Source of the DNA: an uncultured Lachnospiraceae bacterium | Lineage (GTDB): Bacteria; Bacillota; Clostridia; Lachnospirales; Lachnospiraceae | DNA length: 64,000 nt | Direction: 5' to 3' | NCBI GenBank assembly: GCA_947564735.1 | Contig: CANOEC010000016.1 | Coordinates: forward strand, 1 to 64,000 | Shown here: positions 1 through 64,000 of the stretch, one piece after another | How positions within the stretch are numbered: position 1 is the first letter of the stretch | Layout of the letters: every line of letters begins with the position of its first letter | Program-made: the position numbers and the translations under genes | The notes under the pieces: generated by a model | Told to the model about the DNA's origin: nothing | Database searches by the model: none | What the model saw: only the letters and a program-made list of their open reading frames with translations

Positions 1-78
1 ACTCAAAGTTAATCTCGAAGAGATTTACTCAAAGTTAATCTCGAAGAGATTTACTCAAAGTTAATCTCGAAGAGATTT
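1..78. repeat. Three tandem 26-bp repeats
   Basis: Three identical 26-bp units (1-26, 27-52, 53-78) lie directly beyond the isocitrate dehydrogenase gene, and the last unit runs into its stop codon at 77-79. Each unit contains AATCTC-GAA-GAGATT, a 6-bp stem with a 3-base loop. There are no spacers between units. The array may continue left of the window, so the copy number is unknown. It could act as a 3' end or terminator structure for the minus-strand transcript, but no T-tract follows. Confidence 0.9.
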
Positions 79-1282
79 ACTTATGGTCAAGCGTCTCCCT
101 GATTGCCTTAATAAACTCTTCACTATTTAAAACGGTCACATCCTGTAAGGAAGTAATTAACGCCAAATCTTTGGTCATCTTACCCGCTTCTATCGTCTGT
201 ACGGTCGCCTGCTCCAGCTTGTCAGCAAACTCCATCAGCTCCTTTATACCGTCCAGCTCTCCACGTTTTCTGAGCGCACCCGTCCACGCAAAAATCGTCG
301 CCACAGAATTTGTGGAAGTTTCTTCCCCCTTCAAATGCTTATAATAATGGCGCTGCACCGTTCCATGCGCCGCCTCATACTCATAAACGCCGCTTGGTGA
401 CACCAGCACAGAGGTCATCATTGCCAGTGAACCGAATGCAGAAGAAACCATATCGCTCATCACGTCGCCGTCATAATTTTTGCACGCCCATATGAAACCG
501 CCCTTTGCCTTCATAACACGCGCCACTGCATCATCAATCAGCGTATAGAAGTACTCGATTCCCGCCTTTTCAAACTTATCCTTGTATTCAGTATCATAAA
601 TCTCCTGAAAAATATCCTTGAAATTATGATCATATTTCTTGGAAATCGTGTCCTTTGTGGCAAACCACAAATCCTGACTGGTATCCAGCGCATAGTTAAA
701 ACATGCTTTTGCAAAACTTGCAATGGACTCGTCTGTATTATGGATACCCTGTATGATTCCGGAACCTGTGAACTGATGTATCACCTCACGGATTTCCGTG
801 CCATCCTCTGCGGTAAATACGAGTTCAGCCTTCCCTGCGCCGGGTACTTTGATTTCCGTATTTTTGTAAACATCTCCGTAAGCGTGACGCGCAAGCGTAA
901 TCGGCTTCTCCCAGTTTCTCACACAAGGCTCAATCCCTTTCACGACAATGGGTGCCCTGAACACCGTTCCATCCAATGCGGCACGGATTGTCCCGTTAGG
1001 GCTTTTCCACATTTCTTTCAGATTGTACTCCGTCATTCTGGCTGCATTTGGCGTAATTGTCGCACATTTCACTGCTACCCCATATTTCTTTGTTGCCTCC
1101 GCCGAATCTATCGTCACTTGATCGTCTGTCTCATTTCGATGTTCCAGACCCAAATCATAATACTCTGTCTTCAAATCAATGTAGGGCAGTAACAATTCCT
1201 CCTTAATCATCTTCCAAAGTATTCTTGTCATTTCATCTCCGTCCATCTCCACGAGGGGCGTTGTCATCCTGATTTTTTCCAT
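77..1282 (-). CDS. icd: NADP-dependent isocitrate dehydrogenase (type II)
   Basis: Oxidises isocitrate to 2-oxoglutarate and CO2, reducing NADP, in the cytoplasm. The 401-aa protein matches the homodimeric type II (eukaryotic-like) isocitrate dehydrogenases in length and motifs. The substrate loop [12 protein letters not shown] is at about residues 94-105, the metal-binding stretch YDGDVMSD lies in the second half, and the cofactor-side [10 protein letters not shown] motif lies near residue 305. It is the last gene of a minus-strand group with a GntR regulator (24-bp gap) and a citrate synthase candidate. This suggests a dedicated citrate-to-2-oxoglutarate unit for glutamate synthesis. No aconitase is in the window; it may lie to the left. 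The gene ends in the tandem repeats. Confidence 0.95.
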
Positions 1283-1306
1283 TATGGCATTATCCTTCCT
1301 TTCTTT

Positions 1307-2008
1307 TTATAATACTCCTGCTTCATCCCCGTATATCTCATTCAGCCCGTTCTTCACCATATTGTCATATGCATTCAGCATATGTTTGTTTGCCAGTTGT
1401 TCCGCTTTAGAGGCGTCGCCGGACTTAATCGCCTCCATAATCTGTCTGTGCTCATCGTTGGAAGCACGCCCTCTGGTATTGGTGGACAATGTTTTCTGTC
1501 TGACGCGCAGCACATATTGATGGTAATCCTTCAACGTATGCTCCAGCATTTTAGAATCACACGCCTCATAAAGAATATCATGAAAACGGTTGTCCAACTC
1601 CGCCATCTGATCCATATGTCCTTTGGCTGCATGGAAATCCGCCAGATAAATGTTTTCCTCCATCTCTTCCATCTGCTCTTTGGTTATTTTTTCCGTGGCA
1701 AGTCTTGCGCAGAGTCCTTCCAGAAGGGAACGGATCATATAGATATCTTTCACATCCTTCGCCGTAATGCCAGTAACGTACGCTCCCTTATTAGGTACAA
1801 TCTGTATCAGCCCCTCCAGCTCCAATTGTCTGAAAGCCTCTCTGACCGGCGTGCGGCTCACCCCCAGTTCCTCTCCGATTGCCACTTCCTTCAATTCCTC
1901 GTGTTCCTTGTATTTGCCGCTTAAGATATCCTCCCGTAACTTCTGAAATACCCTGCCGCGCAGAGAATATTTATCGTTTACTTCATTTTTTAAATCATAA
2001 CTCGCCAT
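1307..2008 (-). CDS. GntR family transcriptional regulator, FadR/FCD subfamily
   Basis: A 233-aa DNA-binding regulator. The N-terminal winged helix-turn-helix covers about residues 15-80, with the family signature GVSRTPVREAFRQLELEGL and a wing ending in NKGAYVTG. The remainder is the all-helical FCD effector-binding domain (about 90-215), which in this family often binds organic acids through a metal site. It sits 24 bp downstream of the citrate synthase candidate and 24 bp upstream of icd. The obvious target is the ATTGTATACAAT palindrome overlapping the operon promoter at 3549-3560, which is the type of operator FadR-subfamily proteins recognise. Autoregulation in response to citrate, 2-oxoglutarate or a related acid is an inference. 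The start has only a weak, distant Shine-Dalgarno. Confidence 0.9.
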   Translation of the reverse strand: MASYDLKNEVNDKYSLRGRVFQKLREDILSGKYKEHEELKEVAIGEELGVSRTPVREAFRQLELEGLIQIVPNKGAYVTGITAKDVKDIYMIRSLLEGLCARLATEKITKEQMEEMEENIYLADFHAAKGHMDQMAELDNRFHDILYEACDSKMLEHTLKDYHQYVLRVRQKTLSTNTRGRASNDEHRQIMEAIKSGDASKAEQLANKHMLNAYDNMVKNGLNEIYGDEAGVL

Positions 2009-2032
2009 TGCTTTTCTTTTTTATGCTCCTTT

Positions 2033-3469
2033 TTATGATACATCCGTTTTGTCCGCAGAGTGCGGCATCGTAATCTTTAATTCCTCACAGGTTTTCCCAA
2101 TCTGCGCAACCAGCTCTTCGTCCGTCAGCACCGTCACGCGTCCCGACGCATATTCCGCATCAACCCACACCTTCAATGCCCTGACCAAATCGCAGTTTTT
2201 ATCCAGATGATCCGCTTCCTTAAGACGATAATATGTGTTAATCCAATGTGCAATGCCTGCCAGTCCGGACGTATTAGACACAGCACACAGAACCGGTCTG
2301 TTTAAAAACTTCTCCGTATCGAATATATTATAAATCTCTTCATTTTTTAGCAGTCCGTCCGCATGAATCCCCGCCCTTGTCACATTGAAATTCTTGCCGA
2401 CAAAAGGCGTTCTCGGCGGAATCTGATACCCAACTTCATTCTCATAATACTCTGCCAAATCCGTAATGACTGTGGTATCCATTCCATTTAAATGTCCACG
2501 TAACTGCGCATACTCAAACACCATCGCCTCAAGCGGCGTGTTGCCCGTCCTCTCTCCGATACCGAACAGCGATGTATTGACTCCCGAACAGCCATACAGC
2601 CATGCCGTCGTAGAATTGGATACCGCCTTATAGAAATCGTTGTGTCCGTGCCACTCAATCAGTTCATGTGGTACGCCTGCATGGGTATGTATCGCATAGA
2701 TGATACCCTGTACGCTTCTCGGAATTACCGCGCCGGGATAATTCACGCCATATCCCATCGTATCACATGCGCGTACCTTAATCGGTATTTTGTATTCCTC
2801 CATCAGCTTCATAAGCTCCATACAAAAAGGCACTACATAACCGTAAATATCCGCTCTCGTAATGTCCTCCAAATGGCATCTGGGACTGATACCTTCTTCA
2901 AGGCAGTCACGGATAACGCTTAAATAATGATCCATGGCTTGTCTTCTCGTCATTTTTAACTTTAGGAAAATATGATAATCCGAACAACTGACAAGTATGC
3001 CCGTCTCCTTCATGCCGATTTCCTTGACCAGCTTAAAGTCTTCTTTGCTGGCGCGAATCCAGCTCGTGACCTCCGGATATTGATAGCCCCGTTCCATGCA
3101 TTTATATACTGCATCCCGGTCCTTCTTGCTGTATAGGAAAAATTCGCTGGCACGAATCATTCCGTTTGGTCCTCCCAGCTTATGCAGATAATCATAGATT
3201 GTCACAATCTGCTCTGTCGAATAAGGCGCTCTGGACTGCTGACCATCCCTGAACGTCGTGTCTGTAATCCAGATATCCTTCGGCATATTATGCGGAACTG
3301 TCCTATCGTTAAAAGGAATCTTAGGTATCTCGGAATACGGAAACATGTTTCTGAATACATTCGGTTTCTTGACATCGTCCAAAATATACATGTGCTCTTC
3401 TATTTCCAGAAGATTATTGTGCTCATTCATCGTTACCGGACGATTTGTAAAAGTTCTCTCCTCATACAT
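2033..3469 (-). CDS. DRE-TIM metallolyase family synthase, candidate Re-citrate synthase
   Basis: A 478-aa member of the isopropylmalate/homocitrate synthase superfamily, condensing acetyl-CoA with a 2-oxo acid. Visible signatures are DTTFRDGQQSR at about 70-80 (the family DxxRDG motif), HGHND at about 274-278 (metal-binding HxH) and a C-terminal helical region. It lacks the long regulatory domain of LeuA. No leucine or lysine genes are nearby. Instead it is co-oriented with icd and a GntR regulator, which fits the Re-face citrate synthase known from Clostridium kluyveri better than LeuA or homocitrate synthase. That assignment is inferred from context. The start at 3469 is preceded by AGAAAGG at 11 nt. 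An in-frame ATG at 3478 is only 2 nt from that site, and a longer reading from 3559 would begin inside the promoter. Confidence 0.75.
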   Translation of the reverse strand: MYEERTFTNRPVTMNEHNNLLEIEEHMYILDDVKKPNVFRNMFPYSEIPKIPFNDRTVPHNMPKDIWITDTTFRDGQQSRAPYSTEQIVTIYDYLHKLGGPNGMIRASEFFLYSKKDRDAVYKCMERGYQYPEVTSWIRASKEDFKLVKEIGMKETGILVSCSDYHIFLKLKMTRRQAMDHYLSVIRDCLEEGISPRCHLEDITRADIYGYVVPFCMELMKLMEEYKIPIKVRACDTMGYGVNYPGAVIPRSVQGIIYAIHTHAGVPHELIEWHGHNDFYKAVSNSTTAWLYGCSGVNTSLFGIGERTGNTPLEAMVFEYAQLRGHLNGMDTTVITDLAEYYENEVGYQIPPRTPFVGKNFNVTRAGIHADGLLKNEEIYNIFDTEKFLNRPVLCAVSNTSGLAGIAHWINTYYRLKEADHLDKNCDLVRALKVWVDAEYASGRVTVLTDEELVAQIGKTCEELKITMPHSADKTDVS

Positions 3470-3541
3470 AGTTGTCATGACCTTTCTACGCCTATCCACT
3501 GCAATCACGCGAAATGCTCTTCCGTTGCATAGATGTGTGTT

Positions 3542-3577
3542 CCGTATAATTGTATACAATCATACCATTTCTGTCAA
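3542..3577 (-). promoter_or_regulatory. SigA promoter with overlapping GntR-type operator
   Basis: On the minus strand, TTGACA (3572-3577) is separated by exactly 17 bp from TACAAT (3549-3554), a near-consensus housekeeping promoter. The -10 forms half of a perfect 12-bp palindrome, ATTGTATACAAT, at 3549-3560. FadR/FCD regulators bind palindromes of this NTTGTATACAAN type, and such a regulator is encoded two genes downstream. Bound repressor would cover the -10. The -35 overlaps the stop codon of the upstream subtilase gene. The predicted leader to the start codon is about 70 nt. Confidence 0.85.
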
Positions 3578-4494
3578 CCCGAACTGCACATTTCTTCAAG
3601 ATTCAACATGCCCCATCCCTGTTTACTCCATGTATCTCCCATATCGCGTGCACTGTATATCATTCTTCGTTTGACCTGCTCATTATTCATATAAGGATAT
3701 TTTTGCAGAAAAAGCGCAGCTGCGCCAGACACGACAGGCGTCGCCATAGATGTGCCGCTCTTTTTAAGATATGCATTCCGAAATCCGCTTCGATAATTTC
3801 CCCTGCACTGTACATTGCAGGATATAATATCCGTCCCCGGTGCAACGATATCCGGCTTACGGTAGGGTATATCACGCCCGCCGCGCCCCGAATAATTCTC
3901 ACACAAATCTTTGCGCGCCCCGAAATAACCGCCTTCATGGCAACCTACCGTAATGACTTTACGACTGATGCCAAGCGGTGATATCGTATTCTCCTTTGGT
4001 CCGTTATTCCCTGCGGCACAGACGACGACAATTCCCTGTTCCCATACTGTATCGAGCAGACCAATTAACTCTTCCATACGATTTTTCTCACCACTGCTCC
4101 CGATTCCAAGGGACACATTCAGCACCCTGATCTGATGCCGTATACGATTTTGTAATACCCACATCAAGCCCCGATACATACTTTCTATACTGCCTTCACC
4201 ATTATGGTCAAGCACCTTGCCAATGCACAACCTACAGGAAGGCGCCATTCCCCTGTATAGTCTTCGGGAAGCATAACCGCTTCCGCCCACACATCCGGCT
4301 ACATGTGTTCCGTGACCGCTGTCATCATATCTTCCCTGTCGTCCGTTCACAAAATCCGTAAAGGCAATCACACGATTATCGAAGTCAGGATGTACCCCAA
4401 TACCGGTATCTAAAATCGCTACTGTGACCTCCTCTGTTATAATCGTTTCCTGTATCCTATCACTGCAGCCCACCTGCTTTCTGACACGATTCAC
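3574..4494 (-). CDS. Subtilisin-like serine protease (S8), apparently intracellular
   Basis: A 306-aa peptidase with a complete catalytic triad: Asp29 in AILDTGIG, His61 in SGHGTHVAG and Ser249 in GTSMATPVVSG, plus the oxyanion Asn in CAAGNNGP. There is no signal peptide and no recognisable N-terminal inhibitory propeptide, and the catalytic domain starts within about 25 residues of the N terminus. That fits intracellular subtilases rather than secreted ones. Its stop codon overlaps the -35 of the next operon, and upstream lies the terminator of the surface-protein operon, so it is probably monocistronic. The substrate cannot be inferred. Confidence 0.92.
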   Translation of the reverse strand: MNRVRKQVGCSDRIQETIITEEVTVAILDTGIGVHPDFDNRVIAFTDFVNGRQGRYDDSGHGTHVAGCVGGSGYASRRLYRGMAPSCRLCIGKVLDHNGEGSIESMYRGLMWVLQNRIRHQIRVLNVSLGIGSSGEKNRMEELIGLLDTVWEQGIVVVCAAGNNGPKENTISPLGISRKVITVGCHEGGYFGARKDLCENYSGRGGRDIPYRKPDIVAPGTDIISCNVQCRGNYRSGFRNAYLKKSGTSMATPVVSGAAALFLQKYPYMNNEQVKRRMIYSARDMGDTWSKQGWGMLNLEEMCSSG

Positions 4495-4575
4495 AATCTT
4501 TCACCACTTATCCAGACTTTTCTGCCATTCGTTTTCATGCGGACCAGACATACAATATCAGCCCTTCGTATACGC

Positions 4576-4616
4576 AAAAAAAACTCCCGGCTATAGATTT
4601 ATTCTATGCCGGGAGT
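4576..4616 (-). terminator. Intrinsic terminator of the surface-protein operon
   Basis: Near-perfect hairpin with arms ACTCCCGGC and GCCGGGAGT at 4583-4616, extended by ATAG/CTAT. On the minus strand it is followed by a run of eight Ts (A-run at 4576-4583). It lies 30 bp past the stop of the 946-aa surface protein gene. Confidence 0.9.
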
Positions 4617-4646
4617 CTGAGTGGGTTCTGTTAGAGTTTCTTTGTT

Positions 4647-7487
4647 TTATATCTTAACTTTTTTCTTTCCACCACGATATGCAAACAATGCAAAGGACGC
4701 ACAGATAAGCCCCGCACACAAGAACCATTTCGGATGGATGCTGTTGTCGCCCGTGTTCGGGGAATCGTCCTTTTTGCCAAGCGACATAAAGACCGCCTGA
4801 CCGTCCTGTACATCCGCTACCACCACGCTGCTCGTCGTATAATTATAAATGCCGTAAGGCGAAAAATGTCTTGCCGTAAAAGTAATGGCATCCATGCCGT
4901 CAACCGATACCACTCTGCTTTCTACTTCTTCGAGCTGCCCGTCTGCGTCCAGACATACTACATGCAGATTTTCCTCGCCCACTCCATTCGGAATCGGAAT
5001 CGTAACCGCAACACTCTGCCTGCCAAGCCCAGTAATCGGTATTCCCGTCTCTGCTTCCGTCATGCTGATTTCATATGCACACAGATTCCTCGGCAGTTTA
5101 CTTCCGTATATCTTTTTATAGACATCACCAATCTTAACTTTTGCTTCTTCGCTGTCCTCGATCGTTAGCACATAATTCTCTTCGGAGCCTTCCATGACCG
5201 CATTCGCCATACCGTCTTTTGGCAGGGAATAGCTGTTTATCCGTACATCAATTCCTTGAGGCGTCGCATCCTGAGACTGTTCGCTGCTATTGACCTTCTC
5301 GGCGCCTTCCTCAAGCACATATGACATTCCATCTATCAGGCAAGTCTCTCCCGCCTGCGGATAGGACCCGTATCCCTGCCTGCCGACAATCTGCAAAATA
5401 CCATCCTCGCCGTCAGCCGCCGCTTTCGACATCTTACAGACAATTCCCTCAAAACCGGCATTGCCATTGTCCAAAATCGTTCCTGTCAGGTCGCTTACAT
5501 TCTCTGGAATGACAGCGATGTGATTACCCTTAAAGGCAAAATCACGATAATTGTCTCTGTACACCTTCGTGGATGTCGCCTCATAGGATAACTCCGGAAG
5601 ACTCTCTCCGCCGAATACAATCACACGACCTGCCCCATTCCCTGCGTCACCATTATCATAGGCGCGAAGCCCGATTTGTTTCGTCGAGGCAGGAATATGG
5701 ATTGTCTCAATAGGACATCCTGCAAAAGCTCTGTCCCGGATCTCCTGCACCATATTGCCGCCTTCCAATGCCACAAGATTGCCGCACCCTTGAAATGCCG
5801 CCTCACCAATCACCTGCACGCTGTCCGGCAGAACCACCTTCGTTATTTCGCCGTGGTCTTTAAAAGCCTCCGCCCCAATCTGCTTCACCTGTGAAGGAAC
5901 GGAAACAATATTGCTGCTTCCCTTGTATGCTAACAGAATGCCGTCACCGACAATGAGATAATCACCTGTCCCATTCTGTTGCCAATCTGTCAGCCATGGC
6001 GTTTTCTCAAATGCTGCCGCCTCAATATTCTTTACATTGTTTGGAATGACCACATTAGTCAACTCGTCGCAATGATAAAAAGCCGCATAACCAATCGTCT
6101 CAACACTGCCCGGAATCCTAATCGAATTAAGATTCGACCTTGCAAATGAAAATTCTCCAAGCCTTATAATACCGTCCGGAATGTCAAAGGAAGTCCTCTC
6201 GTCATCATAATATGCCTGTGCCGCTATGACACAATTATCGACCACCGCATATTTTGGGAAAGAGCCGCCCTTCGCATCATCGGATCCTTCCAGCCCCGGA
6301 ACCGTGTCCGTATTCTGTTCGACATCACTTTGCAATACACCGCCGAGTGTCTCGCCCGTTCCGCCCACATTGACTGTCGCCTGCGCATTATCTACAAGCA
6401 CTACTGCCTCCCGTCCGATCACTCTGGTCTTTCCTCTGACCTCCGGGTCTTCCTCTTCCGTCATGGCATTGATATGTGAAACTTCATGGTAATAATCTAC
6501 CGGCGGAAGAAGCTGCGCATTTTCTGTATCTTCGCCATCCGCCAGATCGTTTCCGCTGACGCTTGACGGAATCGGCGCTTCCTCATACTCAGACACATCA
6601 ATGTCCGCCAATTCCAATGATTGTGCAAAAGTATCTGCTCTCGAACCGGCATCCGCCTGAATTTCTAATTTTGTACACCCATCAAATGCCGTACTGTGAA
6701 TTGTACTGACAGAAGGCGGTACTTTAATCTGACGAAGTCTGACACAGTCTTCAAACGCCTTCATATCAATATTTTTGACAGAATACGGAATTCCGACCTC
6801 CTTCAGATTCTTACAATTAGAAAAAGCATATGCCGAAATTTCTTTGACATTACTGCTGATATCAACTCTCTGTAAATTATAGTCGCCCCAAAATGCATAA
6901 GGCTTAATTTTTTTCACGCTCCCCGGCATGGCATAACTGTCTCCTCTTCTGCCTGCCAATACCTGATAAAGCGTATCCCATCCGTTCTTATTATAGATTG
7001 CGCCGTCATCGCAGGTGAATTTCGGGTTGCTGCTGTCAAACTGCACGTTCGCAAGACTGTAATCCCCTGCAAAAACCCCGTTTCCAAGACTACTAAGTCC
7101 GGTTCCTATCGTCACTGATTTCAATAACGGACAACCGCTGAATGCCGCGTTCTCAATCGTTTTTACGGAATTTGGAACGGAAACGCTTTCCAGATTATTA
7201 CATTCCGAAAAAGCCCCGGAACCAATAAACTCCACCGCATCTCCTATCGTGACGCGCTTGATATAATCGTTACCCTCAAAGGCTCCCGCCTCTATCCTCT
7301 CTACATAATTGGAAATAGACACGTCCTCAGCCGTGCCATTGTATTTCACTAATGTAGTTCCATCCATCTGAAAATCAGATGCGGAAGCGGTTTCCACCGC
7401 TTCCACATCCGATACAGGGATTTGCGTTACTGCTATTGCCGTTACAAGAAGCAGAATACCTATTAGATTTCTTACTTTTTTCCCCAT
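4647..7487 (-). CDS. BspA-like leucine-rich repeat surface protein, sortase substrate
   Basis: A predicted cell-wall-anchored protein of 946 aa. It has an N-terminal signal peptide (about 1-30, core LLVTAIAVTQIPV), BspA-type LRR_5 repeats at about 45-300 and 430-640 (recurrent units such as IGSGAFSECNNLESVSVPNSVKTI), then a region without repeats. A C-terminal domain (TARHFSPYGIYN) precedes a sorting signal, SPNTGD at about 909, a hydrophobic stretch and a basic tail. BspA-like repeats usually mediate adhesion to host or bacterial surfaces. The gene follows the 1861-aa protein gene by 10 bp and shares its signal-peptide core, the HFSPY domain and IHPKWFL after the sorting motif. The sortase gene upstream is the likely anchor enzyme. 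The exact ligand is unknown. Confidence 0.88.
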   Translation of the reverse strand: MGKKVRNLIGILLLVTAIAVTQIPVSDVEAVETASASDFQMDGTTLVKYNGTAEDVSISNYVERIEAGAFEGNDYIKRVTIGDAVEFIGSGAFSECNNLESVSVPNSVKTIENAAFSGCPLLKSVTIGTGLSSLGNGVFAGDYSLANVQFDSSNPKFTCDDGAIYNKNGWDTLYQVLAGRRGDSYAMPGSVKKIKPYAFWGDYNLQRVDISSNVKEISAYAFSNCKNLKEVGIPYSVKNIDMKAFEDCVRLRQIKVPPSVSTIHSTAFDGCTKLEIQADAGSRADTFAQSLELADIDVSEYEEAPIPSSVSGNDLADGEDTENAQLLPPVDYYHEVSHINAMTEEEDPEVRGKTRVIGREAVVLVDNAQATVNVGGTGETLGGVLQSDVEQNTDTVPGLEGSDDAKGGSFPKYAVVDNCVIAAQAYYDDERTSFDIPDGIIRLGEFSFARSNLNSIRIPGSVETIGYAAFYHCDELTNVVIPNNVKNIEAAAFEKTPWLTDWQQNGTGDYLIVGDGILLAYKGSSNIVSVPSQVKQIGAEAFKDHGEITKVVLPDSVQVIGEAAFQGCGNLVALEGGNMVQEIRDRAFAGCPIETIHIPASTKQIGLRAYDNGDAGNGAGRVIVFGGESLPELSYEATSTKVYRDNYRDFAFKGNHIAVIPENVSDLTGTILDNGNAGFEGIVCKMSKAAADGEDGILQIVGRQGYGSYPQAGETCLIDGMSYVLEEGAEKVNSSEQSQDATPQGIDVRINSYSLPKDGMANAVMEGSEENYVLTIEDSEEAKVKIGDVYKKIYGSKLPRNLCAYEISMTEAETGIPITGLGRQSVAVTIPIPNGVGEENLHVVCLDADGQLEEVESRVVSVDGMDAITFTARHFSPYGIYNYTTSSVVVADVQDGQAVFMSLGKKDDSPNTGDNSIHPKWFLCAGLICASFALFAYRGGKKKVKI

Positions 7488-7497
7488 AAGATTTCCT

Positions 7498-10400
7498 TTA
7501 TGCTGTTTTTACTTTCGACGCATTATCCTTCTTCATGAACAGAATAATGGATAAACATGCCAGCCCGACGGATAAGAACCACTTCGGATGAATCGGGTCA
7601 CCCGTCTTCGGCGTTGCGTCGAGCGCTCCTGCTGTCAGATTACCCGTGTCTACATAAACCGTATACGGTGAGAAATGCGTCGCTGTAAATCTGATACAAG
7701 GAACACCGTTAATCGTCGTAAAGTTCTCATTCAGGTTCTCTAACTGGTTGCCGTTAATCACCGCACCAGCCATATTATTACCGCCGTATGCCACCAGCGC
7801 ATCCGGTATCGGAATCGTAATGTCTACGGAAAGTCCTGCAACCTGTTCACCCGTAAGCTGATAAGTTCCGGTGGAATCCCACAAACTGATATCCATCGCA
7901 TAGTAGAGAATATTGTCTAAGCTGCCGTACTTGTTTGTCAGCGCATCCGCTACCGCTCTTGTCGCATTGTCCGTCTCCGTAATCTTGACGATAAAGTTAT
8001 CTGTCGAACCGTTGACATTGGCTGTTGCAAGATCCTTGTTGGAGATACCTGGCTTCGTAATATCAACACGGGTATTACCATTGTCGGTTGTACCGCCGCC
8101 GGTGCCGCCTGTGGATGCCGGGGTCGCTGCCGGAGCAGCCGCCGGTGCCGCGCCTCCTTCAAAATTAGCAATTACAAGAACATCATTCTCCGGCATTACA
8201 AACTGTGTAGCAGTTGCCGTAATCTGGTTAAATGTTACGCCGGACGACTCCGTAGTCCACTCTTTAAATCGCATTCCCGCTGCAGGCTCATTCGCTGCAA
8301 TGACAACTGTTGCTCCCGTTGAATAGCTTCCACTTCCGCTGCCATTCACAACCGTTACCCTGTGCATCGCTTTTGCAGCATCAGAACCGGAGGTCGTAGA
8401 ACTCGTACTGGTTGAACTGCTACTGGTAGACGAACTGCTACTGCTGGTTTTATTACTACTGGTCGTATTGCTCGAAGTATTTGACGTATTACCAGATGTA
8501 TTCGTCGTATTACCGGATGTATTTGTCGTATTACCGGATGTATTTGTCGTTGTTCCACTTACTGTTCCCAGCCCGTTGCTTGCCTTATATAATGCCAGAA
8601 TTGCTTTATTAGCCTGTATATTGGTCGTTTCATCACTCCACTTATCAAACACATAACCTGCATGAATAGGATAAGCAGGCGCAACCGCATCCTTACCGGG
8701 ATCGATGTATTGTGTCGGTCCAATCTTTGTACCGTCAATACTGTCATAGAACTCTACAACATATTGACCATTTACCATGCCATTATTGGTAAATCCTTGT
8801 GCATAGAAAACCGTATCCTCTGTAATCCGGTCATCTATCTTAATATCATTCATGCCAACCCATTTGTCAAAAGTCCACTCCTCTGTTGGTTCCGGATCCT
8901 GCGGTTGTTTTACACGCGTTCCATCCTCAACATACTGCGGATTATCAAGCAGGTTGCCATCAATATCCTTAAGCTCCTCTATCACCTTATAATCCGGTCC
9001 TAAGAAGGTTACCAGCCATTGCTCACCAAGAGGATTGTCATCTAACTGAAGTTTATATTCGGTTCCGTATTCCTTCACATATCTGACCACTGCCGAATCT
9101 TCATAAGTTCTGACTCTTGTCACAGCTTTCGCCGGATTATCATCAAAAGCAGTTCCTGAAATCTTAACTTCTTTACCATAAACAGTCAAATCAGATAACC
9201 GGTTCGCGCCAACGAATGCCTCGCTTCCGACATCATTTACCGTCACAGGAAGTACCACTCTTTGCAAATCATCGCAATTCCTAAAACAGTCATCCGGAAT
9301 GACAGTCAATCCAGCCGTATTGTTATTTCCAAAGTTAACATCCGTAATAACGTCACAATCTTCAAATGCTCCCGGTCTGATTGCACTGACCTGACTCAGC
9401 TTCGGATCGTTAGTAGGACTCACCGACGCCTGCCCTACAATCCCCGGCTTGCCACGCGAAGCAAAGCACTCTTCAATCGTAAGAGAACCGTCTGTGTTCT
9501 TGGAATAAATAATCCCGTTATCCGCTTCATAATAATCATTTCCTGCAACCGAACTCAGCGCATCACATCCTCTGAACGGCGCTGTGCCGATGTCTGCACA
9601 ATCACTGCCAAGCGATACAAACCATAACTGCTCGCAACTGTCAAAGGCATAATCCGGCAAATACTTCACGCCATTCAATGTCACCGTTTTAATGGTGTCA
9701 TTTCCGCGCTTAAATTTCTCAAATTCAGAATCACCGTTATAATCTTCATAATAACCGCTGAACAAGCCCGGAACAATCTTCACATTCTCATCTTCACCCT
9801 GCGTTCTGGTGTACATATTACGACTCTTCTCATCCCAGCCGAGGGCAAAATATGTCGTGTAATTGCCCCTGTTGCTCTCCGGTCCTTTATATATCTCACC
9901 TTCACTCGTCAGATTGTTAACATATCCATATACATCAATGGAATCCACACCATCGGGAACAACAATGTTCTCAACTGCATACCGCAGGTAATCCTCTTCC
10001 GGCGTAGACGGTCTGAACGGATCGTTTGCTTCTGCATTCTTTACCACATCATATTGGTTAACCTCATAATATGGCTTCGGATCCCCATCTGCCGCATATG
10101 CCGTAATCGGCTCAAACAGCCAATCCGTCATCTTTCTCATTGCAGAAGTATCATCCCCGCCCGGAGTCGTTGTACTGCCGCCCGGAGTTCCCGTCGTTCC
10201 AGACGAAGTTGTATCGGACGAAGTTGTATCGGACGAAGTTGTTCCGGTTGAAGTTGTTCCGGTTGAAGTCGTACCGGAACCCGGCGTGCCGTTAACCCAC
10301 TTCTCCCATTGCGCACAGAAATCACCATTTACCCATGGTCCATAACTATCAGATTGATACGCTGCCGCTATCTCTTCATCAGTCGTCGCGCCAGCCCATA

Positions 10401-13083
10401 TTTTAGCAAACTCCGTACGATAACTGTCATAATTACTATTTGCATACAGAGTATATAAATATGCCTCCCGATATTCATTATAATTGTTTGCACCGTAAGC
10501 CTTCATATCATCCTGATGAGCATCAGCCAAGATATCATTAATCTGGTCAGCCTTCGGATAGTCTAACAGCGTGACCATCTTGGTAACCGGATTATACATA
10601 ACCGTCAGATAATCAGGCGACATACTCTTGTAGCATACGCGTATTCCCTGACTGTCCGGTTTCTCACTGTCAATGATATTATCGGGATCCATTGCCCAGT
10701 CAAAGGGCGCATATCCTTCCACGATGTCTCCATGGAAAGTCAGTTTTTCACTTTCCGTCTTAAATGCATCCGTTCCAATCGTAAATGACTCATGTCCGCC
10801 CAACGGGGAACTAAACGTAACATCTACCAGACTATTACATTTCTTAAACGCATTCTTACCTATAGATGTAACGGAATTACCAATGTACACAGAAGCCAGA
10901 TTTTGCCAGTCCCTGCCATTATCTCCGCCGCCGCCTTGGAATACGCCATCGGCAATAGACGTTATGGATTCATCTTCTATCTTCAAAGAAATCGTATTTT
11001 CATTTAACTCGGAATCACTGAAACACCCGGATGCAATTCCCGTTACCTTCGTATTGCCTACCACTGCCGGAATCACCAGCTTGACATTTCTCTTCTTTGA
11101 AGCCGGCAGCCCCGGTTTAAATGTGCAGGAAGTCAGAATCCCCTCGTTATTAATACAGAGCAGATAGGTTCCGTCGCTGACCTCATAATATTCTACACCA
11201 TTCTCAATGTACAAATACGGTACTGTATCAGAGACCGTTGTCGTCGCATCCCACGTACTTTTACGCGGAGCAGCCGGCTGGGAATCATAGTTGAGCTTAG
11301 GTCCTTTCACATAAAAATCCGGGTTGATTACATCCTGAAACAGACCGGAAGCAGTGATAGTTCCATCTTGTTCATCTTTTTCTGTCTTGTTATAGGAAAC
11401 AAATCCGCAAGCCTGCGGGTCTGTCTGAGGGTCACAGGGAAACTCAACATATTTCAAATTCGCACAGCCATGAAATACTTCGTCCGGTATTGTGGCTGCT
11501 TTACTGCTGGTACGACCATAATCTTTAGGGAAAACCACGGACTCTAATGCAGACCGTCCGGCAAATAAATAATTACCGATGCTCTTTGGTTCCGTCATTC
11601 CCTGCGGCAATACAATGTTCATTGGCTGAGACCCTGTCTCTACTGCAAAAGCGCCATCACCAATCGAAACGATTGTCGCATCCTTCATGGCAATATCATT
11701 TAAGGCAGAACAGTTGTAAAACGCATATGCATCTATTTTACAGTCTCTGCCAATATGGTTCAAATTCACACTTGTCAGACTCTTACAATTTGCAAACGCC
11801 CCGTAACCAATTTCCGTCACCGAAACAGGCAGTTCGATTTTCTGTATTGCCGTCCCGCTAAAACATTCTTGACCGATTGTCTGTGTACCCTGCCTGATAT
11901 CTACCGTTGCCAGTTTTACACAGCCTTTAAACGCACGGTTGCCAATGTGCGCCGTATTGCCGATTGTAATCGCCTCAAGCAAAGAGGCATCGGTAAACGC
12001 CTCGTCGCCTATAAATCCAATCTGATCCGGGATTGTCATATTCACTACATTGTTGACGCCCTTGAATGCGCCAGCCCCAATTGCACACATGAGACGTGGG
12101 CTTCTTTCTTCCACAAGGAAGCCTGCATCATCCTTTGTGAAAGGGTCTGGCGGCGTAATGCCTTCCGGAACTTTGACAAGATAAACTATGCCGCCCTTCC
12201 CATCCGGCTCCGGTCTGCCGTCAACAGCGCTGCGCAATGTGTAGCCGCTGCCTATATTTTTGATTGCGTTATTATGTTCGCAATAATACTCTAGCCGCTG
12301 CTCATTCGTTAAAATTTCATTTGGTATCCTGCTGAGACTTGTCGTCGGTTCTGTCGGCTTCGTTGAAGGATCCTTATCCGGCGAACTGTTCCAAGCATCC
12401 AGTGCGGCATCATATGCCTGAAACTCTTTTACAACGCTGTCATAATCTTCTTTACAGTATTTTTCATAAAAGGCGATTGCCTTCGCATCAGCCGTAGTGC
12501 CGCCTTTATATGCAGCATAATCGAAAATCACCTCGTCCGTAGCCTTATTATCCATTCCTGCGTTTGATGTTCCGGCAAAGTATGCCTCAACCGCATCACT
12601 CTCGACTGTATAATACTTTGTAATAGGTCTTAACCCAAGCTCGACTTTCTCAGAATAGAACCGGCTGTTATATTTACATATAACCCCACTATCAATATTA
12701 TCTATCGGATTTTTTACATTATAAAAAAGGAATTGCCATGACAAACTTATATCACCATTGCCAAGATCCGTAATTGCATAAGATGCCGAAGCACCGTCAT
12801 CCATTATCTCTGCCACATCTTTATCTTTGTACTTATTCAGATTAATACTTAAAACAGGGTCTACATCATACGCCGAATCAGGCTCATACACAAACTTACT
12901 CATATCATGTTTGTCTATAATCTCTGCCGCCCTGCCAGCCGCCTCCCCATTATCCGCATAGTTCTCCGGTACCGGGATCGCCGCAACGGCAATCGCCGTA
13001 ATCATAAGTACCGCTGACAGACTGCGTCTGACGCTTCTCTTCAATCTTCTTCTCGGTTTTCTAGCCGGTGTCTTCTTAGCCAT
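7498..13083 (-). CDS. Giant BspA-like surface protein with InlB-type repeats, sortase substrate
   Basis: A predicted surface adhesin of 1861 aa. Order of parts: a very basic N-terminal leader and signal peptide (about 1-43, core MITAIAVAAIPV); LRR_5 blocks at about 320-560 and 690-800; a helical Tyr/Asn-rich stretch near 850-930; a Ser/Thr linker at about 935-985; a second LRR block at about 1100-1350; InlB B-repeat-like modules (FDKW, VFDKWSDE) at about 1370-1500; a TNTSGN-repeat linker at about 1506-1565; a divergent B-repeat (RFKEWTTE); the HFSPY domain; then TPKTGD at about 1824, IHPKWFL, a membrane segment and a basic tail. An AAGGAG site sits 9 nt before the ATG. It is the middle gene of the sortase operon. 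The two low-complexity linkers are encoded by near-identical DNA repeats and may vary in length. Confidence 0.88.
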   Translation of the reverse strand: MAKKTPARKPRRRLKRSVRRSLSAVLMITAIAVAAIPVPENYADNGEAAGRAAEIIDKHDMSKFVYEPDSAYDVDPVLSINLNKYKDKDVAEIMDDGASASYAITDLGNGDISLSWQFLFYNVKNPIDNIDSGVICKYNSRFYSEKVELGLRPITKYYTVESDAVEAYFAGTSNAGMDNKATDEVIFDYAAYKGGTTADAKAIAFYEKYCKEDYDSVVKEFQAYDAALDAWNSSPDKDPSTKPTEPTTSLSRIPNEILTNEQRLEYYCEHNNAIKNIGSGYTLRSAVDGRPEPDGKGGIVYLVKVPEGITPPDPFTKDDAGFLVEERSPRLMCAIGAGAFKGVNNVVNMTIPDQIGFIGDEAFTDASLLEAITIGNTAHIGNRAFKGCVKLATVDIRQGTQTIGQECFSGTAIQKIELPVSVTEIGYGAFANCKSLTSVNLNHIGRDCKIDAYAFYNCSALNDIAMKDATIVSIGDGAFAVETGSQPMNIVLPQGMTEPKSIGNYLFAGRSALESVVFPKDYGRTSSKAATIPDEVFHGCANLKYVEFPCDPQTDPQACGFVSYNKTEKDEQDGTITASGLFQDVINPDFYVKGPKLNYDSQPAAPRKSTWDATTTVSDTVPYLYIENGVEYYEVSDGTYLLCINNEGILTSCTFKPGLPASKKRNVKLVIPAVVGNTKVTGIASGCFSDSELNENTISLKIEDESITSIADGVFQGGGGDNGRDWQNLASVYIGNSVTSIGKNAFKKCNSLVDVTFSSPLGGHESFTIGTDAFKTESEKLTFHGDIVEGYAPFDWAMDPDNIIDSEKPDSQGIRVCYKSMSPDYLTVMYNPVTKMVTLLDYPKADQINDILADAHQDDMKAYGANNYNEYREAYLYTLYANSNYDSYRTEFAKIWAGATTDEEIAAAYQSDSYGPWVNGDFCAQWEKWVNGTPGSGTTSTGTTSTGTTSSDTTSSDTTSSGTTGTPGGSTTTPGGDDTSAMRKMTDWLFEPITAYAADGDPKPYYEVNQYDVVKNAEANDPFRPSTPEEDYLRYAVENIVVPDGVDSIDVYGYVNNLTSEGEIYKGPESNRGNYTTYFALGWDEKSRNMYTRTQGEDENVKIVPGLFSGYYEDYNGDSEFEKFKRGNDTIKTVTLNGVKYLPDYAFDSCEQLWFVSLGSDCADIGTAPFRGCDALSSVAGNDYYEADNGIIYSKNTDGSLTIEECFASRGKPGIVGQASVSPTNDPKLSQVSAIRPGAFEDCDVITDVNFGNNNTAGLTVIPDDCFRNCDDLQRVVLPVTVNDVGSEAFVGANRLSDLTVYGKEVKISGTAFDDNPAKAVTRVRTYEDSAVVRYVKEYGTEYKLQLDDNPLGEQWLVTFLGPDYKVIEELKDIDGNLLDNPQYVEDGTRVKQPQDPEPTEEWTFDKWVGMNDIKIDDRITEDTVFYAQGFTNNGMVNGQYVVEFYDSIDGTKIGPTQYIDPGKDAVAPAYPIHAGYVFDKWSDETTNIQANKAILALYKASNGLGTVSGTTTNTSGNTTNTSGNTTNTSGNTSNTSSNTTSSNKTSSSSSSTSSSSTSTSSTTSGSDAAKAMHRVTVVNGSGSGSYSTGATVVIAANEPAAGMRFKEWTTESSGVTFNQITATATQFVMPENDVLVIANFEGGAAPAAAPAATPASTGGTGGGTTDNGNTRVDITKPGISNKDLATANVNGSTDNFIVKITETDNATRAVADALTNKYGSLDNILYYAMDISLWDSTGTYQLTGEQVAGLSVDITIPIPDALVAYGGNNMAGAVINGNQLENLNENFTTINGVPCIRFTATHFSPYTVYVDTGNLTAGALDATPKTGDPIHPKWFLSVGLACLSIILFMKKDNASKVKTA
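8465..8548. repeat. 21-bp coding minisatellite (TNTSGN linker)
   Basis: Four 21-bp units start at 8465, 8486, 8507 and 8528. The last two are identical, the one before differs at a few bases and the first is more divergent. They encode a seven-residue SGNTTNT repeat on the minus strand. In-frame gain or loss of units would lengthen or shorten the stalk without a frameshift. Confidence 0.9.
10195..10275. repeat. 15-bp coding minisatellite (Ser/Thr/Gly linker)
   Basis: Consecutive 15-bp units of the forms gttgtatcggacgaa and gttgttccggttgaa, each in at least two exact copies, encode a TTSSD/TTSTG linker between the two leucine-rich-repeat blocks of the 1861-aa protein. The unit is a multiple of three, so copy changes stay in frame. 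Confidence 0.85.
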
Positions 13084-13193
13084 GATAGTCCTCTCCTTAT
13101 TCCCCTATATAATCTCTGTATGACTTATCGTCTTACGTGAAATAATCTCTATATCAACATGCACCATTAAAGCATATGCATTGCAAACACAAA

Positions 13194-14423
13194 TCACAGA
13201 ACCCTCTTTGCCACCACCACAAACCTGCCGTCCTCTTCCGAGTTATCACAGGTGGAAAGCGTCAGCAGTTCGTCGCCGTAGCTCGCCGTAACGCCGGTAT
13301 CATAGAGCGATAGTTCTGCCATCTCCTGCATATTAGAGTTAAATTCTTTCTCCGAAGCTGCATCAAAAAACTTGTAATATTTAAATACAACCTCATCCTC
13401 ATTATAAATCCGGGAACGGAACACATACATTACTTCATAGGTTCCCTTTTCATATATCGTATCAAACTGAATCGTCGGGTGGCTTTCACAGTAATCCTTA
13501 CTGCTGTATCTGTTCAGATTGCCAAACATCTTCCCCGATTTCATGTGATGTCCGTATATAATCAGATTCGTGTTTCTATGTACCACATCACAATCTTTAT
13601 CCAGAAACAGGCTGCCATTCTTATCATATTCCTGACTATAGTTATGATCTAAGTAATATTCATTGTTCGCTGTCTGCATCACGGGATAGTCTATATTAGT
13701 ATCGTCAATTTTCAGCCATCCGATTAGACTTTTATTCTTACTATAAAGCGTCTGGTATTCTTCCAGAACTTTAAGTTCAATTTCTTCCTCCTCTGTATAG
13801 TGAATCGTCACCCCGGTCGGCGTTCCTGCCGCCAGCGTCGTATTGCCTTTCAACTGCGCTAGATTCTCATAGTCCATCTGCGTCCTGTCCGAAAAATAGG
13901 AATATACGCCAAAATATCCGAAACATACGACTGCGACTACAGAACAGAGGATTACTGTTAATTTACGGCGCTTCTCCCGTTTCTTTAACTCGCGCAAGAT
14001 TTCTTTCTGCATATCCTTGTCATATGCCTCCAGCGAAACTTTTGCATTCCCGTTATCCTTAGCGCCGTTTTTTACAGATGTTTTACTTTTCCCGGCGACG
14101 TTCTTACCGGAAGTCTGCTTCGCCGCCTTCCCTCTCTTCTTGGAGGCTTTCTTCTTTCCGGCGGGAAGCCTGCTGTCTTTATGATAGCCCTGCCTCTTAT
14201 ATTCCTGCGCCATCTCATAGATTTCGTCATCGAAATCATTGCCGACAGCCGTTTCAAAACGATACTTACCGGCTTCCATCTCCGCATACAGCGTAATCAC
14301 TTCCCCCGGCTGTTCCATATTGACTTTTGTCTTGATTTCATCAATCTTCGCCTTATCCCGCAGCGCCGCACGATAGTCTGCCTGTGTCCGGAATCTTCTG
14401 CCGGCGACTTCAAATCCCTCCAT
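13194..14423 (-). CDS. srtB: Class B sortase
   Basis: A membrane-anchored transpeptidase of 409 aa that cleaves a PxTG-type sorting signal and attaches the protein to peptidoglycan. An unusually long, Lys/Arg-rich cytoplasmic N-terminal region (about 1-150, with an AKQTSGKNVAGKSK stretch) precedes one membrane segment (about 152-175). The sortase fold follows, with class B features: IGWLKIDDTNIDYPVMQ, catalytic His in YGHHM (about 291), Cys in STCDN (about 392) and Arg in GRFVVVAKR near the C terminus. AAGGAG lies 8-9 nt upstream of the ATG. The two downstream genes encode proteins ending in SPNTGD and TPKTGD, so this is a dedicated sortase and substrate operon. The basic N-terminal extension is longer than usual for the class. 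Confidence 0.93.
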   Translation of the reverse strand: MEGFEVAGRRFRTQADYRAALRDKAKIDEIKTKVNMEQPGEVITLYAEMEAGKYRFETAVGNDFDDEIYEMAQEYKRQGYHKDSRLPAGKKKASKKRGKAAKQTSGKNVAGKSKTSVKNGAKDNGNAKVSLEAYDKDMQKEILRELKKREKRRKLTVILCSVVAVVCFGYFGVYSYFSDRTQMDYENLAQLKGNTTLAAGTPTGVTIHYTEEEEIELKVLEEYQTLYSKNKSLIGWLKIDDTNIDYPVMQTANNEYYLDHNYSQEYDKNGSLFLDKDCDVVHRNTNLIIYGHHMKSGKMFGNLNRYSSKDYCESHPTIQFDTIYEKGTYEVMYVFRSRIYNEDEVVFKYYKFFDAASEKEFNSNMQEMAELSLYDTGVTASYGDELLTLSTCDNSEEDGRFVVVAKRVL

Positions 14424-14491
14424 GGGGACCGCTCCTTTACTTTAATATATGTACTCAATAAACCTAATTTGACCTATTAGCATATAGTATA

Positions 14492-14519
14492 ATTTTACTA
14501 TATCTTGAGATTTATGCAA
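14492..14519 (-). promoter_or_regulatory. Weak candidate promoter for the sortase operon
   Basis: In the AT-rich 300-bp gap between the divergent sortase and microprotein genes, the minus strand reads TTGCAT (14514-14519), 16 bp, TAAAAT (14492-14497). A TATACT lies a few bases downstream. Match to consensus is partial. Confidence 0.35.
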
Positions 14520-14533
14520 GTGTTTTGTCATAA

Positions 14534-14562
14534 TTTACACAAGTTGGACACAACTTTATACA
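14534..14562 (+). promoter_or_regulatory. Candidate promoter with inverted repeat in the spacer
   Basis: TTTACA (14534-14539) and TATACA (14557-14562) are 17 bp apart on the plus strand. The spacer contains a perfect inverted repeat, AAGTTG-GACA-CAACTT (14541-14556), a plausible operator. It would drive the microprotein gene at 14728 with a leader of about 155 nt. The rest of the gap is AT-rich without other structure I recognise. Confidence 0.45.
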
Positions 14563-14727
14563 ATTTACAAACATTTTTTTACCGCTTCAAACAAAAGCAG
14601 AAGGGTCAAAAGTTCAAGGCATTCAATTGTTCTCTAAAAGCAGAATGACTATTTCACAAAAAGTTCAGTCACACATCAACCCCATGCACATAAGATAAAG
14701 CATAAACAACATTTGGAGGAACAAACA

Positions 14728-14958
14728 ATGAGCGATTTAACAGCAACCCACTGCGGATGCAACAACAATAATAATGGTGGATTTTTCGGTGGCGGATGCG
14801 GATCATGGATTTGGATTCTCATCCTCTTATCCTGCTGTGGAAACAACAACGACGGATGCGGATGCGACGGCGGCGGTTTCAATCTGTTCGGTAACGGCGA
14901 TAACAACTGCTGCAGCACCTTAATCTGGTTGTTAATCCTTTCCAGCTGCTGCGGTTGA
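14728..14958 (+). CDS. Cys/Gly/Asn-rich microprotein with two hydrophobic hairpin-like segments
   Basis: A 76-aa protein of unusual composition. It contains two similar halves. Each has a Cys/Gly/Asn/Asp-rich stretch (THCGCNNNNNGGFFGGG; NNNDGCGCDGGG) followed by a hydrophobic run ending in CCG (SWIWILILLSCCG; TLIWLLILSSCCG). The start is ATG at 14728, set by GGAGG at 14715-14719. An upstream in-frame TTG at 14713 would overlap that site and is rejected. It resembles small proteins in Clostridia databases labelled chorion-class high-cysteine; that label implies no function. A membrane, spore-layer or metal-binding role is possible but unproven. A terminator follows directly, so it is transcribed largely on its own. 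Confidence 0.75.
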   Translation: MSDLTATHCGCNNNNNGGFFGGGCGSWIWILILLSCCGNNNDGCGCDGGGFNLFGNGDNNCCSTLIWLLILSSCCG

Positions 14959-15002
14959 TTTCACAAACAATCCCCTTTACACATCTATTACTTCATATCT
15001 GG

Positions 15003-15040
15003 GAAATAGGCTCTGGCTCTTTAGAGCCTATTTCTCTCAC
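15003..15040 (+). terminator. Hairpin terminator after the microprotein gene
   Basis: A 12-bp perfect stem, GAAATAGGCTCT (15003-15014) and AGAGCCTATTTC (15023-15034), with an 8-nt loop, ends in a short T-rich stretch (TTTCTCTC). It lies 45 bp past the stop codon. Confidence 0.7.
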
Positions 15041-15090
15041 ATGCGGCATATACTGTAGAGAAAACTAGGGGCATCAGAAAGGCATATCCT

Positions 15091-15651
15091 ATGGCTGAAA
15101 AAAAAGAGGAAGCTGCAAACGTTATGGCATTTGATGCCTTATATACCACCAATTCAATCCAGAAGCTCAAGGTTCTTCTGCCCTACATAGAACCTTCCAT
15201 GCAAAAGCATCTGGCGGTCTATATTAAATATATGGAGCTGCAATACACATTAAGTTATGTTCGTAAACACCCGTTTCAAATAAGCGGTTGCAGCATCTCT
15301 TCCGATTCAAAACCCGATCTGCGCTCGCTGTGCCGCCAACTCTGCCTCTACTCTTCCCCGGAAGAAATCAGGCAGTTGGAACAATTACAGAACATGCTGC
15401 AAACTATGGAGACCATGCAGGAAATGACGCAGACAATGTCTGCCCTGCAGGAAATTTTTCCTGATATGTCTGCCGCTCCGCCTTTCGGAAGCGACTCTGT
15501 GTCTTCCTCTGACGGAAGCACAGAGTCCGCGCAGACCGGTCAATTTTCCATGATGGATATGTTAATGAATATGCTAACGCCGGAACAGAAAGCCATGTAT
15601 GAAATGTTCCAGCAAAACACAAGTACATCAGAAGTACCCGAACCATCATAA
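15091..15651 (+). CDS. Uncharacterised Met/Gln-rich cytoplasmic protein
   Basis: I do not recognise a named family for this 186-aa protein. The N-terminal half (about 10-90) looks like a compact helical domain (NSIQKLKVLLPYIEPSMQKH, then KYMELQYTLSYVRKHPF). The middle is a Met/Gln/Glu-rich helix likely to coil (MLQTMETMQEMTQTMSALQ). A Ser-rich linker and a second Met-rich helix (MMDMLMNMLTPEQKAMYEMF) close it. There is no signal peptide or membrane segment. The start is supported by AAAGG 8 nt upstream. It lies between the Cys-rich microprotein and a 90-aa helical protein, all on the plus strand in an otherwise minus-strand region. It may work with the 90-aa protein, which has similar helical content. 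Confidence 0.7.
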   Translation: MAEKKEEAANVMAFDALYTTNSIQKLKVLLPYIEPSMQKHLAVYIKYMELQYTLSYVRKHPFQISGCSISSDSKPDLRSLCRQLCLYSSPEEIRQLEQLQNMLQTMETMQEMTQTMSALQEIFPDMSAAPPFGSDSVSSSDGSTESAQTGQFSMMDMLMNMLTPEQKAMYEMFQQNTSTSEVPEPS

Positions 15652-15735
15652 ATTTTTTGTAATGTCTTGCTGCAGATATAAAAGCTGTCATAGCGCAAAC
15701 CAAATCCTAATCAAATAATCGGAAAGGAGCACAAC

Positions 15736-16008
15736 ATGACCGGAAACTGGATGGAGGATTCCGCCGTCTCACATATCGCCAAATCGAAACTGGATTTTCT
15801 GCAGTCGCTTGTGTTCGAGAGCCAGTCTCTCACCAAGGAGCAGATGATGCCTTTCTTTATGGCAATTGCCAAAAGAGGCATGGACAACCACATATCTTTT
15901 ACCAAAGATGAAGTCGAAACAATCACTTCTACCATTCGCAAATATTCCACACCGGAAGAACTGGACAAAATCGACAAATTAATGAAGATTGTCAAAAAGC
16001 GGGGCTAG
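15736..16008 (+). CDS. Small helical protein, function unknown
   Basis: A 90-aa protein with no family I can name. It is predicted to be mostly helical (SKLDFLQSLVFESQSLTKEQMMPFFMAIAKRG, then FTKDEVETITSTIRKYSTPEELDKIDKLMKIV), without signal peptide or membrane segment. The repeated arrangement of a helix, a short Ser/Thr-Lys-Glu turn and a helix suggests a small bundle. AAAGGAG lies 6 nt upstream of the ATG. It is 84 bp downstream of the 186-aa gene and followed by a strong hairpin, so the two probably form a small operon. Confidence 0.75.
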   Translation: MTGNWMEDSAVSHIAKSKLDFLQSLVFESQSLTKEQMMPFFMAIAKRGMDNHISFTKDEVETITSTIRKYSTPEELDKIDKLMKIVKKRG

Positions 16009-16020
16009 CCCGATTGCACA

Positions 16021-16046
16021 CGTCAGGAACTGTAAAGTTCCTGACG
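16021..16046 (+). terminator. Hairpin after the 90-aa gene
   Basis: An 11-bp perfect stem, CGTCAGGAACT (16021-16031) and AGTTCCTGACG (16036-16046), with a GTAA tetraloop lies 13 bp past the stop codon. The following sequence is not a clear T-tract, so it may be a stabilising 3' hairpin rather than a full intrinsic terminator. Confidence 0.55.
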
Positions 16047-16096
16047 AAGTCTGTATCATATCGGATACGATTACTTTCCCCTCTCTTTTCCTATTA

Positions 16097-16141
16097 CAAA
16101 AAACATTGCCACGCCTGTAAAAGATACACAAACGTGGCAAT
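16097..16141 (-). terminator. Intrinsic terminator of leuS
   Basis: On the minus strand ATTGCCACG pairs with CGTGGCAAT (16105-16113 with 16133-16141) and is followed by GTTTTTTG. It starts 8 bp past the leuS stop codon. Confidence 0.85.
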
Positions 16142-16148
16142 TCAATTC

Positions 16149-18677
16149 TTACTTCTGCACAATATTTACAATTCTGCCCGGAACATAAATTTCTTTTACA
16201 ATGGTTCCTGTCAGTTTATCTGCAACGACTTCCTTTGCCTTTGCAATGACATCATCCTTCGGATCGTCTTTGCCGATGGCAAGTGTAGCCTTCGTTTTAC
16301 CGTTAATCTGCACTGCAATCTCAACAGTAGCTTCTACAGTTTTAGCTTCATCATATTCTGGCCATGCAGTCTGATATAATCTGCCTTCAAATCCCGTCTT
16401 CTGCCACAATTCCTCTGTGATATGCGGCGCCACAGGATTTAACATGGTGAGCAGCGTTTTAAATTCACCTTTTGTCACCGAATTTTTCTTATAAAACTCA
16501 TTTACAAGCGCCATCATCGCCGCAATCGCCGTATTATATTTCAGATTTTCAAAATCATTGCTGACTTTCTTGATTGTCTGGTGCATCTTCGTCTCTAAAT
16601 CCTCAGAGTACGCCATCTCATCCGCCATGATGTCCTGCAGCTTCCAGACTCTCTCCAAGAAACGCCTACAGCCCTTGACACCGTCCTCGCTCCAGCCTGC
16701 GCTGAGTTCAAACGCACCGATAAACATTTCATAAGTTCTGAGCGTATCCGCACCGTACTCCGTTACGATATCATCCGGATTCACCACATTACCAAGAGAT
16801 TTGGACATCTTTACAACCGGATGCTCCGCCATCTCTCCGTATTTTTCTTTCAAAGCCGCCCTTGCCGCTTTCTCGTCGCCGTACTCGGCAAGCAGCTTTT
16901 TCTGTTCTTCCGCAGGCAGATTCGCAAAATTATGCGGATTCAGTCCAAGAATCATCCCATGGGAAGTTCTCTTTGCATATGGTTCCGGACAAGGCACCGC
17001 TTTCTGGTCATACAGGAATTTGTGCCAGAATCTGGAATACAGCAGATGCAGCGTCGTATGCTCCATACCGCCGTTATACCAATCCACCGGCATCCAATAC
17101 TCCAGCGCTTCCTTACTGGCAAGCGCTTCCGTATTATTCGGATCCGTATACCGCAGGAAATACCATGAAGAACCCGCCCACTGCGGCATTGTGTCCGTCT
17201 CTCTCTTCGCCGGACCTCCACAGCACGGGCATGTGGTATTGACCCAATCAGTCATAAGTGCCAGCGGCGACTCTCCGTTATCGGTAGGCATGTAGCTGTC
17301 CACATCCGGCAGCTCCAAGGGCAGTTCACTCTCGTCAATCGGCACATATCCACATTTCTCACAATATACAATGGGAATCGGCTCCCCCCAGTAACGTTGT
17401 CTGGAAAATACCCAGTCTCTCAGCTTAAAATTGGTTTTGGCGCCGCCGATGCCCTTTTCTTCCAGATAGGCAATCATCTTCGCCTTGGCTTCTTCAACGC
17501 TTAGACCGCTGATAAAACCGGAATTGACAATCGTCCCTGTCGCCACATCCGTATAGACTTCTTCCTGCACGTTTTTACCACCCGCAACAACCTCAAGAAT
17601 CGGCAGGTTAAATTTTTTTGCAAATTCCCAGTCTCTCTCGTCATGGGCGGGCACTGCCATGATTGCACCCGTACCATAGCTCATGAGTACATAATCAGAG
17701 ACAAAAATCGGTATCTCCACATCGCTCACCGGATTGACCGCCGTCAAGCCTTCAATCTTGACACCCGTCTTTTCTTTTGCCAGCTCTGCACGCTCGAAAT
17801 CAGACTTTCTTGCCGCCTGATCACGGTATGCCGCAATTTCATCCCAATTCTTGATATCGTCTTTATATTTATCCAAGAGCGGATGCTCCGGAGACATAAC
17901 CATATAGGTCACACCAAACAGCGTATCACATCTGGTCGTGTAAATACGCATTTTGTCTTCTTTTCCCTTTATGATAAAATCAACTTCCGCGCCGGTTGAT
18001 TTGCCAATCCAGTTCTTCTGGGAAACCTTCACCCTCTCCACATAATCAACTGTATCGAGACCTTCAATCAGTTTCTCCGCATACTCTGTAATCTTGAGCA
18101 TCCACTGACTCTTCACCTTACGCACGACCTCGGAACCGCAGCGTTCGCAGACGCCGTTTACCACTTCCTCATTGGCAAGTCCGACTTTACAGGAAGTGCA
18201 CCAGTTGATTGGCATCTCAGATTTATACGCGAGTCCCGCTTTAAACAGTTTCAGGAAAATCCACTGTGTCCATTTATAATAATTGGGGTCTGTCGTATTC
18301 ACTTCCCGGTCCCAGTCGAATGAATAACCGAGTGAGTGAAGCTGCCTCTTGAAACGCGCCACGTTATTCTGCGTCACAATCTTCGGGTGAATATGATTCT
18401 GGATTGCATAATTCTCCGTCGGAAGACCGAATGCATCCCATCCCATCGGATATAAAACATTATATCCCTGCATTCTCCTTTTTCTTGCCACAATATCGAG
18501 CGCCGTATAGGGTCTCGGATGCCCTACATGAAGCCCCTGTCCCGACGGATACGGGAACTCCACCAGCGCATAATATTTCGGTTTGGAATAATCATCCGAG
18601 GTCTTAAAAGCCTTCTCATCATCCCAAACTTTCTGCCATTTTGTCTCTACTTCTCTGTGATTGTAAACTTCTGCCAT
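16149..18677 (-). CDS. leuS: Leucyl-tRNA synthetase
   Basis: Charges tRNA-Leu with leucine for translation. At 842 aa it has the usual length of bacterial LeuRS. The class I signatures are clear: the HIGH-type motif [12 protein letters not shown] near residue 50 and [12 protein letters not shown] in the C-terminal half of the catalytic core. The large editing insertion follows the first half ([13 protein letters not shown], with the [18 protein letters not shown] editing-pocket motif). A zinc-binding CxxC module ([22 protein letters not shown]) and a second Cys pair ([10 protein letters not shown]) are present, and the anticodon-binding domain and C-terminal extension are intact. It has its own promoter and terminator. 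I see no T-box in the leader, which instead carries two copies of a short hairpin repeat. Confidence 0.97.
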
Positions 18678-18713
18678 TTTATAACCATGCCTTTCAGCTC
18701 CGCACTAATTAGA

Positions 18714-18848
18714 CGAGTTTGCGAAGCAAATCTCATAATCGAACACGATGCCCGATTCTCATCTTATTTCCCACTCTATAAGCAGCCGCTCCGTTCCATG
18801 CGCGAGTCTGCAAAGCAAATTCCGCGTTCAAGCGCCGCTCAATTTTCC
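18714..18848 (-). repeat. Two copies of a leader hairpin repeat in the leuS 5' UTR
   Basis: Two diverged copies (18714-18763 and 18803-18848) of a roughly 50-bp element lie between the leuS promoter and start codon. Read on the leuS strand, the best copy contains TCGATTATGAGATTTGC followed by TTC and GCAAACTCG. This folds as GAG(A)TTTGC-TTC-GCAAACTC, next to an AATCG/CGATT pairing. The second copy is TTGAACGCGGAATTTGC followed by TTTGCAGACTCGCG. Related copies occur in front of tyrA (21368), the M18 aminopeptidase (26091) and the TerY-system kinase (51370), always sense to the downstream gene. The remaining leuS leader shows no T-box motif. Confidence 0.65.
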
Positions 18849-18858
18849 CATGATTAAT

Positions 18859-18886
18859 ATTGTATTATACTGAACCGATTTGTCAA
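18859..18886 (-). promoter_or_regulatory. SigA promoter of leuS
   Basis: On the minus strand, TTGACA (18881-18886), a 16-bp spacer and TACAAT (18859-18864) give a near-consensus promoter. The predicted leader to the leuS start is about 175 nt. Confidence 0.8.
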
Positions 18887-18943
18887 GCAGATTGCGTGAA
18901 ATATCCTCTACCCCTGCTCCTTTTCGCAAATTCTGCCCATAGA

Positions 18944-18970
18944 AACAGGGCGTGTCGTCCACGCCCCGTT
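18944..18970 (-). other. Hairpin downstream of the EF-G-like gene
   Basis: Arms AACAGGGCGTG and CACGCCCCGTT (18944-18954, 18960-18970) pair except for one mismatch. It lies 60 bp past the stop of the EF-G-like gene, but no T-run follows on the minus strand, so its role as a terminator is uncertain. Confidence 0.4.
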
Positions 18971-19032
18971 CCTATAAATGAAACCTTCTCTATCTACAGT
19001 CGGTTATAGCTTGCAGTGTAAGGCACTTCCCC

Positions 19033-21126
19033 TTATGCCTCACCGCCGGCTTCTGCTACCTTATTTGCTCTTGCAGCGACCTCCTTCTCCTGTACGTCGC
19101 TGGGCGCCTGCTCATATCTTGCGAACTCATATTTATATGTGCCGCGTCCTCCCGTCATGGAACGAAGGTCCGTACAATAACCGTTCAGACATGCTACCGG
19201 AATATCCGCCTCGATAACAGTCTTTCCATCTCCTGCAGGATTCATGCCAAGTACCCGTCCTCTTCTCTTATTCAGGTCTCCCATAACGTCGCCCGTATAA
19301 GAATCCGGTACAGTTACCTGTAAATTTGCAATCGGCTCAAGCAATACCGGTCCGGCTTCCATGAAGCCCTTTTTGAATGCCTGAATCGTCGCCATCTTAA
19401 ACGCCATCTCCGAGGAATCCACCGGATGATAAGAACCATCGTAAAGGATTGCCTTCACACCCACTACCGGATATGCCGCAAGGGGACCGCTTCCCACAGA
19501 ATCCTGTAACCCTTTTTCAACCGCCGGGAAATAATTCTTGGGCACTGCACCGCCCACTACTTCCTGTTCAAACACATAAGCGGACTCCAAATCACCCGAT
19601 GCCTCAAAGCGCATCTTCACATGTCCGTACTGTCCGTGTCCGCCGGACTGTTTCTTATATTTATACTCAACATCCGATTTCTTACGTATGGTCTCTCTAT
19701 ATGCAATCTTCGGGTCTGACAATTCAATCTCAACCTTGTATTCATTGAGCAGCCTGCTGGCAATCACATCCAGATGTAAATCACCCATACCGTAAAGCAA
19801 TGTCTGCTTGTTCTCTGCATCATTGACAATCCACAAGGTCTGGTCTTCATGCTTCATCTTCTGTAACGCCTGCGCCACCTTGTCTACATCACCTTTATTC
19901 TTCGCCCGGTATCTCTTGTATGTATAGGGCGTTGAAATCTCTGTCTTACCATAACGGATAATTCTTGCCTTAGTGGACAATGTATTGCCGGTTCTCGCCG
20001 CCGTCAGTTTCGCGATGGCGCCGATATCCCCCGCATGCAGTTCCTTTACCTCGATTGGTTTGCTCCCCTGCATCACGTATAGCTTGTTGACTTTCTCTTC
20101 GACTTCCTTCTCGTCATTATAGATGACGTCATCACTCTTAAATACGCCGGAACAAACCTTGATTAAAGAATATTTACCGATAAACGGATCTACGATGGTC
20201 TTAAAAATATATGCAGACTTCGGTTTTGAGAAATCAAAATTCGCTTCAAATATCTCATTACTCTTCAAATCGATTCCTGCAAACTCACGATTCTCCGGAC
20301 TCGGCATGTATTTTACAATATCATCGAGCAATGTATAAATACCCTGACACAGTACATTGGAACCCATGGACATCGGAACAACGCTTCCATCCATGATATT
20401 ACTGCGCAGCGCTGCTCTGATTTCCGCCTCCGAAAAACTGTCCCCGTTAAAATATCTCTCCATAAATTCTTCACTGGTCTCGGCTACGGCTTCCATCAAG
20501 GTATCCCTGCAAAGCTGTAAATTCGCCTTACTGTATTCCGGCATCTCGCACTCCACAACTTCCTTGCCCTCCCAGCGGTAAGCCTGCTCCGTAATCACAT
20601 TGATATAACCTACAAACTTCTCGTTCTCACGAATCGGCAGATGGAACGGCGCAATCTTCTTGCCGTACTTCTTAGTCATATCCTCCACTACCTGCCTAAA
20701 AGACGCGTTATCAATATCCATATCCGTCACAAACACAAATCTGGGCAGTTTATACTTCTCACACAGCTCCCATGCCTTCTCTGTTCCCACTTCAACGCCC
20801 GCTTTTCCTGATACGACAATGACCGCCGCGTCCGCCGCGCCGACAGCTTCCTCCACTTCCCCAACAAAGTCAAAGAAACCGGGGGTATCCAGCACATTAA
20901 TCTTCACATTCTCCCATTCAATCGGAACAACAGATGTCGCAATGGATATATGGCGTTTCTGCTCTTCCTTCCCGAAATCGCTTACTGTATTACCGTCGTC
21001 AACTTTGCCCATTCTGGAAGTGATACCGGACAGGTAAGCCATCGCCTCCACCAAACTGGTCTTACCACAGCCGCCATGCCCCAGCAAAACCACATTACGA
21101 ATCTTATCCGTTGTGTAAATATTCAT
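19033..21126 (-). CDS. Elongation factor G-like GTPase (EF-G2-type paralogue)
   Basis: A 697-aa translational GTPase with the full EF-G domain order: G domain (1-270), domain II (about 290-370), III, IV (about 460-600, with KQSGGHGQYGHVKMRFE) and V (RGRVLGMNPAGDGKTVIEADIP). It is not the standard FusA. The P-loop is GHGGCGKTS instead of AHIDAGKTT, the switch II motif is DTPGFFDF where canonical EF-G has DTPGHVDF, and the guanine-specificity motif reads TDMD instead of NKMD. The missing switch II His is the residue required for GTP hydrolysis in classical EF-G. These departures match the EF-G-like subfamily of unclear function. It has its own promoter, and no ribosomal-protein genes are adjacent. 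Confidence 0.9.
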   Translation of the reverse strand: MNIYTTDKIRNVVLLGHGGCGKTSLVEAMAYLSGITSRMGKVDDGNTVSDFGKEEQKRHISIATSVVPIEWENVKINVLDTPGFFDFVGEVEEAVGAADAAVIVVSGKAGVEVGTEKAWELCEKYKLPRFVFVTDMDIDNASFRQVVEDMTKKYGKKIAPFHLPIRENEKFVGYINVITEQAYRWEGKEVVECEMPEYSKANLQLCRDTLMEAVAETSEEFMERYFNGDSFSEAEIRAALRSNIMDGSVVPMSMGSNVLCQGIYTLLDDIVKYMPSPENREFAGIDLKSNEIFEANFDFSKPKSAYIFKTIVDPFIGKYSLIKVCSGVFKSDDVIYNDEKEVEEKVNKLYVMQGSKPIEVKELHAGDIGAIAKLTAARTGNTLSTKARIIRYGKTEISTPYTYKRYRAKNKGDVDKVAQALQKMKHEDQTLWIVNDAENKQTLLYGMGDLHLDVIASRLLNEYKVEIELSDPKIAYRETIRKKSDVEYKYKKQSGGHGQYGHVKMRFEASGDLESAYVFEQEVVGGAVPKNYFPAVEKGLQDSVGSGPLAAYPVVGVKAILYDGSYHPVDSSEMAFKMATIQAFKKGFMEAGPVLLEPIANLQVTVPDSYTGDVMGDLNKRRGRVLGMNPAGDGKTVIEADIPVACLNGYCTDLRSMTGGRGTYKYEFARYEQAPSDVQEKEVAARANKVAEAGGEA

Positions 21127-21211
21127 TTTCTAGGTCCTCCAGTTCTGTTATTCACTCATGATTGGGCAGATTGTTCCATTCATTTTATCCCCAAACACAA
21201 ATTGTAAGTAT

Positions 21212-21240
21212 ATTTTACTAAATTTCTTATAATAATTCAA
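21212..21240 (-). promoter_or_regulatory. Promoter of the EF-G-like gene
   Basis: On the minus strand TTGAAT (21235-21240), 17 bp, TAAAAT (21212-21217). It lies about 85 bp upstream of the start codon, which has GGAGG 9 nt before it. Confidence 0.6.
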
Positions 21241-21310
21241 TATCAATTATGCGAAATGCATAAGTTTTTACACTGCACTTTTATGTCAATAGATTTCATG
21301 CTCTTCGTTC

Positions 21311-21339
21311 TTGCCCTCTTGTGACTGGTAATTTATAAT
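21311..21339 (+). promoter_or_regulatory. Promoter of tyrA
   Basis: TTGCCC (21311-21316), 17 bp, TATAAT (21334-21339) on the plus strand. The leader of about 75 nt contains one copy of the hairpin repeat. Confidence 0.6.
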
Positions 21340-21367
21340 AAAAATAAATTCTGTGGAATTCATTTTA

Positions 21368-21389
21368 CGAGATTCGCTTCACGGACTCG
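21368..21389 (+). repeat. Leader hairpin repeat before tyrA
   Basis: This copy contains CGAGATTCGCTTC followed by ACGGACTCG and folds as CGAG(A)TTCG-CTTCA-CGGA(C)TCG. It matches the core of the elements in the leuS leader and is again sense to the gene it precedes. Confidence 0.6.
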
Positions 21390-21423
21390 GATATACTTTA
21401 ACTTTAAGGAAAGGAATGACACT

Positions 21424-22524
21424 ATGTGCACTCTTACATTTGGTTTTATCGGACTCGGACTGATTGGCGGTTCCATTGCCAAAGCAATACGCAGCAAGCT
21501 TCCGGACTCACACATAATTGCATATGACATCAACGAGGCATCCCTGCGTCTCGCCGCCAAGGAACATATTGCAGATGAAATCGTATTTTCCATCGACCAT
21601 TCTTTTCAGTCCTGCGACTATCTATTCTTATGCGCGCCTGTCGCACATAATGATGAAAATCTGCTTGTTTTAAAAAAGCATATCGCTCCCAGAACCATAC
21701 TGACCGATGTCGGAAGCGTTAAGACGGGCATTCACAGGCAGATAGAATCTTTAGGATTAGAAAAGCAATTTATCGGCGGACATCCCATGACCGGCTCCGA
21801 GCGCTTCGGCTACCCAAATTCCAATGCAGCACTATTAGAAAATGCATACTACATTCTGACGCCGTCAGACGCAGTACCCGAAGATAAACTAAAAGAATAC
21901 CGCACCCTTGTGGAATCCATCGGCGCGATACCGTTAGTGTTAACCTATGAAGAACATGATTATGTGACGGCGGCAATCTCCCATCTTCCCCATGTGATTG
22001 CCGCATCCTTAGTGAATCTGGTGAAAAATTCCGACTCCATGGACGGGATTATGAAAATGATCGCCGCCGGCGGTTTTAAAGATATCACAAGGATTGCTTC
22101 TTCCTCACCGGAAATGTGGCAGCAGATTTGTCTTACTAACACAGAAAACATTTCCAAGCTTCTCAAAAAATATATCGCATCACTGAATGATATCACAGTC
22201 TGTCTCGATTATCACGCCGAAGACGCGCTGTATGATTTCTTCGACACCGCAAGAAATTACAGGGAATCCTTCAGCAATACTTCCAGCGGACCAATCAAGA
22301 CGGAGCATGTCCTAACGGTAGATATCGCAGATAAGCCGGGCGCCATCGCCGCCATTGCCTCTCTGCTTGCCATGCATGATGTGAGCATCAAAAACATCGG
22401 CATCAATCACAACAGGGAACATGCTGAGGGCGCGCTGCGCATCGAATTTTATGATACCAAAGCCATCGGTCAGGCAACAGAAATCCTGACCAGCCACGGA
22501 TATCCCATCCACACGAAACAATAA
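21424..22524 (+). CDS. tyrA: Prephenate dehydrogenase with ACT domain
   Basis: Converts prephenate to 4-hydroxyphenylpyruvate with NAD(P)+ in tyrosine synthesis. The 366-aa protein begins with a Rossmann fold, FGFIGLGLIGGSIAKAIR (about 5-22). The family motifs VGSVKTGI and IGGHPMTGSERFG follow (about 98-128, with the catalytic-region His in GGHPM). A helical dimerisation domain follows (ISHLPHVIAASLVN). An ACT domain sits at the C terminus (about 295-366, VDIADKPGAIAAIASLLAMHDVSIKNIGI) and suggests feedback control by tyrosine. It stands alone on the plus strand between minus-strand genes and ends in a strong bidirectional hairpin. No other aromatic-pathway genes are adjacent. Confidence 0.95.
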   Translation: MCTLTFGFIGLGLIGGSIAKAIRSKLPDSHIIAYDINEASLRLAAKEHIADEIVFSIDHSFQSCDYLFLCAPVAHNDENLLVLKKHIAPRTILTDVGSVKTGIHRQIESLGLEKQFIGGHPMTGSERFGYPNSNAALLENAYYILTPSDAVPEDKLKEYRTLVESIGAIPLVLTYEEHDYVTAAISHLPHVIAASLVNLVKNSDSMDGIMKMIAAGGFKDITRIASSSPEMWQQICLTNTENISKLLKKYIASLNDITVCLDYHAEDALYDFFDTARNYRESFSNTSSGPIKTEHVLTVDIADKPGAIAAIASLLAMHDVSIKNIGINHNREHAEGALRIEFYDTKAIGQATEILTSHGYPIHTKQ

Positions 22525-22550
22525 AAAGCAGGTTCGCTATGAACATAATA

Positions 22551-22593
22551 AACGGCATTGTATAAATCATACATTGATTTATGCAATGCCGTT
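22551..22593. terminator. Bidirectional terminator between tyrA and vanZ-like gene
   Basis: AACGGCATTG (22551-22560) pairs with CAATGCCGTT (22584-22593), and the inner TATAAATCA pairs with TGATTTATG with one wobble. This gives a stem of about 19 bp and a 5-nt loop. It sits between convergent genes and can serve both strands. Confidence 0.8.
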
Positions 22594-22597
22594 TCAC

Positions 22598-23095
22598 TTA
22601 AGAAGACAATTTTACCAACAATCTGTTTAGAAAATATGATGCAACCATACAACTGATTCCCGCCAGACTTCCGTACCAGTTAAGCGATACGTCGGACATC
22701 TGAAAATGTCTCCCATCTATAAACTGTTTATAATATTCTGTATAATAGGCAAGTCCGTAACAGACCACGCCCGATGCCAGTATCCCGACAATGCGGAAAT
22801 ACTGTCTGCATAGTACCATACTGACAAATGCAGTCACCAGTCCCACTACAAAAAACAACGCAAGGTGCGCGCCGTATCGAATCATCAAGGATACCGTTTC
22901 AACCTTTTCCTGCGTCGGATTCTCAAAGATGCTCTCCGCAATCTGTCCCGCCACCCGCATTGTCACATTCGTTGACTGTACGCCATTCTGAAACGAGACA
23001 ATCATCACGAAATATACAAGCAGCATAAGCGCAATCACCGCTGCAATGATTACTACAATCTCAAGCCATAGGTTTGTATGCTTCTTCCGTCCCAT
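22598..23095 (-). CDS. VanZ-like membrane protein
   Basis: A 165-aa integral membrane protein of the VanZ-like family. Four hydrophobic segments are visible at about 10-32, 74-92, 98-116 and 137-158. Family traits include VSFQNGVQS after the first segment, RYGAHLALFFVVG (the conserved Lys/Arg-x-x-H helix), and YYTEYYKQFIDGRHFQMSDVSLNWYGSLAG, which corresponds to the conserved DE-x(2)-Q-x-F-x(3)-R-x(4)-D-x(3)-N-x-x-G block. VanZ itself gives low-level teicoplanin resistance, but most relatives have unknown roles, and nothing here indicates a vancomycin cluster. It is the last gene of the minus-strand run starting with pheS, 26 bp after the PilZ gene. Confidence 0.85.
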   Translation of the reverse strand: MGRKKHTNLWLEIVVIIAAVIALMLLVYFVMIVSFQNGVQSTNVTMRVAGQIAESIFENPTQEKVETVSLMIRYGAHLALFFVVGLVTAFVSMVLCRQYFRIVGILASGVVCYGLAYYTEYYKQFIDGRHFQMSDVSLNWYGSLAGISCMVASYFLNRLLVKLSS

Positions 23096-23121
23096 GTCAA
23101 TCTTCTCTCCGAAATTTCTTC

Positions 23122-23463
23122 CTATGTCTCCATACTCTTAATCGTGCCATAGGTTTCAATTCTGCTCGCATCAATCTCCGACATCCCGATAAAAATTGCC
23201 CCGTAGACATACATGCCGTCCTCTCCGGGATCCACACGAATAACCTCTAAAAAGGCATGCAGCACTTCTTTGGTCCATATCGTCAGAAAAGACTCGTATA
23301 CCGCCCCGACCTCAAGCCCGGCATCACACAAAAAACCAATTCCTGTTTTGGATACATCCGTTACCGTAATATTTACCTCTTCCGATAATTCGGAATTATC
23401 CATCCTTTTTATCAAAAGCTTGGACTGCAGCGCTAAACGCTTACTTTTTCTTCTTTCCTCCAT
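23122..23463 (-). CDS. PilZ domain protein, candidate c-di-GMP receptor
   Basis: A 113-aa single-domain PilZ protein. The two c-di-GMP-binding motifs are present: RxxxR in ERRKSKR near residue 5 and DxSxxG in DVSKTGIGF at about 38-46. The rest forms the expected beta-barrel (VYGAIFIGM). It carries no output domain, so it probably acts by binding a partner. It sits between queA and the VanZ-like gene on the minus strand with short gaps. A diguanylate cyclase is encoded 10 kb away at 33682, so the window holds both a producer and a receptor of this messenger. Confidence 0.88.
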   Translation of the reverse strand: MEERRKSKRLALQSKLLIKRMDNSELSEEVNITVTDVSKTGIGFLCDAGLEVGAVYESFLTIWTKEVLHAFLEVIRVDPGEDGMYVYGAIFIGMSEIDASRIETYGTIKSMET

Positions 23464-23493
23464 ATCCCCTCTACCTTTCTCCTATGTCATCAT

Positions 23494-24564
23494 CTATATC
23501 TTACATGATTTACCATCCTTTGTAAAGGAATCTGTAAGGAACATAGCATCCCCGAAACTAAAGAAGCGGTACTTTTCCCTAATCGCTTCCTCATAGGCAG
23601 CCAGTACGTTCTCCCTGCCTGCTAACGCCGAGATAAGCATCACCAATGTGGATTCGGGCAGATGAAAATTCGTGATGAGACAATCTAGCACTTTAAAACG
23701 ATAGCCCGGATAGATAAAAATCTCCGTACTGCCACAGCATTCTTCTAACGTCCCATCTGCTTTTGCCGCGCTCTCCACAGTACGGCAGCTCGTTGTTCCA
23801 ACACAAATAACCCGGTGTCCGTCCGCCTTAGCGCGGTTGATTTTCTGCGCAGCCTCTTTGGTCACTTGATAATACTCGGAATGCATATGATGTTCCAGAA
23901 TGTTGTCTGCCTTGACCGGGCGGAACGTTCCAAGACCGACATGCAGCGTCACATAGGCAATTTCCACGCCCTTTTCTGCAATCTGGCGAAGAAGCTCCTG
24001 CGTAAAATGCAGTCCGGCAGTAGGCGCCGCTGCAGACCCGTCGTACTTTGCATAGACTGTCTGATAGCGGTTCTTGTCCTGCAATTTGTGCGTTATGTAC
24101 GGCGGCAGCGGCATCTCTCCGAGACGGTCAAGCACCTCCTCAAAAATCCCGTCGTAAGAAAACCGTATGAGACGGTTTCCTTCTTCCACCACATCAAGCA
24201 CCTCCGCCCGCAGACAGCCGTCCCCAAAGACGAGCTTCGTCCCCGGTTTCGCCTTCCTGCCCGGCTTCACCAGCGTTTCCCAGACGTCGTTTTCTCTTCT
24301 TTTCAACAGCAGAACCTCGATTGACGCACCCGTTTCTTCCTTCACCCCCATCAGTCTCGCCGGGAGGACCTTAGTGTTATTTAAGACCAAGCAGTCGCCC
24401 GGTCTTAAATAATCCACAATCTCTTTAAAAATATGGTGTTCCGTCTTTCCGCTCGCCTTATCTAACAGCAGCAGACGGGAACTGGAACGGTCCGCCAGAG
24501 GATCCTGCGCAATCAGCTCCTCAGGCAGTTCAAAATAAAAATCTGATTTTTTTAATGCTTCCAT
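23494..24564 (-). CDS. queA: S-adenosylmethionine:tRNA ribosyltransferase-isomerase
   Basis: Transfers and isomerises the ribosyl group of S-adenosylmethionine onto 7-aminomethyl-7-deazaguanine in tRNA, giving epoxyqueuosine. The 356-aa protein has the family length. Recognisable motifs are [24 protein letters not shown] at the N terminus, [30 protein letters not shown] and the C-terminal [21 protein letters not shown]. It lies 37 bp after the M18 aminopeptidase gene and 30 bp before the PilZ gene. No other queuosine genes are in the window. Confidence 0.97.
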
Positions 24565-24601
24565 CTCTGTAACCCATTTCTATGATTTCAAACAATCCTT
24601 C

Positions 24602-26053
24602 TTATAAATCCGCATGTTTGAGAAAGGCAACATACCCTCTCTTTGCTTCATAGACATCCGCCTTGCTGGTTGCCTCCCACGGAGCATGCATATTTAAAAC
24701 TGCCACGCCGCTGTCAATCACATTCATTCCATATAAAGCAAGAATGTATGCAATGGTGCCGCCGCCGCCCAAATCGACCTTGCCCAGTTCCGCCGTCTGG
24801 AAGTTCACATTCTCTTCTTCAAAAATAGCTCTGATATGTCCGAGATACTCTGCATTGGCATCGTTAGAACCGGACTTTCCTCTGGCGCCGGTAAACTTGT
24901 TAAACACCATGCCGCCACCCAGATAAGCAACATTCTTTTTATCAAAGCTTGCCGCATAGGTAGGGTCGAACGCACTGCTCACATCAGAAGAGAGCATACA
25001 GGAATGCGCCAGACATCTGCGCACATTCAGTTCACTGTACTCTCCTGCCAGATTCATCACTTCCGCAACCGCGTTCTCAAAAAATTTCGACTGCATACCG
25101 GTCGCGCCAACGCTGCCTACTTCTTCCTTATCAACCAAGATGCAGCACGCCGTACGGTCAATCTGTCCGATTTCCAGCATTGCCTTCAAGGATGAAAAGG
25201 CACATACCCTGTCGTCCTGCCCATACGCCAAAATCATGCTTCTGTCAAAGCCTGCTTCCCTCGCTCTGCCTGCAGGAACCACCTCTAATTCCGCCGAAAT
25301 AAAGTCTTCCTCTTCAATGTCATAAGTCTTCTGCAAAATTTCCAGAATGCCCTTTTTCACCGCATCTTTCTGTGCAGCCTTCTCATCTGGTTTCTCGTTT
25401 CCATCCTTTTCTTTCTCCGCCCCGTCCTGCTCCTTCCGGTCAAGTACAAGCGGTTTGTTGCCGACGATAATATCAAGCGCCTCGCCTTCGATTACTTTAT
25501 TCGCCTTCTTATCCAGCTGTTCCTGCGCCAGATGTATCAATAAATCAGATACAAAAAATACCGGATCGTCCTCATTTTCACCTACGTTGATTTCCACGGT
25601 GGTTCCGTCTTTTTTCACTACCACGCCGTGAATCGCAAGCGGAAGCGTCACCCACTGATATTTCTTGACGCCACCGTAATAATGGGTATCCAGATAGGCA
25701 AAACCGCCGTCTTCATAGAGCGGATTCTGCTTGATATCCAGACGCGGAGAATCAATATGCGCCCCAAGAATATTCATGCCCTCCGCCATTTTCTTCTTAC
25801 CTATCTGAAACATCGCGACAGATTTATTCATGCAGACAGAATATACTTTATCGCCCGTTTTCAGCTTCGCGCCGGAGGCAATCAACGCCTCCAGCTCCTG
25901 ATATCCTGCCTGCTCAATCACGTTGACAATCCGGTCGATGCACTCACGCTCCGTCTTGCCGTTATCCAGAAACGCCATATATTCCTGTGCAAAAGCATCC
26001 ACTTCTTTTAGCTGTCCCGCATCATAAGTTTCCCATGTGTTTTTGTGTTCCAT
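24602..26053 (-). CDS. M18 family aminopeptidase
   Basis: A 483-aa cytosolic metallo-aminopeptidase, which removes N-terminal residues from peptides using two metal ions. Family motifs are GAHIDSPRLDIKQNPLYEDGG (about 97-117, first metal His and catalytic Asp), ILVDKEEVGSVGATGMQS (about 311-328, with the Glu base and metal Glu) and LNMHAPWEATSKADVYEAKRGY at the C terminus, with the last metal His. A charged insertion rich in Lys, Glu, Asp and Gly at about 208-232 interrupts the domain and is probably a surface loop. It follows pheT by 83 bp, and the gap carries a copy of the leader hairpin repeat. Confidence 0.93.
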   Translation of the reverse strand: MEHKNTWETYDAGQLKEVDAFAQEYMAFLDNGKTERECIDRIVNVIEQAGYQELEALIASGAKLKTGDKVYSVCMNKSVAMFQIGKKKMAEGMNILGAHIDSPRLDIKQNPLYEDGGFAYLDTHYYGGVKKYQWVTLPLAIHGVVVKKDGTTVEINVGENEDDPVFFVSDLLIHLAQEQLDKKANKVIEGEALDIIVGNKPLVLDRKEQDGAEKEKDGNEKPDEKAAQKDAVKKGILEILQKTYDIEEEDFISAELEVVPAGRAREAGFDRSMILAYGQDDRVCAFSSLKAMLEIGQIDRTACCILVDKEEVGSVGATGMQSKFFENAVAEVMNLAGEYSELNVRRCLAHSCMLSSDVSSAFDPTYAASFDKKNVAYLGGGMVFNKFTGARGKSGSNDANAEYLGHIRAIFEEENVNFQTAELGKVDLGGGGTIAYILALYGMNVIDSGVAVLNMHAPWEATSKADVYEAKRGYVAFLKHADL

Positions 26054-26090
26054 CCTTACACCTGCTTTCCTTATAAAATCATCTCATTCA

Positions 26091-26120
26091 CGAATACGTG
26101 AAGCAAAATTCATCAAACAG
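26091..26120 (-). repeat. Leader hairpin repeat before the M18 aminopeptidase gene
   Basis: On the minus strand the core reads GTTTGATGAATTTTGCTTC followed by ACGTATTCGTG, the most degraded copy of the element in the leuS and tyrA leaders. It lies about 40 bp upstream of the start codon. Confidence 0.45.
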
Positions 26121-26136
26121 ATTCCCTGTCATCTGC

Positions 26137-28557
26137 TTATTTTCTCAGCTCAATCCCCATTCCTTCCAGACCATTTAATATCTTCTTCATCGCGCTGGTC
26201 ACGTCCGCTTCCTCCAATGTCCTGTCTTTTGCGCGGAACGTAATAGAATATGCCACCGATTTGAATCCCTCTTCTATCTGGTCTCCTTCATAGATATCAA
26301 ATAGCTGGTAATCCTCAAGAATCTTACCGCCGCGCTGTGCGATAACCGCCTCAATCTGTCCCGCCAGAATGTGCTTTGGCACCACCATGCTGATATCTCT
26401 GGATACTGCAGGATATTTGGCAATTCCTTCATATTTTCGGTCAAAGGTTGCAAAAGGGACCACCTTAGGCATATCAAGCACTGCCACATAAGCCTTTGTC
26501 TTCATATCGTAATTTTCGCATACTTCCGGATGCACTTCTCCCAGATAGCCAAGCGTCACGCCTTCATAGATGATATTTGCCTGCCTGCCGGGATGCAGAA
26601 AATTCTTTCCTGCGTCCGGGTCATAGGTAAGCTTCTTACGCATCCCAATGCTGTCAAAAAACTCTTCAATTACCCCTTTCATCGTAAAGAAATCACCGTC
26701 GCCATACATACCGAGCGTAAATTGCATCCTCTCATCCGGCAGCTCCGTAAGGGGCAATGCCTTTGGGATATAAATGTTTCCGAGCTCATAAAGACGCACA
26801 TCCTTGTTCCTTCTGTTATAGTTGGTCGCAAGGCTCGTCATCATACCATTTAAGGAAACCGTTCTCATAATCGAGAAGTCTTCACCGAGCGGATTGGATA
26901 TCTGGATTGCATTGCGTACCGGATCGTCCGCCGAGAAGAGCAGCTTGTCAAATACCTTCGGGCTCTCGAAAGAATAACACATTCCCTGTGAAAAACCGCA
27001 AAATTCTGCGATGTCCCGTGCCTTCTGTTCGATGCGAAGCTTAAAGGGCATTTTGCCAGTGGTCGCCTCACCGGTTGGCAGTGTCATCGGAATCTTATCA
27101 TAACCATAGAAACGCGCCACTTCTTCCGCAATATCGCACTGACGCAGCAAATCCTGACGGAATGTGGGCATCGTCAGCTTATTTGACACCGGGTCATAAT
27201 CAACCTCTATCATCTTAAAGATATCCAACATTTCTTCTTTCGATACATTTGTACCAAGCAGTTTATTATATTGTTCAGGCTCAAAGGGAAGAACTACCTT
27301 TTCTTTCATTTCTCCGTGTACGTCTACAATGCCGCTTACCACCTCGCCGCAGCCGAGTTCTTCAATCAACTGGCACGCCCTGTTGATTGCCGCCTCTGCA
27401 TTATATGGGTCAAGTCCCTTCTCGAACTTCCCTGACGCATCGGTTCTAAGTCCTATTCTCTTGGCAGATTTCCGGATATTTGCGCCATTAAAGGTCGCCG
27501 CCTCAAATAATACAGTCCTTACTTCATCGGTAATCATGGAGTTCTCACCACCCATAATACCCGCAATACCCACTTCTTTCTCCGCATCACAAATCATCAG
27601 TACATCAGAGTCCAAATTCCTGTCCTGCCCGTCTAAGGTACGGAACACATCGCCGTCTTTGGCGCGGCGCACAATAATCTTGTGTCCCGCTATCGTATCC
27701 AAGTCAAATGCGTGCATGGGCTGTCCGTACTCTTCCATTACATAGTTGGTAATATCAACCAGATTGTTGATAGGCCGGATACCGCTTGCCGCAAGTCGTC
27801 TCTGCATCCATTTGGGTGAAGGCCCGATTTTGATATTGGTGCAGACTCTTGCACAGTATCTTGGACACAATTCTTTGTCCTGCACCTCAACCGAAATATA
27901 ATCCTCTACCCGCTCATTGTTTTCCTTTACCTGAACAGCCGGCGGATAGAAAGGCTTACGGAAGGTTGCCGCCGCTTCTCTGGCAATCCCGATAACACTG
28001 TAGCAATCCACACGGTTAGAAGTTACCTCGTACTCAAATACGGTATCCCGCAAGCCCAGCGCCGTGACAGCGTCAGAGCCGATTTCCACATCGTCTGCAA
28101 ACACATAAATACCCATTTCCGGCGCTTCCGGATACATATTTCTGTCCGAACCCAGTTCCTCAATGGAACACATCATACCGTTTGAATGCACGCCGCGCAG
28201 CTTACCGGCTTTGATTACAATGCCGTCCTCCGGCAGCGGTCCGCCGTCATGTCCTCCGGCAACCTTCCCGCCGTCTAAAACTACGGGAACTTTATCACCC
28301 TCTTTGACATTCGGTGCGCCTGTCACAATCTGAATCACCTCAGAACCGATATTGACCTGACATACAATCAGTTTGTCGGCATCGGGATGCTTCTCAATCT
28401 TCTCAATCTGCCCTACCACAATCTTCTCTAAATTCTTATCCAGCCTGCTATAGCCTTCCACCTTTGTGCCAGATAAGGTCATCGCATCCATATATTCCTG
28501 ATCCGTACACGCTAAATCCGGCACATATGCTTTCACCCATGATAATGCTGTATTCAT
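26137..28557 (-). CDS. pheT: Phenylalanyl-tRNA synthetase beta subunit
   Basis: Forms the (alpha-beta)2 PheRS that charges tRNA-Phe. The 806-aa protein has the standard layout: an EMAP/OB-type tRNA-binding domain (VGQIEKIEKHPDADKLIVCQVNIG, about 40-155), B3/B4 editing domain (CPRYCARVCTNIKIGPSPKWMQ, with HAFDLD), B5 domain, the catalytic-like core (FRQDLLRQCDIAEEVARFYGYDKIP) and the C-terminal ferredoxin-fold anticodon-binding domain (KYPAVSRDISMVV). The start is the ATG at 28557, with GGAGG just upstream. A reading ten residues longer from 28587 has no such site. It is 110 bp downstream of pheS. Confidence 0.97.
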   Translation of the reverse strand: MNTALSWVKAYVPDLACTDQEYMDAMTLSGTKVEGYSRLDKNLEKIVVGQIEKIEKHPDADKLIVCQVNIGSEVIQIVTGAPNVKEGDKVPVVLDGGKVAGGHDGGPLPEDGIVIKAGKLRGVHSNGMMCSIEELGSDRNMYPEAPEMGIYVFADDVEIGSDAVTALGLRDTVFEYEVTSNRVDCYSVIGIAREAAATFRKPFYPPAVQVKENNERVEDYISVEVQDKELCPRYCARVCTNIKIGPSPKWMQRRLAASGIRPINNLVDITNYVMEEYGQPMHAFDLDTIAGHKIIVRRAKDGDVFRTLDGQDRNLDSDVLMICDAEKEVGIAGIMGGENSMITDEVRTVLFEAATFNGANIRKSAKRIGLRTDASGKFEKGLDPYNAEAAINRACQLIEELGCGEVVSGIVDVHGEMKEKVVLPFEPEQYNKLLGTNVSKEEMLDIFKMIEVDYDPVSNKLTMPTFRQDLLRQCDIAEEVARFYGYDKIPMTLPTGEATTGKMPFKLRIEQKARDIAEFCGFSQGMCYSFESPKVFDKLLFSADDPVRNAIQISNPLGEDFSIMRTVSLNGMMTSLATNYNRRNKDVRLYELGNIYIPKALPLTELPDERMQFTLGMYGDGDFFTMKGVIEEFFDSIGMRKKLTYDPDAGKNFLHPGRQANIIYEGVTLGYLGEVHPEVCENYDMKTKAYVAVLDMPKVVPFATFDRKYEGIAKYPAVSRDISMVVPKHILAGQIEAVIAQRGGKILEDYQLFDIYEGDQIEEGFKSVAYSITFRAKDRTLEEADVTSAMKKILNGLEGMGIELRK

Positions 28558-28667
28558 ATTTCCTCCATTCTGAAACGCACCTTTCATCTGCCCGCGTTTC
28601 TGTCCTATTTCATTTTATTGGCTGATACTGTCTATTTTCTCTGCATCTCTTTTGTTCTCCCGCAATG

Positions 28668-29687
28668 TTAAAACTGTTTCAGGAACCGGATGTCATTTTC
28701 ATACAACAGTCTCATGTCGTCAATCTCATATTTTAACAGTGCAATTCGCTCGAGTCCTACACCAAACGCAAATCCTGTGTACTGCTCCGGGTCGATATTA
28801 CTCATTTCAAGCACATGAGGGTGAACCATACCGCAGCCCAAAATTTCAATCCAGCCTTCCCCTTTGCAGAAACGGCAGCCTTTACCGCCGCATTTAAAAC
28901 ATGTCACATCCATCTCCGCGCTAGGCTCCGTGAACGGGAAATGATGCGGTCTGAATTTCACCTTCGTGTCTTCTCCGAACAGCTCCTTTGCAAACTCCGC
29001 AAGCGTCCCCTTCAAATCGGCAAACGTAATATTCCTGTCGATAACCAGACCTTCAATCTGATGAAAGGACGGGGAATGAGTCGCGTCCACCTCGTCGGAA
29101 CGGAATACTCTGCCGGGCGCAATCATACGGATTGGCAGTCTGCCCTTCTCCATCTCATGCACCTGTGTGGAAGACGTCTGCGTCCTGAGTAAAATGTCTC
29201 CTGTGATATAAAACGTATCCTGCTCGTCTTTTGCCGGGTGATCCGCCGGAATATTTAACGCCTCGAAATTATAATAATCCTTTTCTACTTCCGGACCTTC
29301 CACCACTTCATAACCCATCCCGATGAAGATTCGCTCCACTTCCTCCAAGGCGATTGTATTCGGATGGCGGTGTCCCACGTTATTCTTCTTCGCCGGCAGC
29401 GTCACGTCGATGACTTCCTTTTTCATCTTCGCCTCTCTGACTGCCTTCTCCATCTTCTTCACAGACTCTTCCAGCACACGCTCAATCTCTTCTCTCGTCT
29501 CATTGACAAGCTGTCCCACCTTCGGGCGGTCTTCCGGCGCAACATCCTTCATGCTCTTTAACACGGCAGTCAGTTCTCCCTTTTTACCAAGGTAATTTAC
29601 TTTGACTTCATTCAATTTTTCCAGTGCATCGCTCGCCTCAATCTGGCGCAGCGCCTCCGCCTTGATTTGTGCTAACTTTTCTTTCAT
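28668..29687 (-). CDS. pheS: Phenylalanyl-tRNA synthetase alpha subunit
   Basis: Catalytic subunit of PheRS, 339 aa. After an N-terminal coiled coil (about 1-90), it has class II synthetase motifs: [22 protein letters not shown] (motif 1 region), [14 protein letters not shown] with [21 protein letters not shown] (motif 2) and [21 protein letters not shown] (motif 3). A CxxC pair, [16 protein letters not shown], is present. ATG at 29687 is chosen because AGGAG lies 7 nt upstream and the length then matches the family. Longer readings would translate the T-box terminator. Expression is governed by the T-box directly upstream. Confidence 0.97.
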
Positions 29688-29754
29688 AATCATTCTCCTT
29701 TTTCTTTTACATTCTTCCGCTCTCTGGTGGAATTTCCTGAGCTCTCCCATTACA

Positions 29755-30025
29755 CAAGAAAATCCCATGTGCACAACACACATGGGACGAATCATATCCG
29801 CGGTACCACCCAGTTTCCTGTCGCATTCACACAAATCAGCCTTCCGGCTGTCATGTATACGGACAGACACCTCGTTTGACGTAACGTGTCATAACGTTCC
29901 GGACTACTTAAACATTATTTCACCCGGACAGCTCCGGTGGGAAATTCAAAAAATTATCTGAACCGAAGGGAACTTCCAGCCGATGATTCCCTTTCTCTGA
30001 CGGAAAATAATTTTCTACTGACACC
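29755..30025 (-). promoter_or_regulatory. T-box riboswitch (tRNA-Phe sensing) upstream of pheST
   Basis: The minus strand carries the hallmark T-box sequence GGGTGGTACCGCGG (29798-29811). It is followed by a terminator hairpin with arms TCCCATGTG and CACATGGGA (29763-29787) and TTTTCTTG. Upstream is a stem I region containing GAATTTCCCACCGGAGC, where TTC (29941-29943) is the likely specifier triplet for phenylalanine. Uncharged tRNA-Phe would stabilise the antiterminator and allow pheST expression. The 5' limit is approximate. Confidence 0.92.
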
Positions 30026-30071
30026 TTCAAAGCTTTTCCTTATCTTCATTTTCAACAAATCTACTGCCATT

Positions 30072-30929
30072 TTAGTGACTTTTCCCCGACTTGTCAAGCC
30101 ATCCAAAAAGAAATTTATACACCGGACCGAAATATCGGTTGATATGTGCGCCAATCATCAGTATGTACATGAGCAGATAAAACCAGAACATCAATATGAC
30201 CACTGTAGTCAATCCTCCATAGGTGCCAAAGCCGTTAAAACTGTCCACATAAACCGAAAATGCATAGGATGCCACACTCCACATGATTGCCGAAAAAACC
30301 GCACCGGGAATCTGTCCTTTGAAACGCATCTTACTGCTTGGGACATAAGCATAAATCAATGCAAAGATAAACGTCAGCACCGCCCATGAAAGCAGGAAGC
30401 GGAAATGCATGATAAACTGCACAAGTATATGCAGCGGCGGAATATCCCGCAACAGTAAATCGACGATGACATTGCCGAAAACCATAACGAACAACGCCAA
30501 CAGCATTGCCAGCAGAATAATTACCGTATAAATACAGGCAATAAACCGCAGGACAAAATAGTTACGCCGCTCCTCAAAATCATTGACTGCATTTAATCCC
30601 CTGATTAGCGCCAGCATTGCCTTAGACGCCGACCAGATTGTCACAATTGCAAAAACCGTAATCGTTCCTGCAGAACGCGCATACACGTCAGACACTACGC
30701 TGACGACAAGCGCCTCCATGGCTTCCGGCGTAAACTGTGTAATCGCACCAATCAGATTTGCCTCAGTCAATCTCGTATATGGCAAAATGGCGCACAATGC
30801 CATCAGAAGCGGAATCATGGACAGAAAGAGAAAAAAAGCGGTACTCGCTGCAAAAGCGGCAATATTCTTTTTCGTCATCTGCCAGTTAAAATCCCGGAAT
30901 ATGTAATAAAGTCTGTAAATCGTTCTCAT
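30072..30929 (-). CDS. YihY/BrkB family inner-membrane protein
   Basis: A 285-aa membrane protein of the YihY family, once labelled ribonuclease BN in error. About six hydrophobic segments alternate with short loops. Family traits include AASTAFFLFLSMIPLLMALCAI near the N terminus, TIWSASKAMLALIRGLNAVND in the middle, and PGAVFSAIMWSVASYAFSVYVDSFNGFGTYGGLTTVVILMFWFYL towards the end. The biological role of the family is unsettled. It lies between the SpoIID-like gene and the pheST T-box, transcribed from the minus strand. Confidence 0.9.
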   Translation of the reverse strand: MRTIYRLYYIFRDFNWQMTKKNIAAFAASTAFFLFLSMIPLLMALCAILPYTRLTEANLIGAITQFTPEAMEALVVSVVSDVYARSAGTITVFAIVTIWSASKAMLALIRGLNAVNDFEERRNYFVLRFIACIYTVIILLAMLLALFVMVFGNVIVDLLLRDIPPLHILVQFIMHFRFLLSWAVLTFIFALIYAYVPSSKMRFKGQIPGAVFSAIMWSVASYAFSVYVDSFNGFGTYGGLTTVVILMFWFYLLMYILMIGAHINRYFGPVYKFLFGWLDKSGKSH

Positions 30930-30966
30930 AAATCACCAAGCTTCATTATAATAAAATTATCCTAAG

Positions 30967-33246
30967 TCAATCATCTTCTCCGAATGTACTCACTTCACAG
31001 CCCGGAAAAAAGAATTTCAGAATATATTGATAGTCGGCTCCCTCTTCGCCGAGACTTTTCGCACCGTTTTGCGACATACCCACGCCGTGTCCGTAACCGC
31101 CGCCAATTAACGTATATCCTACCACACTTTCTTTCTTTTTACTAGTTTCAATCACAAAAAATCCGCTGGGCAGAAGCGATGCCGGTACCACACTGCTCCC
31201 ATCCTGTCTTACCACTTCGCTCACCTTATCACATAATACGCTGCGGATATTGTATTCCCCAAGTATTTTATAGGTTCCTGCATCAGCCTCAATCAGCAAT
31301 TCTCCCGCGACGCCTCCCGCTCCTCTCTGCCCGATACGGATATCCTTTATCTTCCCCAGTTTTTCAATCTCCTGAGACACGAAATATCCCCCCTGCGCCT
31401 CAGTCAGCACAGAAGCCGGACTTGCCTTATAACGCTCCTTGATGCGCTTTAACAGCTGCTCTTCATCTAATTCTTTCACTGTGTAGTTCCAACGATACCA
31501 AGGTTCCCCGCTCTCTAAATCCGCCTCGTTTTTAGATGTAATAAACGCACGGAATATCTCTTCCTCCTGTAGGGAATCGACAGCGCTCCCCGTTCCTTCC
31601 TCCTTTGCATCTTCCGTATATCCGCCCGCAAATCCACCCTGATGCGTTTGAAGATTCATCCGCACTGCACGCATATAGGATAAATCCGCACTGTTTCCCG
31701 ATTTCCATATCCCCGCATCCGTGCCGACGCCGCAGGAGGTCGAATAATAATAATTCTGTGCCGGTTCTCCCTGATAAACGAGAAGCATTCCGTCAGTCTC
31801 CTTGACCGCCGTTGTTGCCGCAATGTGCTCGCTGCAATTATGATAGACCTGATAGGATGTGGTATCATCCACATGTGCCCCGACCGCCGGAAGTCCCGCA
31901 TGAAGGATATACAGATACGCATATGTTCTGGCGCATACCGCCTGCGCTTTCAGCGATTCCATCGGATAGGACGCAGGCATCTCGCTCGGCACTACCGCAT
32001 ACAGATATTCTTCCAGCGGGAGCTCATTGATAATCACCATTCCGCCAGCGCTCCGATAACACTCAATCGTCCCCCTGTAAGCGTTATCCTCTTTATCAAT
32101 ACCTTCCATATTTACAATGACCTTATCGGTCAATGCTTCACACCGATATGTCCGGCGTTCTCCCACCTCCAAATCCTTTTCCTCAATCCGTATTTTTTCA
32201 CCATCCACATACAATTCCACAGCCGCATGATAATCGCTTCCCTTTGCGGTATTTTTTAGCAGTACGCGAATCCTGTCCGCCGCCTCTTTCTCCGACACAA
32301 GGCAGGCACAGACTTCTCCCTTTTCAATCACATAGTCGGTATCCGCATAACCGATTTTTAAATCTGTCCTCCGAAGCGTCTCCAGACTTCCATACAATCT
32401 ATATATTTCCATGTCCTCCGAAACCGGATAGACGCCGCTTCCTTCGATCTCCAGTTCCCCATCCGACATCCACAACAACTTTCCGTGAATCTTCTCATCT
32501 TTTTCGTGGATATCTGTCAGAATACCGCCGCAAAAAGTCAAATCTGCAATCTGTTCTCTTTCGGCTGACCGCTCTGTCATTACTTCAAATGAAAGTTGTC
32601 TATAAAAGCATGCTAACTTCCCACTTGCAGATTCTGCCACCCATACATTCTCAAGTTCATATTCTTCCGGAATTGTTTCCACAATTGTCAGCAGTTGATT
32701 ATCCTTTACATACACTTTCATACTGTGCAGTACATTTGCTATAAACTCCGATGAACAATATGTATACGGTTCCTGTATTGCACCGTTATCCGTATAAGCT
32801 TTTTTTGTCTCTTCGTCCAGCTTTAAGAGAAAAATATCCGTCTCCCATACAGACTGCCCGGTGTCAAAATATGCCAGCATGATCCGGTAAGCCTCATACC
32901 AATCCTCCTTCAGCATCCCATAATCCTTCCTGTAGCTGCCAGCAAAATCGGGCAGCCCTATCTGTTCGCCGTCCAATTGCTCATATACCGACATATATTG
33001 ACCGTAGGTCAGCACGGCAGACTCCTCGTTTCCGGTACTTTCTACACTGTCTTGCATTGTCCCAAATTCTACAGACGTCTGTATATCCAACGCGTCCATT
33101 AATATCCTTGCGTCTTCCAGTGTAATTTTCTCACCCTCCTGCTCCCCGATATTCCGTTCCCTTCTTCCCAGCCATATACATACCAAGAACAACAGTCCAA
33201 AAAAAATCAAAGACAATTTTGTGATAAGTTTCGCATCATATTTCAT
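30967..33246 (-). CDS. SpoIID/LytB-domain membrane-anchored protein
   Basis: A 759-aa protein with one N-terminal membrane anchor (about 7-26) and a large extracytoplasmic part. The first 380 residues match nothing I can name and include an Asn/Asp/Glu-rich beta region. The SpoIID domain covers about 380-500 and resumes near the C terminus: INELPLEEYLYAVVPSEMPASYPMESLKAQAVCARTYA (with the catalytic-type Glu near 420), the cysteines of YYYSTSCGVGTD and a closing GYGHGVGMSQNGAKSLG. SpoIID cleaves glycan strands of denuded peptidoglycan during spore engulfment, and LytB relatives stimulate amidases. This version is more than twice the length of SpoIID, so it is probably a paralogue. The ATG has GGAG 6 nt upstream. 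Confidence 0.88.
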   Translation of the reverse strand: MKYDAKLITKLSLIFFGLLFLVCIWLGRRERNIGEQEGEKITLEDARILMDALDIQTSVEFGTMQDSVESTGNEESAVLTYGQYMSVYEQLDGEQIGLPDFAGSYRKDYGMLKEDWYEAYRIMLAYFDTGQSVWETDIFLLKLDEETKKAYTDNGAIQEPYTYCSSEFIANVLHSMKVYVKDNQLLTIVETIPEEYELENVWVAESASGKLACFYRQLSFEVMTERSAEREQIADLTFCGGILTDIHEKDEKIHGKLLWMSDGELEIEGSGVYPVSEDMEIYRLYGSLETLRRTDLKIGYADTDYVIEKGEVCACLVSEKEAADRIRVLLKNTAKGSDYHAAVELYVDGEKIRIEEKDLEVGERRTYRCEALTDKVIVNMEGIDKEDNAYRGTIECYRSAGGMVIINELPLEEYLYAVVPSEMPASYPMESLKAQAVCARTYAYLYILHAGLPAVGAHVDDTTSYQVYHNCSEHIAATTAVKETDGMLLVYQGEPAQNYYYSTSCGVGTDAGIWKSGNSADLSYMRAVRMNLQTHQGGFAGGYTEDAKEEGTGSAVDSLQEEEIFRAFITSKNEADLESGEPWYRWNYTVKELDEEQLLKRIKERYKASPASVLTEAQGGYFVSQEIEKLGKIKDIRIGQRGAGGVAGELLIEADAGTYKILGEYNIRSVLCDKVSEVVRQDGSSVVPASLLPSGFFVIETSKKKESVVGYTLIGGGYGHGVGMSQNGAKSLGEEGADYQYILKFFFPGCEVSTFGEDD

Positions 33247-33388
33247 TTAGTTCTCCATGTCCTTACGATTCTCTCCATAATCGTTTGCTATATGACAATC
33301 TATTTTGTCATCATTTACATTTATTCATTTGTTTTTCTTCATTTGTTCTGTTACATGACATATCCGTGTCCGACTGCTTTCACACAAC

Positions 33389-33418
33389 AAAAGCAGCCGC
33401 ATGAAACGACTGCTTTTT
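33389..33418. terminator. Terminator after the 6S RNA gene
   Basis: AAAAGCAG and CTGCTTTT arms (33389-33399 with 33407-33417) form an 11-bp stem with one wobble pair. On the minus strand it is followed by TTTTGTTG, and the plus strand also ends in a T-run. Confidence 0.8.
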
Positions 33419-33431
33419 GTCTTTCGTATAA

Positions 33432-33616
33432 CCCCGAAATGCCGTATCTTGTATTTTGACTCCTAGCCAAGCTAGGTGGGTAACCGCAACCATACTTCTG
33501 CCTTCCACTGCATAAGGCTTATAGCCGGAGGCCTGACATCCATATGGCAATATAAGAATCCCGTTTAAAGTATCTGTAGGTTCAAAATAACAAGACTTTG
33601 TCGTACATCTCAGGTT
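33432..33616 (-). ncRNA. ssrS: 6S RNA (SsrS)
   Basis: A non-coding stretch of about 185 nt on the minus strand that looks like Clostridial 6S RNA, which binds the SigA RNA polymerase holoenzyme. The closing stem pairs TCTTGTTATTTTG with CAAAATACAAGA (one bulge). It is followed by TGAACCTACAGATACTTTAA, the terminal arm region with TCAGGCCTCCGGC and GTGGAAGGCAGAAGTATGG, and a 3' bulge hairpin CCTAGC-TTG-GCTAGG after GGTTACCCA. A consensus-like promoter lies just upstream and a terminator just downstream. I assigned it from remembered family sequence and from the stem architecture, not from a covariance search. Confidence 0.75.
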
Positions 33617-33622
33617 AGTTCT

Positions 33623-33651
33623 ATTATATCCGAGATAGTGACATATTACAA
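33623..33651 (-). promoter_or_regulatory. Promoter of the 6S RNA gene
   Basis: On the minus strand TTGTAA (33646-33651), 17 bp, TATAAT (33623-33628), a perfect -10. The predicted 5' end is near 33616. Confidence 0.8.
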
Positions 33652-33681
33652 CCGGATTTTATCGTTTTTTTCATCCAATTC

Positions 33682-34929
33682 TTATCTTTTCCTCTCCTTC
33701 TCACGATACATAAGTGCATCCGCCTCCCCCACTAAGGCATCGAATGCTCTTTTGCCGCAGGCGGAATGCGCCGCGCCGACGCTTGCTGATATTTTACAGA
33801 AATTTTTCTCTTTGGCATAAGCGTCGTCAAGCTGTCTTTCAATCATCTTTCTCGTCTCTTCAATCTCATTTTCTGTATGTTCTCCGGGCATTACAATCAA
33901 GAACTCATCTCCGCCCGTTCTCGCTATCAGTGATTCCGGCATACATTCTTTCAGAACCTTGGCGGTAAGCACCAGCACTCTGTCGCCCTCCTGATGTCCG
34001 TAAACATCATTGATGCTCTTGAACTTATTGAGGTCAATACAGAATATCGTCAAATGCCCTTCCTCCATCTGCTCGATAGATTCATATACATATCTTCTGT
34101 TGTATAGTCCCGTCAGAAAATCCGTATTGGCATTCTTAATAATCATCTGTTCATAAAGCCGTTCCTGTGTCACGTCAATGGCAACGCCAACCGTTCCCAT
34201 AACGCTTCCATCCAAATCAAACAACGGAGATTTATAGGTTTTCAACTGTCTCATGCTATCACCAATCATGACGTTTTCATCAAAGATACAAGTCTCTCTC
34301 TTCTCCATAACCTCATACTCGGATTCCATGCAGATGAACTCACCCTTCGCATACTCTTCCGGATCAATATCCCAGATATAATAATGCCCCCGCCCTTCAA
34401 TCTGCTCCATCGTCTTATTGACCGTCTTACAAAAAAAGTCATTCACTTTCATGTGCGCGCCTTCTTTGTCTTTAAACCATATCATGTGCGGCACACTGTT
34501 AATCATGGAATCCAGATAATTCGCATTCAGCCAGAAATCCCTGCTCATCTTGTAAGCCGCCTGCCACTTCCGAAACCGAAAGCAAAATTCGTCCTTAGAC
34601 ATCGGCGTTACCCAGATATCCGTAATCTCATCTATCCCCGTCAATACCGCCGCCTGGTCCAAAAGCAGCGTGGTCTGGTCTTTTTGCGCAAGAAGAATCA
34701 ACTGCGCTTCCTGCTTCTTATGTATGAGCAGCATCCGAAGCAATTCCGTACAGTCTTTGCCGCTCATATCCGCCATAATCACGTCGGCATTACGCAATAA
34801 CTCTCCCTCCAGCGCATCACCTGCCGGAAATTCATGCGTAAAATGCGGAAGCGGCTCTATTCCCTTTACCGTTTCCAACAAACCGTTGTCACCATCAAGC
34901 AGATAAAAACAAACATGGCAATGATACAT
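33682..34929 (-). CDS. PAS-GGDEF diguanylate cyclase with receiver-like N terminus
   Basis: Predicted to make c-di-GMP from two GTP. The 415-aa protein has an N-terminal receiver-like fold (about 1-120), a PAS sensor (about 135-255, MINSVPHMIWFKDKEG to GTVGVAIDVTQER) and a GGDEF domain (about 265-415) starting NANTDFLTGLYNRRYV. The active-site loop RTGGDEF at about 336-342 is intact. The RxxD inhibitory site is absent just upstream, so product inhibition is unlikely. There is no membrane segment. ATG at 34929 is chosen because a GGAGGGGGG run lies 7 nt upstream; a TTG at 34953 would lie upstream of that site. A PilZ receptor is encoded at 23122. Confidence 0.92.
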   Translation of the reverse strand: MYHCHVCFYLLDGDNGLLETVKGIEPLPHFTHEFPAGDALEGELLRNADVIMADMSGKDCTELLRMLLIHKKQEAQLILLAQKDQTTLLLDQAAVLTGIDEITDIWVTPMSKDEFCFRFRKWQAAYKMSRDFWLNANYLDSMINSVPHMIWFKDKEGAHMKVNDFFCKTVNKTMEQIEGRGHYYIWDIDPEEYAKGEFICMESEYEVMEKRETCIFDENVMIGDSMRQLKTYKSPLFDLDGSVMGTVGVAIDVTQERLYEQMIIKNANTDFLTGLYNRRYVYESIEQMEEGHLTIFCIDLNKFKSINDVYGHQEGDRVLVLTAKVLKECMPESLIARTGGDEFLIVMPGEHTENEIEETRKMIERQLDDAYAKEKNFCKISASVGAAHSACGKRAFDALVGEADALMYREKERKR

Positions 34930-35029
34930 CTTTCGTCCCCCCTCCGTACACAATCATAATATCATTCTTTCGTATATCTCAGTGCCCCAATCCCTCAATG
35001 CGCCGAGAAATTTCTCAGAATAACCAACG

Positions 35030-35061
35030 AAAAAGGGGCATATAAGTATTATACACCCCTT
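35030..35061 (-). terminator. Intrinsic terminator of pckA
   Basis: On the minus strand AAGGGG pairs with CCCCTT, with GTATA/TATAT inside, and TTTTTCG follows. It starts about 60 bp past the pckA stop codon. Confidence 0.85.
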
Positions 35062-35119
35062 CTTACCCTAAGTCTATTCAGACTCAATTATTTCGTTGTA
35101 AAGAAACTATGCACTCTGC

Positions 35120-36835
35120 TTAGTTCAAAGCGTCAACCAGCTTCTTCAGTGCTGCCAGCGCTTCATCCGGAAGCTTATCATAGCCTTCCTTCTTCGTAGC
35201 GAAGTCCTCAACAGCTTTCACACGTGTCTCCATAGCGCTCTTAAGCTGTGCCTTATAATCAGCATCACCAAGGTCTGCGTTGAAGTTCTTGAAGCCCTCT
35301 GTCTGACCATCCCATGTGTTCATGATTTCGATGTCTTCAAAGGGTCCCCACTGTGTGAACTGAGCCTTGCCTTCTACGATTGTCTCAAGAATTCCGAGGG
35401 TATCAGCAGGTTTTACCTTCTCACCCATGAAATCGCCTGTATTAACGATGTAGCAGGCTACGTTCTTCTCCTCTACTAACTTCTTGAACTTATCATAGTC
35501 ATTTACTAACGGATAGGTTCTAAACGGGTTAGCATAGGGTACGATACGGATTGCATTAAGGTCTGTGCCTGCTGCAACACGTTCTGCCGTAGATGTCTTA
35601 GTAGCCAGTGTAGCGCCCATAACAGATGCAAGCGCGGAACCTTTGAGCTTCACTACCGGCGGAATGGTAGGATCTTTCATAATCCAGAAAATTGCATTAA
35701 CGGGTGCATCAATCTTATCTACACGGTTAGGAGACCATAATTTAGATTTAATCGCACGACCGTTACCATTTCTGATATCCTCTGTTACAAGCTGAATCTT
35801 GCCTTCACTGTCCATTGTGCAAGAGCAGTTCTGAGCAGATAACAGATATTCATTATCAGGACATCCTGTCGGATAGTCTGCTGTCTTATCGAAGTAAGTA
35901 GGCTCAAGCGCTACGGATGCACATGTATCTGTGTTGATAATGAAAGCATCATCGTGAAGAACCTTGATTTCATACTTACCGCCATGCTTCGCATGTGTCA
36001 ATGTAGACTTACCGGAACCAGACAGACCATATACGGATGCAACGAACTTGGAACCGTCATTTAACAGATACTCTTTCTGTCCGCCGTGGCAGGATGCATA
36101 ACCGTTTCTGTTCGCAAGCGCCCATGCCATTGTCAATGTTCCTTTCTTATGCTCACCAAAATATTTCATACCAAGGATTGCTGCACAGTTCTCATTGGTA
36201 TCGAAATAGCAAAGTGTCAGCGGATCGCTTAAGCAGCTGTAATCAACATCAGGTGCCTCTTCAGGTGCCCACTGGGGATCGGAGAAGATATAAATATCAG
36301 GCTCTTTGCCATCGCCAACCGGTTTGGAATTCTTATACATCTTAACATATTCGTCAGACATATACTGGAAGTTGATCATCCAGTTATACAGTAAGTTCTC
36401 TTCTCCTTCCGGAATCAGAAGGTGAGCCTTTACCATAAATTCAGGATCAAGACCTACAAAACACTCTGCATGATACAGAGTCTTCCAGCGTGTCTTATAA
36501 ATTGCATCCATAACAACCTTATCAAGCTTCACTGCATCTACGCCGGGCTCGCCCTTGATGCGGCGCGCTGCTGCATAACGACCGGTTACAGCGCCGTCAT
36601 TGAACAGAAGAACCTTTGCATCGGCGGGAAGACCAAATGTCTCTCCGTTCTTAACCGGCATGTCTGTTACAACGGTACCGGGTGAATTTTTAGCTAATTC
36701 ATAAGCTTCTCTTAATGTGTTGATTCTTACTACGTTGTTTCCGTAAAAAGCTGCCTCGATGATGGAACGGGTCTTGGAAAAACCAACCTTGCCGGCACCA
36801 ATCTCGGAAATGGGATAATACGCTTTTGTTGACAT
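35120..36835 (-). CDS. pckA: Phosphoenolpyruvate carboxykinase (ATP-type)
   Basis: Interconverts oxaloacetate and phosphoenolpyruvate plus CO2 with ATP/ADP. At 571 aa it is somewhat longer than E. coli PckA. It has the PEPCK P-loop GLSGSGKSTLTH (about 270-281), followed by the metal-binding HDDAF motif (about 293-298), and the PEPCK-specific CHGGQKEYLL region. No GTP-type signatures are seen. In fermentative Clostridia the enzyme often runs towards oxaloacetate, which fits the two citrate synthases in this window. It has its own strong promoter, a 5' leader with two small hairpins and a terminator. Its start has GGAGG about 10 nt upstream. Confidence 0.95.
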   Translation of the reverse strand: MSTKAYYPISEIGAGKVGFSKTRSIIEAAFYGNNVVRINTLREAYELAKNSPGTVVTDMPVKNGETFGLPADAKVLLFNDGAVTGRYAAARRIKGEPGVDAVKLDKVVMDAIYKTRWKTLYHAECFVGLDPEFMVKAHLLIPEGEENLLYNWMINFQYMSDEYVKMYKNSKPVGDGKEPDIYIFSDPQWAPEEAPDVDYSCLSDPLTLCYFDTNENCAAILGMKYFGEHKKGTLTMAWALANRNGYASCHGGQKEYLLNDGSKFVASVYGLSGSGKSTLTHAKHGGKYEIKVLHDDAFIINTDTCASVALEPTYFDKTADYPTGCPDNEYLLSAQNCSCTMDSEGKIQLVTEDIRNGNGRAIKSKLWSPNRVDKIDAPVNAIFWIMKDPTIPPVVKLKGSALASVMGATLATKTSTAERVAAGTDLNAIRIVPYANPFRTYPLVNDYDKFKKLVEEKNVACYIVNTGDFMGEKVKPADTLGILETIVEGKAQFTQWGPFEDIEIMNTWDGQTEGFKNFNADLGDADYKAQLKSAMETRVKAVEDFATKKEGYDKLPDEALAALKKLVDALN

Positions 36836-36931
36836 ATTATATTCTCCTCCTTAAAATTGTATTATCTAACAGAAGATGTAATATCTTCCGCCACATGCAT
36901 GATATGTACGCTATTCTCGTACACCGTTCTC

Positions 36932-36960
36932 ATTATCTCAAAACCACCTTTAAAAGTCAA
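36932..36960 (-). promoter_or_regulatory. SigA promoter of pckA
   Basis: On the minus strand TTGACT (36955-36960), 17 bp, GATAAT (36932-36937). The roughly 90-nt leader contains GTACG/CGTAC and GAAGAT/ATCTTC hairpins, which may stabilise the message. Confidence 0.8.
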
Positions 36961-36973
36961 TAATGAAATTCAA

Positions 36974-37031
36974 GTCAACTGCCGGTTGTCAACTGCCGGT
37001 GGACGGTATGATCCAACTGCCCAGTCCACCG
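36974..37031. repeat. Tandem 13-bp repeat and hairpin between pckA and deoC
   Basis: GTCAACTGCCGGT occurs twice in tandem (36974-36986, 36988-37000). The second copy runs into an 8-bp inverted repeat, CGGTGGAC (36997-37004) and GTCCACCG (37024-37031), which lies 13 bp past the deoC stop codon. There is no T-tract, so it is at best a weak terminator for deoC. Confidence 0.6.
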
Positions 37032-37044
37032 CCTTACTACCTTC

Positions 37045-37695
37045 TTACTTATCCTTTAGCAGTCCGACCGCTCTGGACGTCCCGATTCTATCACACCCTT
37101 CCACCACGAACGCCTCCAAATCTTCCAGTGTGGAAATACCGCCTGCCGCCTTAATCTTAACCTGTGGACCGATGTTGCTTTTAAAGAGACGGACATCTTC
37201 GATCGTTGCACCGCCCGTCCCGAAGCCGGTGGAAGTCTTGATGTAATCCGCGCCGGCATTGGTCACAGCCTTGCACATGGCAATTTTTTCTTCCTCCGTC
37301 AGATAGCACGTCTCGATAATGACTTTCAGAATATGTCCGTCACATGCTTCTTTGAGTGCGCGTATTTCCTGCTCCACTTTGTCATACAGTCCGTTCTTTA
37401 CGTCACTGATGTTAATCACCATATCAATCTCGTGGGCGCCGTCCTTCACTGCCTGTTTCGTCTCGGCAACCTTTGCCTCCGTCACGGAATATCCGAGCGG
37501 GAACCCCACCACCGTACAGATATTAATCTTCTCCCCGTAAGTATCATGGATTCTCTTGATATATGTGGGCGGCACACAGACGGATGCCGTCTGATTTTCA
37601 ATCGCCTCATCGCACAGCTTTACAATATCCTCCCATGTTGCAAACGCCTTCAGCTGTGTATGGTCCACACGTTTTAATATTTCCCTCTTGTCCAT
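37045..37695 (-). CDS. deoC: Deoxyribose-phosphate aldolase
   Basis: Cleaves 2-deoxyribose 5-phosphate to acetaldehyde and glyceraldehyde 3-phosphate in deoxynucleoside breakdown. The 216-aa TIM-barrel protein has the class I aldolase motifs: VDHTQLK near the N terminus, VVGFPLGY, and YIKTSTGFGTGGAT, in which the Lys forms the Schiff base. A second Lys, in QVKIKAAGGI, assists catalysis. The start at 37695 (MDKREILK) gives the family length. Its Shine-Dalgarno, AAAGGAG, is 12 nt away, and a longer reading from 37743 would begin upstream of that site. It stands alone, divergent from the citrate synthase gene. Confidence 0.95.
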   Translation of the reverse strand: MDKREILKRVDHTQLKAFATWEDIVKLCDEAIENQTASVCVPPTYIKRIHDTYGEKINICTVVGFPLGYSVTEAKVAETKQAVKDGAHEIDMVINISDVKNGLYDKVEQEIRALKEACDGHILKVIIETCYLTEEEKIAMCKAVTNAGADYIKTSTGFGTGGATIEDVRLFKSNIGPQVKIKAAGGISTLEDLEAFVVEGCDRIGTSRAVGLLKDK

Positions 37696-37909
37696 TTTCC
37701 GTATCTGCTCCTTTCTGTAAATTATTTTCCGGCACGCTCCCATATGACACGCCGCCGATTGCCATCTATTCTTCTCACACTATTGTAATACGATTCCATC
37801 CAAAATGCCAGCCAAAGAAAAAAGTGTATAATCGTACAAAAAACATTACTTTTCAATATATGAACATTTTTTGAATAATGTTAAATCTTTCTTAAATTGC
37901 CGATTTTTC

Positions 37910-37939
37910 TTGTTTCACACTTTTTGTTCATGGTATGAT
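37910..37939 (+). promoter_or_regulatory. Promoter of the Si-type citrate synthase gene
   Basis: TTGTTT (37910-37915), 18 bp, TATGAT (37934-37939). The start codon at 37994 has GGGAGG 8 nt upstream. Confidence 0.6.
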
Positions 37940-37993
37940 AGACATGTATATGAGCGAAAACGGAAACGAGAATGATGAAGGGAGGCACCTATC

Positions 37994-39364
37994 ATGGAAC
38001 AGAACTATTTTTCTGAAATCACACCCGAAATTGTACGACTTGCAGGTCTGAGCGAGCAAGCCGGTATTATAGATACCGAATTATTTACAAAATATGACGT
38101 CAAACGCGGACTTCGTGACTTAAACGGCAAAGGCGTACTTGCCGGTCTTACCAATATTTCCGATGTGCGTGCAAGCAAAATTGTGGACGGCGTACAGGTT
38201 CCCACCCACGGGAAACTCTTCTACCGCGGTTATAATGTCAAGGATTTGGTAGAAGGTCTTGCCGGCGAGAACCGCTTTGGTTTTGAAGAAGTCACTTACC
38301 TTCTTCTGTTTGACAAACTTCCGGACAGACAGGAACTCGAAGAATTTTCCCGTCTGTTATCCGGCTACCGTTCCCTGCCCACCAGTTTTGTGCGCGATAT
38401 TATTATGAAGGCGCCCAGCAACGATATGATGAACACGCTCGCAAGGAGCGTTTTGACACTCTATTCCTATGATGACCGGGCAGATGACACTTCCCTGCCC
38501 AACGTGCTGCGGCAGTGTCTGCAGCTAATCGCCTTGTTCCCGATGCTGTCCATTTATGGATATCAGGCTTACAGCCACTACCACAACGGCGAAAGCCTTT
38601 ACATACATCAGCCGCGTCCGGAATTGTCAAATGCGGAGAACATTCTCCACATCCTGCGTCCGGACAGCAAATACACTCCTTTGGAGGCACGGATACTGGA
38701 TATCGCTTTGATTCTGCATATGGAACACGGCGGCGGTAACAACTCCAGCTTTACGACCCATGTTGTAACTTCCTCTCTGACCGACACCTACTCTGTTATC
38801 GCCGCAGCCATCGGCTCCCTCAAGGGTCCCCGTCACGGCGGCGCCAACATCAAGGTTGTCCAGATGTTTGAGGAAATGAAACGTGAAGTAACCGATTGGA
38901 GCAATGAGGGGCAGGTCGCAGATTATCTGACCCGGCTTCTGCACAAAGATGCCTTTGACCATGCAGGACTGATTTACGGCGTCGGACACGCAGTTTACTC
39001 CAAATCTGACCCAAGAGCCGTCATTTTCAAGTCCTTTGTGGAAAAGCTTTCCGAAGAAAAAGGACTGCAGGACGAATTTGCACTTTATTCCTTAGTAGAG
39101 CGGCTCGGTCCGGAACTTATTTCCAAGGAACGTCCTATCTACAAAGGTGTTAACGTCAACGTAGACTTCTACTCCGGTTTTGTATATAACATGCTGAATC
39201 TTCCCATGGAGCTGTATACGCCAATCTTCGCCATTGCCCGAATCGTGGGCTGGAGCGCGCATCGCATGGAAGAGCTTGCCAATAACGGCAAGATTATCAG
39301 ACCGGCATACAAACCCATCTGTACCGACAGAAACTATATTCAGATAGACAAAAGAGATGCCTAA
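37994..39364 (+). CDS. gltA: Citrate synthase (Si-type)
   Basis: Condenses oxaloacetate with acetyl-CoA to citrate. The 456-aa protein has the classical citrate synthase fold: GKLFYRGYNVKDL near residue 75, HMEHGGGNNSSF (first substrate His, about 241), LKGPRHGGAN (about 275) and YGVGHAVYSKSDPRA (catalytic His, about 329). A C-terminal ARIVGWSAHRMEEL closes the active site, and RPAYKP near the end is family-typical. It is unrelated in fold to the synthase at 2033-3469. Whether it prefers oxaloacetate with acetyl-CoA or propionyl-CoA (methylcitrate) cannot be told by eye, but no prp genes are nearby. It has its own promoter and terminator. Confidence 0.93.
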   Translation: MEQNYFSEITPEIVRLAGLSEQAGIIDTELFTKYDVKRGLRDLNGKGVLAGLTNISDVRASKIVDGVQVPTHGKLFYRGYNVKDLVEGLAGENRFGFEEVTYLLLFDKLPDRQELEEFSRLLSGYRSLPTSFVRDIIMKAPSNDMMNTLARSVLTLYSYDDRADDTSLPNVLRQCLQLIALFPMLSIYGYQAYSHYHNGESLYIHQPRPELSNAENILHILRPDSKYTPLEARILDIALILHMEHGGGNNSSFTTHVVTSSLTDTYSVIAAAIGSLKGPRHGGANIKVVQMFEEMKREVTDWSNEGQVADYLTRLLHKDAFDHAGLIYGVGHAVYSKSDPRAVIFKSFVEKLSEEKGLQDEFALYSLVERLGPELISKERPIYKGVNVNVDFYSGFVYNMLNLPMELYTPIFAIARIVGWSAHRMEELANNGKIIRPAYKPICTDRNYIQIDKRDA

Positions 39365-39380
39365 AGCATCTCTTTTATTT
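39351..39380 (+). terminator. Intrinsic terminator of gltA
   Basis: AAAGAGATGC (39351-39360) and GCATCTCTTT (39366-39375) form a perfect 10-bp stem with a 5-nt loop, followed by TATTTTC. The 5' arm and loop overlap the last codons and stop of gltA. Confidence 0.85.
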
Positions 39381-39386
39381 TCTACT

Positions 39387-39767
39387 CTATTTACTTTTAC
39401 TCTGCTTATTCTGCCCTTTTACCTGTGTCAGATACTGCTTCTGTCCGCGCGAAAAGGAGATGACATAGATGACAAGCGCTGCAAATATAAGCGCAATTCC
39501 CACCCATGTGAGCGTCTGTGAATGAATATAATAGTCATTTGCAAGATGGATGACTGAAGCTATGCAAATCAATACGCCCGCAAAAAGAATTTTCTTATAC
39601 ATATAATCAATATATCCGACTTTATCCCTGATATCCTTCTCGTTCGTATTCTTGCTCAGCATCACGTTCGCCGCAATCGTCTTGTTTTTCTTTGCCGATA
39701 TCGCTGTGTAAATCAGATAACATCCGCTTGCAAAAAACAGAAAATCTATCACGCCTCCCATTCCCAT
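39387..39767 (-). CDS. Small membrane protein of unknown function
   Basis: A 126-aa protein that I do not recognise. Three hydrophobic segments are visible at about 4-22, 58-76 and 86-105, with a polar stretch (KKNKTIAANVMLSKNTNEKDIRDKVGY) between the first and second. A basic tail rich in Lys, Gln and Ser closes the protein. It follows the receiver-domain gene by 5 bp, so it is co-transcribed with that gene and thrC. A direct functional link to the receiver protein is possible but unsupported. Confidence 0.75.
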   Translation of the reverse strand: MGMGGVIDFLFFASGCYLIYTAISAKKNKTIAANVMLSKNTNEKDIRDKVGYIDYMYKKILFAGVLICIASVIHLANDYYIHSQTLTWVGIALIFAALVIYVISFSRGQKQYLTQVKGQNKQSKSK

Positions 39768-39772
39768 TTTAC

Positions 39773-40141
39773 CTATTCCTCCATTTTCCAGACGGCTTCT
39801 ATTCTTTCCAGAAGGCGCTGCGGCACAACCGGTTTTCTGATATAGTCAACCGCACCTAACGCCATTCCCCGCTCTTCCGACCCTTTATCAGTATCCGCAG
39901 TCAGAAAAATTACCGGGATATCCGCTGTCTTAAGGTTTTGCTTCATATGTTCCATCACTTCATAACCGTCCATTCCCACCATGCGGATATCCAAAAGAAC
40001 TAAATCTATCTTCTCCCTGTTCAGACACTTTAGTGCCTCGCTGCCTGATTTTACCGTAGTCACCCGATACTTATTTTCTAAGATTAACCCGATACATTTG
40101 AGATTGGTGGACACATCATCAACTACCAGAAGATGTTTCAT
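39773..40141 (-). CDS. Single-domain response regulator (receiver only)
   Basis: A 122-aa CheY-like receiver domain without an output domain. The acidic pocket (Asp8, Asp9), phosphoacceptor Asp51 in VLLDIRM, the conserved Thr in FLTADTD and Lys in IRKPV are all present. Its ATG overlaps the thrC stop codon by 4 bp (ATGA), indicating translational coupling with threonine synthase. No histidine kinase is adjacent. It may be a phosphate shuttle or a motor or cyclase effector. A CheR-type methyltransferase and a diguanylate cyclase occur elsewhere in the window, but no link is shown. Confidence 0.9.
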   Translation of the reverse strand: MKHLLVVDDVSTNLKCIGLILENKYRVTTVKSGSEALKCLNREKIDLVLLDIRMVGMDGYEVMEHMKQNLKTADIPVIFLTADTDKGSEERGMALGAVDYIRKPVVPQRLLERIEAVWKMEE

Positions 40142-41637
40142 GACTGTGCGGCAATTCCCAGAAAACGCTCAACAACTGCTTTCATCTCGGTCTTGTCGCA
40201 CACGGTGTCATGAAGTATCGGCGCTGTTCTGATTTCTTCAATCGCATTCGGCACTGCCACGTTACCAATCTTGGAAAGCTCGTCCACCAGTTCAAAATCG
40301 GACATGGCGTTGTATTTGGTATCTATCGCATTCATTACACTTCTTGTAAATTTAAACGGGCTGGCTGTAGAAGCAATCACCGTCACGGACGTATCTTTTG
40401 TCTCTTTTACATATTTACGGTAAACCGCACTCGCCACCGCCGTATGGGTATCCAGAATATACCCTGTATTCTCATACATTTCTTTAATCCGCTTTGCCGT
40501 CTCTTTTTCATCGGCATAATTGCCATAAAAATCCGCAAGCTGCTCTTTCATCTGCTCCGTAATATCGTAGCTTCCCGCCTCGGACAACGACTTCATCAGG
40601 TCTGCATTGATCTTTGCGTCATTTCCGGCAATACGGTAAATCAGACGTTCCAGATTGCTGGAAATCAAGATATCCATCGAAGGAGAACTTGTCAGCATAA
40701 ACTCTCTGTTACGGTCATATCTGCCCGTCACGAAGAAATCATACAATACTTTATTTTCATTCGATGCGCAAATCAGTCTGCCAATCGGCACACCCATGTT
40801 CTTTGCATAAAATGCTGCAAGGATATTGCCAAAATTGCCTGTCGGCACTGCCACATTTATCTTCTCGCCATCACGAATCCTGCCCTCTTTCAACAGTTTC
40901 GCATAGGCATATACATAATATACCACCTGCGGCACAAGCCGTCCGATATTGATCGAATTAGCCGATGAAAACTGCATGCCTGCATTCGCCATTCTCTCCC
41001 CTAACTCCTTATCGTTAAACAATGCCTTTACGCCGGTCTGTGCATCGTCAAAATTGCCCCTGATTCCTACCACAAAAGTGTTATTGCCCTTCTGTGTCAG
41101 CATCTGCTTTTCCTGTATCGGGCTGACGCCGTCTTTCGGATAGAATACGATAATCCTAGTTCCCTCTACTCCTGCAAACCCTGCAAGCGCCGCCTTCCCT
41201 GTATCCCCGGACGTGGCAGTCAGAATAACAATCTCATTCTCCACATGATTCTTTCTTGCTGCGGTGGTCATCAGATGCGGCAGAATTGATAATGCCATAT
41301 CTTTAAACGCTATCGTCGCACCGTGAAACAACTCTAAATAATATGTACCCTCGGCTTCCACCAACGGCGCAACCGCCTCAGTATCAAACTTGGAATCGTA
41401 TGCCCGTTCAATACAGGTCATAAGCTCATCCTGCGTAAAATCCGTCAGAAAAAGCTTCATAACCTCATATGCAGTCTCCTGATAAGATTTCTCCATAAGA
41501 TCCCGCATAGAACATTCCAGCGTCGGAATATGATCCGGCACAAACAATCCGCCGTCATCCGACAGACCTTTCAGAATCGCTTGGGAAGCCGTGACTTTAC
41601 GCTCGCCGTTTCTCGTACTGCTGTATAATACTTCCAT
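40138..41637 (-). CDS. thrC: Threonine synthase
   Basis: Converts O-phosphohomoserine to threonine with pyridoxal phosphate. At 499 aa it belongs to the longer bacterial/fungal form. The PLP Lys lies near residue 110 in FHGATIAFKDMALS, with the phosphate-binding TSGDTGKAAL downstream and NSINIGRLVPQVVYYVYAY typical of this form. The N terminus STRNGERKVTASQAILKGLSDDGGLFVPD is characteristic. It has its own promoter, and the leader carries a long AT-rich hairpin. The lone receiver-domain gene overlaps its end by 4 bp. Confidence 0.96.
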   Translation of the reverse strand: MEVLYSSTRNGERKVTASQAILKGLSDDGGLFVPDHIPTLECSMRDLMEKSYQETAYEVMKLFLTDFTQDELMTCIERAYDSKFDTEAVAPLVEAEGTYYLELFHGATIAFKDMALSILPHLMTTAARKNHVENEIVILTATSGDTGKAALAGFAGVEGTRIIVFYPKDGVSPIQEKQMLTQKGNNTFVVGIRGNFDDAQTGVKALFNDKELGERMANAGMQFSSANSINIGRLVPQVVYYVYAYAKLLKEGRIRDGEKINVAVPTGNFGNILAAFYAKNMGVPIGRLICASNENKVLYDFFVTGRYDRNREFMLTSSPSMDILISSNLERLIYRIAGNDAKINADLMKSLSEAGSYDITEQMKEQLADFYGNYADEKETAKRIKEMYENTGYILDTHTAVASAVYRKYVKETKDTSVTVIASTASPFKFTRSVMNAIDTKYNAMSDFELVDELSKIGNVAVPNAIEEIRTAPILHDTVCDKTEMKAVVERFLGIAAQS

Positions 41638-41666
41638 TTTATCTGTCCATGCCTTTCAATCGTTTT

Positions 41667-41714
41667 AGATTTAAAATAAAAACTTAATCTTTTTAAAATT
41701 TCTATTTTAAATCT
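41667..41714 (-). promoter_or_regulatory. AT-rich hairpin in the thrC leader
   Basis: A perfect 12-bp inverted repeat, AGATTTAAAATA (41667-41678) and TATTTTAAATCT (41703-41714), with a 24-nt loop lies in the 5' UTR between the thrC promoter and start codon. The loop is itself AT-rich. I see no leader peptide with threonine codons and no T-box motif. Confidence 0.5.
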
Positions 41715-41726
41715 TTTTCACCGCAC

Positions 41727-41755
41727 ATTGTAACACACAATCGTTTGTCGCGCAA
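41727..41755 (-). promoter_or_regulatory. Candidate thrC promoter
   Basis: On the minus strand TTGCGC (41750-41755), 17 bp, TACAAT (41727-41732). Confidence 0.55.
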
Positions 41756-41819
41756 CACGCGTTTGTCAACGAGTTTCTCTTCGTTTTTTATCCGCATACG
41801 AACATGCTTGTCAGATTTT

Positions 41820-42440
41820 TTACTGAAAAAATTCATGACTTCCATAGGCAAACAGCCTTGTTAGTTTTCTATCAAACCATTGCAGTTTTTCGGAATCCGC
41901 TTTCTGTCTTGCACAAAAATACAGCGCCCCCTGAGAGATATCCTCGCCGTACAGCGCGCGTTCCACCGCCGCCCTCGTATCCTCGCTGACTTTTACCCTC
42001 TGGTATCTGCCGTCCACCGTAGGGGAAAACTGTGCAATTCCCTGTTCATTCTGCATCACAACTTCCCAGACCGTATCCGGAAAGTTTTCATTGTTTACCC
42101 TGTTTAGCACCACGTTTGCCACTAAAAGCTTGCCGTCTTGGTCTTCTCCGCCTGCCTCCGCTTCCACAATCCGCATAAGCGCTTCCTCATCCTTGTCCGA
42201 CAATTGATACTGTTTCGTCTTCTTTAATATTTCATAATCCACTACACGCTGTCCGGAAGATACACTTGTAATCATTTCCATAAAACTATGTTTATCTTCC
42301 TCCATGCTTTCATCCAGATATTCTATCTGAAATGCAGGTTTTGCCGCAATCCGGTTAATCTTCAGTTCTCTGGCACACACCCATGACGCTCCGAACATCA
42401 TGCTTGCCAGAAAGAACACTGTGATATATTTCCTGTACAT
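41820..42440 (-). CDS. SleB-like cell wall hydrolase
   Basis: A 206-aa exported protein with an N-terminal signal peptide (about 1-25, YITVFFLASMMFGASWVCA) and a C-terminal Hydrolase_2 domain (about 85-206), the fold of the spore-cortex lytic enzyme SleB and of CwlJ. EAEAGGEDQDGKLLVANVVLNRVNN carries the presumed catalytic Glu, and IAQFSPTVDGRY follows the family pattern. The start is ATG at 42440, with GGAGG just upstream; a TTG at 42458 precedes that site. No peptidoglycan-binding domain is attached. A role in germination or wall turnover is inferred. Confidence 0.9.
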   Translation of the reverse strand: MYRKYITVFFLASMMFGASWVCARELKINRIAAKPAFQIEYLDESMEEDKHSFMEMITSVSSGQRVVDYEILKKTKQYQLSDKDEEALMRIVEAEAGGEDQDGKLLVANVVLNRVNNENFPDTVWEVVMQNEQGIAQFSPTVDGRYQRVKVSEDTRAAVERALYGEDISQGALYFCARQKADSEKLQWFDRKLTRLFAYGSHEFFQ

Positions 42441-42529
42441 TTTTCCTCCATGTCCCAAAGGGAATTGTTACAAAATTATTTAGTACATGTTAATATTCTA
42501 TACAGGACATAGGAAAAATATTTCTGAAT

Positions 42530-42557
42530 TTGTTTTTTTTCTCAAAAATGGTACAAT
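42530..42557 (+). promoter_or_regulatory. Candidate promoter of the AP2-domain gene
   Basis: TTGTTT (42530-42535), 16 bp, TACAAT (42552-42557). The predicted leader is very short, about 15 nt, and consists almost entirely of the GGAGG ribosome-binding site. Confidence 0.5.
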
Positions 42558-42578
42558 TATATCAATGGAGGAAAAATC

Positions 42579-43376
42579 ATGGAGCAGCAGTTTCCCGGCG
42601 TATATACGGCAAAACGCAAAGATAACAGCACCTATTACCGTGCATCCTTAACTTATCGCAATAAACACATCAGTCTCGGAAGTTTCGACCATGCCGCAGA
42701 TGCGCACGAGGCTTATCTGCTTGCCGGTTCGCTTTTATCCGACCATGGCATTTCACTCAGTCAATACCATGATGATTCTCCGCTTTCCTTCACAAAATGG
42801 GTCAGTCTGCTCAATTTCCGGGACAATGGTATCTATTTTCCCACGCCGATTTATATACGTCCCAAATTTTTCTATTACTATTTTTCACCCTCTGATTTTT
42901 TCATATTCGATACGGAAGATTTGTTTTATTATTCTTCCCGCAAAATCTCCCGCAGAGGCGGTCACTACTTTGTTGCCGATTACGGAATGCAGATTAATAT
43001 CATGAGCCGTTACGGCATCAAAAACTATGCAGTAGAAGGAAAAGATTATCGTTTTCTGAATGGAAATAATCAGGACATGCGCTATGAAAATATTGAAATT
43101 ATCAACCGCTATAACGGCGTATGTACCATCAATGACAACGGCACAACACGCTATCAGGTCAAAATCCATGTAAAAGGCAACATCCATGTAGGAACCTACG
43201 ACACGGAAACGGAAGCTGCCATCGCTTATAACAAAGCCGTGGATTTACTCAAAAAAGCCGGCGTAAACAAGGCATACACTCCAAATTATATGGAGGGCAT
43301 GTCACCTGCCGTTTACGCCGACTTATACGCCGCTGTCAAAGTTTCCTCCGGTATCAGACATTACCGCTGTGAATAA
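42579..43376 (+). CDS. AP2 domain protein with degenerate HNH-like centre
   Basis: A 265-aa protein with two AP2/ERF-like DNA-binding modules at its ends. The first (about 6-50) reads GVYTAKRKDNSTYYRA to LGSFDHAADAHEAYLLAG, and the second (about 185-235) reads GVCTINDNGTTRYQVKI to VGTYDTETEAAIAYNKA. Between them, about 125-180 resembles the HNH_3 endonuclease region found next to AP2 domains in phage homing endonucleases (YRFLNGNNQDMRYENIEIIN), but the His residues expected at the nuclease site are missing. The middle 60-115 region is Phe/Tyr-rich. This suggests a homing endonuclease that lost cutting and kept DNA binding. It overlaps the convergent GH25 gene by 16 bp. Confidence 0.75.
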   Translation: MEQQFPGVYTAKRKDNSTYYRASLTYRNKHISLGSFDHAADAHEAYLLAGSLLSDHGISLSQYHDDSPLSFTKWVSLLNFRDNGIYFPTPIYIRPKFFYYYFSPSDFFIFDTEDLFYYSSRKISRRGGHYFVADYGMQINIMSRYGIKNYAVEGKDYRFLNGNNQDMRYENIEIINRYNGVCTINDNGTTRYQVKIHVKGNIHVGTYDTETEAAIAYNKAVDLLKKAGVNKAYTPNYMEGMSPAVYADLYAAVKVSSGIRHYRCE

Positions 43377-44551
43377 CCGATGAAACAAATATTCAGATTT
43401 GCATCGCCTTTCACGCCGTTTAACACCCCTTTTGTGGAATACTGCCACATCGCATACTCATACGGATAATCGGGAATATCAGACTCCTGCGTAAGCCATA
43501 CGTCATAGTCCTGCAGTTTCGTCAAATCAATCTCCTTTAGCAGCCATTCTTTGTCCCCGTATATCATCGGCACATACCCTGCCGCCTTCACGCCTTCCAG
43601 AAAAGAAATGGCAATATTCGTTCTGTCATCTGTGCTTAACCCGTCAATTCTCGCCTCGTCATTTGCCACAAATTCCATGTCAAACGCTATCGGATATTTG
43701 ACATGCGCTCTGTAAGGTTCCAGATTCTGTACGACAAAATTAACTTCCTCATTCACCTCTTCCTGCGTGATTGCCTGAGAATAGAAATAAATCCCGATAT
43801 CAATCCCCTCCGCAATCGCACCCTCGATATTTTCCTTAAAGCTTTCATCGAGCGTAACCCGTCCGCTGCTGTATCCTCTGCCGCCTAAACGAATCATCAC
43901 ATAATCCACGCCTGCCGCCTTCAGACTTACAAAATTGACGGTTCCGGTCTGCTTGGAAATATCCGCTCCCACATAAGAGAGTTCCTTTCCGTTTTCCATA
44001 TAGCGCTTTAAGCCCGCTTTCTCCTCCATCTTCGTAAAATCATAGTTGTTTTTGGTCAGATACGGACTAATCAGAACCCACTCATCCGTACCGTCCGGAT
44101 TCGTGACAAGCGTATGCTTCCCGTCTGTCGCCGGGTCGTTCTGCGCCTCCTGCTGCTCTCTTAGCTCCCGCTCTTCACGTTCTTTTTCCGCTCTTTCGGT
44201 AAATGTTGACTGCACCGGCTTCTGCGTTGCCGCAGGCTGTGTTGCCAAAGGAGCTTCTTCCCCGCTTTCTTCGCTTTCCTCACCTTCCACCGGATACATA
44301 TCCCAGAAGTCCAAGTCCTCTGCCCGCAGCTTCCGTTCCGGCTCCAATACTTCCTGTTCCTCCGCCTCGAGTACCGCCATCTCTTCTTTCTGCTGCTGTA
44401 TTTCTTTCAGATAATCGCTCCCGCTCTTTTTATCATTGTTACTCTTCATAATCATAAGCAGCAGAACCATCATAAATACCGTCACTGCAATCACCATATA
44501 AAAAACCGGAAGTCCTCCCCTTCCGGATTCTTCTTCACCCGGTAATTTCAT
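43361..44551 (-). CDS. Membrane-anchored GH25 muramidase
   Basis: A lysozyme-type peptidoglycan hydrolase of 396 aa. One membrane segment (about 15-36) is followed by an acidic, Glu/Gln-rich linker (about 45-125) and a GH25 barrel (about 185-396). The barrel begins YVGADISKQTGTVNFVSLKAAGVDYVMIRLG and contains AFDMEF, with the acidic catalytic pair, then YAMWQYSTKGVLNGVKGDANLN. ATG at 44551 follows GGAGG by 6 nt; a longer reading begins upstream of that site. Its 3' end overlaps the convergent AP2 gene by 16 bp. The anchor keeps the enzyme at the outer membrane face, presumably for wall growth. Confidence 0.92.
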   Translation of the reverse strand: MKLPGEEESGRGGLPVFYMVIAVTVFMMVLLLMIMKSNNDKKSGSDYLKEIQQQKEEMAVLEAEEQEVLEPERKLRAEDLDFWDMYPVEGEESEESGEEAPLATQPAATQKPVQSTFTERAEKEREERELREQQEAQNDPATDGKHTLVTNPDGTDEWVLISPYLTKNNYDFTKMEEKAGLKRYMENGKELSYVGADISKQTGTVNFVSLKAAGVDYVMIRLGGRGYSSGRVTLDESFKENIEGAIAEGIDIGIYFYSQAITQEEVNEEVNFVVQNLEPYRAHVKYPIAFDMEFVANDEARIDGLSTDDRTNIAISFLEGVKAAGYVPMIYGDKEWLLKEIDLTKLQDYDVWLTQESDIPDYPYEYAMWQYSTKGVLNGVKGDANLNICFIGYSQR

Positions 44552-44612
44552 AATACGCCTCCATTCCACAAAAAAAATCCACTTGTATTATATTCCTCTA
44601 TATCTATTCTCC

Positions 44613-44641
44613 TTGTCAAGTGCTAAAATATAAATTACAAC
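44613..44641 (+). promoter_or_regulatory. Candidate apbE promoter
   Basis: TTGTCA (44613-44618), 17 bp, TACAAC (44636-44641). The complementary strand of the same region reads TTGACA and may serve the divergent GH25 gene. Confidence 0.5.
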
Positions 44642-44672
44642 ATATGAATCTTAATGAAAAGGAATTCCTGTT

Positions 44673-45674
44673 ATGTACTATAAAAGACACCTGCCAGTAT
44701 TCATTCTATTGCTTGGTCTGCTTCTGACGGGATGTGCCCGAAACGCATCCCCTGTCTCACAAATCGGTTTCTACCTTGACACGGTCGTACAGATTACGCT
44801 GTATGATACCGACGGCGACCGGGAATCCTGTATCCGCACCATTCAGGAATGTTTTGCAATGATTGACGATTACGAGCGCCTGTTCAGTGCAACGATAGAA
44901 GGTTCCGACATCTGGAACATCAACCACGGCGGCGGCAGAAGCGTCATTGTCTCCGAGGATACGATGCACCTGCTTCAGTCTGCCCTATACTATTCGGAGC
45001 TTTCAGAAGGCAAAGTTGACCTCACCGTCCTTCCCTTAAGCAGACTGTGGAATTTCGGTTCAGAAGGCAGTCCGCAGGTGCCGGATGATGACGCCATACA
45101 GGAAGCTTTGTCACACATTGATTATCATGCTGTCAGACTGGACGGCAACACCGTGACGCTTACCGACCCTTATGCCTCTATCGACTTAGGCTTCATCGCC
45201 AAGGGCTATATCGCTGACCGATTAAAAGAATACCTGACAGAGCAGCATGTCGAAAGCGCCTGCATCAGTCTGGGCGGCAATCTGATAACCATTGGCAGCA
45301 AACCGGACAAAACCCCCTACCACATCGGCATCCAGAAGCCCTTTGCCGACGAAGGCGAGACGGTTACTACCGTCAGTGTGACCGATTGTTCCGTCGTTTC
45401 CTCCGGTATCTATGAACGGTACTTTTATGAAAATGATAAACTCTATCACCATCTGCTCAACACAAAAACCGGTTATCCAGAGGATAATCAGATAGCAGGG
45501 GTGACTATCTTAGCGCCCTCCTCCCTTGAAGCTGACGCCCTGTCCACCACCTGCTATTTTCTTGGTCTTGATGAAGGCATGCAATTGGTTAAGTCACTGG
45601 ACGACGTGGAGGCGCTCTTTATCACGAAAGACGGTACACTCCTCCACTCTGACGGATTCCCCGAAACCCGATAA
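44673..45674 (+). CDS. apbE: FAD:protein FMN transferase, lipoprotein
   Basis: Transfers FMN from FAD to a threonine side chain of target proteins outside the cytoplasmic membrane. The 333-aa protein starts with a lipoprotein signal (LLLGLLLTGCARN, modified Cys near residue 21). ApbE motifs follow: YLDTVVQITLYDTDGD, FSATIEGSDIWNIN, DLGFIAKGYIADRLK, ISLGGNLITIG and EADALSTTCYFLG, the last with the metal-binding Asp. Known targets include RnfG and RnfD; both are encoded 8-10 kb away with intact (S/T)GAT acceptor motifs. It is alone on the plus strand. Confidence 0.95.
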   Translation: MYYKRHLPVFILLLGLLLTGCARNASPVSQIGFYLDTVVQITLYDTDGDRESCIRTIQECFAMIDDYERLFSATIEGSDIWNINHGGGRSVIVSEDTMHLLQSALYYSELSEGKVDLTVLPLSRLWNFGSEGSPQVPDDDAIQEALSHIDYHAVRLDGNTVTLTDPYASIDLGFIAKGYIADRLKEYLTEQHVESACISLGGNLITIGSKPDKTPYHIGIQKPFADEGETVTTVSVTDCSVVSSGIYERYFYENDKLYHHLLNTKTGYPEDNQIAGVTILAPSSLEADALSTTCYFLGLDEGMQLVKSLDDVEALFITKDGTLLHSDGFPETR

Positions 45675-45733
45675 CATATCGCATCTGCCGCCCTGCCGCC
45701 GTATGCCCTGCAGGTCCATGCCTCTTTTGTCCA

Positions 45734-46759
45734 TTACACCTGTATCTCTCCTGCCAGAACACGCTTATAATCTTCCAGATTCTTCTGTAACAATGCCGGC
45801 GTATCCAGTCCGTAGGGACATTTACTCTTGCACTGGTTACAGTGGATGCAGTTTTCAATCTTCATCATCTTCTCCTGCCCTTCCGGACTAAGCTGTGCCG
45901 CAGATGGAGAACGCCTAAGCAGCAATGACATCCTCGCACAATTATTAATCTCAATTCCTGCCGGACATGGCATACAGTAACCGCATCCCCGGCAAAAATC
46001 GCCCAATAATTCTTCTCTGTCATTTCGGATGACCTCTGCCAGTTCTTCCGTCATCGCCGGCGGATTGTCAATATAAGATAAAAATTCATCCAGCTCCGAT
46101 TCCCTCTGCACACCCCAGATGGGAAGTACATTGTCATACTGCGCAAGGAACGCATACGCCGCCGCAGAATTATTAATCAGTCCGCCGGATAACGCCTTCA
46201 TGGCGATCAATCCCATGTCAGCCTCCCTGCACTTCTCTACCAGTTCGATATCCTTCTCACTCGCCAGATAACAGAACGGAAACTGCAATGTCTCATACAA
46301 TCCGCTGTCAATCGCCTCATGCGCCACCGCAAGACGGTGATTGGTTATACCGATATGACGTATCTTTCCTTCTGCTTTTGCCTGAAGCGCCGCCTCATAC
46401 AGACCGCTTTCATCCCCCGGCTTTGGACAAAAAGCCGGATTATGGAACTGGTAGATATCAATATAATCCGTCTTAAGGTTCTCAAGACTCGTTTCCAAAT
46501 CCTGCCAGAAACCTTCTGCATTCTGCGCGCCGGTTTTGGTCGCAATAAAAACTTTTTCACGCATTCCCTCAAAGGCAAGTCCGACTTTATGTTCGCTGTC
46601 GGTATACCATCTCGCCGTATCGAAGAACGTAATTCCATTCTCATATGCTTTCTTCAAAAGATATACCGCCTCGTCATCAGAAATTCGCTGAATAGGCAGC
46701 GCACCAAACGCATTTTTGTTTGTCTCTATCCCTGTTTTCCCAAGCTTCACAGTCTCCAT
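45734..46759 (-). CDS. Aldo/keto reductase with C-terminal 4Fe-4S ferredoxin domain
   Basis: A 341-aa fusion. The N-terminal aldo/keto reductase barrel (about 1-245) shows the catalytic residues Asp and Tyr in FFDTARWYTDSE, Lys in VFIATKTGA and His in IYQFHNP. The C-terminal part (about 250-330) carries two Cys clusters, CRGCGYCMPCPAGIEINNC and CIHCNQCKSKCPYG, forming a dicluster-like ferredoxin module. Such fusions are common in anaerobes, but their substrates are unknown. It is 21 bp downstream of the TerY-C domain gene on the same strand, so it may be the last gene of the TerY-P operon, giving that system a redox component. That link rests on spacing only. Confidence 0.9.
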   Translation of the reverse strand: METVKLGKTGIETNKNAFGALPIQRISDDEAVYLLKKAYENGITFFDTARWYTDSEHKVGLAFEGMREKVFIATKTGAQNAEGFWQDLETSLENLKTDYIDIYQFHNPAFCPKPGDESGLYEAALQAKAEGKIRHIGITNHRLAVAHEAIDSGLYETLQFPFCYLASEKDIELVEKCREADMGLIAMKALSGGLINNSAAAYAFLAQYDNVLPIWGVQRESELDEFLSYIDNPPAMTEELAEVIRNDREELLGDFCRGCGYCMPCPAGIEINNCARMSLLLRRSPSAAQLSPEGQEKMMKIENCIHCNQCKSKCPYGLDTPALLQKNLEDYKRVLAGEIQV

Positions 46760-46780
46760 ATATTCATCCTTTCCTACATT

Positions 46781-47140
46781 CTATATGTCGCCGGCTGAAC
46801 CGAAGCCGGACCCGTCATAACGCCCCAGCGTACCGGTCAGACCGCACCAGTTACACGTAAATTTTTCTGTTCTGCCATTATGACAGCTTAATTTTCCGCA
46901 GTGACAGACGACAAAATCCATTGTTCTGCAGAACGGACATCCCGGATATCCATCGTCCGCTATCAGATTTCCAACAATCTTCGTCTTATCATAATTTTCA
47001 CGCTTTGCAGACGCTTCTTTTACCGGAAAAGCCCATGTATATTTCCAGTCATCTCCTGTCTTTTCAAAACGCACACCATAGATTCTTCCGCCTTCTTTGC
47101 ACTTACACAGTGCAATCCGGGCTTCCATTTTCTCATTCAA
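46781..47140 (-). CDS. Stand-alone TerY-C zinc-binding domain protein
   Basis: A 119-aa protein consisting of one TerY-C-type metal-binding domain. Several Cys pairs are visible: CKC near residue 14, PGCPFC (about 66-71), VCHCGKLSCHN (about 79-89) and CNWCGLTG near 97. The RIYGVRFEKTGDDWKYTWAFPVKEASAKRENYDKT block is typical of the family. In other genomes this domain is fused to the C terminus of TerY; here it is a separate gene 42 bp downstream of the PP2C gene. The start is a TTG at 47140 with AGGAAGGA 6 nt upstream. The first in-frame ATG, at 47128, is 18 nt from that site. Confidence 0.85.
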   Translation of the reverse strand: MNEKMEARIALCKCKEGGRIYGVRFEKTGDDWKYTWAFPVKEASAKRENYDKTKIVGNLIADDGYPGCPFCRTMDFVVCHCGKLSCHNGRTEKFTCNWCGLTGTLGRYDGSGFGSAGDI

Positions 47141-47182
47141 GGCAAATCCTTCCTTTCCGATGCTACGCCGTATCCGTGTACA

Positions 47183-48016
47183 TCAAGAAAAATCATCCTG
47201 CGCATAATAGGAAAACAGAGCCGTAATATCATCTCCACATCCTAATTCACTCGTCTCCGAAAGCCATGTTTTCAGATTGTCGGATACCGCCTTTGCTCCG
47301 TGCTCATTGAGCAATGTAAAGTAATCATGACAAGTCTTTTGAAACTCCGCATCATTTTTAAAACTGTTTGCCATGCCATCCGTACAAAGCATATACAGAA
47401 CAGGCAGACAGATATTTTCTCCCTCTCTTTTTACGAAGGTAACCGCCTTTTTCCATGCATCCTGCCTGCTCAACGAATGCGTTTCTGTTCCGAGAATTTT
47501 ATCCGCCTCAATGATATTCTGCACACCCTTGTCCGATACTTTGATAATATCACCGTCGCCAATCTGAAAAGCAAACAGAAACTCTTTCGTAATCACCAGT
47601 CCGAGCAATGTACTCCCGTACATTTTGTAAATCGCTCCCTTGTCTTTATTGTTCTTAGCATCCAGAATCACTTCCCGTTTGCATCTGGCATGAATCTTCA
47701 GTATTCTGCGTTTCCATTCGGCGTCAATCGCCTGCGCCACTTTTGTATCGCCTTCCCGCTTTAAAAAGGTCAATAGCAGCTCCGGCTGCCCCTCATAGGT
47801 TTCCAGATAATCACCGAGAATTTTACAAAATACGTTTACCGCCACATAAGAACCGGTTTTGCTGTACGGACTAGAACTGCTCCCATGTCCGTCCGCCACC
47901 GCCAGTATCACCGTATTTTCATCCATTTCCACTTTTTTTAAGCTGTCCTGACATTCCCTGCCGCTTCTGATATGGGATGCGCCCTGCACAGATTCACCGA
48001 ATACACTTCGTATCAT
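47183..48016 (-). CDS. PP2C-type protein phosphatase of the TerY-P system
   Basis: A 277-aa metal-dependent Ser/Thr phosphatase. PP2C signatures are ILAVADGHGSSSS (about 37-49, metal Asp), AFQIGDGDII (about 155), LYMLCTDGMANSF (about 213, metal Asp) and LGCGDDITALFSYY near the C terminus. No membrane segment. ATG at 48016 has AAAGGA 8 nt upstream; a TTG at 48022 is too close to that site. It lies between the TerY-like and TerY-C genes, and is expected to reverse phosphorylation by the kinase encoded upstream. Confidence 0.92.
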   Translation of the reverse strand: MIRSVFGESVQGASHIRSGRECQDSLKKVEMDENTVILAVADGHGSSSSPYSKTGSYVAVNVFCKILGDYLETYEGQPELLLTFLKREGDTKVAQAIDAEWKRRILKIHARCKREVILDAKNNKDKGAIYKMYGSTLLGLVITKEFLFAFQIGDGDIIKVSDKGVQNIIEADKILGTETHSLSRQDAWKKAVTFVKREGENICLPVLYMLCTDGMANSFKNDAEFQKTCHDYFTLLNEHGAKAVSDNLKTWLSETSELGCGDDITALFSYYAQDDFS

Positions 48017-48058
48017 ATGCAATGTCCTTTCTAAGTAACGGTCCGATTTCCGACTCTT

Positions 48059-48778
48059 CTACCAGACATCACCCTCATTAATGTCCTCAAGGTCAGGCAG
48101 TCTTCCGCCCATATCCACAATCACCGGATTTACGCCGCCGTCAGCAGCTCCTCCATCGTCCGTTCCAATGCTTGCCGGTGCCGACACAAGGGAAGCCGCC
48201 GTAGACGCCCATTTAATCATCTTCGTAAGCGCCGCCGCGTTGTTTGCCTGCAGAACCAGTTCCTTGTTGCCCGTAAACGCTTCCAGTACCTCATCATCCG
48301 CATCCTGCCCGATGGAAATCGCTATTTTCACCGCTTTCTTGCCCCACGGAAGCTTCTTTAGTTCCGCCAGCGATTTTTTATAATCGTCAGTAGGCTGTCC
48401 GTCAGACAATAGCACCAGCACAGGCGGTAACGCCCTGTCCGACATCGGCGGAATAGTAAGCTGCGCTGACAACAGCTCAAATGCTTTGCCCAAATCGGTT
48501 ACGCCTTCCGCCTCCAAATCATCCCATGCAAAATCTTCCACATTTACCGGACTGCTTGTCACCCATGACGCACCCGTAGAAAACTTTAATGTGCGGACTA
48601 ACAACTGTGCGTTGGGATTATTCTCCGCCGCCGACACCATCTCCGGTATCGTTGACTGGATTGCATGATTCACTGTGCCAATCTTCTCCCCGTGCATGGA
48701 ACCCGAACAGTCCACAATCCAAAAAAAATGTAACGGTCTGCTTGCCAGTTCCCCTCCCGGTCTTTTCAATTCAGCCAT
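48059..48778 (-). CDS. TerY-like von Willebrand factor A domain protein
   Basis: A 239-aa cytoplasmic protein. The vWA domain (about 12-195) has a complete MIDAS metal site: DCSGS in FWIVDCSGSMHG, the Thr in GVTDLGKAF and Asp in LLSDGQPTDD. It opens RPGGELASRPLHFFWIVD, a pattern typical of TerY. The C-terminal tail (about 196-239) is acidic and Gly/Ala-rich without the usual fused zinc domain, which is encoded separately downstream. In TerY-P triads this protein is thought to be a scaffold linking kinase and phosphatase. GGAGG lies 7 nt before the ATG, and the LRR gene ends 12 bp upstream. Confidence 0.93.
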   Translation of the reverse strand: MAELKRPGGELASRPLHFFWIVDCSGSMHGEKIGTVNHAIQSTIPEMVSAAENNPNAQLLVRTLKFSTGASWVTSSPVNVEDFAWDDLEAEGVTDLGKAFELLSAQLTIPPMSDRALPPVLVLLSDGQPTDDYKKSLAELKKLPWGKKAVKIAISIGQDADDEVLEAFTGNKELVLQANNAAALTKMIKWASTAASLVSAPASIGTDDGGAADGGVNPVIVDMGGRLPDLEDINEGDVW

Positions 48779-48790
48779 CCTGTCTCCTCC

Positions 48791-49975
48791 TTAATATCGT
48801 GCGCTCGCACATCTTATCTGCTGCATCCTTGCATACTGCATCGCATAAGAACCTGCATTGCACAGAATTCTAAAATCTTCCCTTCTTTCTTCGGGTTCCC
48901 CGAAGGTCTGTAAGAATCCATTCCCTTTTCCGCCTCCAATCTCCACAACGGAATCCGGTATATAAATACTTGCAAGATTTTTACATCCCGCAAAGGCGCC
49001 TTCCTCGATGCTTCTTACTCCTTCCGGCAAATCCACGCTTTTTATTGATTCACAGCCTTCAAATGCCGACAGCCTGACGGTTTCCAGTTCCTGCGGAAAT
49101 CTCACCTCCTCCAGACTCTGACACCAGCGGAAAGTTCCCTTGTGAATCTCCCTGAGTTTCGATGGAAGTATGGCTCTTTTCATTTTTCCGCAGCCTGCAA
49201 ACGTATACTCGCCGATATACTTTACGCTGTCCGGTATCGTTATGCTTTCTAATGCGGTATATTCAAATGCGCCGTCAAACTTAATCATACTGCCTAAGAT
49301 TGCAGGACAGCCCGTTGCGTCCGTTGTTCCGATACGCTTCAAAGACCCCGGCAGAACCACTTCCCGCAGCCCTTTGCAATTTAAGAACGCCCCGTTTCCC
49401 AGAATCTCAATTCCTTCGGAAATCATGATTTTCTCGATACCGACACATCCTTTGAACGCATGATTGCCGACCGCAATTACCCTTTTGCCCTCAATGACAT
49501 TGGGAACAACAACTGTCTTATCATCAAAATCGACAAACCGGTTGATAATGAGTCCTCTTGACGTTTCCTCGTACTCATATGCACTGTCGCTTTCAACTGC
49601 AGTCCACTCCTGTGCCCGCTTATCCCCTGCGTCTGTTTCCTTTGATGTGCCGCCATTTCCTGTGATAGTTCTTCCGTCATCTGACGTCAGTCCCATTGCC
49701 TGCGCCCATGTAAGCACCGCACGCTCGGCATTCCTCGTCCTGATGCCGTATCCCTGCTCAACCGACTTCACAAACCGGTGCAGGGCAATGCGGTCCATCT
49801 GCCCTATTCCTCTCATCTCATTCACGATTCCGTCATCAAATACCATCAGCAGTGTATTTCTTTTCAGCCTGTCCGTCGGAAAAAAGTCTGAAAACAAGGC
49901 ATGCAGCTTCTTCCTCTCCGAAAGAGCCTCCGGATAATCCTCTATGATTTTTTTTAGAACTTCATAGTCTTCCAT
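48791..49975 (-). CDS. Cytosolic leucine-rich repeat protein of the TerY-P operon
   Basis: A 394-aa protein without signal peptide, membrane segment or sorting signal. The first 95 residues form a helical domain (LHALFSDFFPTDRLKRNTLLMVFDDGI) that I cannot name. A variable linker follows (about 100-145, Thr/Gly/Glu-rich). The rest (about 150-385) is BspA-type LRR_5 repeats, for example GCVGIEKIMISEGIEILGNGAF and AFEGCESIKSVDLPEGVRSI. BspA-like repeats are usually surface modules, so this intracellular copy between kinase and TerY genes is notable. It may bind the system's target or ligand (inference). ATG at 49975 has GGAAG 8 nt upstream; an alternative ATG at 49990 has no site. Confidence 0.88.
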   Translation of the reverse strand: MEDYEVLKKIIEDYPEALSERKKLHALFSDFFPTDRLKRNTLLMVFDDGIVNEMRGIGQMDRIALHRFVKSVEQGYGIRTRNAERAVLTWAQAMGLTSDDGRTITGNGGTSKETDAGDKRAQEWTAVESDSAYEYEETSRGLIINRFVDFDDKTVVVPNVIEGKRVIAVGNHAFKGCVGIEKIMISEGIEILGNGAFLNCKGLREVVLPGSLKRIGTTDATGCPAILGSMIKFDGAFEYTALESITIPDSVKYIGEYTFAGCGKMKRAILPSKLREIHKGTFRWCQSLEEVRFPQELETVRLSAFEGCESIKSVDLPEGVRSIEEGAFAGCKNLASIYIPDSVVEIGGGKGNGFLQTFGEPEERREDFRILCNAGSYAMQYARMQQIRCASARY

Positions 49976-50002
49976 ATATTCAACTTCCATTCACACGAAT
50001 AC

Positions 50003-51301
50003 TTAATAAAACCCGCCCGTCAACTGCCCGAAATCAATCTTTGCATCTTTGGCAATCGCTGCCGAACGTCCTTCCATTACAGGAATCTGCGTTCCATCCG
50101 CCTTGATATAGGTCCAGTTTTCTTTCGTTAAATTTTTAATCCCCCAGAGGTTCGGATTGTTTGGATTCTGCACCACTTCTCCTACTACGGTTTCCATATC
50201 ATGCCCGCCGTCAATATGGTGCTTATAGATTTTTGTATTTGCCATAAGCAGAATAGTACTTCTGCCAATCACAAGTTTAGACGGAACAGGCACCGGCTTC
50301 TGACAGCCCCAGCATGTATGCATGACGCCGTTGGCTTCCTTGTTTACATCATAGAACACTTCCGCACCGCAGCTTGGGCAAATCATAATTCCCGACATCA
50401 GATTTGCAAATGTTTCCAGCCATTTACTCTCCGTGACTCTCCGGTTAGGCTGCTGCAATCCTACGGTAAATGATAACGTAAACAGTTCTTTTAACTGCTG
50501 TGGATACAAATCCCAGAAAATAAGCGCATTGTCCTGATAGCCGGCAAGCGGACGATTTTCTTTATTATCAGGGTCAAAAATAAACAACGGATTCGTTCCG
50601 TACAACTGGTTCATTGCATGAATGTCCATACATTTAATCTGCGCTTCCCGTCTTCCCTCCAGTGGATGATTCAACATAAACATATAGAACAACAGCACTA
50701 CCAGCGAAAATAAATCCGTATTTCTGGAAGGCTTCGCTTTGCCGACGACAATTTCAGGCGCCATAAAACGGGGTGTTCCGTAGATTCCGGTTTTCGCTCC
50801 ATTATAAGAAACATTATCGTTATCGCATATAAGCACGTCACCCGTATCCGGATCAAAAAAAACATTGCCAAAGGAAATATCCCGGTAACTGTATCCCTTT
50901 GCGTGCAACGCGTTATACCCTTTTGTCAAATTATAAGCGGCTTTGCACAGACAATAAAAGGACGGCTCCGCCTTTCTCTTCATCATATCCACAATGCTTT
51001 TATAATTTTTAGGTCTAAGCGGCATAATGTAACCGAAGGGCTCTCCGTATATCGTAAAAATCATATCCTGCGGCCACAAAAAAGACGCATCCGGCGCTCC
51101 GCTCTGTATCAAATTATCCAGTATTTCTTTCTGGTTTTCGGTTGCCGTACTTTTATAATACCATTTCAGCGCATATGTTTGATTGCCGGCATTTACCGAA
51201 TATACCTCTCCCTGACCGCCGGAGCCTAGCAGTTTTTCAACCGTATACCTGTTACCGCTTTCAGAAATGAGCGTCATTTTGCTCTTCAACTGTCCGTCCA
51301 T
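50003..51301 (-). CDS. Hanks-type Ser/Thr protein kinase with C-terminal zinc ribbon
   Basis: A 432-aa cytoplasmic kinase heading the TerY-P operon. Kinase features are the Gly loop LLGSGGQGEVY (about 24-34), Lys46 in YALKWYY, catalytic Asp141 in YRDISFGN (HRD-like with Tyr for His), metal Asp160 in LICDNDN (DFG-like, degenerate) and the APE motif (181-183). The C-terminal part has a zinc ribbon, MICPSCGAE and TCWGCQKP (about 316-346). A beta-rich domain follows (about 350-432, with VVQNPNNPNLWGIKNLT), resembling the FHA or similar sandwich folds, but I cannot assign it. It starts 132 bp downstream of rnfB. Confidence 0.92.
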   Translation of the reverse strand: MDGQLKSKMTLISESGNRYTVEKLLGSGGQGEVYSVNAGNQTYALKWYYKSTATENQKEILDNLIQSGAPDASFLWPQDMIFTIYGEPFGYIMPLRPKNYKSIVDMMKRKAEPSFYCLCKAAYNLTKGYNALHAKGYSYRDISFGNVFFDPDTGDVLICDNDNVSYNGAKTGIYGTPRFMAPEIVVGKAKPSRNTDLFSLVVLLFYMFMLNHPLEGRREAQIKCMDIHAMNQLYGTNPLFIFDPDNKENRPLAGYQDNALIFWDLYPQQLKELFTLSFTVGLQQPNRRVTESKWLETFANLMSGIMICPSCGAEVFYDVNKEANGVMHTCWGCQKPVPVPSKLVIGRSTILLMANTKIYKHHIDGGHDMETVVGEVVQNPNNPNLWGIKNLTKENWTYIKADGTQIPVMEGRSAAIAKDAKIDFGQLTGGFY

Positions 51302-51369
51302 TCTATCCTAATCCTTTTCCAAAACTGCATTTTCACCATTACTTGTTCTTAAGAGAATGCAAAATATCC

Positions 51370-51432
51370 CAAGTTTGCAAAGATGCGCAGCATCTCATAA
51401 GCAATATCTCGCAATCGAGCACAGCTCGATTT
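51370..51432 (-). repeat. Leader hairpin repeat between rnfB and the TerY-system kinase
   Basis: On the minus strand the element reads AATCGAGC-TGT-GCTCGATT, a perfect 8-bp hairpin (51413-51431). It is followed by GCGAGATATTGC and TTTGCAAACTTG, resembling the leuS leader repeat. It overlaps the rnfB stop by no more than a few bases and lies upstream of the kinase gene. The hairpin could terminate rnf transcription in part, but no T-run follows on this strand. Confidence 0.5.
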
Positions 51433-51433
51433 T

Positions 51434-52225
51434 TTACACAATAACTTTCTTCGGGCACTTCTCCTTGCAGGCACCGCATCCGATACACTTCTCTTGATCG
51501 ATCGTCGCATGGAAATCCTCAATCGTAATCGCATCTGCAGGACAATTTCTCTTACAGAGCTGACAGGCAATACAGCCCACATCGCACGCTTTGATGGTCG
51601 CCGGTCCCTTTTCTTTGGAGCTGCACGCAACCACATGCTTCGCGTCGTAGGGAATTAGCGTAATCAGATTCTTAGGACATACTGCAATACATTTACCACA
51701 CGCTTTGCAGGCTTCTTTATCCACCACTGCCACGCCGTTTACTACATGAATCGCATCAAAGGGACACACTTTTACACAGCTTCCAAAACCAAGACAACCG
51801 TCATTGCAGGATTTCGGTCCGCCGTTCGGCACAAAGGACAGCATACGGCAGTCCTCGATACCGGTATAGTCATAGTCCCTCCTCGTGCGCTCTTTATCTC
51901 CCTGACATCTGACAAAAGCGACCTGCCTTGCACTGTCCTTTGCTTCCACACCCATAATCTGCGCAATCTGTTTGCCGACTTTCTCACCGCCTACCGGACA
52001 GGCATTCACAGGAGCCTCCCCTTTCGCGATTGCAGCCGCAAGACCAGAACAGCCTGCATAACCGCATCCGCCGCAGTTATTGCCCGGCAGAACACCCAAT
52101 ACGGCTTCTTCTTTCTCATCAACTTCCACTTTAAATTTGATGCCGGCAATGCCTAGAAACAGTCCCACGAAAAGACCTACTGCTCCAACCACCAGCGTCG
52201 CCATCAAAATTCCGGTTATATTCAT
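51434..52225 (-). CDS. rnfB: Rnf complex subunit RnfB (ferredoxin-binding Fe-S protein)
   Basis: The electron-entry subunit of the Rnf ferredoxin:NAD+ oxidoreductase. The 263-aa protein has an N-terminal membrane anchor (about 5-27), an Fe-S binding domain (CGGCGYAGCSGL, about 52-63), and four 4Fe-4S motifs: CNDGCLGFGSCVKVCPF, CKACGKCIAVCPKN, CDVGCIACQLCKRNCP and CIGCGACKEKCPK. It is the last rnf gene, 25 bp downstream of rnfA. Confidence 0.96.
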   Translation of the reverse strand: MNITGILMATLVVGAVGLFVGLFLGIAGIKFKVEVDEKEEAVLGVLPGNNCGGCGYAGCSGLAAAIAKGEAPVNACPVGGEKVGKQIAQIMGVEAKDSARQVAFVRCQGDKERTRRDYDYTGIEDCRMLSFVPNGGPKSCNDGCLGFGSCVKVCPFDAIHVVNGVAVVDKEACKACGKCIAVCPKNLITLIPYDAKHVVACSSKEKGPATIKACDVGCIACQLCKRNCPADAITIEDFHATIDQEKCIGCGACKEKCPKKVIV

Positions 52226-52250
52226 ATTTCTACCTCACTTCATATCAAAA

Positions 52251-52829
52251 TCATAACAGCCCGGAGAATCCGCAGAATGCAATCGCCATCAATCCCGCCG
52301 TCACAAGAACGATTGGCATACCCTTAAAAGATTCCGGTATATCATTATAGGTCATCTTCTCTCTGATACCTGCCAGAATTACGATTGAAATGGTAAATCC
52401 TACCGCAGTCGCAAATCCATTCACGATTCCGGTGCCGATGCCATAGTTCTTCTGTACATTCGTGAGCGCCACGCCAAGCACCGCACAGTTAGTCGTAATC
52501 AGCGGCAGATACACGCCCAGCGACTGATACAGGGACGGGATAAATTTCTTAAGAAACATCTCCACAAACTGCACAAGCGCCGCTATCACAAGAATAAATA
52601 CGATGGTCTGCAAATATGTGATGTGCAGAGGCACTAAAATGTATTTGTAGATTACGCCTGCCACCGCCGAAGCCAGTGTGATAACAAAGATAACTGCCAC
52701 ACCCATACCGGTCGCCGTCTCAGTCTTCTTAGAAACGCCGAGGAACGGGCACAAACCAAGGAACTGGCTCAAAACTACATTATTTACCAACGAGGATGCA
52801 ATTAAAATCACGAGTAAATCTTTAACCAT
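52251..52829 (-). CDS. rnfA: Rnf complex membrane subunit RnfA
   Basis: A 192-aa membrane subunit with six predicted membrane segments, homologous to RnfE and NqrE. The opening LLVILIASSLVNNVVLSQFLGLCPFLGVS carries the conserved Cys ligand region for the shared 2Fe-2S cluster. TNCAVLGVALTN holds the second Cys. The start at 52829 has GGAGG 9 nt upstream; an ATG at 52838 directly abuts that site. Its first 8 bp overlap the end of rnfE, indicating translational coupling. Confidence 0.95.
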   Translation of the reverse strand: MVKDLLVILIASSLVNNVVLSQFLGLCPFLGVSKKTETATGMGVAVIFVITLASAVAGVIYKYILVPLHITYLQTIVFILVIAALVQFVEMFLKKFIPSLYQSLGVYLPLITTNCAVLGVALTNVQKNYGIGTGIVNGFATAVGFTISIVILAGIREKMTYNDIPESFKGMPIVLVTAGLMAIAFCGFSGLL

Positions 52830-53598
52830 TCTTCTCATCCTCCTTCGTCACTTTTATTTCTACATTTTTTCTTTCCGCGGACACTTTTGCATCGGCACTG
52901 TCCGCCTTCTCGTCATAGAGTCTATGTGCACAGCCACTGTCGGAACAGTTCATACAATCAGAATTACAGCCGGATTGAATCTTAGACATATCTTTGCCTT
53001 TCTTCTCTCCATTTATCTTCACTTTATTCTGAATCGCCGTCAGAACCGCCAGTACGAAGAATGCTCCCGGCGCCATAATGAAAATACTCACCGGAACAAA
53101 ACTGTCCGGCATCACATGAATACCGAATAACTCACCGGCGCCTAACAGCTCCCTCACCGCACCAATACATGTAAGCGCCGCCGAAAAACCAAGTCCCATA
53201 CCGATTCCGTCAAACAAGGAAGGAATGACCGGATTCTTATAGGCATATGCCTCCGCACGTCCTAGTATAATACAGTTTACAACGATAAGCGGAATATAAA
53301 TTCCAAGTGCATCATACAGAAACGGAAGAAATCCCTGTAATAATAACTCCACCATCGTCACAAAGGACGCAATAATCACAATGAATGCCGGAATACGCAC
53401 CTTATCCGGTATGATGTTCCTAAGCAGGGAAATAAACACGTTACTCAGCGCGAGCACCACCATCGTCGTAAGTCCCATGCCCAACCCATTGATTGCCGAA
53501 GTCGTGACCGCCAGCGTGGGACACATACCAAGCATCAATACAAAGGTCGGATTTTCTTTCACAATACCATTGACAAGACGTTCTTTTACATTATTCAT
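52822..53598 (-). CDS. rnfE: Rnf complex membrane subunit RnfE with Cys-rich C-terminal tail
   Basis: A 258-aa membrane subunit, paralogous to RnfA, with about six membrane segments. LMLGMCPTLAVTTSAINGLGMG and VVNCIILGRAEAYAYKN carry the conserved cluster-ligand Cys residues. Usual RnfE ends near the sixth segment, at about 205-210 residues. Here about 50 extra residues follow, with four or five closely spaced Cys (GCNSDCMNCSDSGCAHR) and then a Lys/Glu/Asp-rich tail. The extension looks like a small metal or Fe-S motif on the cytoplasmic side. The start at 53598 is set by GGAGG 8 nt upstream, and the first codons overlap the rnfG end by 8 bp. Confidence 0.93.
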   Translation of the reverse strand: MNNVKERLVNGIVKENPTFVLMLGMCPTLAVTTSAINGLGMGLTTMVVLALSNVFISLLRNIIPDKVRIPAFIVIIASFVTMVELLLQGFLPFLYDALGIYIPLIVVNCIILGRAEAYAYKNPVIPSLFDGIGMGLGFSAALTCIGAVRELLGAGELFGIHVMPDSFVPVSIFIMAPGAFFVLAVLTAIQNKVKINGEKKGKDMSKIQSGCNSDCMNCSDSGCAHRLYDEKADSADAKVSAERKNVEIKVTKEDEKNG

Positions 53599-54199
53599 TC
53601 TCACTACCTCCTCCCAACTGAGTCTGGAAATAGTATAATCCTGCATTGACTCCATTGGTCACTGCATTCGTCGTAATCGTTGCACCGGAGATGGCGTCAA
53701 TCTGGCTCTCTGAGGCTGCGCCAGTCTTGGTATATTCAAACTTTTCTACCTGCTTTCCGGCAAACTGCGGCTGCAATACGTCCTCCGCCTGCATACCAAG
53801 ACCCGCCGTCTCTGAGATGGACAGAATCGAAATCCCATTGACCGTACCATCCATACGTATTCCGATAGAAAATTGTATGTCTCCGCCATATCCTTCCTTC
53901 GTTGTCACTGTAATCACATATCCAAGCAGGCTGCCCGATGCATCCTTTGCCTCCATCACTTCATCCACACTCTCCTGTGCATATCCGGCATCATTCCATG
54001 CGGTAACGTCCACCGGATTTACTGCTATCATTCCGAAGGATGCGGCGTCCTGAAAGACTTCCTGACACGCTTCCTGCTTCGCCAACGCTTCCTGCTTCGC
54101 AATCGGATCCTTTGTAATCTGATAGACAAACCCAAGCAGAAGTCCGGCAACTACCGTAATTGCCAACATGATTCCGGTATTTTTCATCATTTCTTTCAT
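53591..54199 (-). CDS. rnfG: Rnf complex flavoprotein subunit RnfG
   Basis: A 202-aa subunit with one N-terminal membrane segment (about 7-25) and an extracytoplasmic FMN-binding domain. The flavin attachment motif SGAT lies in DAISGATITTNAVTNGV near the C terminus, where FMN is attached covalently to Thr. The attachment is carried out by ApbE, encoded at 44673. GGAG lies about 8 nt before the ATG, and the start overlaps the rnfD stop by 4 bp. Confidence 0.95.
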   Translation of the reverse strand: MKEMMKNTGIMLAITVVAGLLLGFVYQITKDPIAKQEALAKQEACQEVFQDAASFGMIAVNPVDVTAWNDAGYAQESVDEVMEAKDASGSLLGYVITVTTKEGYGGDIQFSIGIRMDGTVNGISILSISETAGLGMQAEDVLQPQFAGKQVEKFEYTKTGAASESQIDAISGATITTNAVTNGVNAGLYYFQTQLGGGSENE

Positions 54200-55128
54200 G
54201 CTTTTTCTCCTCCTTTACCAAATGCTTTCGGAAGAGTTATCTTCTCAATAAGCGGCACCAGTAAGTTGCCGATAATAATCGCGTAGGACACCCCTTCTGA
54301 AGAAGGTCCAAACAGCCGGAAGATGCCCGTCAGAATACCAAGCAGAATACCGAAAAGATACTGACCGTTCTTTGTGATTGGTCTGGTCACATAGTCCGTC
54401 GCCATGAAAAAAGCGCCAAGCATCAGACCGCCTCCCGCTAAATGCGCGGAGAGATATGCCGCATCTAATCCATGTCCGCCAAAGATGCTGATAAAAATTA
54501 CAAAGCTCACGATGTAGCTTCCGGGAATGCGCAAGTCAATCACACCCATCAAAATCAGGAAACATGCACCGAGCACAATGGCAATCATGGATGTCTCGCC
54601 AATCGTGCCTGCCGTTTTTCCGATGACCATGTTGAGGATATTCACACTGGCGCCGCTTTTTAAATCGGCAAGCGGCGTCGCGCCCGTATAGGCGTCACAA
54701 TCAAAATTCGTCATAATGGACGTGAAGGAAATCAGTAAAAAACATCTCGCGCCGAGCGCCGGATTCATAAAATTCTGCCCCAGCCCTCCGAACAGCATCT
54801 TCACTACTAAAATGGCGAACACACCGCCCACCACGCCAATCCACCATGGCGCGGACACCGGAAGATTGAGCGCCAGCAGCAAGCCGGTCACCACTGCCGA
54901 GTAATCTCCGATCGTTACTTTCTTTTTACATATTTTCTCAAAAGCGAATTCTGTCAGCACGGTAGTCGCCACCGTGATTACGATTGTAATCAACGCTTTC
55001 AAGCCAAAGTTATAAATACCAAATCCCGCTGCCGGAAGAAGGGCGATCACAACAGCCAGCATAATATTGCCCGTGGTTGTTTTTGACCTGACATGGGGAT
55101 TGGATGACACTTTCATTAAATCACTCAT
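54196..55128 (-). CDS. rnfD: Rnf complex membrane flavoprotein RnfD
   Basis: A 310-aa membrane protein with about nine or ten membrane segments, homologous to NqrB. The FMN-attachment motif TGAT is in CDAYTGATPLADLKSG (about 155). The other conserved block, QNFMNPALGARCFLLISF, is present. RnfD is the presumed ion-translocating subunit. It follows rnfC by 24 bp and overlaps rnfG by 4 bp. Confidence 0.95.
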   Translation of the reverse strand: MSDLMKVSSNPHVRSKTTTGNIMLAVVIALLPAAGFGIYNFGLKALITIVITVATTVLTEFAFEKICKKKVTIGDYSAVVTGLLLALNLPVSAPWWIGVVGGVFAILVVKMLFGGLGQNFMNPALGARCFLLISFTSIMTNFDCDAYTGATPLADLKSGASVNILNMVIGKTAGTIGETSMIAIVLGACFLILMGVIDLRIPGSYIVSFVIFISIFGGHGLDAAYLSAHLAGGGLMLGAFFMATDYVTRPITKNGQYLFGILLGILTGIFRLFGPSSEGVSYAIIIGNLLVPLIEKITLPKAFGKGGEKA

Positions 55129-55152
55129 ATCTTTATATGTACTCCTTTCTTC

Positions 55153-56469
55153 CTACTTTTTCTTCTTGGCAAGCTGAATCTTACGCATAGACTTAATCGA
55201 TTGTGTCAGCGGACGTTTCGCCGGACATACAAAGCTGCAGCAGCCGCACTCGACACACTCTAAACCGTCAAGCGCAAGAAATTCCTCTTCTGCATAATTC
55301 TGTGCGTAAACTGCAAGCTTGTTCGGCACCAGACGGCTCGGACACGCCTCGACGCATCTCCCGCACTTGATACATGCGCTTGGCTCCATACGCGATACGT
55401 CGTCTTCTGTCAGACACAGAAGCGCTGACGCCGTCTTGGTCGTCGGAACGTCAAGGTCAAAAATGCCAAATCCCATCATCGGACCTCCGGAGACAATCTT
55501 AACCGGTTCCTTCTTAAAACCGCCCGCCTCCTCAATCAACTCATGATAATTCGTACCTATCCGCACAATGAAGTTTCTTGGGTCCGCCACCGCGTCACCT
55601 GTAACGGTCACTATCCTGTTCATCAGCGGTTTACCTTCGTATACCGCATGATAAATCGCTACGATAGTATCCACATTATTAACCACGCATCCTGCATCCG
55701 CCGGAAGCATCTTTGAATTGATCGCCCTGCCGGTTGTCGCATAGATAATCTGTCGCTCCGCGCCCTGCGGATATTTGGTCTTTAACGCCTTGACACTGAT
55801 ACGCGGCTCATCCTTGGTGAGATTTTTTAATATTTCTACACAGTCGGGCTTATTATCCTCCACCGCCAGTATGCCTCTCGCATTTTCAAATAGCTGTAAG
55901 GAAACCTTCAGCCCCTTAATCAGTTTCTCCGGCTCTTCAATCATTCTCCTGTAATCAGAGGTCAGATACGGCTCGCACTCCGCACAGTTTGCAATCACAA
56001 ACTCAATCTTCTCCGGCTCCTTGGGAGATAGCTTGACATGCGTCGGAAATCCTGCTCCGCCCATACCGACAATGCCCGCTTCCTTAATCCGTTCAATAAT
56101 CTCCTCTCTTGTCATCTCCTCTAACGGTTTCACTTCCGGATATTCCACTTCCTCATACAATCCGTCATTTTCGATGACAATACTCATTACATTATCTCCC
56201 GTGACTACCCGCCTCGGTTCAATCGCTTTGACAGTACCCGATACGGTTGCGTATACCGGTGCAGACACATAGCCTCCCGCTTCAGCAATCTTTTGTCCGG
56301 TCAGTACATGGTCGCCTTTTTCCACAATTGGTTTCGCCGGCGCACCGATATGCTGCGATAACGGGTAAACCAGATCGCCCTTTGGCAGTACTGCCTTAAT
56401 CGGTTTGTCCTTGGACAATTCTTTCCCGTCATAGGGATGAATGCCGCCTTGAAATGTTCGTTTTGCCAT
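55153..56469 (-). CDS. rnfC: Rnf complex NADH-binding subunit RnfC
   Basis: The peripheral NADH dehydrogenase subunit, 438 aa. Domains in order: a barrel-sandwich start (HIGAPAKPIVEKGDHVLTGQKIAEA), the flavin/NADH-binding region GMGGAGFPTHVKLSP (about 135-150), an SLBB region (RIGTNYHELIEEAGG), and two 4Fe-4S motifs (CIKCGRCVEACPSRLVP and CVECGCCSFVCPAKRPL, about 368-420). It is the first gene of rnfCDGEAB. The complex couples reduced ferredoxin and NAD+ to Na+ or H+ export. No strong promoter is evident upstream. Confidence 0.96.
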   Translation of the reverse strand: MAKRTFQGGIHPYDGKELSKDKPIKAVLPKGDLVYPLSQHIGAPAKPIVEKGDHVLTGQKIAEAGGYVSAPVYATVSGTVKAIEPRRVVTGDNVMSIVIENDGLYEEVEYPEVKPLEEMTREEIIERIKEAGIVGMGGAGFPTHVKLSPKEPEKIEFVIANCAECEPYLTSDYRRMIEEPEKLIKGLKVSLQLFENARGILAVEDNKPDCVEILKNLTKDEPRISVKALKTKYPQGAERQIIYATTGRAINSKMLPADAGCVVNNVDTIVAIYHAVYEGKPLMNRIVTVTGDAVADPRNFIVRIGTNYHELIEEAGGFKKEPVKIVSGGPMMGFGIFDLDVPTTKTASALLCLTEDDVSRMEPSACIKCGRCVEACPSRLVPNKLAVYAQNYAEEEFLALDGLECVECGCCSFVCPAKRPLTQSIKSMRKIQLAKKKK

Positions 56470-56677
56470 TCTTTGCCCCTCTTTCTATATAGTATCATTC
56501 AATTCCCGTACATCACTGCCAAATAGAGTTATAAATACCCGCTGGCAGAATACACAAGAATAATTATCATCTGTAAAAGCTTACTCTATAAATATACTAT
56601 TATTCGACGAAAAAAACTACTGTTATTTCAAAAAATATGTTAGTATATACCTAAGTTATTTGTAATAGGAGAACATT
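56470..56677. promoter_or_regulatory. Divergent intergenic region between rnfC and the YprB-like gene
   Basis: This 208-bp AT-rich gap must hold promoters for both the rnf operon (minus) and the nuclease gene (plus). The minus strand shows only partial matches (TTGTGT, 17 bp, TTATAA). An inverted repeat, CTGCCA/TGGCAG with 22 bp between, lies near the middle and could be an operator. No riboswitch is seen. Confidence 0.4.
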
Positions 56678-57781
56678 ATGCGCACGATTAATCAAACCTT
56701 AGAAAACTTTGCGATACAATACCCTTTGGAGCGGATTGCTCCCCTTGATAAACTATTGTTTATTGATATTGAAACGACCGGATTTACCGCAAAAAACTCC
56801 TCCCTGTATCTGATTGGGGCGGCTTATTACTATTCTGGCTGCTGGCATATCAAACAATGGTTTGCCACAAATTATAGCGATGAGAAAGCTCTGCTGGAAG
56901 ACTTCTTTCCATTTGCTACAGATTTTACGCATTTGATTCATTTTAACGGCAATAATTTCGACCTGCCTTATCTGCTTCAGAAATGTGAAATGTACAAGCT
57001 TCCCTACCATTTTGACGATTTTGAAGGAATCGATATTTATAAACGAATATCCCCTTATAAATTCTTTCTGCATACGCCCAACTGCAAGCAAAAAACTTTA
57101 GAAGAACTGCTCGGAATTGATAGGGAAGACATCTACAACGGCGGAGAATTGATAGGTATCTACCATGATTATGTGAAAAAACCATCGGAGGAGGCGTACC
57201 GCTTTCTGCTTCTCCACAACAGCGATGATATGAAAGGAATGCTGCAGATTTTGCCGCTCCTCGCCTTCTATGATTTATTTAACTGTCCTCTCAAAGCGAA
57301 AAAAGTACAATCCAACCGCTATGTCGATTATCATGGACATGACAGACAGGAGCTTTTGATGAAACTGGAACTGCCCACTTCTCTTCCGCTCGCCATAGCC
57401 AATCTGTCGAACGGATGTTACTTCAGCGGCGAGGCAGATGAGGGAATCCTGAAAGTCCCGGTTTATGAAGAGGAAATGAAATACTTTTATTCTAACTATA
57501 AAGACTACTACTATCTTCCAAAAGAAGATGTGGCGCTCCACAAGTCCGTCGCTTCTTTCGTAGATAAAGAACATCGCACGCAGGCGTCCGCCGCCACATG
57601 TTATACGCGCAAATACGCCACTTACCTGCCACAGTGGGACATCTTTATGGAGCCTTTCTTTAAGAGGGATTACAAGAGTAAAGATTTATTCTTTGAATTG
57701 ACGGATGACATCAAGAAAGACCGGGCGCTGTTCTCACGATATGCGCAATATCTGCTTGGCAGAATGGCAAAGACATACTGA
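56678..57781 (+). CDS. YprB-like ribonuclease H-like exonuclease
   Basis: A 367-aa protein with an RNase H-fold exonuclease domain (about 20-190) of the YprB family. The acidic catalytic motifs are FIDIETTGF (about 29-37), HFNGNNFDLPYLL (about 88-100) and a late LLLHNSDDMKGMLQIL (about 180-195). C-terminal segments of about 170 residues look mixed alpha/beta without a named domain (CYFSGEADEGILKVPVYEEEMKYFYSNYKDYYYL). YprB-type proteins are DNA-processing exonucleases. In Bacillus, yprB lies next to the helicase gene yprA; no such neighbour is present here. The gene is divergent from rnfC and ends in a strong terminator. Confidence 0.85.
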   Translation: MRTINQTLENFAIQYPLERIAPLDKLLFIDIETTGFTAKNSSLYLIGAAYYYSGCWHIKQWFATNYSDEKALLEDFFPFATDFTHLIHFNGNNFDLPYLLQKCEMYKLPYHFDDFEGIDIYKRISPYKFFLHTPNCKQKTLEELLGIDREDIYNGGELIGIYHDYVKKPSEEAYRFLLLHNSDDMKGMLQILPLLAFYDLFNCPLKAKKVQSNRYVDYHGHDRQELLMKLELPTSLPLAIANLSNGCYFSGEADEGILKVPVYEEEMKYFYSNYKDYYYLPKEDVALHKSVASFVDKEHRTQASAATCYTRKYATYLPQWDIFMEPFFKRDYKSKDLFFELTDDIKKDRALFSRYAQYLLGRMAKTY

Positions 57782-57821
57782 TTCATCCGTGCATTGCAAA
57801 AAGCCGGACATCATATACAAC

Positions 57822-57855
57822 AGGGACGCTTCCTTCCGGAAACGTCCCCTTTTTC
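57822..57855 (+). terminator. Intrinsic terminator of the YprB-like gene
   Basis: GGGACG(C)TTCC pairs with GGAA(A)CGTCCC (57823-57848) and is followed by CTTTTTC. It lies 40 bp past the stop codon, between convergent genes. Confidence 0.85.
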
Positions 57856-57878
57856 ATTTCTTAAATACCTATACAGTT

Positions 57879-58658
57879 CTACATCGGTCTCTGATAGAAG
57901 AAAGAGTTCTTCCTCTCAAAACCAACTTCCTTATGATTGATAATTTGTTCCGTACTTCCGATAAACAGGTATCCGCCCGGCTTCAGGCTCTTCTGGAACT
58001 TGCGGAACACTTCATCCTTTGCTTCCTCAGTAAAGTAAATCAGCACGTTACGACATACAATCAGATGATAATCCGTCGGATATGTATCTTTTAACAGATT
58101 GTGCTCCTTAAACTCTACTCTTGCTTTCACCTCATCGGAAATCTGATAGGACGGTCCGATTTTTGTAAAGAATTTCTTCTTCAAATCATCCGGCACCCCG
58201 GCAACGCTCTTCTCCGAATATAGCCCTGCTTTTGCCTTGGCAATCACCTGCTTATCCAAATCTGTTGCATAAATTCTAATCTGGTTCAGAGATAAATGCT
58301 TAGAAAGCGCCATAACAAGGGAATACGGCTCGTCACCCGTAGAGCACGCAGCACTCCAAATCTTGAGATTGTTACCGTAACGCTTAATCAAATCGGGGAA
58401 AATCTCTTGATCCAGCAATTTCCACTGATCGGGATTACGATAAAACTCGGATACATTAATTGTCAGATAATTTACAAACTCTTCAAACATGTTACGGTCT
58501 GATTTTAAAGCCGCCACATATTTATCATACCCAACAACTTTGTTTTTTGCAATCAGCGTATCAATTCGACGTTTCATCTGCTTTTCTTTATAAGCATTCA
58601 AATCAATCTTCGTCAAATCGTAAATCGCTTTTTTGAAATACTCATAATCATATGCCAT
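57879..58658 (-). CDS. cheR: CheR-type protein-glutamate methyltransferase (orphan)
   Basis: Methylates glutamates of chemoreceptors using S-adenosylmethionine. The 259-aa protein has the N-terminal helical domain (about 1-75, with MKRRIDTLIAK) and the SAM-binding Rossmann fold (about 80-259), IWSAACSTGDEPYSLVM being the SAM loop. RNVLIYFTEE and KPGGYLFIGSTE are also typical. There is no pentapeptide-binding or TPR extension. No other chemotaxis or flagellar genes are in the window, so its target is unclear; a receptor elsewhere or another protein is possible. ATG at 58658 is favoured over a GTG at 58667. Confidence 0.93.
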   Translation of the reverse strand: MAYDYEYFKKAIYDLTKIDLNAYKEKQMKRRIDTLIAKNKVVGYDKYVAALKSDRNMFEEFVNYLTINVSEFYRNPDQWKLLDQEIFPDLIKRYGNNLKIWSAACSTGDEPYSLVMALSKHLSLNQIRIYATDLDKQVIAKAKAGLYSEKSVAGVPDDLKKKFFTKIGPSYQISDEVKARVEFKEHNLLKDTYPTDYHLIVCRNVLIYFTEEAKDEVFRKFQKSLKPGGYLFIGSTEQIINHKEVGFERKNSFFYQRPM

Positions 58659-58694
58659 AATCTTCACCGCCTGTTAATTATCTTATTTTTTATT

Positions 58695-59846
58695 TTAAGC
58701 CTCTGCATCTTCATCAGCCGCTTCATTTGCTATCATTGCTTCAATATCTACGGAAGCAATATCCGCATCATCTTCTTTCTGTTCTTCCGGTTCGGAAGCA
58801 AACATTGCCTTCACACTCAGACTAATCTTCTTGTCGGTCTCGTTGAAATCTACCACCTTAGCCGTTACCTCTTCGCCAACCTTCAGTACATCAGCAGGTT
58901 TCTCAATATGCTCTTTAGAAATCTGTGATACATGAAGCAGTGCGTCAATTCCGGCTTCCAGCTCGATAAATGCACCGAAATCCGTCATGCGTGCAACCTT
59001 CCCCGTCACTACGTTGCCAATTGCATATTTGCTTGCGGCATCCTTCCAAGGATTCTCATCCTCAAATTTAAGACTAAGCGCAATCTTGGTGCCGGAAATC
59101 TCTTTAATCAGAACTTTCACGACGTCACCAACCTTAAATACCTTCTTCGGATTCTCCACTCTGCCCCATGACATCTCTGAAATATGGAGCAGACCGTCAC
59201 AGCCGCCTAAATCAATGAACGCACCAAAATCCGTCACATTCTTAACCGTTCCTTCTACTGTATCGCCCACTTTAATCGTCTCGAACAGTTTCTTCTGTAA
59301 TTCGGCTTTCTCAGCCATGATAAGCTGTTTTCTGTCACCGATATAACGTCTTCTCTTCGGATTGTATTCACTGATTACGAACTCAATCTCCTGTCCGGCA
59401 TATTTGTTCAAATCTTTCTCATAAGTATCGGATACAAGGCTTGCAGGAATAAAGATTCTTACTTCCTCCACGACAACGCTCAGACCGCCGTCGAGTACCT
59501 GCGCAACTTTTGCCTTCAGCACCTCTCTGTTATTATATGCTTCCTCAATCCTCTTATTGCCTCTGTCTGCGGCAAGACGTTTATAAGTAAGAAGAACTTG
59601 TCCCTCACCGTCGTTTACCTTAAGTACCTTCACTTCCATCGTATCGCCGGGTTTGGTAACGGTTGTCAAATCTACGTTGGGTTCATTTGTATATTCATTT
59701 CTGGTAAGAACACCATCTGATTTATATCCGATGTTGAGAATAATCTCTTCCGGCTTCACATCAATAACGGTACCTTCAACAACCTCTCCTGTGTGTATTG
59801 TCTTAAATGATTCTTCTAACATTTGTTCAAAAGTTAACTCTGACAT
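58695..59846 (-). CDS. rpsA: Ribosomal protein S1 homologue
   Basis: A 383-aa RNA-binding protein with four S1 domains at about 16-85, 103-168, 189-257 and 274-343 (for example GTVKNVTDFGAFIDLGGCDGLLHISEMSW). It has two fewer repeats than E. coli S1, as usual for Firmicutes. An acidic tail closes it. The start at 59846 has GGAGG 9 nt upstream. It overlaps the end of ispH by 20 bp, so the two are translationally coupled. In several Clostridia, ispH and this gene are fused into one polypeptide. Confidence 0.94.
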   Translation of the reverse strand: MSELTFEQMLEESFKTIHTGEVVEGTVIDVKPEEIILNIGYKSDGVLTRNEYTNEPNVDLTTVTKPGDTMEVKVLKVNDGEGQVLLTYKRLAADRGNKRIEEAYNNREVLKAKVAQVLDGGLSVVVEEVRIFIPASLVSDTYEKDLNKYAGQEIEFVISEYNPKRRRYIGDRKQLIMAEKAELQKKLFETIKVGDTVEGTVKNVTDFGAFIDLGGCDGLLHISEMSWGRVENPKKVFKVGDVVKVLIKEISGTKIALSLKFEDENPWKDAASKYAIGNVVTGKVARMTDFGAFIELEAGIDALLHVSQISKEHIEKPADVLKVGEEVTAKVVDFNETDKKISLSVKAMFASEPEEQKEDDADIASVDIEAMIANEAADEDAEA

Positions 59847-60675
59847 AATTTTGAACCTCCTCGATAATATTGTTTGGGGTCGAAGCCCCTGCTGTAATAC
59901 CCACCAGTCGGACAGATTTAGGTAAATCAAGATGCAAGTCGTCGAGCGTCTGTATGAAATATGTGTTTACACACTCCTGCCTGCAGATCTCATATAGCTT
60001 CCGTGTATTAGAACTATGATTACCACCTATTACTATCATAACATCGACCGTCGCGGCTATTTTTCTAGCCTCAGCCTGTCGCACTTCCGTAGCGTTACAT
60101 ATAGTATTCACAACATAAACATTGTACCCTTTTTCCATGAAAATTTCAACCATATCTTGAAATTTATTGTAGTTAAATGTCGTCTGGGAAACAATACAAA
60201 TCTCTTCGTCCTTCCCGCACACAAAATCACGCGCTTCTTCAAGCGATTCTATCACGGTCGTCGGCTTTGTTGACCAGCCCATGATTCCTTCTACTTCCGG
60301 ATGTCCCGCATTGCCGATGATCACAATTTTTTTACCCGCTTTGCTCTCTGTTTCCACGATATTATGAATGCGTTTCACAAAGGGGCAGGTGGCATCCACA
60401 CACACTAACCCCTGCTTTTGTATCATCTCGCAGACCCTTTTGGGTACACCGTGGGAACGTATGACCACGGTTCCTTCCGTAATCGTCTGAAGCTGTTCTT
60501 CGTTTTCAATGACTTTCACGCCTTTTTGCTCCAAATCTTTTACAACTTCTTCGTTATGGATAATCGGACCGTAGGTGTAAATCGCTTTTCCCATATCCGC
60601 CTGCTCATACACCTGCTCTACCGCTCTCTTTACCCCGAAACAGAACCCGGCATGTTCGGCTAAAATCACTTCCAT
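59827..60675 (-). CDS. ispH: 4-hydroxy-3-methylbut-2-enyl diphosphate reductase
   Basis: The last enzyme of the MEP isoprenoid pathway, yielding IPP and DMAPP with a 4Fe-4S cluster. The 282-aa protein has the three cluster Cys: HAGFCFGVKRAV (about 12), VDATCPFVKRIH (about 96) and VNTICNATEVRQAE (about 193). VIGGNHSSNTRKL and GITAGASTPNN are also family signatures. Its last 20 bp overlap rpsA. It is 94 bp downstream of cmk in the block cmk-ispH-rpsA seen in many Clostridia. Confidence 0.97.
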   Translation of the reverse strand: MEVILAEHAGFCFGVKRAVEQVYEQADMGKAIYTYGPIIHNEEVVKDLEQKGVKVIENEEQLQTITEGTVVIRSHGVPKRVCEMIQKQGLVCVDATCPFVKRIHNIVETESKAGKKIVIIGNAGHPEVEGIMGWSTKPTTVIESLEEARDFVCGKDEEICIVSQTTFNYNKFQDMVEIFMEKGYNVYVVNTICNATEVRQAEARKIAATVDVMIVIGGNHSSNTRKLYEICRQECVNTYFIQTLDDLHLDLPKSVRLVGITAGASTPNNIIEEVQNYVRVNF

Positions 60676-60769
60676 GCTGACATAACCCTCTCATTCAACC
60701 CTGTCTTTTCATCTTCTTCGTTTACGCGGCTAAACCAGCCATCCTTACCCTGCAATCCGCCGCCTACTA

Positions 60770-61426
60770 TCAGTGCACCAACGCGATAACCGCATCAACC
60801 ACCTCGTCAATTGACTTATCAGAAGAATCCAAAAGCACCGCGTCTTCTGCCTGCATAAGCGGTGATATCTCCCTCGTCATATCCTTTCTGTCGCGTTCAA
60901 TAATATCCTGTTCTATCGTATCCAAATCGCAGGAAACGCCCTTATCCGTAAGCTCCTTATATCGTCTTTGGGCGCGTACCCGGCTGTCCGCCGTCAGATA
61001 TACTTTGACCTGCGCATCGGGCAGCACACATGTACCGATATCCCTGCCGTCCATCACCACATTCTCAGAAGCCGCCAGCCTGCGCTGTAATTCCACCAGC
61101 TTCTTGCGGACATTGGGGTTTGGGCTGCTGGCAGACGCCATATTGCCCACTTTTTCCGAACGAATCAAATCATTTACATTCTCACCGTTTAAATATACAA
61201 TCTGTTCGCCGTTCTCATGACCGATTGAAATATCCGCCTCAGCGCATTTGACGTTAATTTTTTCCGTATCTGAGGGCTGAACCTGTTCCCTGAGCAGATA
61301 CAGAGCCATCGCACGGTACATGGCACCCGTATCGACATAGATATACCCCAGCTTTTTCGCTATTTTCTTTGCTATCGTGCTCTTACCGGCGCCTGCCGGT
61401 CCGTCAATGGCTATATTATAACTCAT
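60770..61426 (-). CDS. cmk: Cytidylate kinase
   Basis: Phosphorylates CMP and dCMP with ATP. The 218-aa protein has the P-loop DGPAGAGKST (about 8-17), the CMP-binding DGRDIGTCVLPDAQVKVYLTA and the RRYKELTDKG/RDRKDMTREISPL lid region. The start at 61426 has AGAGG 7 nt upstream and restores the family length. A longer reading from 61519 would overlap the upstream flavoprotein gene. Confidence 0.95.
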   Translation of the reverse strand: MSYNIAIDGPAGAGKSTIAKKIAKKLGYIYVDTGAMYRAMALYLLREQVQPSDTEKINVKCAEADISIGHENGEQIVYLNGENVNDLIRSEKVGNMASASSPNPNVRKKLVELQRRLAASENVVMDGRDIGTCVLPDAQVKVYLTADSRVRAQRRYKELTDKGVSCDLDTIEQDIIERDRKDMTREISPLMQAEDAVLLDSSDKSIDEVVDAVIALVH

Positions 61427-61448
61427 ATCTTTTCCTCTTCTTTCTGTT

Positions 61449-62705
61449 TCACTGTAGTTTACTTTCCCTTCCCGCGCCCGGTATACTGCTTCCCGCAAGA
61501 TGTCCGGTGGACCATGCAATCTGCAAATTGAACCCTCCCGTCACCGCGTCAAGATCAAGCAGCTCTCCTGCAAAATAAAGCCCCTTTACAAGCTTTGATT
61601 CCATTGTGGACGGATTCACTTCTTTCACATTGACGCCGCCCTGCGTGATAATCGCTTCATTATAGTCCCGCAGACCGCTCACATGCATCGTAAGCCCTTT
61701 GGTAAGCGAAACCAGTCTGCTCCGCTCTTCTTTTGTTATCTCATGAACCTTTTTCTCCGCACCGATGCCGGACAATTCAATCATCACCGGCATAAGCTTC
61801 GCCGGATACAATCCGCCTATCACATTCTTAAACTGTTTGTTCAGATTCTGTTCAAAATCTCTCAGAATGCGCTTGTCAAGCTGTTCCACAGTAAGCGCCG
61901 GTTTTAGGTCGATTAAAACCGTAGTCTGTTTTTTATCTTTACACTTGCCGTAATAACTGCTGGCTGACAACACCAGCGGTCCACTGATTCCAAAATGTGT
62001 AAACAGCATCTCGCCAAATCCCTGCCATACCTTTTTTGTACCGCTAAGCATAGTCAGACGGACATTTTTAAGCGACAGTCCCTGCAGGGAACCGCACCAA
62101 GGCTCCTGAATCTCCATCGGCACCAGTGCCGGTACGCATTCCTTTATCGTATGTCCTACCATTTCAGCCATACGGTAGCCGTCACCGCACGCCCCCGTCG
62201 TCGGATAAGACAGCCCGCCCGTCGCCAGTATGACCGCATCCGCCAAAAGCCGTGTACCGTCTGTTAAAAGCACACCCGTCACAGCGCCATCCTGTACCGT
62301 CACTTCTTTGACCGTAGTCTTATGCCGCACCGAGACGCCTTTCTTTTTTAACATCCGCTCAAACGCCGCTATGACATCCGAAGAATGATCGGATACCGGG
62401 AACACCCGCTCTCCGCGCTCTACCTTCAACGGACAGCCCGCCTCTTTTAAAAAAGCTTCCATCTGCTTATTGTCAAAATCATAAAACGCGCTGTACAAAA
62501 ACTTCGGATTGCTCACAATATTCCCAAAGAGCTTGTCCGGTTCGCAGTCATTGGTCACATTACAGCGTCCTTTGCCCGTTATATACAGTTTCTTCCCAAG
62601 CTTTTCGTTCTGCTCTAACAGCACAACATTATGCCCGCATTCTGCGGCGGCGTACGCTGCCATCATACCGGCTGCGCCGCCGCCTGCCACAATCACACTG
62701 CCCAT
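61449..62705 (-). CDS. HI0933-family FAD-dependent oxidoreductase
   Basis: A 418-aa flavoprotein of the HI0933/YhiN family. The FAD Rossmann motif GGGAAGMMAAYAAAE is at the N terminus and GKGRCNVTND near residue 40 is a family signature. A C-terminal FAD motif, GLYFAGELLDLDAVTGGFNLQIAWSTGHLAG, closes the fold. Relatives include steroid reductases of gut Clostridia (BaiN) and many uncharacterised proteins, so the substrate is not known. GGAG lies 9 nt before the ATG at 62705; it overlaps neither neighbour and lies 22 bp before cmk. Confidence 0.9.
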   Translation of the reverse strand: MGSVIVAGGGAAGMMAAYAAAECGHNVVLLEQNEKLGKKLYITGKGRCNVTNDCEPDKLFGNIVSNPKFLYSAFYDFDNKQMEAFLKEAGCPLKVERGERVFPVSDHSSDVIAAFERMLKKKGVSVRHKTTVKEVTVQDGAVTGVLLTDGTRLLADAVILATGGLSYPTTGACGDGYRMAEMVGHTIKECVPALVPMEIQEPWCGSLQGLSLKNVRLTMLSGTKKVWQGFGEMLFTHFGISGPLVLSASSYYGKCKDKKQTTVLIDLKPALTVEQLDKRILRDFEQNLNKQFKNVIGGLYPAKLMPVMIELSGIGAEKKVHEITKEERSRLVSLTKGLTMHVSGLRDYNEAIITQGGVNVKEVNPSTMESKLVKGLYFAGELLDLDAVTGGFNLQIAWSTGHLAGSSIPGAGRESKLQ

Positions 62706-62779
62706 CTTTATCCACTCCAAAGAATAACTTCAAAGATACATTCTTTGTTCTCTATCATTTAATTCCACCGTTTCGCAAA

Positions 62780-63709
62780 TCACTCTTCCTTCTTGCGTAA
62801 CGAGTAGTTTAACATGGGTTCCTCGTCAATAAAATTAATTTCATCATTTAAATAAACCTGATAATTATTCCATGCCTCTTCTAAATTTTTCAGATTCTTC
62901 TTCACATCCTCCGGTCGTTTCAGGCACATCGCCACGACAAGCGCATTAATCACGCTAAGAGGCGCCACAAGAGAGTCTACAATTGACACCATATCACTTC
63001 TGGCAAGCAGATTACAGGACGAATAAAGATTCATCGGAGAATGCACGGAATCCGTAACCGTGATAACCTTTGCGTTTCTGTCATTGGCAAACTCCATTGC
63101 CTTCAACGTGCGCATAGAATACCTTGGAAAGCTGATGCCTATCATAGCGTCCTGCTCACCGATACGAATCATCTGTTCAAACGTCTCGGACACGCTTGTG
63201 GTCTTGAGCAGTATCACATTCCCGCGAATCATATTCAGATAAAAATGTAAAAAATCAGCCAGCGGCTCACAGCTTCTGACACCCATGATATAGACGTTTT
63301 CAGCCTCCAAGATAATGTCTACCGCCGTCTCAAACGCAACCGGATCAAGACTCTGTATCGTATCCTTTATTTTTTCTATATCCGCTTCCAACACGGAAGT
63401 CAATATTTCCGACTGCGTACTCTTGCCGTATTTCGCGCCGATTTTCTGTACGGAATTAATCTTGTTTTGTACCCAGTCCTCCAAATCCCGCTGAAATTCC
63501 GGATAGCCATTGTAGCCGATAAACATTGCATAGCGGACAACAGTAGACTCGCTGACGCCAACCGTTTCACCAAGCTTTGCCGCCGTCATGAATACCGCCT
63601 GATCGTAATGGTCATAGATGAATGCAGAAATCGCCTTTTGTCCCTTACTCATTCTGCCATAATGTTCATTGATTCTTGTGATAATATCATACCGGTTCTG
63701 TATCGCCAT
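62780..63709 (-). CDS. RpiR/MurR family transcriptional regulator
   Basis: A 309-aa regulator with an N-terminal HTH_6 domain (about 8-85, including AAKLGETVGVSESTVVRYAMFIGYNGYPEFQRDLED) and a C-terminal SIS sugar-phosphate-binding domain (about 125-265, with VYIMGVRSCEPLADFLHFYLNM and MIGISFPRYSMRTL). Such proteins sense phosphorylated sugars and control their catabolism. No sugar genes are adjacent in the window, so the target is unknown. It may be linked to genes beyond the right edge. Confidence 0.9.
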   Translation of the reverse strand: MAIQNRYDIITRINEHYGRMSKGQKAISAFIYDHYDQAVFMTAAKLGETVGVSESTVVRYAMFIGYNGYPEFQRDLEDWVQNKINSVQKIGAKYGKSTQSEILTSVLEADIEKIKDTIQSLDPVAFETAVDIILEAENVYIMGVRSCEPLADFLHFYLNMIRGNVILLKTTSVSETFEQMIRIGEQDAMIGISFPRYSMRTLKAMEFANDRNAKVITVTDSVHSPMNLYSSCNLLARSDMVSIVDSLVAPLSVINALVVAMCLKRPEDVKKNLKNLEEAWNNYQVYLNDEINFIDEEPMLNYSLRKKEE

Positions 63710-63755
63710 GTCCTACGCAACTATATCCTTCCTGTTCTGTGTCATTCTGCCGCAT

Positions 63756-64000
63756 CTATACATTCAAGAACGCCTTATACGATTCTTCCAGAAGCTTCAC
63801 CGTATCGGCTTCCGGCAAGTCGTAATCACCTGTAAGAGACATACACGCCGAACCATGGATAAAAATCCACATCCGCATAAACATGCCGCTGGGGTCTTTG
63901 CACCCGTATACCTTCGCATGATTGATTTCTCTGACAACTGCCCCCTTCTCACCGTTCAGCAAATCATACAGACTCTTTCCATGTCTGTTCTCCGCCATAA
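63756..64000 (-). CDS. Partial TetR-type regulator, C-terminal fragment
   Basis: The window ends inside this gene or very close to its start. The visible 80 residues (SLYDLLNGEKGAVVREIN to ADTVKLLEESYKAFLNV) look like the C-terminal ligand-binding part of a TetR/AcrR regulator of the WHG type (MWIFIHGSACMSLTG). No DNA-binding helix-turn-helix is present, so the true start is most likely beyond position 64000. The in-frame Met at 63998 should not be taken as the start. Confidence 0.6.
   Translation of the reverse strand, partial: MAENRHGKSLYDLLNGEKGAVVREINHAKVYGCKDPSGMFMRMWIFIHGSACMSLTGDYDLPEADTVKLLEESYKAFLNV

What the first reader, a model, noticed from the sequence alone, without database searches (positions are those of the whole stretch)
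46781..51301. TerY-P phosphorylation operon with an added intracellular LRR protein
Five compact minus-strand genes encode a Hanks kinase with zinc ribbon, a BspA-type LRR protein, a TerY-like vWA protein with intact MIDAS, a PP2C phosphatase and a detached TerY-C zinc domain. Kinase, TerY and PP2C are the known TerY-P triad. The cytosolic LRR protein inserted between kinase and TerY, and the splitting off of the TerY-C domain, are not part of the textbook layout. LRR_5 repeats are normally extracellular adhesins, so an intracellular role as ligand sensor or substrate binder is an attractive inference. No TerC, TerD or other tellurite genes are seen.
Basis: partly seen in the sequence, partly recalled or inferred. 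Interest (0 to 1): 0.85.

Follow-up and report, generated by a model that had tools for sequence, protein, structure and literature searches.

The report
TerY-P phospho-switch with plug-in LRR adaptor
A gut bacterium carries a kinase-phosphatase switch whose extra leucine-rich-repeat protein begins with a small, apparently unnamed helical domain that related switches fuse to many other parts, so the finding points to a swappable-parts signalling platform rather than one odd gene.

Summary
The five genes are real and at the stated coordinates: ZnR kinase, BspA-type LRR protein, MIDAS-bearing vWA, PP2C, stand-alone TerY-C. In this Lachnospiraceae genus the LRR protein and the orthologous vWA occur in the same 44 of 78 species genomes. 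In 28 of 30 loci fetched from genomes without the cassette, RnfB is followed directly by the AKR gene. One close relative, L133, has kinase-vWA-PP2C-TerY-C without the LRR.

The key feature is the LRR protein's N-terminal ~90-residue helical domain (AF2 pLDDT 94.6), without Pfam or clear PDB match. It recurs in 35 of 41 TerY-P loci outside the genus. Across all loci examined it is fused to LRR, ankyrin, Sel1, RCC1, several helicases, FGE-sulfatase and, on a Methylomonas plasmid, Sel1, Tim44, Clp_N and the ClpX zinc finger. A tree test suggests LRRs were joined to it more than once.

Best reading: a TerY-P phospho-switch whose adaptor domain docks interchangeable receptor or effector modules; here a cytosolic LRR receptor. 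Docking, ligand and output are inferred. New variant of a known kind.

The parts
50003..51301 (-). Ser/Thr kinase (432 aa): kinase domain aa 19-236, four-Cys zinc ribbon aa 308-333 (about 50303-50380), conserved beta-rich-looking C-terminal region (about 50006-50293)
   Evidence: Pfam Pkinase 1.7e-19; catalytic residues and four Cys kept in 88-89 of 89; C-terminal region aligned over 22 loci
48791..49990 (-). LRR protein (399 aa), 12 bp downstream of the kinase stop and 12 bp upstream of the vWA start
   Evidence: LRR_5 5.3e-42; no TM or signal peptide evident; AF2 mean pLDDT 82.9
49691..49957 (-). Adaptor domain of the LRR protein: ~90 aa, seven helices, the only copy found in the genome
   Evidence: AF2 pLDDT 94.6; one copy in each of 44 of 78 genus genomes; no Pfam family for the window row, best 0.0084 among 48 members
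48794..49570 (-). BspA-type leucine-rich repeats with C-terminal cap
   Evidence: Pfam LRR_5; Foldseek best 4fs7 E 4.2e-12; median dN/dS 0.093
48059..48778 (-). TerY-like vWA protein (239 aa) with MIDAS and a conserved C-terminal ...DVW tail
   Evidence: VWA 8.6e-8; MIDAS 97 of 97; tail DVW in 82 of 97, final W in 94 of 97
47183..48022 (-). PP2C phosphatase (279 aa as listed; in-frame ATG at 48016)
   Evidence: PP2C_2 5.5e-37; acidic ligands 87 of 87
46781..47140 (-). Stand-alone TerY-C zinc domain (119 aa), eight conserved Cys
   Evidence: TerY_C 3.2e-11; Cys 45 of 45

Best explanation
A TerY-P phospho-switch (kinase, antagonistic PP2C, metal-binding vWA, zinc domain) to which a receptor is attached through a small helical adaptor domain. 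Shown: the cassette, conserved catalytic residues, the adaptor domain, its recurrence with different partner modules in TerY-P loci of several phyla, purifying selection. Inferred: the adaptor docks on the TerY-P proteins (the vWA C-terminal ...DVW tail is my preferred, untested docking peptide); the LRR surface binds a protein or ligand in the cytosol; binding brings it to the kinase or shifts the kinase/PP2C balance; phosphorylation alters the bound target or a downstream output. In relatives the same adaptor carries helicases or Clp-recognition domains, so the module carried would decide what the switch acts on.
For: LRR and orthologous vWA in the same 44 of 78 genus genomes; order kept in 41 of 43 fetched loci, median gaps 10 and 12 bp; cassette absent as a unit at the rnf site in 28 of 30 fetched empty loci. 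Adaptor domain in 35 of 41 non-genus loci, two or three such proteins in 7 of them. Partner modules: LRR_5, Ank, Sel1, RCC1, DEAD, UvrD, AAA_11, SNF2, RNA pol alpha CTD, DUF4261, FGE-sulfatase, Tim44, Clp_N, zf-C4_ClpX. Nearest kinase lineage outside the genus (Lachnotalea, L157; fork 99/94) has an adaptor protein without LRR in the same slot. LRR-bearing adaptors of the genus and of the BrxL loci are rejected as one clade (p-AU 0.00057). Median dN/dS: vWA 0.033, kinase 0.063, LRR repeats 0.093 (61 pairs), linker 0.31 (58 pairs). Five paralogous adaptor proteins behind a TerY-P triad in Methylomonas.
Against: L133 has kinase-vWA-PP2C-TerY-C without LRR, and no adaptor domain was found in its 2.4 Mb genome (that search had no positive control). 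L156, L163, L174 and L186 also lack the adaptor in the DNA held, as do L047, L048 and L049. L133, L163 and L174 keep the DVW tail without it, which weakens tail-docking. Six order-level genomes, all of one family, hold adaptor-domain pairs with no TerY-P in the stretch held. The genus has one adaptor protein per genome, so pairing between different adaptor proteins cannot apply there. No physical interaction was tested.
Confidence: 0.5

Rival explanations
1. Anti-phage defence: the cassette is a slimmed relative of TerY-P/BrxL-type loci, and the LRR recognises a phage protein to trigger the kinase.
For: TerY-P variants protect against phages (PMC10889362 passages; PMC7699616 passage). 12 of the 13 non-genus loci with an adaptor-LRR protein also carry BrxL. 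Patchy presence: 8 changes on an RnfA+RnfB tree of 60 rows. In 10 carriers the cassette lies elsewhere, with no RnfB in the upstream stretch held.
Against: No nuclease, helicase or BrxL among the five genes; same site beside rnf in 30 carriers; divergence follows RnfB (r about 0.7); LRR repeats dN/dS 0.093, no sign of an arms race; in PADLOC only the kinase matched anything.
Confidence: 0.25
2. Metal or envelope-stress response like the Ter system, with the LRR as a structural scaffold only.
For: Conserved metal sites (MIDAS, zinc ribbon, TerY-C) in nearly every member; two family loci (L045, L192) have TerD beside the triad together with an adaptor-LRR protein.
Against: No TerD in the genome. 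TerY-C is not next to the triad in 15 of 44 carriers, three of them cut by contig ends before that point.
Confidence: 0.2
3. The LRR gene is a passenger: a decayed surface adhesin captured by the operon.
For: LRR_5 is typical of surface proteins (recalled; the best PDB matches are mostly surface LRR proteins); L133 does without it.
Against: Purifying selection, present in all 44 genus carriers, dedicated N-terminal domain shared with other TerY-P loci.
Confidence: 0.03

Closest known systems
TerY-P phosphorylation triad (Anantharaman 2012 and Gao 2020, known to me only through passages of PMC11090510 and PMC7699616)
   Same: vWA with MIDAS, PP2C and kinase with zinc ribbon, adjacent genes
   Different: Adds an adaptor-LRR protein between kinase and vWA; TerY-C is a separate gene; no TerD in the genome; no restriction genes in the cassette
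Kinase-PP2C-vWA set of the GAP1-N2 GTPase-centric systems (PMC7159879, passage)
   Different: Described there for actinobacteria with a GTPase; the passage names no LRR or helical adaptor
Effector-associated domains and bacterial Death-like domains (PMC7159879, PMC8195603, passages)
   Same: Small helical domain shared by several proteins of one operon and fused to varied effectors
   Different: No named EAD among the Pfam matches of 48 members; sits with TerY-P, a word absent from both main texts (0 occurrences); single copy in the window genus
TerY-P in Type II/III-A CoCoNuTs (PMC11090510, passages)
   Same: ZnR kinase, PP2C, vWA used as an accessory phospho-module
   Different: No McrB GTPase or nuclease gene here; the LRR mentioned there is fused to a CDC48-like ATPase, not to this adaptor
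BspA-type surface LRR proteins (PDB 4fs7, 4gt6, 6mlx)
   Same: LRR_5 repeats and fold
   Different: No export signal evident; N-terminal adaptor domain; operon with kinase and phosphatase

Membership tests
TerY-P triad | TerY-like vWA with intact MIDAS | tested here: met
   D23, S25, S27, T94, D126 in 97 of 97
TerY-P triad | PP2C phosphatase next to it | tested here: met
TerY-P triad | Ser/Thr kinase fused to C-terminal zinc ribbon | tested here: met
   Pkinase; four Cys 88-89 of 89; no curated zinc-ribbon model over its cut-off
Ter tellurite-resistance system | TerD family protein in the genome | tested here: not met
   0 matches; controls rang in 2 of 14
Ter tellurite-resistance system | TerC membrane protein | not tested
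   no search made
Effector-associated domain (EAD) systems | Same small helical domain in two or more proteins of one locus | tested here: inconclusive
   not so in the window genus (one copy); met in 7 of 41 other loci and in L242
Effector-associated domain (EAD) systems | Sequence or fold homology to a named EAD or Death-like domain | tested here: inconclusive
BREX/BrxL-type systems | BrxL in the cassette | tested here: not met
   none among the five proteins; present in 14 of 41 related loci
BspA-type surface adhesin | Export signal or membrane anchor | tested here: not met
   N-terminus MEVEYMEDYEV, maximum 19-residue hydropathy 0.95; no dedicated signal-peptide predictor was available

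The most novel reading that the evidence does not exclude
An undescribed helical adaptor domain turns TerY-P into a general phospho-signalling chassis: each locus plugs in its own receptor or effector (LRR, ankyrin, Sel1, RCC1, helicase, FGE-sulfatase, ClpA-type N-domain, ClpX zinc finger), a bacterial counterpart of interchangeable substrate-receptor complexes or death-domain scaffolds, found in records of Bacillota, Synergistota, Actinomycetota, Bacteroidota and Pseudomonadota (several are metagenome bins). The Clp fusions suggest that one output is phosphorylation-gated proteolysis.
Probability: 0.35. Interest if true: 0.82.

Novelty: new variant of a known kind. Interest (0 to 1): 0.63.

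Why it matters
What most TerY-P switches sense and act on is, as far as the passages I read tell, unknown. A shared docking domain with swappable modules gives a direct handle: the attached module names a candidate input or target, and one domain profile can pull the family out of genomes. It also offers a well-conserved cytosolic BspA-type LRR protein with a definite signalling context.

Tried and rejected
Rejected: (1) LRR as passenger, see rivals. (2) AKR gene (45734-46759) as sixth member: it stays next to rnf when the cassette is absent. (3) TerY-C as obligatory: not next to the triad in 15 of 44 carriers (L063, L071 and L078 are cut by contig ends first); four carriers have a TerY-C on another contig (G214, G227, G229, G238) and one genome without the vWA orthologue has one (G225). 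(4) FHA identity for the kinase C-terminal region: FHA_2 for 1 of 22 members at 0.06, PDB profile best E 1.5; unresolved. (5) Carrier-protein identity of the adaptor: 2 of 48 members match DltC, best 1.3e-4, in NCBIfam, the window row not; taken as chance or very remote. (6) Positive selection on the LRR: not seen in pairwise dN/dS. (7) LRR adaptors as one family: rejected by the AU test, but I named the groups after seeing the tree, and the alignment has only 89 columns.

Rows left out: A3 used the window and 37 of 50 listed LRR rows, A4 the window and 47 of 81 listed domain rows, A5 22 kinases; the kinase tree used the window, 13 of the 39 other genus kinases and 50 others; the domain tree used 9 genus rows and 70 others; rows with ambiguous residues were dropped and L121 from A3; dN/dS pairs were limited to mean dS 0.05-1.0 and are not independent. 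388 of 468 vWA relatives were never returned. Labels Rnf, ApbE and GH25 are mine by recall, from no family search.
Full report
Observation. Catalytic and metal-binding residues are kept: kinase K46, D141, N146, D160 in 88 of 89; ribbon Cys in 88-89 of 89; PP2C acidic ligands 87 of 87; MIDAS 97 of 97; eight TerY-C Cys 45 of 45. None of the five shows a membrane helix or signal peptide by hydropathy. Kinase-LRR and LRR-vWA gaps are 12 bp each in the window; in the genus the medians are 10 bp (n 42) and 12 bp (n 43). Promoter- and terminator-like sites are at shuffle level, so one transcript is the simplest reading, not shown.

Genus survey. Among 78 species genomes of the genus the LRR N-terminal domain was found in 44 and the orthologous vWA in the same 44 (in G265 only its first 56 residues, at a contig end); two more genomes have only remote vWAs. 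Of 43 fetched genus loci 41 show kinase-LRR-vWA-PP2C; two stop at contig ends. TerY-C follows in 28 of 43 plus the window. In 30 carriers, the window included, rnf genes lie upstream in the stretch held; in 10 the cassette has other neighbours; in 4 the contig is cut. Of the 34 genomes without the cassette, 31 have a strong RnfB match and 30 loci were fetched: 28 have an essentially complete AKR gene directly after RnfB, one a partial AKR near a contig end, one ApbE. The cassette is gained or lost as a unit at that site and AKR is not part of it. On an RnfA+RnfB tree of 30 carriers and 30 empty genomes 8 changes are needed (4 forced by well-supported branches; shuffles 20.5 on average, 0 of 500 as low). 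Exception: L133, whose kinase joins the genus clade at an unresolved fork, has kinase-vWA-PP2C-TerY-C with about 70 bp between kinase and vWA and no LRR; a profile search of its 2.4 Mb genome found no adaptor domain, without a positive control. By recall, strain names (1xD42-87, 0.1xD8-71) point to the GTDB genus 14-2.

It recurs in TerY-P loci. A scan of GTDB genomes with the vWA profile found 468 relatives, of which the best 80 were returned; 39 of these belong to the genus or next to it (37 with the full four-gene order, L114 cut, L133 without LRR). Of the other 41, 35 hold at least one protein with the domain (28 one, 3 two, 4 three). The six without are L146 and L179 (cut contigs that still hold an LRR fragment), L156, L163, L174 and L186. 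Partner modules by Pfam in loci: LRR_5, ankyrin, Sel1, RCC1, DEAD, UvrD, AAA_11, SNF2 (weak, partial adaptor match), RNA polymerase alpha CTD, DUF4261. FGE-sulfatase is the partner in L240. On a Methylomonas plasmid (L242) five tandem adaptor proteins behind kinase-vWA-PP2C carry Sel1, nothing known, Tim44, Clp_N and the ClpX zinc finger. The domain may be N- or C-terminal, one per protein in 113 proteins. In the family sample vWA relatives occur in 9 of 200 genomes; six of the nine have the domain nearby and three (L047, L048, L049) do not. In an order sample 16 of 392 genomes have the domain; of the 14 outside the genus, 7 have it beside TerY-P, 6 have tandem pairs without TerY-P in the stretch held, and one contig is too short. 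In a phylum sample 3 of 398 have it, the window genome included; in the other two it is beside TerY-P.

History. In the kinase tree the genus (with L133) is sister to Lachnotalea glycerini L157 (99/94), which has a 237-aa adaptor protein without LRR in the same kinase-vWA slot; its adaptor domain is 48% identical to the window's. The BrxL-linked loci form another kinase clade and carry their LRR adaptor upstream of the kinase. Holding the two LRR-bearing groups together is rejected (p-AU 0.00057), while genus plus L157 is not (0.217); groups were named after seeing the tree. So the LRR 'insertion' is best read as a changed module on an adaptor that was already resident in that slot.

Selection. 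Across 61 closely related pairs median dN/dS is 0.033 for vWA, 0.063 kinase, 0.107 PP2C, 0.113 adaptor, 0.093 LRR repeats, and 0.312 for the linker (58 pairs). The vWA core is more conserved than RnfA (mean identity 0.953 against 0.926), while the LRR protein diverges about 2.5 times as fast as RnfB in matched pairs. This argues against decay and gives no sign of an arms race.

A docking lead. The vWA ends in DVW in 82 of 97 sequences and in W in 94 of 97; the three without W (L048 and two of L049) come from loci without the adaptor. But L133, L163 and L174 keep DVW without the adaptor in the DNA held, and relatedness confounds the pattern, so the tail may equally bind kinase or PP2C.

Function. 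TerY-P modules are described as a phosphorylation switch with a zinc-ribbon kinase, hypothesised to sense metals, and variants act against phages (PMC11090510 passages; PMC10889362 passages; PMC7699616 passage). The EAD papers (passages) describe the general principle of small helical adaptors shared between proteins of one operon, and one of them a kinase-PP2C-vWA set in GTPase systems. I combine these: an adaptor-borne LRR as receptor of a TerY-P switch. Ligand and output are unknown.

Literature limits. In searches (20 of 45 listed), 27, 53, 54, 91, 92 and 93 of the open library no listed title, abstract start or passage that I read describes an LRR protein of this kind or this domain with TerY-P; I read passages of seven papers and none whole. 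The founding paper is not held.

Noticed in passing
L242 (CP157007.1, Methylomonas plasmid) 4587-12016: TerY-P triad followed by five tandem paralogous adaptor proteins with Sel1, unknown, Tim44, Clp_N and ClpX zinc finger: suggests recruitment of Clp proteases.
   Followed up: partly
L043, L148, L149, L151-L153, L159, L161, L162, L169, L171, L182, L187: Recurrent larger locus: BrxL, adaptor-LRR, often a small PH-like protein (my label), kinase, vWA, PP2C, with TerY-C and/or transglutaminase in many; a likely defence system.
   Followed up: partly
L043, L154, L157, L165, L188: Large helicase-type protein (MTES_1575 nuclease domain in L043) next to a protein ending in the adaptor domain.
   Followed up: no
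L193, L194, L196, L198, L199, L201: Tandem pairs of adaptor-domain proteins without TerY-P in the stretch held; a relative, L096/L191, has RCC1 repeats and lies beside TerY-P.
   Followed up: partly
window 50006-50293: Highly conserved region at the kinase C-terminus (NP..P..WGI.N....WTY), no Pfam family.
   Followed up: partly
window 48059-48778, C-terminus: Conserved ...DVW C-terminal tail of TerY-like vWA proteins after a variable linker.
   Followed up: partly
window 58695-60675: ispH-like and S1-domain ORFs overlap; an ATG for the S1 gene lies at 59845 inside the ispH end. Looks ordinary.
   Followed up: partly
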